A DNA stretch of 32,352 nucleotides from Bacteroidaceae bacterium (lineage in GTDB: Bacteria; Bacteroidota; Bacteroidia; Bacteroidales; Bacteroidaceae), in contig JAFZWK010000018.1 of NCBI GenBank assembly GCA_017617335.1, positions 1 through 32,352 on the forward strand. The letters are read 5' to 3'. Positions within the stretch are counted from its first letter, which is position 1, and each line of letters begins with the position of its first letter. The position numbers and the translations under genes were made by a program. Of this stretch, positions 1 through 32,352 are shown in pieces. A model generated the notes under the pieces. The model was given only the letters and a program-made list of their open reading frames with translations. It was not told where the DNA came from and ran no database searches.

Positions 1-1
1 A

Positions 2-751
2 GGTGAGGTACGTCGTATCTATATAGGCTATTGTCGTTCACTCTTAGGCAGTTTCGAAAAGGCACATAGTACAGATGTACTGGCTGGCTATTTGCTGCAA
101 GCGATGGAGGATCTTTTCGAACTGTTTGAGATAGACGCTATGAAGGTGATACTATATCATGCAAATAAGCCTAAATTTACGGACATTATCACTAGAGCAC
201 TTATCATGTATGAGAAAAAACTTCAGGCTCGACAGAAAAAAGCAAAAGATCGTGCCTTTGAACAATATACATGGGAAGTACCAGCAGAGCGCTTATACAA
301 GGAAAGCACTCATAATGTTATACCCAAAGTGGAAGACCATGCATTATTGCCCTTTATGGAGTTGAAGACAGCCTCGGCTCCTGAACGTCGGTTCTCAGAC
401 TACCTTGAAGCAAACAAAGCATATATCGACTGGTGGTATAAGAATGGCGACGAAGGCAAGCAGCATTACAGCATCCCGTACATTAATTCCAGAGGCGAGA
501 AATCTTTGTTCTACGTGGACTTTGTGGTAAGGATGAAGAGCGGACAAGTTTTTTTGTTTGACACCAAAACAGAGAATAGCGACCCAGAAGCTCCTTCCAA
601 GCATAATGCTTTGATAGATTATATGAAAGACAGTAAATTGCAGGGAGGCATAATCGTGGAAAATAACGACGTGTGGCACTATTCACGCTTCCACATAGAT
701 AACACAACAGATGTTCGAGGCTGGGAAACATTCTTCCCAGACAAAGCATGA
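2..751 (+). CDS. Type III restriction-like helicase/nuclease, C-terminal part (5' truncated)
   Basis: The reading frame is open from base 2 with no credible start, so the gene begins before the window and only its last 249 residues are visible. They resemble the C-terminal endonuclease region of type III restriction (Res) / DEAD-box helicase proteins: an ERRFSDYLE stretch, then DWWYKNGD and YSIPY, then a PD-(D/E)xK-like core with an aspartate in FYVDFVV (visible residue about 173) and DTK at about 187-189. The family cleaves DNA under control of an ATP-dependent translocase; the motor domain would lie upstream. It is followed 23 bp later by a small acidic gene and then by DndD-like and HerA-like genes, so it is probably the effector nuclease of that defence locus. 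The family call rests on pattern recognition of the C-terminus only. Confidence 0.72.
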   Translation, partial: GEVRRIYIGYCRSLLGSFEKAHSTDVLAGYLLQAMEDLFELFEIDAMKVILYHANKPKFTDIITRALIMYEKKLQARQKKAKDRAFEQYTWEVPAERLYKESTHNVIPKVEDHALLPFMELKTASAPERRFSDYLEANKAYIDWWYKNGDEGKQHYSIPYINSRGEKSLFYVDFVVRMKSGQVFLFDTKTENSDPEAPSKHNALIDYMKDSKLQGGIIVENNDVWHYSRFHIDNTTDVRGWETFFPDKA

Positions 752-774
752 TTCTAACTTAAATACATCATATT

Positions 775-987
775 ATGGCAAGAGGATTAGACCGTGTTTT
801 TCTCCACTATGGAGTAAGACAAGAAGACATGGAAATTATTGAGCAGTCATGTCGCGACTGCGACATTGACCCAGAATGGCTGAAAGAGCATGTATTGATG
901 CCGTGTAACAAAGAGCGCGAAGCCATTGAGGACGAACGCAAGTTGAACAAGATTTTGAATAGAGCGCTTAATGCCTTACCATCATGA
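775..987 (+). CDS. Small acidic protein associated with the defence locus
   Basis: This encodes a 70-aa soluble, acidic, mostly helical protein with three cysteines (CRDC and PCNK), no signal peptide and no membrane segment. It lies between the helicase/nuclease (23 bp upstream) and the DndD-like ATPase, whose ATG overlaps its stop codon (ATGA at 984-987), so the two are likely translationally coupled. Similar short genes accompany some DNA-modification-type defence loci, but no biochemical function can be assigned from the sequence. The start is the only ATG at the head of the frame. Its leader (AAATACAT followed by a T/A-rich stretch and ATGG) resembles the leader of the gene at 5430. Adaptor or regulator of the neighbouring ATPases is inference. 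Confidence 0.65.
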   Translation: MARGLDRVFLHYGVRQEDMEIIEQSCRDCDIDPEWLKEHVLMPCNKEREAIEDERKLNKILNRALNALPS

Positions 988-2999
988 AGATTAGCAGAAT
1001 TTACGCAGAAAACTATAAGACCTACCGTCATCTTGACCTTAATCTAGAGGTAGATCCTGACAGGCCAATTATACTTATTGGTGGAGGAAACGGTTGTGGT
1101 AAGACTACTCTTTTTGATGCAATCTACCATGCTCTCTACGGTCTGACAATAAAAACGCCAAAACATTTCGAAGAGTTATTTAATGCTGGCGTTATGCTTG
1201 AACCTGGTTTTGCAGGTGGCGACATCATCCTTCAGGTCGATTTCTCAGGAATGGTTCTTGGACGCGAACAACAGTATAACCTAAAACGCACATATCGAGT
1301 TGTTAACGATCATGTTGTAGAAAGTGTGCAGTTGAAAATGGGTGGAAACACCTTTACTTATGGCTCTGCCCAACCTGCTTCACAAAGAGCACAAAATGAA
1401 GAAGTAGTACGCAAGATTATTACTGCAAATCTTCCGCCAGAATTAAGCACCTACTTTTTGTTTGATGCGATGAAGACAAGCGACCTATTGAAAGAAGAAA
1501 AGATAAATGCGCTTATTGAGAAGAACATCAATTCTGTGATGGGCTTCAATAAATATATTCAGTTGAGACATAGCGCGTCTTCTTTGCTTGAATCAAAGAA
1601 AGCAGAACGTTTGGAAAATGAGAACACACGTAAAGAGTATGAGCGATTGGTGAAGGAACGCAAGACTAAACAAGACGAAAAAGAACGCTGCAACACTGAA
1701 TATGCTCAGAAATTGGCTTACGCAAATGAAAATAAAGAACAATATGAACAGGTTAAACGGGGGCGTAATGCAGATGATATTACACGCGACAAGATGCATC
1801 AAATAGAAGAATCTTTAAGATCATACGTTCGGCAAGAAAGGGATTATAGAAAAGAAGCCAATGACATTTGTTGTGACATAGAAACAACTGTCATATATCC
1901 TAAATTGGCAGATGTAATTCGAACAGAGATAGAAGTGGTTTTACACGAGAAACAACGTGCCTCTCAAGCTCGTGACAATCAACTCTCAGAAGAACAAATC
2001 AAAGATTTGACGACAAAGATTGTTCATTATATTGAAAATCAGGAAGGGAAGCCGGAAGGGACATTCGACATTACCACCATAGTCAAAAAGATAATAGAAA
2101 ACCAACAAAACGGGGAAGTTGAAGATGAATATTCCTTCTTGACAGAAAGTGATGTTAAAGTTCTGGAATCTCTGGTAAATTCTTCTTATGTCAATCCGTT
2201 TGTTTCATTGGATGAAAAACGAGAGAGATTAAATAATGAACGAACAGAACTTCCACGTCGCAGGCAACAGCTTGATGACTATCGTCGAGCTATTGGAGGT
2301 CATGATTATACAATCATCGAGCTATATGAGACAAACAACCAACGAATTGATGTACTGAAGAACAATATGGCACAACTTGACAGAGAAATAAAGGAACTTG
2401 GAGATAAGATAGCCAAATACGACTATGACATTCCTCAAGTGCCAGATCCCAAATATGATATGTTGTGCAAGTTGCCAGATTTCTTCAAAGACCTTTCCAA
2501 AAAACTACTGCGTGCGAAGAAATCAAATATTGAGCGCATGATGTGCGAAGAATTGAACAAGAATCTTGTAGTATATGCAGGAGTGATTGGTAGAGTGGAA
2601 TTGTCTGGCGAAAATAGCGAAGAAATCTCTTTCAAATTCTTCCACAAGAATGGTAATGAGATTTCAATAAACCAACTTAATGCTGGTGCGAAGCAAACTG
2701 TCATGCAAGTTCTGCTCAAGGTTCTCTATAAACTCGGAGATTACGAACCACCAGTAATGATTGATACAGTTATGGGCGTGCTTGATAAAGCAAGCCGAGA
2801 AGTTATCCTTGAACATTACTTCCCAGACTTAGCTCATCAGACAATACTCCTTTCAACAGATACAGAAATCACAACAGAACATGATTTCCAAAAGATTGAA
2901 GCATACGTCTCTCGCACCTATACACTACATAGAGACAAAGAAGCTCAATGTACAAATATAAGCGAAGATTATTTTGGACTTAAAACGAACAAACAATGA
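984..2999 (+). CDS. DndD-like SMC/Rad50-type ATPase
   Basis: This encodes 671 residues with an ABC-type head split by a long charged coiled coil. The Walker A is GGGNGCGKTT at residues 33-42. The central region, roughly 180-510, is rich in E/K/R/Q as expected for coiled coil. The C-terminal half-site has a signature-like LNAGAKQ at 565-571 and a Walker B of the form VMIDTVMGVLD near residue 594. An ABC signature of this kind followed by IDTxxGxLD is typical of DndD, the ATPase of DNA phosphorothioation systems, and of related defence SMC proteins. Here the usual E of the LSxGE-type signature is A. The gene overlaps its upstream and downstream neighbours by ATGA, so it is part of one transcript. 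DndD-like is well supported; an actual role in phosphorothioation is not shown, because DndA, DndB and DndC are not visible. Confidence 0.8.
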   Translation: MKISRIYAENYKTYRHLDLNLEVDPDRPIILIGGGNGCGKTTLFDAIYHALYGLTIKTPKHFEELFNAGVMLEPGFAGGDIILQVDFSGMVLGREQQYNLKRTYRVVNDHVVESVQLKMGGNTFTYGSAQPASQRAQNEEVVRKIITANLPPELSTYFLFDAMKTSDLLKEEKINALIEKNINSVMGFNKYIQLRHSASSLLESKKAERLENENTRKEYERLVKERKTKQDEKERCNTEYAQKLAYANENKEQYEQVKRGRNADDITRDKMHQIEESLRSYVRQERDYRKEANDICCDIETTVIYPKLADVIRTEIEVVLHEKQRASQARDNQLSEEQIKDLTTKIVHYIENQEGKPEGTFDITTIVKKIIENQQNGEVEDEYSFLTESDVKVLESLVNSSYVNPFVSLDEKRERLNNERTELPRRRQQLDDYRRAIGGHDYTIIELYETNNQRIDVLKNNMAQLDREIKELGDKIAKYDYDIPQVPDPKYDMLCKLPDFFKDLSKKLLRAKKSNIERMMCEELNKNLVVYAGVIGRVELSGENSEEISFKFFHKNGNEISINQLNAGAKQTVMQVLLKVLYKLGDYEPPVMIDTVMGVLDKASREVILEHYFPDLAHQTILLSTDTEITTEHDFQKIEAYVSRTYTLHRDKEAQCTNISEDYFGLKTNKQ

Positions 3000-4597
3000 G
3001 CAACATACAATCTCTAACCATCAATAAAGCGACTGCTATTGAAGGTATGCACGTCCGTATTCAAGATGTTAAGTCCGCTTTAGAACAACGCATCAACCTC
3101 AACGAATACTCTGAGAACGTGCAAACAGTCGTACTAAACTATAGTGTTGTATTGCGTATCTGTCTTCTTGCTGGTCTTAGTGATAAATCACGCCGAAGCG
3201 TAGAAGACGTGGAAAGTTTTAATTTAAAAGTTGATAATACTCCATACGCAACAACATTCTTTACAAAAGCCAATGTCGGCAATCTTTTTGCTGTTCTAAT
3301 CAAGTTAAGATATCATGATGTTGAAGCGAATTGGCAAGAAGGTCGATGGATAAGTAAAGTAGTAGGAAGAGAAATCTTACGAGGAAGAGAGATTCTACTG
3401 AAAGAAGGAGGAATTGAAGCTTGGCTCCGTTTTGTTCCACAGAAGGGAGGAAGAACGGCAAACGACATTCCAGTTTTAGACCTACCCATTGGAGAGTATG
3501 AGAACGGAATGAATGCAAGCCTCGATATCAATAGCCGAGAAGTTGCAAACACTCAGATTCTTGTTGCCGGAACAACAGGTTCTGGCAAGAGCAATCTTCT
3601 GGCCGTTCTGATTCATGAAATTCGTTCTGCTTCGACAGATACTCACTATCCTGTTAATTTCCTTTTATTTGACTATAAGGGAGAGTTCTCTGACCCACAA
3701 CATGAATTATGGTTGAGTCTTTTTAATACAGACCGAACCGCTGTTCTTAATCCAATAGAACGTCCTTTACCTTTTACACCATTTAAAGACTTTACAGGAA
3801 AGCCTATCAACGAAGTTAATCTCTATGCTACAGAGCTTTCTTCGGCACTTAGCGCAATAAGTCGCACATCTATTAGTGCAAATATGGACAATCGTCTAAG
3901 TAGTGCTATAGTTAATGCATACAAGGCAAAAAATCTTCGTCCTGTCACTTTCCAAGAGATTTTAGACAATTATATAGAATTGCTTCCTGAAAAGCAACAG
4001 GATAAAGCAGACAGTATAGTTTCTGTCTTAAATCAATTGGTTAACAACCATATCTTTGCAGAAGAAGATAACATAGATTTATTAAACGGCTCTTATATCA
4101 TCAATCTTGGAAGATTCCCAAAAGATGGGCCAATGGCTAAAGCGATAGTGTATTTTGTGGTATCAAAGTTGAATAATATATATGAATTACTACCACCACA
4201 AACCTCTAACAAAGAACGTGTAGAAATTCGTCACTTTACAATAATTGATGAGGCTCATTATATGCTTGACTTTGATAATCGACCTTTGCGTGAATTGATT
4301 GCCGTTGGTCGAAATAAAGGAATGAGTATCATCCTTGCTACACAAAATATGGAAAGCTTCAAGAGCAAGTATTTTGATTTCTATGCTAACGCTCAATATC
4401 CTCTTATCATGCGACAGCAGCAACAAAACGACAGCGTGATAAAGGATTTGTTTGGCGTTTCTGGTGCCGCATTACAAGAAATTAAACAAGCTATCGCCGG
4501 ATTACAGAAAGGAGAACTTATTACGCGTGATGCCGCCAACATGGCTCTTGGTATAGGCAAACAATGGCAGAAGATAAAAGTAACACATCTTATTTAA
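2996..4597 (+). CDS. HerA-type ATPase with DndE-like N-terminal domain
   Basis: This encodes 533 residues. Residues about 190-530 form a HerA/FtsK-like ATPase: Walker A GTTGSGKS at 192-199, Walker B LLFDYKGE around 223-230, a second acidic motif IIDEAH at 416-421, and a sensor-like LATQN just after it. HerA enzymes are hexameric DNA pumps that work with nucleases. The N-terminal about 135 residues match the pattern of DndE, the small DNA-binding protein of phosphorothioation loci: a hydrophobic YSVVLRICLLAGL helix where DndE has its NxLCRWA-type helix, NVGNLFAVLIKLRYHD in place of the DndE segment ending ALLKQR, then a basic ILRGREILL. A DndE-HerA fusion directly after a DndD-like gene (ATGA overlap at 2996-2999) makes chance resemblance less likely. 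The ATPase call is strong; the DndE call is moderate. Confidence 0.82.
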   Translation: MSNIQSLTINKATAIEGMHVRIQDVKSALEQRINLNEYSENVQTVVLNYSVVLRICLLAGLSDKSRRSVEDVESFNLKVDNTPYATTFFTKANVGNLFAVLIKLRYHDVEANWQEGRWISKVVGREILRGREILLKEGGIEAWLRFVPQKGGRTANDIPVLDLPIGEYENGMNASLDINSREVANTQILVAGTTGSGKSNLLAVLIHEIRSASTDTHYPVNFLLFDYKGEFSDPQHELWLSLFNTDRTAVLNPIERPLPFTPFKDFTGKPINEVNLYATELSSALSAISRTSISANMDNRLSSAIVNAYKAKNLRPVTFQEILDNYIELLPEKQQDKADSIVSVLNQLVNNHIFAEEDNIDLLNGSYIINLGRFPKDGPMAKAIVYFVVSKLNNIYELLPPQTSNKERVEIRHFTIIDEAHYMLDFDNRPLRELIAVGRNKGMSIILATQNMESFKSKYFDFYANAQYPLIMRQQQQNDSVIKDLFGVSGAALQEIKQAIAGLQKGELITRDAANMALGIGKQWQKIKVTHLI

Positions 4598-4608
4598 ATA
4601 AGAGGCAA

Positions 4609-5403
4609 ATGGATATCAAAGATTTGGAAGATGCAAACGAGGCAATTGCCATGCTGAAGGAATTAGATTTACCTATAAGTGTTGAGCAATTAGGGAAACG
4701 ACAGATACTTGAAACCAAGTATCTTGATGAGGTATTGCTCCCCCAAATACAATCTTATATCCAATCTCTTGTTGGACAATTACATAAGCCATTCTCCCTT
4801 GTTGTTGACTATGAATATGGAATGCCTGTTCTAGTCAGGATAGCTCAAAAAACAAAGCTGAAAGATGATGTAAACCTTAGCAAGCCTAAAATAGGCACAA
4901 CTCGAAGCGGAGTTAGTAATGTGTACTCTTCTGGTCGAATACTTGATGAATGGAAGAGATTCATAGAATCTTTGCCAGATAAAAATCCTATTTATAAGTA
5001 TACGTTCACCCAGTCTTATCATTCGTTGTCTAAATTATTACGTGTAATGCAATCTGGGGAAATGATGAAGTACACGTCTTCATTATTTAAGATACTGAAG
5101 CTTCCTGCGACTGGAAAATTATCTCCAACAAAATTCATGGAAATGTTAGAACCGGAACAATTTGTTCAAGAAAAGACAAAAGATGGTACTATATCAAGAG
5201 TTGTCCTTTGGTCACAGACACAAAAAGTAGGGAATAAATATGATGGCACGCGTATTAAAGTTTTTAAAGAAGATGGAATAACTCCAGTAATGGTGGATAA
5301 AGTCAGGAAAATAAAAGAAGGGCAATGGACATTAAAGAGATTCTGCGAATTGATGGCTCAAAAAGAATATTTTGCCAATCTGCATTTAAATAAACGGAAC
5401 TAA
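4609..5403 (+). CDS. Unrecognised defence-locus protein with shared N-terminal module (paralogue A)
   Basis: I do not recognise a named family. The first 70 or so residues (MDIKDLEDANEAIAMLKELD, then LPISVEQL and an acidic helical stretch ending in FSLVVDY) closely match the start of the next gene at 5430 and of the decayed copy at 6058, so this is a repeated module. The remaining about 180 residues are unlike the paralogue: basic, mixed alpha/beta, with no evident catalytic motif, signal peptide or membrane segment. I chose the ATG at 4609 (264 aa) because the match to the paralogues begins there and an AGAGG lies just upstream. An in-frame ATG at 4564 would add 15 residues inside the HerA gene. 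It lies 11 bp after HerA and is probably co-transcribed with it. Confidence 0.6.
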   Translation: MDIKDLEDANEAIAMLKELDLPISVEQLGKRQILETKYLDEVLLPQIQSYIQSLVGQLHKPFSLVVDYEYGMPVLVRIAQKTKLKDDVNLSKPKIGTTRSGVSNVYSSGRILDEWKRFIESLPDKNPIYKYTFTQSYHSLSKLLRVMQSGEMMKYTSSLFKILKLPATGKLSPTKFMEMLEPEQFVQEKTKDGTISRVVLWSQTQKVGNKYDGTRIKVFKEDGITPVMVDKVRKIKEGQWTLKRFCELMAQKEYFANLHLNKRN

Positions 5404-5429
5404 TTATGATAATCTAAATACATATTATT

Positions 5430-6035
5430 ATGGATAAACTTGATAAAACATACGAGGCAATAGGTATGTTAGAAACTCTGGGTTTGCCAGTCAGCATAGA
5501 ACAGTTGAATGTAGTTGCTCAGATGGAGAAGGATTATCTTCAAGATGAGATTATTCCATTGATTAAGCAGGAACTGGAACCTATGGTTGAGAAGATGAGG
5601 AACCAGTTTAATATGAAGGTCACTTATTCTAAGGAAAACGGTTTGAATATTCAGTTATATGAACCTACTATTCAAAGTAGAAGTATGTTTCCCACAGTAG
5701 AAGAAAGAGGCTATAGAAAGAAGAAGTTCATTATTCGAGTAATATTTCCCGATAACCATGTTTCATGCCAGAAGATTGTATCAAATACGTTCGCTGATGT
5801 TGTTAAATATGCTGGTGCAAAGAATGTAGAGAGACTGGGCATCATGCTTCTTGGAAAAAATATAATATCGTCTTCTCTAATGGAAAACGAAAGATATGCA
5901 GCAGGTCAGCAGCAGATAGAACCAGGTATTTATTTATCTACATATTGTGATACAGATAAAAAACTGGAAATAATAAAGACAATTAATCGTGAATTGAATT
6001 TGAATATTGTTATTGAAAAAGTTCTGTTAGAATAG
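5430..6035 (+). CDS. Unrecognised defence-locus protein with shared N-terminal module (paralogue B)
   Basis: This encodes 201 residues with no firm family. Residues 1-70 share the module of the preceding gene (YEAIGMLETLGLPVSIEQL, then DYLQDEIIPLIKQ). The C-terminal about 100 residues (from KKKFIIRVIFPDNH, through NTFADVVKYAGAKNVERLGI, to GIYLSTYCDTDKKLEIIKTI) look like a compact alpha/beta domain that I associate from memory with proteins near restriction systems; this is not proven here. It has no membrane segment or signal peptide. It follows the 4609 gene after 26 bp on the same strand, and its leader resembles that of the 775 gene. Module duplication with exchange of the C-terminal domain is the simplest explanation for the pair. 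Confidence 0.6.
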   Translation: MDKLDKTYEAIGMLETLGLPVSIEQLNVVAQMEKDYLQDEIIPLIKQELEPMVEKMRNQFNMKVTYSKENGLNIQLYEPTIQSRSMFPTVEERGYRKKKFIIRVIFPDNHVSCQKIVSNTFADVVKYAGAKNVERLGIMLLGKNIISSSLMENERYAAGQQQIEPGIYLSTYCDTDKKLEIIKTINRELNLNIVIEKVLLE

Positions 6036-6057
6036 TGTTCGAAAAAGAGAATGTTTT

Positions 6058-6204
6058 ATGAACAAATTGGATGAGGCCTACGAGAATGCTGAAATGTTGA
6101 AAGCATTGGATTTGCCTATCAGCAAAGACTAGTTAGAGAACATTGAACGTTTGGAGAAAGAAAATGGGAAAGAGCATTTTGAGAATAAGGAGGACAGCGT
6201 ATGA
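6058..6204 (+). pseudogene. Decayed third copy of the shared N-terminal module, interrupted by TAG
   Basis: From ATG at 6058 the frame reads MNKLDEAYENAEMLKALD, then LPISKD, then a TAG stop at 6130-6132. Beyond the stop the same frame continues as LENIERLEKENGKEHFENK to a TGA at 6202-6204. The first part matches the heads of the two preceding genes, and the TAG falls where both have glutamine in the SVEQL/SIEQL segment, so a single CAG-to-TAG change would explain it. The C-terminal domain is absent. The final stop overlaps the ATG of the next gene (ATGA), as if the copy had once been translated and coupled to it. Alternatives are a functional 24-residue leader peptide or stop-codon readthrough. 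Confidence 0.6.
6187..6193 (+). promoter_or_regulatory. Strong Shine-Dalgarno AAGGAGG
   Basis: A full AAGGAGG lies 7 bases before the ATG at 6201. Most genes in this window lack such a site, as is usual in Bacteroidetes, so this one stands out. It supports the start at 6201 and independent initiation there despite the TAG-broken reading frame upstream. Confidence 0.6.
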
Positions 6205-6602
6205 AGATTAAAGAGATATGGTTTGATGCTGATTATATCTACGGCAGAGACGAAGAAGGACATGAATACAAGCAATCGTTGCTGTGGTATCCACGACTGC
6301 TTCATGCTAATGATGAAGAACGCATGAAATATACGTTTAGCCTAAGCGGTATTCATTGGAGAAATTTGGATGAGGATGTCAGCTTTGAGAGTTTTGAATA
6401 TGAGGATGCAGAGCCGAGTGCCCTGCAGCGTTTCTTCTTCACCCATAAGGAAATCAATGTCGCTGAGTTTGCACGGCGAATGGGCATGAACCCCACGCTG
6501 CTTCGAAACTATATAAATGGATTCAAGAAGCCGTCAAAAGAGCGTGAGCAGGAAATTCTTGACCATATTCATAAATTAGGGGAAGAATTAGTTGCTGCAT
6601 AA
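6201..6602 (+). CDS. DUF2442 domain protein with C-terminal helix-turn-helix
   Basis: This encodes 133 residues. The N-terminal about 75 have the DUF2442 pattern: a short beta-rich start, WYPRLLHAN, then FSLSGIHWRNLDEDVSFESF. The C-terminal half contains a helix-turn-helix-like segment (NVAEFARRMGMNPTLLRNYI, then NGFKKPSKEREQEILDHI) typical of small XRE-type DNA-binding proteins. DUF2442 proteins often occur beside a DUF4160 partner in toxin-antitoxin-like pairs, but no such partner is visible here. Its place at the end of the defence locus, after a strong ribosome-binding site, suggests a regulator of the locus or an independent small operon member. The DUF2442 call is good; the function is inferred. 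Confidence 0.72.
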   Translation: MKIKEIWFDADYIYGRDEEGHEYKQSLLWYPRLLHANDEERMKYTFSLSGIHWRNLDEDVSFESFEYEDAEPSALQRFFFTHKEINVAEFARRMGMNPTLLRNYINGFKKPSKEREQEILDHIHKLGEELVAA

Positions 6603-6660
6603 ACAAATGCCACAGAACGGATGACTGAATGAAGAAGAGTGACGCTTTCCACCAGCAGGC

Positions 6661-8790
6661 CTACCACGGGTCTTCGGGCTTTTCGGGATTGTCATATACT
6701 GACTTGGGGCATAGTTCCAGATAATCCATGAAGAGACAGACTTCATAGTCGAGGCAGAGCTTCATGCGAAGGTAATAGGTTTTATCGGGACTCATTTTCT
6801 CCTTTACAAGGATACGACGCGATGATATGGGGTCATTACGCTCAGTCCAACTGGAACCTGGCATTCCGCTATGCGATTTGACTCCGGGCATTGCTTCGTG
6901 GTTACGCATGCGCTTCTCCAACTCTGCGTTATAGTCATGGTCCTCGCTCTCCACTTCCCACCCTACGCTGGTATTGGTACGGCGCAAGTCGATGGGGATG
7001 CCCACAATATGCATCTTCTCGGGGTCGGTGCCGAAGTACACCTGATGCATGCCGAAGAAAGTCTGGCATGAGACGCGGTAACGTAACTCGTACACATCCT
7101 CGGTGGGGACGGGAGGCAGGGTGATGGTACAGTCGCCATAGCCTTCGAACTTCACTTCATCACCCTCGAAGTCCATCCACCCAGTCATGCGGCAGGTGTG
7201 ATAACCCATGTAAGTCGTGCCCTCGTTTACCTTGATGTCCCTGAGGAAGGGATAGTCCTTGTCTGCGGGAATCTGGTGGTTCATGTGAGCGTCATCCATA
7301 AGCTCGTTCATGCGGATATCGCAATTGGTGAGTTCCGGCGATATGGAAGCCACATCGAACCGCATTCGTTCCTTCCCCAGATTCTCCCGCGTAGCCTGGT
7401 CATAAAACAAGAATTCGCTGACAGGATACACCATTGCATTGACGAGGTTGTTTTCTCCCTCCACGTCTGGGTCTTCGACAAGCACGCCCTCCTTGTCCGG
7501 CTCGCAGTAGAGTTCGTGATAGGTTCCTCGACGATCATTGTCGAGGACAGGACAGCGATTGAGATAAACGCCATTCGACTCGGCACTTTCATAGAGTTTC
7601 ATGAGGCGCCGTTGTCCCATAGTATAGTAATATTGCATCTTGGGTATTCCCAGAGATCCGGTATTGATGTTGTATCCAAACTCGTTGTAATGGTTTACAA
7701 GATAGCCTTTGGCCAGACGCCTGTTAAGCAGATGATAGGTTACAAAACGATTGAGCAGATTATCCTTGTCCTTGTAGTTCCTGTCGTTCTTTGCTTCTGG
7801 ATATACATTTCTGTCTGCCAGATAGTTAACCACATCATCTACCGTAATGTCTAAGGCTGGTTTACCTAATGCCTGGCTCCATAGTTCATCCGTTTCTGCA
7901 AAGAAGGTGTAACCGTATTTTCTGTGCTTAGGGGGATTCTTCAGATGATCGAACATGCCCCGATTCTTCAGATTCTCGTAACGCTCGTCCTTGATAACGT
8001 TGAGGGTATCCTTGAGCCCCGTTGCCAGAACGAGCATAGAGGAGACATAGAAACCGGAACGCTTCTCCTTGACCTGTTTCTGAAGCCAGTCGCCCAATGT
8101 GTTATCGCTGCTGAGTACAGGTTTGTGCACACAATGGATGATGCCGTTGGTGGCTGGTATGTCCCGATTGTTCTCATCTATGGGACTGCCGTTGACTGTA
8201 ATATCGGATGTTTCGCCCCGAGTGGCATAATGAACAACTATCTTATGCTCTGACATGTTGGGAAGGATTATCTCTCCGTCCTGAGTGGCAGTGAAGTCCC
8301 AAGTCTGGAGAGCAAGGAGATCGTCCCCGCTGTCGATGATGCTGTTGAAGACGATAAGTTTCTGCACGGAGTCTCGGGCATGTTCTGATGCAAACCCATC
8401 CCACGAGGGCTGACTGATTTCGCCCTGAGCGGCCAAGGAGTCAAGGAACGACTGCAAGGCCTCATTGGTGGGTGCAAAGACCGTGTAATGGCCTCGTGCC
8501 GTGAGCAGCTGGCGGATGGTGGTCTGTGTCAGACTGCTGGCAGGGGTATTCCCAAGCAGGCTGCAGTACTGACTGTACTGCTCGTGACTGCTGAGGTAGT
8601 CCCATATCGTCCTCTCTGTGAAAACGTAACGTGCCGAGGTATCTACGCTCTCGGAGCATGATACAGCAAAAAGCAGCAGAAGCAGCGGTGTGAGTTCCAG
8701 CTTCACTCTGTTGCGGAGTCCTTTCAACTCTGCCAAGAACCGTTCGATTGTGAGCGATGCAACCTCAAAAACATTGGTCTTTATTTTCAT
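6661..8790 (-). CDS. Fasciclin (FAS1) domain lipoprotein
   Basis: This encodes a 709-aa exported lipoprotein. A hydrophobic segment with lipobox FAVSC places the lipidated cysteine at residue 45, so the true start may be somewhat downstream of this ATG, since about 29 residues precede the hydrophobic core. A FAS1 domain covers about 55-230: TIWDYLSSHEQY, the hallmark HYTVFAPTNEALQSFL, and the closing TNGIIHCVHKPVL. A second, more divergent FAS1-like region covers about 230-470 (YTFFAETDELW, NRFVTYHLLNRRL). The C-terminal about 230 residues look beta-rich. FAS1 lipoproteins in Bacteroidetes are usually surface adhesion or glycan-binding accessories near SusC/SusD pairs, but none is present here. 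It is convergent with the defence island and has its own promoter. Family sure; ligand unknown. Confidence 0.85.
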   Translation of the reverse strand: MKIKTNVFEVASLTIERFLAELKGLRNRVKLELTPLLLLLFAVSCSESVDTSARYVFTERTIWDYLSSHEQYSQYCSLLGNTPASSLTQTTIRQLLTARGHYTVFAPTNEALQSFLDSLAAQGEISQPSWDGFASEHARDSVQKLIVFNSIIDSGDDLLALQTWDFTATQDGEIILPNMSEHKIVVHYATRGETSDITVNGSPIDENNRDIPATNGIIHCVHKPVLSSDNTLGDWLQKQVKEKRSGFYVSSMLVLATGLKDTLNVIKDERYENLKNRGMFDHLKNPPKHRKYGYTFFAETDELWSQALGKPALDITVDDVVNYLADRNVYPEAKNDRNYKDKDNLLNRFVTYHLLNRRLAKGYLVNHYNEFGYNINTGSLGIPKMQYYYTMGQRRLMKLYESAESNGVYLNRCPVLDNDRRGTYHELYCEPDKEGVLVEDPDVEGENNLVNAMVYPVSEFLFYDQATRENLGKERMRFDVASISPELTNCDIRMNELMDDAHMNHQIPADKDYPFLRDIKVNEGTTYMGYHTCRMTGWMDFEGDEVKFEGYGDCTITLPPVPTEDVYELRYRVSCQTFFGMHQVYFGTDPEKMHIVGIPIDLRRTNTSVGWEVESEDHDYNAELEKRMRNHEAMPGVKSHSGMPGSSWTERNDPISSRRILVKEKMSPDKTYYLRMKLCLDYEVCLFMDYLELCPKSVYDNPEKPEDPW

Positions 8791-8812
8791 GGCTTTTTTC
8801 TGTTTGACACCA

Positions 8813-8820
8813 CAAAGTTA
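8813..8820 (-). promoter_or_regulatory. Bacteroidetes -7 box for the fasciclin gene
   Basis: On the minus strand this reads TAACTTTG, matching the TAnnTTTG -7 consensus, about 22 bp before the ATG at 8790. The surrounding 8791-8995 spacer is otherwise A/T-rich and shows no gene. Confidence 0.6.
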
Positions 8821-8995
8821 AGAAAAAAAGTGTAAGGTAGGGAGTAAAGAGCGAAAAAAGTTTTTCTCCTCCAAAACAAATTGCGTGAGCTGTCCTGCTA
8901 TTTGCTAACCAAGACAAAAGTGCGTGGTATATGGGAATTATTTAACACCTTACTTCTTCTCAACAAAGGGCAACTCTTCCAAGATTGACCGTCTC

Positions 8996-9262
8996 TTAGA
9001 GTTCAAGGATTTGTGAGGCTTCCTGATAGCAATCCATGTACTGCTGATCGATTTTGTCGAGCATAGTGGGGAAAGCATGGGCAAAAGAGCAATAATAGAG
9101 GGCAACGAATTCGTACCAGTTGAGCCGTTTGTTGGGGAGAGCCTTGAGCGTGTATTTCTGGTTGAGCTGGAGACCATTCTTGTAGATAATGGATGATTCC
9201 AGGCAGATGAGACGGATGGTGTTGGGACTTGTGTATTCCATGATGCGGAGTGTCTCCTGCAT
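8996..9262 (-). CDS. Small hypothetical protein
   Basis: This encodes 88 residues of unknown function: mixed alpha/beta with several aromatic residues (NWYEFVALYYCSFAHAF), no signal peptide, and no motif I recognise. Its ATG directly follows the TAA stop of the upstream gene (TAAATG), so the pair is almost certainly co-translated. The tight packing argues that it is real rather than a chance frame. It is the last gene of the group beginning with transketolase. Confidence 0.55.
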   Translation of the reverse strand: MQETLRIMEYTSPNTIRLICLESSIIYKNGLQLNQKYTLKALPNKRLNWYEFVALYYCSFAHAFPTMLDKIDQQYMDCYQEASQILEL

Positions 9263-9517
9263 TTACTTAATCAGGACGGAACGATCCACTTCCGTAATCT
9301 CCTCTTCAGGGGTTTCTGGTTCGCTGGATGTTTCAGGAACTTGGATGGGGGAGACGATCTCTTCCTGGTGCTCAGGCTCAGGGGTTCCTGTCACCACGTC
9401 TTCCTCAGGCTCTGGATTCTCCGCTTTCGGTTGCTCTGCAAACAACTGCTCGAAGTCCTCTTCCGTGAAGAGGGACATCTGCAGGTTGTTGTCAGTTTTT
9501 TTCTTCTTCCGGCTCAT
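9263..9517 (-). CDS. Small acidic, disordered hypothetical protein with QMSLF motif
   Basis: This encodes 84 residues of unknown family. The N-terminus is strongly basic (MSRKKKKTD). It is followed by QMSLF at residues 13-17 and then a tail dominated by E, P, T and V, probably disordered. The overall charge pattern is unusual but free of simple repeats. QMSLF fits the pentapeptide QLxLF used by proteins that bind the beta sliding clamp; this is only a motif match. The gene starts 20 bp after the lipoprotein gene and its stop directly abuts the next ATG, so it is in an operon. No signal peptide is present, so it is likely cytoplasmic. Confidence 0.55.
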   Translation of the reverse strand: MSRKKKKTDNNLQMSLFTEEDFEQLFAEQPKAENPEPEEDVVTGTPEPEHQEEIVSPIQVPETSSEPETPEEEITEVDRSVLIK

Positions 9518-9537
9518 GGCATCGTCAGAGGTTTCTT

Positions 9538-10017
9538 CTATTTGTTCTGAAGCTGCTGGCGGACTTCATTCTTGTCGATTACCACATAGATGGTGTCGAT
9601 TACCTGTCCGCTTCGTTCGCCCGTGAATCGCTTGGCTGCATTGGCAAAATCTTTGTCAATCACGTATACGTCATCCACGAAGTAATCCGTCTCTCCACGG
9701 TTGGAAAAGACGTTGAGGAAGCCCCACACCTCATGGTATCTGATCTTCACTTTCCATCCCTCGGCTTGTGCCTGATAGAGGAGGTTTATGAGGGAATCCT
9801 GATCGCTGCGGTCATTGTCGAACGAGAAGCTGAAGGGCTCTCCGCTGGTGTTCATTCCTGTCTGAGTCATGTTAAGCCGCCCCTCCCAAGAATCCCAAAT
9901 GACACCTTTCCTGGTAAACTCTATGAGATTTCCGACTTTCTCACCTTCCGAGTAACGTTCCTTGCAACTGGTAAGCAGGATGACTGTAAGCAGGGGTAAT
10001 ACCCAAATCCTTTTCAT
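9538..10017 (-). CDS. Small conserved Bacteroidetes lipoprotein
   Basis: This encodes 159 residues. Signal peptide MKRIWVLPLLTVILLTSCKE has lipobox LTSC with the lipidated cysteine at residue 18. The mature part begins YSEGEKVGNLIEFTRKGVIW followed by DSWEG, a pattern I recall from a widespread Bacteroidetes lipoprotein sometimes mislabelled 6-phosphogluconate dehydrogenase. It has no nucleotide-binding fold and cannot be that enzyme. The compact beta-rich domain suggests an envelope protein of unknown role. It follows rpiB after 36 bp with no obvious promoter, so it probably belongs to the tkt-rpiB transcript. Confidence 0.7.
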   Translation of the reverse strand: MKRIWVLPLLTVILLTSCKERYSEGEKVGNLIEFTRKGVIWDSWEGRLNMTQTGMNTSGEPFSFSFDNDRSDQDSLINLLYQAQAEGWKVKIRYHEVWGFLNVFSNRGETDYFVDDVYVIDKDFANAAKRFTGERSGQVIDTIYVVIDKNEVRQQLQNK

Positions 10018-10053
10018 GACAACTGGATATTGATATGAATATGTAATTTTTTT

Positions 10054-10497
10054 TTAGATCTGTTTCGGTTCTTGAAGAGGCATTTTTTCGATACGGCGCT
10101 TGTGGCGTCCTCCCTCGAAATCAGTAGAAAGGAAGATGTCGAGGATAGGTCGAGCCTCCTCTGGAGAGATGAATCTGCCAGGCAAGACCAGCACATTGGC
10201 ATCGTTGTGGAGACGAGAAAGGTGGGCTATCTCAGGAATCCAGCAGAGGGCGGCACGAATGCCCTGATGCTTGTTGAGCGTCATGCTGATGCCTTCTCCG
10301 CTTCCGCAGATAGCTATGCCAGGATAGCAATCCCCTGCCTCAATCGCATAGGCAAGAGGGTGGGCATAATCCGCATAGTCGCAACTCTCTTCGGAAAAAG
10401 TGCCGTAATCGCGATAGTCGATATTGTTCTCCTCAAGGTATTGACGCACGAACTGCTTGAGGGGATACCCTGCGTGATCGCTTGCTAATCCAATCAT
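10054..10497 (-). CDS. rpiB: Ribose-5-phosphate isomerase B
   Basis: This encodes 147 residues, the usual RpiB length. The enzyme interconverts ribose-5-phosphate and ribulose-5-phosphate in the non-oxidative pentose phosphate pathway. Visible family hallmarks are IGLASDHAGYPLK at the start, the catalytic cysteine in ICGSGEGISMTLNK (C64), the histidine in RLHNDANVLVLPGR (H97), and the C-terminal helix DIFLSTDFEGGRH. It lies 17 bp after transketolase on the same strand, so the two are co-transcribed and both handle the pentose phosphates produced by the adjacent arabinose operon. Confidence 0.93.
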   Translation of the reverse strand: MIGLASDHAGYPLKQFVRQYLEENNIDYRDYGTFSEESCDYADYAHPLAYAIEAGDCYPGIAICGSGEGISMTLNKHQGIRAALCWIPEIAHLSRLHNDANVLVLPGRFISPEEARPILDIFLSTDFEGGRHKRRIEKMPLQEPKQI

Positions 10498-10514
10498 AGT
10501 GATACGTTCCCTTA

Positions 10515-12539
10515 TTACAGGATTTCCTTAACCTGGTTGTATACATTCTGGGCTGTGTAACCCAACTTCTCGTCGAGAACCTTATAGGGTGCGCTGAAAC
10601 CGAAGGACTCAAGGCCCCAAATGCGGCTCTTGGGATCAGCACCGATGAGGAAGGCCTGGAGATTGACAGGCAAGCCAGCAGTAAGTCCAAACACTTTGCT
10701 TCCAGCAGGAACTACACTCAGTTGATACTCAAGGGGCTGATTGCGGAAGATACCTTCGCTGGGAACGCTGACAACGCGAACCTTCACGCCTTCCTGACGA
10801 AGCAGGTCTGCGCCAGCACAAAGAGTGGAAACCTCGGAACCAGAAGCTACCATAATTACATCGGGATTGGCATCACTCCCAGCCACTACATAGGCACCAC
10901 GACGAGCTTCCTGGTAAGGATTGCCAGCAGGGAGAGCCTGGATACCTTGGCGGCTAAGGATGAGAGCCGTGGGGGATGAAGTGTTCTCCATCGCCATCTG
11001 GTAAGCTATGGTGGTCTCTTGTGCATCAGCAGGGCGCAAGACAATCATGCTGTTGTGGCCGCTATGGTTGCGAAGTTTTTCCATAAGTCGAATCTGGGCC
11101 TCTTGCTCTACAGGTTCATGCGTAGGACCATCCTCGCCAACACGGAAGGCATCGTGCGACCAAATGAACTTGACAGGAAGTTCCATCAAGGCAGCCATTC
11201 GAACAGCGGGTTTCATGTAGTCGCTGAAGACGAAGAAGGTGCCGCAAGCAGCAATCACACCACCATGCAGAGCCATACCCATACAGCAGCATGCCATCGT
11301 GAGCTCAGCCACACCAGCTTGGAAGAAGTTGCCTCCAAAGTCATCACGTGTGATGTTGCGTGTTTTCTTGAGGAATCCGTCCGTTTTGTCGCTGTTGCTG
11401 AGGTCAGCGCTGGCGCATATCATATTAGGTACTTGTTCTGCCAAAACACCCAGACAGGCAGCGCTGGCATTACGTGTAGCGTCGCCATCTTTCTGAATCA
11501 CCTGAGTCCAATCAACTTGGGGAGCCTTCTTGCTAAACCAATCTTTCAGTTGCTTTGCAGCTGTAGGGTTAGATTCTGCCCAAGCTGCCTCCTCTTGATG
11601 ACGAGCATCGACAATACTGCGTAAATCCTGCATACGTGCAGCATAGAGAGCCTGAACTTCAGGGAAAATCTGGAAAGGATCATCGGGATCACCTCCCAAA
11701 TTCTGAATGGTATTGCGGAAAGCGTCACCTCCAAGGGGAGCTCCATGTGTCTTGCAATTACGCTCGTAACTGCTTCCATCAGCTTGCAGAGCACCCTTAC
11801 CCATTATGCACTTGCCAATGATGAGAGAGGGCTTGCCCTGAACAGCTTTTGCCTGACGGATGGCTTCACGAATCTGTTCTACATCATTGCCGTTGATCTC
11901 GAAGACTTCCCATCCGACAGAGCGGAACTTTAGGGCTGTATCCTCGTTCATTACCACGCTGGTTTCTGTAGAGAGCTGGATGTCGTTTGAGTCGTAGAAC
12001 ATGATCAGGTTGTCGAGCCCCAACTGACCAACGATTCGGGCTGTACCTTGGCTTATCTCCTCCTGTATGCCTCCGTCGCTGATATAGGCGTAAATGGTCT
12101 CCTGAGAGAAAGTGGGATTGCCTGTGTGGGCAGCCAGGAACTTGGCAGCAATGGCTGCACCTACGGCATAGGCATGACCTTGCCCAAGAGGACCACTACT
12201 ATTCTCGATACCACGAGTCACGTCAACCTCTGGATGACCAGGGGTGGGAGAACCCCATTGACGCAACTGCTGCAGTTCAGCCAACGTGAACTTGCCAATC
12301 AGAGCCAACTGGGCATAAAGCATGGGAGCCATGTGACCAGGATCGAGGAAGAAGCGGTCGCGTCCTATCCATTCAGGTTGCAAAGGATCGTATTCGAGGA
12401 ATTCACTATATAGTACATTGATGAAGTCGGCTCCTCCCATAGCTCCGCCTGGGTGTCCACTCTTAGCTTTCTCTACCATTGATGCAGCCAGGATACGAAT
12501 GTTGTCGGCTGCATGATTCATTGTCTTAATGTCATTCAT
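10515..12539 (-). CDS. tkt: Transketolase
   Basis: This encodes 674 residues, full length for a TPP-dependent transketolase, which transfers two-carbon units between pentose, triose and hexose phosphates. The thiamine-diphosphate half contains SGHPGGAMGGADF near residue 30, GQGHAYAVGAAIA near 120, and an SDGGIQEEIS metal/TPP segment followed by a DSNDIQLS strand. The pyrimidine-binding half contains DLSNSDKTDGF, FQAGVAELTMACCCMGMALH and the conserved DGPTHEPVEQ. It has its own promoter upstream and a terminator separates it from the kinase gene, so the tkt-rpiB unit can be expressed apart from the arabinose operon. Confidence 0.95.
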   Translation of the reverse strand: MNDIKTMNHAADNIRILAASMVEKAKSGHPGGAMGGADFINVLYSEFLEYDPLQPEWIGRDRFFLDPGHMAPMLYAQLALIGKFTLAELQQLRQWGSPTPGHPEVDVTRGIENSSGPLGQGHAYAVGAAIAAKFLAAHTGNPTFSQETIYAYISDGGIQEEISQGTARIVGQLGLDNLIMFYDSNDIQLSTETSVVMNEDTALKFRSVGWEVFEINGNDVEQIREAIRQAKAVQGKPSLIIGKCIMGKGALQADGSSYERNCKTHGAPLGGDAFRNTIQNLGGDPDDPFQIFPEVQALYAARMQDLRSIVDARHQEEAAWAESNPTAAKQLKDWFSKKAPQVDWTQVIQKDGDATRNASAACLGVLAEQVPNMICASADLSNSDKTDGFLKKTRNITRDDFGGNFFQAGVAELTMACCCMGMALHGGVIAACGTFFVFSDYMKPAVRMAALMELPVKFIWSHDAFRVGEDGPTHEPVEQEAQIRLMEKLRNHSGHNSMIVLRPADAQETTIAYQMAMENTSSPTALILSRQGIQALPAGNPYQEARRGAYVVAGSDANPDVIMVASGSEVSTLCAGADLLRQEGVKVRVVSVPSEGIFRNQPLEYQLSVVPAGSKVFGLTAGLPVNLQAFLIGADPKSRIWGLESFGFSAPYKVLDEKLGYTAQNVYNQVKEIL

Positions 12540-12562
12540 TTTCTTTGTATTTTAATTTTGCA

Positions 12563-12570
12563 CAAAGTTA
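12563..12570 (-). promoter_or_regulatory. Bacteroidetes -7 box for tkt-rpiB
   Basis: On the minus strand this reads TAACTTTG, matching TAnnTTTG, 23 bp before the transketolase ATG at 12539. It lies downstream of the kinase terminator, supporting a separate transcription unit. Confidence 0.6.
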
Positions 12571-12624
12571 TGAAAAAAAATCATCATTTCCGCTTTTTAG
12601 ACGAAGAAATATGCTGCTATGTAT

Positions 12625-12674
12625 AAAAGAAAACGCTATGGCCTCCCTTTCTGGACGTGAGAGAAACCATAGCG
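12625..12674 (-). terminator. Rho-independent terminator after the FGGY kinase
   Basis: The arms CGCTATGG (12634-12641) and CCATAGCG (12667-12674) form a perfect 8-bp stem. Read on the minus strand, the stem is followed by TTTTCTTTT (complement of 12625-12633). It sits 34 bp after the kinase stop codon and closes the arabinose operon. Confidence 0.75.
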
Positions 12675-12708
12675 GTAAAAAGATGTTGTATCCGTAGGGG
12701 GCAGAGAC

Positions 12709-14304
12709 CTACTTTTTGGATTGAACGGCAGCTTGCTCGATGGGGAGTCCTGCCTTGTAATTCTCGAGGTATGCATTGAAGCCAGCCACTTCCTCAGGAG
12801 TGGGAGAAATCTCGACACCTGCATTGCCTGCGAAGACCACTTGGTCGAGATAGTCAGCCAGCGAGAGCTTGTCTGTATTGCGTACTAAATAAGAGGCCAA
12901 CAGGGCGATTCCCCATGCTCCGCCTTCACCAGCTGTCTCCATAACAGAGATTGGTGAATTGAGGGCAGCTGCCAACATGCGTTGCCCTACGCCTGGAGTG
13001 GAAAAATAGCCACCGTGACCTGTGATGCGGTCAACCTGAACCTTTTCCTCCTTGAGCAGGATATCATTGCCAAACTTCAGTACGCTGATAGCTCCGTAGA
13101 GGTGTGCTCGCATGAAATTTGCCAAAGTGAACTTGTCGTTGGCGGAACGCACGAAAAGGGGACGTCCATCAGCAAGACCAGTAACAGGTTCGCCTGAGAT
13201 ATAGTTATAGGAAAGAATGCCTCCACAATCAGGATCGCCCTGTAGGGCAACGTTGAAGAGTTGTGTGTAGAGTTGGTTCATGTCCACAACAGGTATGCCC
13301 ATCCATTCCTGGAACTCTCGGAAAATCTTGACCCAAGCATTGATGTCGGAAGTGCAATTGTTGCAATGCACCATAGCCACCAGACTTCCATCGGGTGTAG
13401 TAACCATATCGATTACTTCGTAGGGTTTGGTGAGTGGCTTCTCCAGTACAATCATAGAGAAGGAGGATGTACCTGCAGAGACGTTGCCTGTGCGCTGCTT
13501 CACGGCATTGGTGGCAACCATACCCGTTCCAGCATCTCCCTCTGGAGGGCAAACAGGAATGCCAGGCTTCAGATGACCTGAGGGATCAAGCTTCTTAGCG
13601 CCCTCAGGAGTCAGGAAACCTGCGTTATCGCCTGCATTCAAGGACTTAGGCAGAATGTCGAGGAGCTTCCAGACGTAGCCCTTCGGTGCAATCAGATTGT
13701 CAAACTTCTTCACCATTTCGGCGTCGTAGGTCTTGGTGGCAGGATCAACGGGAATCATACCAGATGCGTCGCCTACACCGAGAACGAATTGACCTGTGAC
13801 CTGCCAGTGGACATAACCAGCGAGGGTGGTGAGATATTTGATATCCTTCACATGATCGTTGCCCTCGAGGATGCACTCATAGAGGTGGCTGATGCTCCAA
13901 CGGAGGGGGATGTTGTAGTTGAAAAGTTCAGAAAGCTCTGCAGCAGCCTTACCGGTGTTGGTGTTACGCCAGGTGCGGAAGGGCACGAGAATCTCCTGCC
14001 TCTCGTTGAAGGCCATATAGCCGTGCATCATGGCAGAGAAACCAATGGCTGCAAGTTTCTCAATCTCGATACCGTACTTTTGTTGCACGTTGGAACGAAG
14101 GTCGGCATAGCAATCTTGAAGACCATTCCAGATGGCATCAATGCTGTAAGTCCATAAGCCATCCACCAATTGGTTTTCCCATTCGTGGGTTCCTTGGGCA
14201 ATAGGCTTATTCTCCTCATCGATGAGAACTGACTTAATGCGGGTTGAGCCAAACTCGATGCCGAGGATGGCTTTACCGCTTTCTATTGTTTGCTTTGCGT
14301 TCAT
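12709..14304 (-). CDS. FGGY-family pentulose kinase, probable L-ribulokinase
   Basis: This encodes 531 residues with the sugar-kinase ATPase fold. The N-terminal phosphate-binding segment is AILGIEFGSTRIKSVLID, followed by IGFSAMMHGYMAF and RTWRNTNT. The C-terminal domain has the phosphate loop NVSAGTSSFSMIV and the adenosine region RITGHGGYFSTPGVGQRML. In an operon with AraA and AraD it most likely phosphorylates L-ribulose to L-ribulose-5-phosphate. Bacteroides arabinose clusters carry this distinct kinase in place of classical AraB. On sequence alone a xylulokinase-like role is possible, because the FGGY family is broad. It starts 25 bp after araA and is followed by the terminator. Confidence 0.85.
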   Translation of the reverse strand: MNAKQTIESGKAILGIEFGSTRIKSVLIDEENKPIAQGTHEWENQLVDGLWTYSIDAIWNGLQDCYADLRSNVQQKYGIEIEKLAAIGFSAMMHGYMAFNERQEILVPFRTWRNTNTGKAAAELSELFNYNIPLRWSISHLYECILEGNDHVKDIKYLTTLAGYVHWQVTGQFVLGVGDASGMIPVDPATKTYDAEMVKKFDNLIAPKGYVWKLLDILPKSLNAGDNAGFLTPEGAKKLDPSGHLKPGIPVCPPEGDAGTGMVATNAVKQRTGNVSAGTSSFSMIVLEKPLTKPYEVIDMVTTPDGSLVAMVHCNNCTSDINAWVKIFREFQEWMGIPVVDMNQLYTQLFNVALQGDPDCGGILSYNYISGEPVTGLADGRPLFVRSANDKFTLANFMRAHLYGAISVLKFGNDILLKEEKVQVDRITGHGGYFSTPGVGQRMLAAALNSPISVMETAGEGGAWGIALLASYLVRNTDKLSLADYLDQVVFAGNAGVEISPTPEEVAGFNAYLENYKAGLPIEQAAVQSKK

Positions 14305-14329
14305 AGTTTTTAACTTCCCTTCCCTTCTT

Positions 14330-15862
14330 TTATTTTAATGCTTTATTGAGCATGTAATAAACCTCGTTATTTCTGAGCGTTTGCTTGAAGTCGTAGGTGT
14401 TCGTCTGTTTGTTGATCTTGACGTACTCGATGCCGACCATTTCTGCGAAATCCTCCCAATATTCCTCAGTAATGTCGTATGAGAAAGCTGAGTGGTGTGT
14501 ACCACCTGCTAGAATCCACGCTCCTGCACCAATCTCGAATGAAGGCTGAGGAACCCAGAGTGCGGAAGCAACAGGAAGATGAGGCATTGGCTTAGGTTCG
14601 ATGCACTCGACTTCTTGAGAAATAAGGCGGAAACGGTTGCCTAAGTCAACGACAGTAGCCTTGATACCACGACCAGTTTTCGAAGTGAAGACGAGACGGG
14701 CGGTTTGTTGCTTGCGAATACCGATGCCGAGGAAATGAACCTCCAGTTTGGGCTTGTCGCTTGCAATGAGTGGACAAATCTCGAGCATGTGGCTTTGCAG
14801 ACAAGAAGACTGCGAACCGGCGAAGTTGAGGGTGTAGTCCTCAAGGAACGAGCAACCCGTTGGCATGCCTTGCTGAATTACCCAAAGTGTGCGATAGAGG
14901 CAAGCTGTCTTCCAGTCACCTTCAGCTCCGAAACCGTAACCCTCTTCCATGAGACGCTGAGAAGCGAGACCTGGAATCTGGTCGAAGCCACAGAAGTCAG
15001 GAGCATCGATGTTGGCATCACCAAGGTCGTCGAAGTTCGTGGTGAAGGCGGTTGCACCCTCGTCCTTGAGAACACGGCGCAGGGCAATCTCAGCCTTTGC
15101 AGAGTTCTTCACCTTCTCCCAATAAACTTGCTCGCCACTCTCGTCAATCTTGATGGTGTAGAGTTTCTTGTACTCCTCAACGAGTTCGTCGGCTTCCTTG
15201 TCGGTCACCTTCTTGTAATACTCCATGAGAGAGCTTACGGGGTAGTAATCAACATGATAGCCGAGACGTTGCTCAAATTCAACGCGGTCGCCATCGGTCA
15301 CCGCCACATTATTCATGTTCATGCCAAACATCAAGCAACGAACGTTCTTGGCGTCAGCCACACCTGCAGCCACACGAGCCCAAACGGCAATCTTCTTTTG
15401 AACCTCTTCGTCCTTCCAATAGCCGCAAACCACCTTGCGAGGAACACGCATTCTGGTGCAGATGTGTCCAAACTCAATATCACCGTGAGCACTCTGATTC
15501 AAGTTCATGAAGTCCATATCGATGGTGTCCCAGGGAATCTCTGCGTTGTATTGTGTGTGGAAGTGGAGAAGCGGCTTCTGCAGAGCCTGCAAGCCCTTAA
15601 TCCACATCTTGGCTGGTGAGAAAGTATGCATCCAAGTGATGATACCCACACACTTGGCATCGTTGTTGGCGGCTTGCATAACAGCTTCAACCTCCTTGCT
15701 TGAGTTAGCAGTGCCTTTATACACTATCTTGATGGGAATGTTTCCGCTTATGTTTAAACCCTCGACCATCTCTTTCGAGTGACCGTCTACGGCAACCACT
15801 GCGTCGCCACCATAAAGTAACTGTGCACCAGTTACCCACCATAATTCATAATTGTTGTACAT
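14330..15862 (-). CDS. araA: L-arabinose isomerase
   Basis: This encodes 510 residues, normal for AraA, which interconverts L-arabinose and L-ribulose using a divalent metal. The expected catalytic and metal residues are visible: E306 in RLMEEGYGFG, E341 in FLEDYTLNF, H358 in CLQSHMLEICP, and the histidine pair near 456 in LAGGTHHSAFSYD. Other family segments are LWWVTGAQLLYG at the start and WMHTFSPAKMWI. The gene is 20 bp after araD and 25 bp before the kinase, all on one strand, in the order expected for a Bacteroides-type arabinose operon. Confidence 0.96.
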   Translation of the reverse strand: MYNNYELWWVTGAQLLYGGDAVVAVDGHSKEMVEGLNISGNIPIKIVYKGTANSSKEVEAVMQAANNDAKCVGIITWMHTFSPAKMWIKGLQALQKPLLHFHTQYNAEIPWDTIDMDFMNLNQSAHGDIEFGHICTRMRVPRKVVCGYWKDEEVQKKIAVWARVAAGVADAKNVRCLMFGMNMNNVAVTDGDRVEFEQRLGYHVDYYPVSSLMEYYKKVTDKEADELVEEYKKLYTIKIDESGEQVYWEKVKNSAKAEIALRRVLKDEGATAFTTNFDDLGDANIDAPDFCGFDQIPGLASQRLMEEGYGFGAEGDWKTACLYRTLWVIQQGMPTGCSFLEDYTLNFAGSQSSCLQSHMLEICPLIASDKPKLEVHFLGIGIRKQQTARLVFTSKTGRGIKATVVDLGNRFRLISQEVECIEPKPMPHLPVASALWVPQPSFEIGAGAWILAGGTHHSAFSYDITEEYWEDFAEMVGIEYVKINKQTNTYDFKQTLRNNEVYYMLNKALK

Positions 15863-15882
15863 GATTGAATATTTTTTAAGGA

Positions 15883-16578
15883 TTATTTTTTCTTTTGTCC
15901 ATAATATGCATTAGGACCATGCTTGCGCATATAATGTTTCTCGATAAGAAATGGGTTCATTGTTGTCTCAGGATTGATGGTAAGACTAATGAAAGCCATT
16001 TTTGCACATTGCTCCATCACCTTAGCATTGTAGACAGCATTAGCAGGAGAGGTTCCCCAACTGAATGGACCATGATTTTTGACAAGGACTCCTGGCGTAT
16101 GATCGGGATTGATTCCCTCAAAGCGTTTGACAATGACGTTGCCTGTCTCTAATTCGTATAGACCATTCACCTCATCAGCAGTCATATCTGCCGTGCAAGG
16201 AATGTCCTTGTAGAAGTAGTCGGCATGTGTTGTGCCAATGTTTGGAATGTCGCGTCCGGCTTGTGCCCATGCTGTAGCATAGGTGCTGTGTGTATGTACA
16301 ACTCCTTGGATGTTGGGGAAAGCACGGTATAAAACCAGATGGGTAGGAGTATCGCTGCTAGGATTGAGATCACCCTCCACCACGGCTCCAGTCACGAGAC
16401 TGACTACCACCATGTCGCTGGCTTTCATCTTGTCGTAATCGACCCCGCTAGGTTTTATTACTACGAGTCCTTTCTCGCGGTCGATGCCTGAAACATTACC
16501 CCAAGTGAAGATAACCAATCCTTGGTGAACCAGGTCTATATTGGCTTGAAATACTTTTTCCTTGAGTTCTTCTAACAT
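15883..16578 (-). CDS. araD: L-ribulose-5-phosphate 4-epimerase
   Basis: This encodes 231 residues, standard for AraD, a zinc class II aldolase-fold enzyme that turns L-ribulose-5-phosphate into D-xylulose-5-phosphate. Zinc ligands H95 and H97 lie in [12 protein letters not shown], with a third histidine at 169 in [10 protein letters not shown]. The catalytic acid candidates are D76 in SSDTPTH and D120 in THADYFYKD. The N-terminus has the usual [10 protein letters not shown] phosphate-binding segment. The gene lies 9 bp after the Nudix regulator and 20 bp before araA. Confidence 0.95.
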
Positions 16579-16587
16579 ATTTAATTT

Positions 16588-17280
16588 TTATTTCAATTTG
16601 AATTCATGTATCAGATTGTATTTTTCCATATTGAACTGGAACAAACTGGCCCCTCGACGAGAGGAAACTTTGTCAATCTCTCCAGTCTTCTCGATGAATT
16701 GCATCTCGCTGACACGCTTACGAAAATTGCGCTTATCAATTTCTTGACCTAGAATCACCTCATATAGGCGCTGTAGTTGGGCTAAAGTGAAACTGGGGGG
16801 CAAGAGATTGAACCCTACAGGAGAGAATGAAATCTTACGGCGGAGTAATTCGCGAGCTTGTTCAATCATCTTCGTGTGATCAAAATGAATGTTGGGCAGA
16901 TGATCTGTACTGACCCATTCGCCATCGTACTCCTTGAGCAATGCTGAATCATAGAGATTCTTGTTAATCAGAGCATAATAGGCTGTTGAGATTACTCGTG
17001 CTCCTGGGTCACGGTCGAGTGCGCTGAAGGTACCCACCTGTTCCATGTAAATATTAGTCAGGCCCGTGTGGAAATGAAGTACACGTTGCGCAGCTTCCTC
17101 CAAGCTCTCTTCGTCTTGAAGGAAACCTCCTAAGAGGGTCTTTTCACCACGGAAGGGCTCGAAGTTGCGCTGCTGCAAAAGTACTTGCAATTCGTCATTC
17201 TCGAAGGCGAAGATGATACAGTCTACAGCTACGTAGAATTGCGGGTTATCCCTATAATATTCTTTGGCCTTTTGTGTCAT
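16588..17280 (-). CDS. araR: Nudix-family arabinose regulator AraR
   Basis: This encodes 230 residues. The N-terminal about 140 form a Nudix fold. The Nudix box (LLGGFLQDEESLEEAAQRVL followed by HFHTGL, about 49-74) lacks the REUxEE core needed for hydrolysis, so it is likely a ligand sensor rather than an enzyme. The C-terminal part is a winged helix (FTLAQLQRLYEVILGQ, DKRNFRKRVSEM, SSRRGASLFQF). This is the architecture of the Nudix-type AraR known to control arabinose utilisation in Bacteroides. It is encoded inside the operon it would control, 9 bp after the transporter, implying autoregulation. Sugar specificity is inferred from context. Confidence 0.85.
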   Translation of the reverse strand: MTQKAKEYYRDNPQFYVAVDCIIFAFENDELQVLLQQRNFEPFRGEKTLLGGFLQDEESLEEAAQRVLHFHTGLTNIYMEQVGTFSALDRDPGARVISTAYYALINKNLYDSALLKEYDGEWVSTDHLPNIHFDHTKMIEQARELLRRKISFSPVGFNLLPPSFTLAQLQRLYEVILGQEIDKRNFRKRVSEMQFIEKTGEIDKVSSRRGASLFQFNMEKYNLIHEFKLK

Positions 17281-17288
17281 TTATTGGA

Positions 17289-18986
17289 TTACCAGAAGTA
17301 CCAGTAGAAGAGAGCTGTGAGGCTTAAGATAATACAAGTATTGATGACATCCCATTTGTTCCAGCTCTTGCGAGTTTGCTCCTTTTGTTCTGGAGTAGCG
17401 GTGCCGAAGACAAGACCACGGATTTTATCCTCATCAGGAGCTTTGGTGCATAGGCTGACAATAATTACGATGATGCAGCAAACTAGTAACATCCAACCGC
17501 TGAAGAACAACCAGTTGATGTCGAAGAAAATGCTCTTGAAGAATGTTTGGGGTGCATCAGGCATATTAGTGTAATATACTTTGGCAGCCAAGCGGGTGAT
17601 ACCTATTGTCAAACCAGAGATGAGTCCCCACATACCACCTTGGGCTGAGGTACGTTTCCAACAAATACCCAACAAGAAAGCACTGGCAATACCAGGAGCT
17701 AAGACACTTTGAACATCCTGAAGATAGTTGTAGAGTACATCACCCACGCTACGCATGACTGGAATCCAAAGAATACCCAGAATAACGATAACAACAGTGG
17801 CAATCTGACCAACCACAACGAGTTTCTTCTCGCTGGTATTAGGGAATACTCGTTTGTGGAAGTCAATGGTGTAGAGCATAGCAGAACTGTTGAAGAGAGA
17901 AGCCAATGAAGACATCAGGGCTGCTAGGATACCGCAAACCACGAGACCCTTCACACCAGCAGGTAACAATTTGGCTACAAGGGTAGGGAAGGCTGCGTCT
18001 GGTGTGCTGAGTTGGAACACTTCTCCATTGATAACGATGTTCTTTTGTGCCATAGCGAAAGCTATCATGCCAGGAATAAGGAAAAGGAATACCGGGAACA
18101 TCTTGAGATATGCACCAAAAATTGCGCCTCGACGAGCCTGTTGCTCATCCTTTCCTGACAGGACACGCTGAACGATAAACTGATCGGTACACCAATACCA
18201 GAAACCAATGACGGCACTGCAGATGAGAGCTCCAAACCAAGGATACTGAGGATCATCATTACTGCGCATAAGATGAATCATGGTACCCGTAGCGCCCTCG
18301 TAATTGGGAGTTACATCGCAAGCTTGCATCATCTGATCCCAACCACCCAATGCTTTGAAGCCGAGGAAAAGGATGATGGCTGAACCCAAAAGCAGAATGG
18401 GAGTTTGCAGAACACTTGTGTAGAGTACACTTTTCATACCTCCCAAGATAGTGTAGATGGCTGTAATAATAACCAATCCGATGGCAGCAATCCAGAAGAA
18501 ATCGATGCCCCACATCTCCTTGATGCCAAATACTTGTTGGAAAACCAGACCTCCAGCATACACAGTGACAGCAACTTTCGTCATCACATAACTGATAATG
18601 GAAATACCTGTCAGGATACTGCGGCTGGCACTGTTGTAGCGACGCTCCAGGAATTCAGGCATCGTCATTACTTGGCTTCTTTCGTAGAAAGGAACGAATA
18701 CCCATGCTAGAATCAGAATCATCCATCCCTGGATTTCCCAGTGAGCCATTGCCATACCACTTGCAGCTCCACTACCTGCCAAACCAATCAAATGCTCTGA
18801 ACCAATGTTTGAAGCAAAGAGGCTGGTACCAATGGCAAGCCAAGTGGCATTTCTTCCGTTAAGGAAATAATCTCCTGAACTCTCATTTTTCTGTTTGGTT
18901 ACATAGACCACAATGCCTATCATCAGCAAGCAGAAAAGAGCGATGACGCTCCAGTCTTGCCAGGCAAAAACGTTTAATAATGTCAT
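17289..18986 (-). CDS. Sodium:solute symporter (SSS), probable L-arabinose transporter
   Basis: This encodes 565 residues in an inner-membrane protein with about 14 hydrophobic helices. SGLT-type hallmarks are SGDYFLNGRNATWLAIGTSL, ASNIGSEHLIGLAGSGAASG, MTMPEFLERRYN and FWYWCTDQFIVQRVLSGKD. SSS family members import a sugar with sodium. As first gene of the arabinose operon, preceding araR-araD-araA-kinase, it most likely imports L-arabinose; vSGLT relatives also carry galactose or glucose, so specificity is inferred. The start is ATG at 18986, 43 bp after a good -7 box. The C-terminal region carries a cytoplasmic insert rich in charged residues before the last helix. Confidence 0.88.
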   Translation of the reverse strand: MTLLNVFAWQDWSVIALFCLLMIGIVVYVTKQKNESSGDYFLNGRNATWLAIGTSLFASNIGSEHLIGLAGSGAASGMAMAHWEIQGWMILILAWVFVPFYERSQVMTMPEFLERRYNSASRSILTGISIISYVMTKVAVTVYAGGLVFQQVFGIKEMWGIDFFWIAAIGLVIITAIYTILGGMKSVLYTSVLQTPILLLGSAIILFLGFKALGGWDQMMQACDVTPNYEGATGTMIHLMRSNDDPQYPWFGALICSAVIGFWYWCTDQFIVQRVLSGKDEQQARRGAIFGAYLKMFPVFLFLIPGMIAFAMAQKNIVINGEVFQLSTPDAAFPTLVAKLLPAGVKGLVVCGILAALMSSLASLFNSSAMLYTIDFHKRVFPNTSEKKLVVVGQIATVVIVILGILWIPVMRSVGDVLYNYLQDVQSVLAPGIASAFLLGICWKRTSAQGGMWGLISGLTIGITRLAAKVYYTNMPDAPQTFFKSIFFDINWLFFSGWMLLVCCIIVIIVSLCTKAPDEDKIRGLVFGTATPEQKEQTRKSWNKWDVINTCIILSLTALFYWYFW

Positions 18987-19028
18987 TGTTTAATGATTAT
19001 AGATGATTGTTTTTGTTGTTTGTTGCCA

Positions 19029-19036
19029 CAAATATA
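19029..19036 (-). promoter_or_regulatory. Bacteroidetes -7 box of the arabinose operon
   Basis: On the minus strand this reads TATATTTG, a match to TAnnTTTG, 42 bp before the transporter ATG. A clear -33 TTTG is not present at the ideal distance, which fits a regulated promoter. Confidence 0.6.
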
Positions 19037-19056
19037 GACAAATAAACCCAATGATG

Positions 19057-19073
19057 AGTGTATTTTTTACACT
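19057..19073. promoter_or_regulatory. Palindromic candidate operator AGTGTA-N5-TACACT
   Basis: This is a perfect inverted repeat with 6-bp arms AGTGTA and TACACT around five T. It lies about 20-44 bp upstream of the -7 box of the arabinose operon, overlapping the expected -33 region. Position and symmetry fit a dimeric repressor such as the Nudix AraR, but I cannot confirm that this is its consensus. Confidence 0.4.
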
Positions 19074-19086
19074 TTTTACATGATGT

Positions 19087-19100
19087 ATGTTGTATAACAT
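19087..19100. promoter_or_regulatory. Second palindrome ATGTT-N4-AACAT upstream of the arabinose promoter
   Basis: ATGTTGTATAACAT has perfect 5-bp arms. Its core TGTATAAC recurs in the opposite orientation in the galM leader (22790-22797). It sits between the galK terminator and the 19057 palindrome. It may be a second operator or the shared AraR site. Confidence 0.35.
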
Positions 19101-19141
19101 AAAAATCCCCCTAAAGGATGTGTTCCTACAGGGGGATTTTT
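19101..19141 (-). terminator. Strong terminator after galK
   Basis: The arms AAAAATCCCCC (19101-19111) and GGGGGATTTTT (19131-19141) pair perfectly over 11 bp. The loop contains a further AGGA/TCCT pairing. The A/T ends give a U-tract in both directions. It lies 25 bp after the galK stop and insulates the arabinose operon from galK transcription. Confidence 0.85.
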
Positions 19142-19166
19142 ACCTTATTATATTTATAAAAAGGGT

Positions 19167-20327
19167 TTAGCAGAGTTTGCGAGACCCATCACCAATAACG
19201 ACATCAATCAGGATAGGCTTCTTGCCATACTTAGCCTCAAACTTTTTGGCAACAACTTTCTTAAAGTTAGCAACCAACTCGTCAGCTATCAGATTGATGG
19301 TGCATCCACCGAAGCCACCACCCATGATACGAGAACCTGTTACGCCCTCTTCCTTGGCGATGTCATTGAGGAAATCCAATTCTTCGCAGCTTACTTCATA
19401 TTCTTTGCTCAAGCCATAGTGGGTTTCGTACATCATTTGGCCAACTGTCTCGTAATCGTCTTTCTGCAGAGCATCGCAAACCTTCAATACGCGGTCAATT
19501 TCACCAATTACATAACGTGAACGACGATATTCTTCATCTGTAATCTCAGGTTTAACCTCTTCCAACATTTCATAGTTCGCATCACGCAGAGATTTTACCT
19601 CAGGATGTTTCTTTGCAATGACTGCTGCAGTTCTCTCACAGGCGAGGCGACGCTCATTGTAAGGACTACCTGCTAAGGTATGTTTTACCTGACTGTTGAC
19701 CAATACCAATTGATAACCTTTTGGATTCCATGGAAAATATTCATACTCGCCACTGCGGCAATCCAAACGCAACAAACTGCCTTTCTTTCCCAGTACACTG
19801 ATGGCTTGGTCCATGATACCACAGTTGACACCAACATATTTGTGCTCAGTTCGTTGTCCAACACGTGCCAATTCCATCTTTTCAATCTTGTTGTCACCAA
19901 ACAGGTCATTCAAAGCAAAAGCGAAAGTACTTTCGAGAGCTGCAGATGAACTCATGCCTGCGCCCAGAGGGACATCACCAGCGAATGCAGTATTGAAACC
20001 TTGAACAGGAACATCCAAAGCCATCATCTCACGACATACGCCGTAAATGTAGCGTGCCCAGGATGCAGAGGGCCCCTTGTCATCGTCTAAAGAGAACTCG
20101 GTATAATCTTTCAAGTCAATGGAATATGCGCGTACATTACGTGTGCCGTTAGGCTTAATCTCTGCAATGATTCCTTGCTCTACTGCACCAGGAAATACAT
20201 AGCCGTTGTTATAATCAGTGTGCTCACCAATCAGATTGATACGACCAGGTGAAGCATATACTGAACCAGTTGTTCCATCAAAATGCTTTATGAAGCGACT
20301 ACGAATGTCATCAATTGTTAATTTCAT
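19167..20327 (-). CDS. galK: Galactokinase
   Basis: This encodes 386 residues of a GHMP-family kinase that phosphorylates D-galactose to galactose-1-phosphate (Leloir pathway). Motifs in order: galactose-binding GRINLIGEHTDYNNGYVFPG, ATP-binding GDVPLGAGMSSSAALESTFA, the catalytic region VNCGIMDQAISVLG, and the C-terminal GSRIMGGGFGGCTINL. I start at the ATG at 20327 because the family N-terminus begins MKLTIDDIRSRF. An upstream in-frame ATG at 20369 adds a basic 14-residue extension and overlaps the stop of the transporter gene. It lies 34 bp after the MFS transporter and ends in a strong terminator. Confidence 0.95.
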   Translation of the reverse strand: MKLTIDDIRSRFIKHFDGTTGSVYASPGRINLIGEHTDYNNGYVFPGAVEQGIIAEIKPNGTRNVRAYSIDLKDYTEFSLDDDKGPSASWARYIYGVCREMMALDVPVQGFNTAFAGDVPLGAGMSSSAALESTFAFALNDLFGDNKIEKMELARVGQRTEHKYVGVNCGIMDQAISVLGKKGSLLRLDCRSGEYEYFPWNPKGYQLVLVNSQVKHTLAGSPYNERRLACERTAAVIAKKHPEVKSLRDANYEMLEEVKPEITDEEYRRSRYVIGEIDRVLKVCDALQKDDYETVGQMMYETHYGLSKEYEVSCEELDFLNDIAKEEGVTGSRIMGGGFGGCTINLIADELVANFKKVVAKKFEAKYGKKPILIDVVIGDGSRKLC

Positions 20328-20361
20328 GATTTGATTTTTTTTCTTATCTTTAAAAAATAGA

Positions 20362-21651
20362 TTACTCAACGGGAATATCCTTGTTCACATTCTTACTGCC
20401 AATCAGGCTGTAGTACAGCATATAGATGAGCATGGCAATTACCAGCCAGTAGCTGTTCATGTAGCCGGCAGCCTTGGCAATATACTCCTGAATCAGAGGC
20501 ATTATGCCACCACCCACTACGAGCGTCATGAAAATACCAGAAGCCTGCTCCGTGTATTTACCCAGGCCTTCAACGGCCATATTGAAGACGCAACCCCACA
20601 TGATGCTGGTACAGAGTCCGCAGAGCACCAGGAAGAGGCAGCTCAGGGGAACCTGGAACATGGCGAAGCCGTCGGCTGCACTGTAACCAGGCATGCTGAT
20701 GGTTGTGGTCTTGGGGATGAAGATGGCAATCAGAATCAGAATGATGGCAATCGTACTCATGGTAATCATTTGTGCGCGGCTGCTGATCTTGCCGGAAACC
20801 AAGGTGCTGCTGAAACGACCCACCATCATCAGCAACCAGTAGATGGCTGCAATAGCACCGCCAATGGCTGCTCCATTCAGTGCAATACCAGCACCCTTTT
20901 CAGTTGCATCAGAGAGATAGAAGATGACCTGTGCGGGAATTCCAATTTCGATACCTACATAAAAGAAAATAGCGATTGCACCCAATACGAAGTGACGGAA
21001 GTTCCATGCGCTGTGCTCATATACCTTGGTGTTGCGTTCTTGAGCGGGTTCGGGAATAGTCAGGCTGGAGATAATAATGAATGAAATGGCAAATACGCCC
21101 ATGGCAATGAACAGCAGGGGAGATACGTCGGACATGGCGGTCTTGTCGGTCACAGTACCTACGAGGGCACCTACCAACAGAGGAGTCAAAGTGCCAGTCA
21201 GAGAGTTCAGTGTACCGCCAGTTTGGATCAGCTGATTGCCGCGGTTACCACCGCCACCCAGAATGTTCAGCATGGGGTTTACAACGGTATTCAACATACA
21301 TACGCAGAAACCGCAGACGAATGCACCAAGCAAGTAAACATAGATAGCAGAGCCCTGCAGGAACTCAAAACTTGAAAGGTACTGGATGCAAATGCCGATG
21401 AAACCTACAGCAAGAGCAATCAGAGTGGTCTTTTTGTAGCCGACCTTGATGAGCATCTTACCAGCGGGAATACCCATAAACAGATAAGCTGCAAAGTTCA
21501 TCATGTTACCCATCATGCCTGCCCATTCATACTGATTTTTCCAAATGGTTCCGAATGGTGCGGCCATGTTTGTTACGAATGAAATCATCGCGAAGATGAA
21601 GCACATTGTGATAATGGCAATAATATTGCCGTTTTTCTTTTCTTGACTCAT
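20362..21651 (-). CDS. MFS sugar transporter, probable glucose/galactose type
   Basis: This encodes 429 residues with about 12 transmembrane helices of the major facilitator superfamily (NIIAIITMCFIFAMISFVTN at the start). It resembles the FucP/GluP proton-coupled sugar permeases, with FMGIPAGKMLIKVGYKKTTL, the NTVVNPMLNILGGGGNRGNQ segment and LNSLTGTLTPLLVGALVG. Between galM (45 bp upstream) and galK it is most likely a galactose or glucose importer. Bacteroides genomes keep the same galM-transporter-galK trio near the arabinose genes. Exact substrate is inferred. Confidence 0.87.
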   Translation of the reverse strand: MSQEKKNGNIIAIITMCFIFAMISFVTNMAAPFGTIWKNQYEWAGMMGNMMNFAAYLFMGIPAGKMLIKVGYKKTTLIALAVGFIGICIQYLSSFEFLQGSAIYVYLLGAFVCGFCVCMLNTVVNPMLNILGGGGNRGNQLIQTGGTLNSLTGTLTPLLVGALVGTVTDKTAMSDVSPLLFIAMGVFAISFIIISSLTIPEPAQERNTKVYEHSAWNFRHFVLGAIAIFFYVGIEIGIPAQVIFYLSDATEKGAGIALNGAAIGGAIAAIYWLLMMVGRFSSTLVSGKISSRAQMITMSTIAIILILIAIFIPKTTTISMPGYSAADGFAMFQVPLSCLFLVLCGLCTSIMWGCVFNMAVEGLGKYTEQASGIFMTLVVGGGIMPLIQEYIAKAAGYMNSYWLVIAMLIYMLYYSLIGSKNVNKDIPVE

Positions 21652-21696
21652 TTTTGTTTTGTTTTTATTGTTAGTTGATGATTTGAATATACTGCA

Positions 21697-22776
21697 TTAG
21701 TCTTCCACGCCAAACTTGTAAATTGTCTTCTGAGTGTATATTTGGCCTGGCTTCAGGAATACACTGGGGAAATGAGGCTTGTTGGGAGAGTCGGGGAAAT
21801 GCTGAGCCTCGAAACAAAGAGCACTGCGACGCCCAAAGATGGCACCTTGTTGTCCCTTGATTCCATCAGCCCAATTGTCGCTGTAGAATTGAACCCCAGG
21901 TTCTGTAGTATAAACCTCCATGCTTCTTTTGCTGTTGGGTTCCACTATCTTGGCAGCGAAACTTAGTTCGCCAGGCTCACGTTTGTTGAGTACGTAGCAG
22001 TGATCGTAACCAGCACCATTCTTTATTTGCTGATCATCAGCATCTATATTGTCACCTACTGCATGAGGAGTACGGAAATCGAAGGGTGTACCTTCAACTT
22101 TCAGAATCTCTCCTGTTGGAATACTTGTTTCGTCAATGGGAATGTAATAGTCTGCATTGATTTGGCAAATGTTGTTCGTCGCAGATGGGGTAGGGTTGCC
22201 AATGCCAGAGAGGGAGAAGAATCCGTGACTGGTCATGTTCACCACGGTTTTTTTGTTGGTTGTCCCCTTGTAATCAATGACTAATTCATTTATTTCAGTC
22301 AAAGAAAATTTTACGGCCATATGAAGTTCACCAGGAAAACCTTCTTCGTAATATGGGGATATATAGCGCAGGACGAGTTCATGGTCGTTAATCTGCTCTG
22401 CATCCCATACACGAGCATGGAAACCAGTAGGACCGCCATGCAGATGGTTAGGGCCATTGTTGATAGCCAAGCTATATCCCTTGCCGTTCATGGTGAACCG
22501 TCCCTTTCCAATACGATTCCCATATCGGCCAATCAATGTGCTCAGGAAAGGTTCACTACTGTTGATGCAGTCATTGATGTTGTCATGTGCTTGGATAACA
22601 TTGGCCATCTTTCCGTCTTTATCAGGCACCATGATGGCCACTATTGTACCTCCATAATTGGTGATACTTATTTCCACACCATTATCATTCGTCAGGGTAA
22701 AGAGGTCTGTTTTCTTTCCCTGAACTTCTGCCTGAAAATCTTCTCTCTTCAGGCCAGAGATTAAAGTTTTGTCCAT
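21697..22776 (-). CDS. galM: Aldose 1-epimerase (mutarotase)
   Basis: This encodes 359 residues, normal for GalM, which interconverts alpha and beta anomers of galactose, glucose or arabinose. Hallmarks: GRYGNRIGKGRF, the first catalytic histidine in NGPNHLHGGPTGFHARVW, the second in GYDHCYVLN, and the catalytic glutamate in LCFEAQHFPDSPNKPHFPS. There is no signal peptide, so it is cytoplasmic. First gene of the galM-transporter-galK unit, with its own promoter. A role on L-arabinose is also possible, because a core sequence in its leader matches one in the arabinose promoter. Confidence 0.94.
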   Translation of the reverse strand: MDKTLISGLKREDFQAEVQGKKTDLFTLTNDNGVEISITNYGGTIVAIMVPDKDGKMANVIQAHDNINDCINSSEPFLSTLIGRYGNRIGKGRFTMNGKGYSLAINNGPNHLHGGPTGFHARVWDAEQINDHELVLRYISPYYEEGFPGELHMAVKFSLTEINELVIDYKGTTNKKTVVNMTSHGFFSLSGIGNPTPSATNNICQINADYYIPIDETSIPTGEILKVEGTPFDFRTPHAVGDNIDADDQQIKNGAGYDHCYVLNKREPGELSFAAKIVEPNSKRSMEVYTTEPGVQFYSDNWADGIKGQQGAIFGRRSALCFEAQHFPDSPNKPHFPSVFLKPGQIYTQKTIYKFGVED

Positions 22777-22789
22777 CGGTATTCGATTA

Positions 22790-22797
22790 GTTATACA
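22790..22797. promoter_or_regulatory. GTTATACA element in the galM leader
   Basis: This 8-mer is the reverse complement of the TGTATAAC core of the 19087 palindrome upstream of the arabinose operon. It lies between the galM -7 box and the start codon, where a bound repressor could block transcription. An 8-base match alone is weak evidence. Confidence 0.25.
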
Positions 22798-22810
22798 GTA
22801 AATGCTACTG

Positions 22811-22818
22811 CAAATCTA
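22811..22818 (-). promoter_or_regulatory. Bacteroidetes -7 box for galM
   Basis: On the minus strand this reads TAGATTTG, matching TAnnTTTG, 34 bp before the galM ATG at 22776. It lies in the 107-bp gap after folC, indicating an independent transcript. Confidence 0.55.
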
Positions 22819-22883
22819 CTCAATTTTCTCGAGATGGACAACAAAAAAGTAGAAAAAGGTGTTCTGGGAAATGCTAAAAAACA

Positions 22884-24176
22884 TTAAAGTGTGTTCTTGA
22901 GCATGTCTGCCACGATGAAATTGCTACCTCCTATAAACAACAAATCACCTTTCTTTAGATTCTTGAGGGCTGCTTCGTAAGCTGCAGACACATTTTCGTA
23001 TTCCTCGCCATGAAGTCCTGCGTTTCTTGCTTTTGTTGCAAATTGTACTGCTGGCATTGCCCTCTTTACACTGGCTTGTGTGAAATAGTAGCTAGCTTCT
23101 TTGGGAAGCATCGAGAGGACTGTCGTGATGTCCTTGTCTGAGACCATGCCGATTATTATGTGCAGTTCGCGATGAGGCGTTGTTTTCAGCTGTTCTGTGA
23201 TGTATTGCATGCCTCCCACGTTGTGCCCTGTGTCACAAATGATCAGTGGATCCTGATTCAGTTTCTGCCATCTGCCTAAGAGACCAGTGTTATCACATAC
23301 GTGCAGGAATCCTTGTCTAACATTCTCATCGCTCACTCTGTATCCGGCTTCTCTCAGTTCTGGGATGGCAGCCAGAATGGTGTTGGTGTTTTTCTCTTGA
23401 CAAAGTCCTCCTAATTCGCCTTCAAATTGTCCCCAATTTTGGGTATAATAAGTTCGGCCTCCTGTTACGTTCGGACAAGAGGATTTGATTTCATTTTTTT
23501 CTTCAGCAAAGACTATTTTTAAATTGTTTTTCAGTGCATTATTCCAAAATGTTTTCTTAACTTCTGGATGTACGTTCGTCTCCCCTATAATGACTGGAAC
23601 ATGTGGTTTGATAATGCCGGCTTTCTCACCTGCGATCTTTTCCAATGTGTCACCCAAAAATTGAGTGTGGTCGAAACTGATGTTGGTAATGATACACAGA
23701 TCAGGATGAATGATATTGGTACAATCCATGCGTCCTCCAAGTCCGACCTCCACCACAGCTACATCTATTTTTTGTTCTCTGAAATAAAGGAAAGCAAGTG
23801 CGGTGGCCAGTTCAAAAAAGGACGGATGGAGCGGTTCGAAAAAATCCCTTTCCTGTTCAACAAAATCCACAACTCTCTGCATGGGAATCATTTCCCCATT
23901 CACACGGATTCGCTCTCGGAAATCCACTAAATGCGGACTTGTATAGAGGCCCACTTTGTATCCTGCCTCTTGCAGGATAGCGGCTATTGTATGGCAGCAT
24001 GAGCCTTTCCCATTGGTTCCTGCTACATGAATCGTGCGGAAAGACAGGTGAGGATGATTGAAGTGCTCGTCAAGAAGCTTTGTGTTTGTTAGCCCCTCTT
24101 TATACGCACCCGCCCCGATATTTTGAAATAGCGGGGCGGAGTTGAACAGGTATTCTGTTGCTTCTGAATATGTCAT
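22884..24176 (-). CDS. folC: Folylpolyglutamate / dihydrofolate synthase
   Basis: This encodes 430 residues of a Mur-ligase-fold enzyme that adds glutamate to folates (and to dihydropteroate). The ATP-binding loop is [19 protein letters not shown], followed by [18 protein letters not shown], the conserved [14 protein letters not shown], and [20 protein letters not shown]. The C-terminal domain has [18 protein letters not shown]. Its start codon overlaps the dnaJ stop (ATGA on the minus strand), so it is the third gene of a grpE-dnaJ-folC operon and would be co-expressed with the chaperones. Confidence 0.94.
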
Positions 24177-25345
24177 TCAAAAATTTTTTTGAATCTGTTG
24201 AAGAAATTATTCTTGTTGGTAGCCTTGCTTGGCTTCATGTTTTCGCTGTTCTTGACTTTCTCAAAGAGATCCTTTTCCTCCTTGCTCAATGTTTCAGGGA
24301 TATAGACATTGATGTTGACTATCAAATCGCCCACTCCATATCCGTATCCTTTCAGGGCAGGAAGTCCCTTGCCGCGAAGTCTCATTATTTTTCCAGGTTG
24401 TGTTCCTGGTTCAATTTTTATCTTGGCAGATCCATCCAGTGTGGGTATATCAGCTGTGCCACCAAGAACCGCTGTGGGAAGATCCAGCAGCAGATTATAG
24501 ATCAGGTTCTGGTCCTTGCGTTCCAACTCTGGATGTTGTTCTTCTTCGATGAAGACCTGAATGTCACCGGATACTCCATTCCATCTGCCTGCATGACCCT
24601 TACCGTTGAGAGTGATAACAACGCCATCGCTCACACCGGCAGGAATCTTTACTTCAACAACTTCATCTCCATCGATGACACCATTTCCTCCACACACATG
24701 ACATTTGTTCTTGATGGTTTTTCCTGTTCCGTTACAGGTGGGGCAGGCACTTTGTGTCTGCATACGGCCGAACATGCTATTGACGACCCTTGTAACATAT
24801 CCCTTTCCCTTGCATGTCGAACAGGTTTCGGTGCTTCCATCCTCACTGCCGCTTCCGTGACAGTGTTGGCAGGTTATTTTCTTGTGAACCTTGAATTTCT
24901 TGGTCACACCATTCGCCACATCATTCAGGTTTACGCGAACCTTCAGTCTTAGATCGCCTCCTCGGTCAGTTTGACGGGACGAGCCACCTGCATTACTGAA
25001 TCCACTGAATCCGCTGAATCCACCCATGTGGTCCCCAAAGATACTGCCGAACATGCTGAAGATATCATCCATGCTCATGCTGGAAGCTCCGCCGAATCCT
25101 CCGAATCCGCCTGCTCCATCCAATCCTGCATGGCCAAACTGGTCATAGCGCTGACGTTTCTGCGGATCGCGCAGGACATCATAGGCTTCTGCGGCTTCCT
25201 TGAATTTGGCTTCCGCTTCCTTATCACCCGGATTGCGGTCAGGGTGATATTTGATAGCCATCTTCTTGTAAGCGCTCTTCAGTTCCTGATCTGTAGCATT
25301 CTTGCTGACACCCAGAACTTCATAATAATCTCTTTTTTCTGCCAT
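24173..25345 (-). CDS. dnaJ: Chaperone DnaJ
   Basis: This encodes 390 residues of a full class I Hsp40, co-chaperone of DnaK. The J domain is at 1-70 with HPD at 34-36. A G/F-rich region follows at about 73-125. Four zinc-binding CxxCxGxG repeats lie at about 159-222 ([32 protein letters not shown]). The substrate-binding domains follow. It starts only 4 bp after grpE and overlaps folC, so all three genes are co-transcribed. DnaK is not in the window. Confidence 0.97.
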
Positions 25346-25349
25346 AGCC

Positions 25350-25997
25350 TTACAGTCCTACTACAACTTGTGCATGTCTGATAACCTTGTCATTCAACTT
25401 GTATCCCTTCAGGGTGCAATCGATGACCTTGCCTTTCATGTCTTCATTGGGGGCAGGTATTTGTGCTATAGCCTCGTGTACATCAACGTCGAAATCGGCA
25501 TTTTCAGTCTTGATGGCTTCCACACCCTGCTTTTCCAGAATGCTGACGAATTTCTTGTAAATGAGTTCTACGCCCTCTACCACAGCTGCCACATCCTCAG
25601 CCTTTTCCATGTTCTTCAATGCACGTTCCATGTCATCCAGAACAGGTAAGATGCTGACGATGGTTTTCTGTCCACCATTCAGTATCAGGTCGGCTTTTTC
25701 CTTGATGGAGCGTTTGTGATAATTGTCAAACTCGGCAACCTTTCTCAGGTATTTGTCCTTCAAAGATTCAATCTCTGCCTCAGCATCAGCCAATTTCTCT
25801 TCCACGGTCTTTTCCTTGGGGGCGTCCTCCTCTTTTTCATCAGAGTCAGTTGCCTCTTCAGGTGTGGCAGAGGATTCCAGGGGCTCCTCGTCCTTTTTAG
25901 TTTTGGGTGACTCTTGACTGCTATCTTGCTGATTCTCTGAGATATTTGTCTTCAGTTGGTCTTCTTCCTCCTGTTTCTCTTTCATTTCTTCACTCAT
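25350..25997 (-). CDS. grpE: GrpE nucleotide exchange factor
   Basis: This encodes 215 residues of GrpE, which releases ADP from DnaK. A long acidic low-complexity N-terminus (E/K/D/S-rich, residues 1-75) precedes the helical dimer ([20 protein letters not shown], then [12 protein letters not shown]) and the C-terminal beta domain ending [12 protein letters not shown] start at ATG 25997 ([12 protein letters not shown]), because an upstream in-frame ATG at 26048 would read through a promoter-like sequence and add an unrelated 17-residue head. It is the first gene of the grpE-dnaJ-folC operon. Confidence 0.94.
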
Positions 25998-26024
25998 TTT
26001 TACGTTAGTTTTCTTACTGTGTAA

Positions 26025-26042
26025 GTGCAAGAAATGTGCCAA
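26025..26042 (-). promoter_or_regulatory. Sigma-54-type (-24/-12) promoter for grpE-dnaJ-folC
   Basis: On the minus strand this reads TTGGCACATTTCTTGCAC. It matches the sigma-54 consensus TGGCAC-N5-TTGCA with the required ten bases between GG and GC. The -12 element (26025-26030) would place the transcript start near 26014, giving a leader of about 17 nt before the grpE ATG. It sits in the short gap between the ABC-F gene and grpE. No activator site could be identified. Confidence 0.55.
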
Positions 26043-26057
26043 TGTCATATTGTCCGA

Positions 26058-28600
<2,543 letters not shown>

Positions 28601-28622
28601 GTGAAAACCTTGAATTCGGGCA

Positions 28623-28630
28623 CAAAATTA
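28623..28630 (-). promoter_or_regulatory. Bacteroidetes -7 box for the LysM glucosaminidase gene
   Basis: On the minus strand this reads TAATTTTG, fitting TAnnTTTG, 22 bp before the ATG at 28600. It is part of a compact divergent promoter region shared with cdd. Confidence 0.5.
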
Positions 28631-28663
28631 ATAAAAATACCTTGATATCCGAAAAAAAAAGCA

Positions 28664-28671
28664 TACATTTG
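28664..28671 (+). promoter_or_regulatory. Bacteroidetes promoter for cdd
   Basis: TACATTTG matches the -7 box TAnnTTTG, and a TTG at 28642-28644 lies 19 bp upstream, the usual distance for the -33 element. The cdd ATG follows 39 bp downstream. Confidence 0.55.
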
Positions 28672-28710
28672 TCGTTGTGAAGCAATGAATATTGTTTAAA
28701 GAACTGTCAG

Positions 28711-29190
28711 ATGAAACAATATGATATCGTGAGTTCCGTGACGGTTTATGATTGGGAAGAGCTTTCATCCGAGGACCGTCAGCTTGTGGAAGCGGCCAAG
28801 GAGGCCACCCGTACCAGTTATTCTCCCTACAGTCATTTCCAGGTAGGTGCAGCAGCTTTGTTGGCCAATGGAGTTGTCTTCACCGGCAGCAATCAGGAGA
28901 ATGCAGCCTTCCCCTCAGGACTTTGTGCCGAGCGAACCACCCTTTTCTCCGCTAATGCCCAATATCCCGACCAGCCGGTTCTGGCGCTGGCGATTGCAGC
29001 CTTCAAGGGAGAGCATTTCCTCCAGGAACCGATTCCTCCCTGTGGAGGATGTCTTCAGGTGATGCTTGAGGTAGAGGACCGCTTCAAGCACCCCATCCGC
29101 ATTCTGCTGTACGGAACCGATGGTACTCATGTTGTAGATTCCGTTCGCGCCCTTCTTCCATTCCAGTTCGTGAAGAAGTCAATGCTGTGA
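28711..29190 (+). CDS. cdd: Cytidine deaminase
   Basis: This encodes 159 residues of the small tetrameric type. The enzyme deaminates cytidine and deoxycytidine to uridine forms in pyrimidine salvage. Core motifs: YSPYSHFQVGAAALLANG, the zinc site SGLCAERTTLFSANAQYPDQ (cysteine plus catalytic glutamate), and the two further zinc cysteines in IPPCGGCLQVMLE. Full length, with a short N-terminal extension typical of Bacteroidetes. It is followed by rmuC after 26 bp on the same strand. Confidence 0.95.
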   Translation: MKQYDIVSSVTVYDWEELSSEDRQLVEAAKEATRTSYSPYSHFQVGAAALLANGVVFTGSNQENAAFPSGLCAERTTLFSANAQYPDQPVLALAIAAFKGEHFLQEPIPPCGGCLQVMLEVEDRFKHPIRILLYGTDGTHVVDSVRALLPFQFVKKSML

Positions 29191-29216
29191 TCACACAACA
29201 TTAAAGACAAAAGACT

Positions 29217-30770
29217 ATGGAATTGTATTTTGCGATAGCCATTGTAGCCGTAGCCATCATGAGCGTGGTGTGTTACCTGTTGGGTAAGAGATATGGTCAG
29301 CAGATAGGCTCCATCAAGATAGAGACATTGGAGAGCAAGGTGGGAGAACTGCAGACAAAGATAGTGAGCCACGAGCAGACAATTACCAGTCAGACAGGTG
29401 AACTGAGGCAACTGAGCACGGAACGCGAGGTGCAGAGGACGAAGGCCGAGACGGCAGCAAGCCAGCTGGCTGACCTGAAGCTGATGTACGAGAAACAGAT
29501 AGCCATCCTGCGCCAGGAAAGCGAGGAGGAGGAACAGGAGACCAAGATGCAGAGCGAGAAGATGATCCAGGACCTGAAGGAGTCGTACGAGAAGCAGCTG
29601 GCTCAGGTGAAAGAGGCTTCGGAGAAGCAACTCGAGCAGTTACGCGAGATGAACAAGAAGCAGGTGGAGGATCAGCTGACACTCATCAAGGAACAGATGA
29701 AATCCACCTCAGAGACCGTGCTGAGGGCGCGTCAGGAGGAGTTGGGCGAGAAGAACAAGGAACAGGTGTCGCGAATCGTCGATCCGCTGGAGCAGAGCCT
29801 CAAGGCCATGAAGGAATCTCTCGAGGACAGCAAGCTGAAGCACAAGGAGGCTCTCGATCGGCTGGATGCTACCATCAGGGCAAACATGAGCCAGAACACT
29901 AAGCTGGGAGAAACGGCTGACCGGCTGACAAGAGCCTTGACGGGTGAGGTGAAGATCCAAGGCAACTTCGGGGAGTTGAAGCTCAAGCAACTGCTGGAGG
30001 ATCTTGGCCTCAAGGACGGCGAACAGTATTCCTCCCAGGAACATCTGCGCGACAAGCTGGGAAATCAGATCAAGGACGACGAAGGCAGGGGATTGATTCC
30101 TGATATCATCCTGCATTTCCCCAACAAACGTGATGTGGTAGTCGATTCGAAGATGTCATTCACCGCCTATGAGCAATACGTCAACTCGGAGGATTCCAGC
30201 GAGCAGAGCAGGTTTCTGAAGGAGCACCTTGTCAGCGTTCGTGCCCAGGTGGACCGACTTGCCAAGAAAGACTATAGCAAGTACCTGCAGGAGGGATACA
30301 ACAAACTGAATTTCGTCATCATGTATATCCACACGGAAGGCGCGCTCAACCTTGCCCTCTCAAACGACAGCTCCCTCTGGCGCGAGGCTTACGACAAGGG
30401 AGTTCTCATCCTGGGACCTCAGACGATGTATATGAACCTGCGTATTCTGGAGATGATGTGGACTCAGGTGCGCCAGCTTAAGAATCAGGAGGAGATGATG
30501 AAGGCTGCCACCCAAATCATCGACCGCACCCAGGATTTTGCCAAGAGATTTACCGATGTGGAAACAAAGATGAAGGACACCGTCTCGTGCATGAACCAGC
30601 TGAAAATCACAACCGCAGAGAATGGCCCCAGCATCATCACCGCTGCACGCAATCTGCTGAAGGCTGGAGCTCGCGAAAACAAGAGGAAGAAATCGCTGGA
30701 AGAATACGAAACATCTGATTTTCTGGAGGGAGAAGAAAGCGGAAAATTGGAGGACAAGACCCCCTGTTAA
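29217..30770 (+). CDS. rmuC: RmuC-family DNA recombination protein
   Basis: This encodes 517 residues. An N-terminal membrane anchor (LYFAIAIVAVAIMSVVCYLL) is followed by a very long coiled coil at about 30-235, rich in E, K and Q. The RmuC domain covers about 245-480: QGNFGELKLKQLLEDLGLKD, then the nuclease-like core LIPDIILHFPNKRDVVVDSK with aspartates and a lysine resembling PD-(D/E)xK, then YNKLNFVIMYIHTEGALNLA. RmuC proteins limit inversions at repeats and have been linked to restriction-like control of recombination. G+C is visibly higher here than in the first 6.6 kb. Probably co-transcribed with cdd. Confidence 0.93.
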   Translation: MELYFAIAIVAVAIMSVVCYLLGKRYGQQIGSIKIETLESKVGELQTKIVSHEQTITSQTGELRQLSTEREVQRTKAETAASQLADLKLMYEKQIAILRQESEEEEQETKMQSEKMIQDLKESYEKQLAQVKEASEKQLEQLREMNKKQVEDQLTLIKEQMKSTSETVLRARQEELGEKNKEQVSRIVDPLEQSLKAMKESLEDSKLKHKEALDRLDATIRANMSQNTKLGETADRLTRALTGEVKIQGNFGELKLKQLLEDLGLKDGEQYSSQEHLRDKLGNQIKDDEGRGLIPDIILHFPNKRDVVVDSKMSFTAYEQYVNSEDSSEQSRFLKEHLVSVRAQVDRLAKKDYSKYLQEGYNKLNFVIMYIHTEGALNLALSNDSSLWREAYDKGVLILGPQTMYMNLRILEMMWTQVRQLKNQEEMMKAATQIIDRTQDFAKRFTDVETKMKDTVSCMNQLKITTAENGPSIITAARNLLKAGARENKRKKSLEEYETSDFLEGEESGKLEDKTPC

Positions 30771-30989
30771 GTTTTTTTAACCATTATTTCTTGTTGCATC
30801 CTGTTCATTTCCAGTTAAATAGGGGAGTGAAAGCCTTAGAAACTCCCTCGGAATGGGTGAAGCGGGCAGGTCGCACAGCAGGCAAATGAAATGTTAAAAG
30901 AGGGTCGCATACGGGCTGAAAAAGGGGCAAAAACGAGGAAAAACAGGGGAGAAGAAGAAAAAAAAATGCTGATTATCAGTTTTTTTCCG
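30771..30989 (+). other. Intergenic region after rmuC, no gene seen
   Basis: The gap between rmuC and the gene at 31081 is 310 bp. It has a weak GTTAA/TTAAC hairpin with a T-run overlapping the rmuC stop (30766-30781), a GGGAGT/ACTCCC hairpin (30823-30828 with 30842-30847) without a T-tract, and a purine-rich stretch from about 30895 to 30966. Possible frames are short and show no protein-like pattern. Confidence 0.5.
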
Positions 30990-30997
30990 TAACTTTG
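30990..30997 (+). promoter_or_regulatory. Bacteroidetes -7 box for the gene at 31081
   Basis: TAACTTTG matches TAnnTTTG, with a T-rich run just upstream. The transcript would start near 31003, giving a leader of about 75 nt to the ATG at 31081. Confidence 0.6.
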
Positions 30998-31080
30998 CAC
31001 CCGCTAAACCTAAAAAATGGGCGATGAACGAACGCCCAAGGTGAACGAAGAATTTGAGAACGAAACGAAAAATTGGTATT

Positions 31081-31704
31081 ATGAAGAGACGGTTCACGTT
31101 GCTCTTATGGATCCTGATCGTGGGAACGGTAGCCCCCCTTGCGGAGACGCTGTTCATCATGAATGCCGACAAGGCCCGCGAGGATGCCTCCTTCGGCATC
31201 GTCTCCCTCGTCCGTCGTGCTCACGAGCAGATGGCAGAGATGAGACAGTACCGGTTGGATTCCCTGAAAGAGCAATTGGTGGGCGAGGTTACCTCTTATA
31301 TTAAAAAGGTTGCCCCCACTTCCTACGACGCTTTGCCAGCCTATATGGTTGACCAGTGTCTCGACAACGACTTGGACATCTGCTTCATGCTGAGTCAGAC
31401 TCAGTTGGAGACCTGCTTCGGCACACTCGGAATGGGGCGTGCCCAAAGCCGTTACTCAATGTTTGGCGTCAGTCGCCGTTATACCAGTTACGAGAATTGC
31501 ATCGCTGACTATGTCGCCCTGCTCAAGTCCAATTATCTGGTAAATGGCCGCACCGAACAGGATTTGATGAAGAACTATGTGAACAACGGCGGTTTCCGCT
31601 ATGCTTCCAGCCCCACGTACGAGGAAGAGCTGACGGCCACCTACAAACGTGTAGTGAAGGATACGAATATCCGCAGCCTGCAGCAGCAGTACGAGGCACT
31701 TTAG
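31081..31704 (+). CDS. Exported glucosaminidase-like protein
   Basis: This encodes 207 residues. I start at ATG 31081, giving MKRRFTLLLWILIVGTVAPL, a signal peptide or N-terminal anchor. The in-frame ATG at 31054 adds nine residues before the basic stretch. The body resembles the GH73/glucosaminidase-type fold: CFMLSQTQLETCFGTLGMGR places a glutamate where the family has its catalytic residue, then RYSMFGVSRRYTSYENCIAD and YVNNGGFRYASSPTYEEELT. It likely cleaves or binds peptidoglycan in the periplasm. It is smaller than the LysM enzyme at 27686 and has no binding domains. A terminator follows. Confidence 0.75.
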   Translation: MKRRFTLLLWILIVGTVAPLAETLFIMNADKAREDASFGIVSLVRRAHEQMAEMRQYRLDSLKEQLVGEVTSYIKKVAPTSYDALPAYMVDQCLDNDLDICFMLSQTQLETCFGTLGMGRAQSRYSMFGVSRRYTSYENCIADYVALLKSNYLVNGRTEQDLMKNYVNNGGFRYASSPTYEEELTATYKRVVKDTNIRSLQQQYEAL

Positions 31705-31755
31705 AAGCCTGTTCACACTGGCAGATCACTTTTCTGCCAACACCGTCAATAAAAG

Positions 31756-31783
31756 AATCTCTCTCTCGCAGGGAGATTTTTTT
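31756..31783 (+). terminator. Rho-independent terminator after the 31081 gene
   Basis: The arms AATCTCTC (31756-31763) and GGGAGATT (31771-31778) form an 8-bp stem with one G-U pair and a 7-base loop. The last two Ts of the stem continue into a run of T to 31783. It lies 52 bp after the stop codon. Confidence 0.75.
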
Positions 31784-31816
31784 ATGCTCCCCGTCTTACC
31801 CTGACGAGGCAGGAAA

Positions 31817-31850
31817 CACAACGTGTTGGAACTCGGATCACAACGTGTTG
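31817..31850. repeat. Paired 12-bp motif CACAACGTGTTG, 22 bp apart
   Basis: Two identical copies lie at 31817-31828 and 31839-31850, start to start 22 bp, about two helical turns. Each is itself nearly symmetric (CAAC-GT-GTTG). No gene with an obvious start lies within 300 bp downstream. The arrangement resembles a binding site for a protein dimer pair. Confidence 0.5.
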
Positions 31851-31908
31851 ACTTCCTCTTTCTGACACGATGCAAAGGGTGGGGAAGTTTCTCAAAGACA
31901 ATCAACGA

Positions 31909-32351
31909 TAACGTTAACCTTAACCTTAACCAGAGGACGTAAATCTTTGAAGAAAACCCAGAAAACCCTTCTTCAAAGTCTCGGCACTATTGTGCCTCAT
32001 GTTCTGCCATCGCCCTGAATCTGGTTGGAAGCGAGCTTCCCCCATCTTCCAGCCGATACCATAACATATTCCTTCGGATTCCGAACTTTCAAGACGAAAA
32101 CCCCGCTTTCGCTGAAAAAACGTTCTTTTTTTGCCATCGTTATCGTCAACATCAACGTTAGTTTCTTTGTTTTCCTTGGTTGTGCTGCGAGGCCGAAAGG
32201 CAGTTCTAAGGTATTGAACCAGGGGCTGTCAAGCTTGCTTGGACAGGACTTGGGGCGATGCCTTGGAACAGATGCTCGTAGAGCATGCAGCACAAACAAG
32301 GGTTTTCTCGGTTTTGTTACTATTCCTTAGTTAAGGTTAAGGTTAACGTTA
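31909..32351. repeat. Hairpin-rich element bounded by 22-bp inverted repeats with TTAACC units
   Basis: The left end, 31909-31930 (TAACGTTAACCTTAACCTTA then AC), is the exact reverse complement of 32330-32351. Between them are several strong hairpins: CTTTGAAGAA/TTCTTCAAAG (31945-31954 with 31969-31978), GGCAC/GTGCC (31983-31987 with 31992-31996), a TGGAAG/CTTCCA stem near 32025-32055, a CTGTC..GACAG stem near 32227-32247, and ATGCTC/GAGCAT near 32272-32286. There is no transposase. The minus-strand frame from 32137 to 31997 (46 aa) is of doubtful coding value. It is probably a dispersed repeat, MITE-like element or structured RNA. Confidence 0.55.
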
Positions 32352-32352
32352 C

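Follow-up and report, generated by a model that had tools for sequence, protein, structure and literature searches.

The window, that is, the whole stretch of 32,352 nucleotides that was analysed, is best read from its sequence as opening with the 3' part of a defence cassette of the order Mod-Res-SP-DndD-DndE/HerA, in which a type III modification (Mod) and restriction (Res) pair would be followed by a small protein (SP), a DndD-like ATPase and a HerA-type ATPase. The window starts at a contig end, base 1 being the terminal base of C59 in a genome (G000) of 2.37 Mb and 62% completeness, and only the last third of Res is present because the contig ends inside this gene. Four tightly packed genes with ATGA overlaps at 984-987 (genes 2 and 3) and 2996-2999 (genes 3 and 4) had been described in the initial annotation, and both the genes and the overlaps were borne out at these coordinates. 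The features are listed below.

2-751, + strand: gene 1, C-terminal third of Res (249 aa, reading frame open at the 5' end)
374-571, + strand: putative nuclease residues of gene 1 (E in SAPERRF, 374-394; D in FYVDF, 509-523; DTK in FDTKT, 557-571)
775-987, + strand: gene 2, SP, conserved small protein (70 aa)
984-2999, + strand: gene 3, DndD-like SMC/ABC ATPase (671 aa)
1080-1106, 2676-2696 and 2754-2777, + strand: Walker A, signature-like motif and Walker B of gene 3, located in the sequence
2996-4597, + strand: gene 4, HerA/FtsK-type ATPase (533 aa), DndE-like at its N-terminus
2996-3460, + strand: N-terminal part of gene 4 (approximately 155 aa), the DndE-like region, with a weak hhalign match in register
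3569-3592, 4238-4258 and 4331-4351, + strand: Walker A, Walker B and ATQN motif of gene 4, located in the sequence
4609-5403, + strand: accessory gene T (start at 4609), with a domain at its N-terminus that U has as well; no Pfam match
5430-6035, + strand: accessory gene U; no Pfam match

The gene order lies beyond chance, because it recurs in 23 relatives. Nineteen of these cassette loci came from GTDB contigs scanned with gene 3, three from a set of 150 relatives and one from a faecal contig; 22 were found by a DndD query and the remaining one by DndD in a phage collection, and the counts are biased in this respect. Res, SP and the DndD-like gene follow one another at 23/23 loci, a HerA-type gene comes after the DndD-like gene at all 21 loci reaching that far (truncated in L012, where the contig stops), and a type III Mod lies upstream of Res at all 20 loci extending far enough in that direction. 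The carriers belong to Bacteroidota and Ignavibacteriota. The conserved order that the initial annotation had proposed to look for across Bacteroidetes was seen at every locus, as far as each one reaches. A modification enzyme had also been suspected upstream, and the relatives do have one in the type III Mod, the window's own contig ending inside Res. The independent cases are fewer than 23, since some loci almost duplicate one another: the Res proteins of L013 and L022 are 96-97% identical to that of L015, and L016 and L024 have nearly identical DndD-like proteins. Split reading frames occur in L013, L022, L023 and L026, the pieces of which were compared separately; the cassette of L026 (Flavobacterium davisii) looks decayed, with two reading frames in place of one for both Res and the DndD-like gene. 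Excluded from the counts were L009 and L010, whose match is limited to approximately the first 50 ATPase residues, L003-L005, which are sub-stretches of L049-L051, L043-L046 and L070-L072 (other DndD groups), L066-L069 (PbeC/CxC type) and the orphans L047 and L048.

Extra genes stand between Mod and Res at six loci (L017, L024, L025, L026, L028 and L050) and between Res and SP at five (L016, L018, L020, L023 and L051), so that 11/23 loci have an insert in one of these gaps; L023 has two further unscanned reading frames between Mod and Res. As judged by Pfam, the inserted genes encode DUF1016/YhcG (L017, L023), Abi_2 (L025, L051) and RhuM (L018, L020, L050) proteins, the inserts of L016 are an SF1 helicase, a PIN protein, a protein without a Pfam match and an AAA protein, and those of L024, L026 and L028 were judged by their equal length. 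No foreign gene was found inside SP-DndD-HerA at the 21 loci reaching the HerA gene, where the additional reading frames listed overlap SP or, in L022, the DndD gene, which is split there. The SP-DndD-HerA cassette family is rare. Gene 3 is matched over its full length at 41% identity or more in 4 of 150 relatives, the window's genome included, and among 395 genomes sampled from the phylum only the window and two orphans were recovered. An IMG/VR scan gave 20 pattern matches and no relative, plasmids searched with gene 4 gave no match at 1e-20, and the phage collection searched with gene 3 gave two records, one full-length (L074, an unverified faecal contig) and one partial.

Gene 1 aligns at 71% identity with the L015 Res (783 aa) over residues 531-781 of the latter, and it is the sole match to that protein in the window's genome. 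The full-length Res proteins of the relatives combine SF2 helicase motifs with a C-terminal PD-(D/E)xK nuclease; that of L015 matches Pfam ResIII (E 1.8e-14) and PADLOC REase_III (64 bits). A PDB sequence search with Res gave no match. Gene 1 had been called the C-terminus of a PD-(D/E)xK-type helicase, and the nuclease assignment stands, since residues E128, D173, D187 and K189 (E, D, DxK) were located in the window and are invariant in all 14 aligned Res sequences; the helicase part is seen in the relatives only. The two-gene loci L083 and L084 show the same E-D-DxK pattern in their Res. The missing half of Res was not found elsewhere in the window's assembly (62% complete), nor was a Mod, the empty answer for Mod being uninformative by itself. 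The Mod of L015 matches Pfam N6_N4_Mtase, PADLOC MTase_III and the type III Mods 7dsu, 6k0w and 4zcf in the PDB. The consensus of the Mods of 13 relatives has a DPPYNTG-type motif and, after a long variable stretch, an LDFFAGSGT-type motif, which we take to be the DPPY-type and FxGxG-type motifs, in the order of the beta class; the relatives' Mod is a beta-class enzyme that probably methylates adenine at N6.

The assignment of gene 3 as an SMC-like ATPase of DndD type was upheld by PADLOC, which scores it at 230 bits as DndD and at 196 bits as PbeC, and it falls below the cut-off of the NCBIfam DndD model TIGR03185 (197 against 245.85 bits). By these scores, gene 3 is homologous to DndD and is not an equivalog by TIGR03185. 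No C-x-C or C-x-x-C motif was found in the ATPase coiled coil of 16/16 cassette proteins aligned; for comparison, CxC-type hooks read CIC in L068 and L069 and CPIC in L066. In a tree of 28 ATPases, whose long branches advise caution on the deeper joins, the cassette proteins fall into a group of 18 supported at 100/100, apart from DndD and CxC proteins. Lacking the CxC hook and lying in a clade of its own, gene 3 was ruled out as a PbeC. The same group includes the orphans L047 (6914-8980) and L048 (6092-8251), DndD-like genes whose surroundings, as far as covered, hold no SP, HerA, Mod or Res.

In 23/23 cassettes the DndD-like gene is immediately preceded by a homologue of SP, and SP is related to the small protein of the DndD-DndE/HerA loci L045 and L046 (hhalign E 1.1e-5 in that single comparison). 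At these two loci (L045, 4688-10522; L046, 3750-9798) a protein of 666 or 734 aa is followed by SP, DndD and DndE-HerA. This protein has a sigma70-region-4-like match and, in L046, also RNAP alpha-CTD-like and HA matches, and none for a nuclease by Pfam; a dndC search of the two genomes found none in either.

Gene 4 had been described as a DndE-HerA fusion. Its HerA part is well founded, as it matches the HerA central domain (Pfam PF01935), the C-terminal part of PADLOC DndH (88.7 bits, model positions 1357-1692 of 1715) and, over profile positions 158-509, DndE-HerA fusions (hhalign E 1.1e-30). Sequence support for the DndE half is marginal. The N-terminal 155 aa or so, where DndE-HerA fusions have a DndE of two RHH units, align weakly, in register, with seven DndE proteins (hhalign E 0.011; 1/300 column shuffles was as good) and with three stand-alone DndE (E 0.054). 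An hmmsearch of this region against DndE gave nothing significant, no family model of Pfam, PADLOC or NCBIfam (TIGR03184 included) calls it DndE, the alignment of full-length gene 4 with DndE-HerA fusions covers the HerA part only, and a PDB sequence search with the N-terminus gave two weak unrelated matches only. The in-register match, weak as it is, and the corresponding location in a polypeptide of the same type nevertheless suggest that this region is probably a divergent DndE.

Downstream of gene 4, T and U share an N-terminal domain and differ in their C-termini. By blastp, the N-terminal part of T matches genes that immediately follow HerA in L011, L013, L015 and L022, and U is 65% identical to the gene after HerA in L049 and 31-36% identical to genes of the former four loci. 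Topoisomerase C-terminal repeats are present in the homologues from L013 and L015, and the U domain occurs in 3/198 genomes of the order, one of them that of the window. Beyond T and U, positions 6201-6602 encode a small protein of the DUF2442 family, whose C-terminus weakly matches an HTH.

Co-variation of the cassette genes was measured from distance matrices of 13/23 cassettes with whole-looking genes, with 10 to 13 rows per pair; left out were the HerA protein of L012 (contig end) and SP of L017 and L020, and the Mod of L014, which was used, is short. The correlation was 0.98 for DndD and HerA, 0.87 for SP and DndD, 0.78 for Mod and Res and 0.71 for Res and DndD, values reached by 0 to 8 of 2000 permutations. 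Within SP-DndD-HerA it ranged from 0.87 to 0.98, and between this module and the Mod-Res half from 0.57 to 0.71 (0.62-0.68 with Mod, 0.57-0.71 with Res). The high values within the module and the lower ones between the halves agree with a type III enzyme to which a module was added, and they also leave room for two stacked systems.

In the Res tree (20 rows), the 13 cassettes included group with L095 in a single clade at 100/100. The cassettes used for this tree and for that of Mod were the 13 of the distance test with L025 exchanged for L074; the rows contain neither the window's partial Res nor the split Res of L096. L095 (contig C13 of genome G111) is a solo Mod-Res pair, 52% and 57% identical to the pair of L015, that lies inside the clade and has no module, and the same genome carries a full cassette (L050); Mod-Res can therefore persist without the module. 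L096 (contig C113 of G106) has a Res of 42-45% identity, split into two reading frames at the contig end. Since G106 is 96% complete and has no full DndD-like match, its DndD match covering 53 residues only, L096 is probably also without the module. Res at more than 40% identity was found at six loci in the 150 relatives (in G000, G057, G111 twice, G129 and G106:C113), of which four have the module, L095 does not, and the G106 contig ends directly after the split Res. Among more distant loci found with Res, L084 is a two-gene Mod-Res pair flanked by other genes, L083 and L099 are Mod-Res pairs whose contigs end directly after Res and whose genomes have no full DndD-like match, L097 and L098 have broken-up Mod genes, and L082 has no Mod. 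The tree needs two changes, best read with the midpoint root as one gain and one loss of the module. Our best reading of these sequences is thus that a type III system acquired an SP-DndD-DndE/HerA module and lost it at least once.

It appears reasonably probable that the cassette is a type III-derived restriction-modification system, Mod-Res-SP-DndD-DndE/HerA, whose halves act together. The roles of the single proteins follow from family membership. Mod would methylate the host's own sites as the mark of self, and DndD and the HerA-type protein would together make up an SMC-like complex that translocates DNA, loading on incoming molecules and scanning or pumping them. SP may link the module to Res, handing over unmethylated DNA, and the SF2 motor and PD-(D/E)xK domain of Res would then cut the unmarked DNA. 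The initial annotation had proposed a variant coupling Dnd-type sensing or motor proteins to a type III-like nuclease; their adjacency is observed, and we infer the joint action, the direction of the hand-off, the role of SP and the cleavage. Against coupling stand the Mod-Res pairs without the module, L095 and probably L096 (our confidence was slightly lowered because of G106), the orphans without SP, HerA, Mod or Res nearby, and correlations between the halves that are below those within them.

These pairs bear on the strongest alternative, namely that a type III restriction-modification system and a separate SP-DndD-DndE/HerA system merely stand side by side through the clustering of defence genes. 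A solo Mod-Res inside the clade (L095) and probably another beside it (L096) speak for such stacking, as do the other genes between Res and SP at five loci and the different partner that SP-DndD-DndE/HerA has in L045 and L046. However, SP-DndD-HerA of this clade occurs without Mod-Res at 0/20 loci reaching upstream, and a single joining followed by a single loss agrees with the Res tree; we regard two independent systems as unlikely.

The proposed joint action was also set against known systems. A search for dndC in 23 genomes, 21 of them with a cassette, many being incomplete assemblies (G000 at 62%), exceeded the cut-off in 1/21 cassette genomes, that of L025, on a different contig, as the match position lies past the length of the contig of L025; a second match, in G544, was far below it. 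In the positive control dndC was recovered in 5/5 genomes with a DndC-DndD locus. Genome G432 has an orphan DndD-like gene only, on C61, and a separate dnd locus on C83. By this search with its control, the window was ruled out as a phosphorothioation locus; where the initial annotation had named a DndC-like gene as one candidate to look for upstream, the relatives have a modification enzyme other than that of phosphorothioation.

Classical type III restriction-modification systems consist of two genes. With those of the EcoP15I and Mbo45V kind the cassettes share a homologous Mod and an SF2 Res with a C-terminal PD-(D/E)xK domain, but they carry three further genes (SP, DndD-like and HerA-type). 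A classical mod, which the initial annotation had named as evidence against itself if the DndD and HerA genes proved to be subunits of the same known system, is indeed present in the relatives; a named type III system with such subunits was not found. The DndC-DndD-DndE/HerA loci (L043, L044, L071 and L072) likewise have a DndD-type gene followed by DndE-type/HerA, with a homologous HerA, but in them DndC adjoins, whereas the cassettes have type III Mod-Res; TIGR03184 recognises DndE in the three of the four that were examined (L043, L044 and L071) and not in the N-terminus of gene 4. These loci are probably the HerA 'clade-3' of PMC10853773, the available part of which reports that some Dnd systems have, next to an ATPase related to DndD, HerA/FtsK domains fused to DndE. 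That fusion is already published. No type III Mod-Res paired with DndD-DndE/HerA was found in the literature searched, and reference 24 of PMC10853773 may describe one. Of DndFGH, the HerA domain of gene 4 resembles the C-terminus of DndH, but only the HerA part of DndH is matched in the window, and no DndF or DndG model is among the PADLOC matches shown for seven window proteins.

PbeABCD/CxC systems (L066 and L070) have the same order of nuclease-helicase, small protein, ABC ATPase and DndE-type gene, the small protein between nuclease and ATPase being common to both by position (SP at 23/23 cassettes). The cassette might accordingly block replication without cutting, as the available part of PMC6459918 reports for PbeABCD against phage, with adenine methylation in place of phosphorothioation. 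The helicase-small protein-ABC ATPase-DndE-type order of PbeA-B-C-D and PbeC scores of up to 196 bits agree with this. However, Res keeps its PD-(D/E)xK residues, of which PbeA has none according to the same part of PMC6459918, the ATPase has no CxC hook, and no PbeA model is among the 11 matches of the L015 Res, by which gene 1 was ruled out as a PbeA (the model scores 691 bits on the PbeA of L066); a replication block of this kind thus seems rather improbable. Contrary to PMC6459918, most PbeA carry an HKD nuclease according to the portion of PMC10853773 available, where PbeA is an HKD-SF2 protein, PbeC a CxC-type ATPase and the partners are phosphorothioation systems or cytosine methylases, which CxC systems can carry. 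In L066 a 155-aa gene without HerA fusion follows PbeC, unlike gene 4. This locus (5740-10468 on contig C40, near the contig end) belongs to the window's own genome and comprises PbeA, PbeC and the 155-aa gene; L070, in a genome of the same genus, has DndC, DndD, DndE and then PbeA, and with both at hand side by side the types can be told apart.

That SP-DndD-DndE/HerA serves modification instead, steering Mod to its sites as DndD and DndE, members of the Dnd modification complex in the available part of PMC10853773, serve DndC, is very improbable, as the module comes after Res and not Mod, its correlation with Mod (0.62-0.68) is not above that with Res (0.57-0.71), and Mod has its own long variable stretch between conserved motifs.

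Beyond the coupled type III cassette favoured here, SP-DndD-DndE/HerA may, as a tentative and rather less probable extension, be a portable DNA-scanning and loading unit that plugs into unrelated effectors, and it is with similar reserve that type III Mod-Res, the multi-HTH protein of L045 and L046 and, without SP, DndC are proposed as such effectors. If this is true, the type III enzyme would become motor-fed. If the halves cooperate, a scanning complex of Dnd type would recognise self by adenine methylation in place of phosphorothioation; the variants named in the available part of PMC10853773 are phosphorothioation and cytosine methylation. The restriction enzyme may also work without the SMC-like ATPase and HerA motor, and the two loci of G111, one with the module (L050) and one without (L095), frame what these proteins add to Res.
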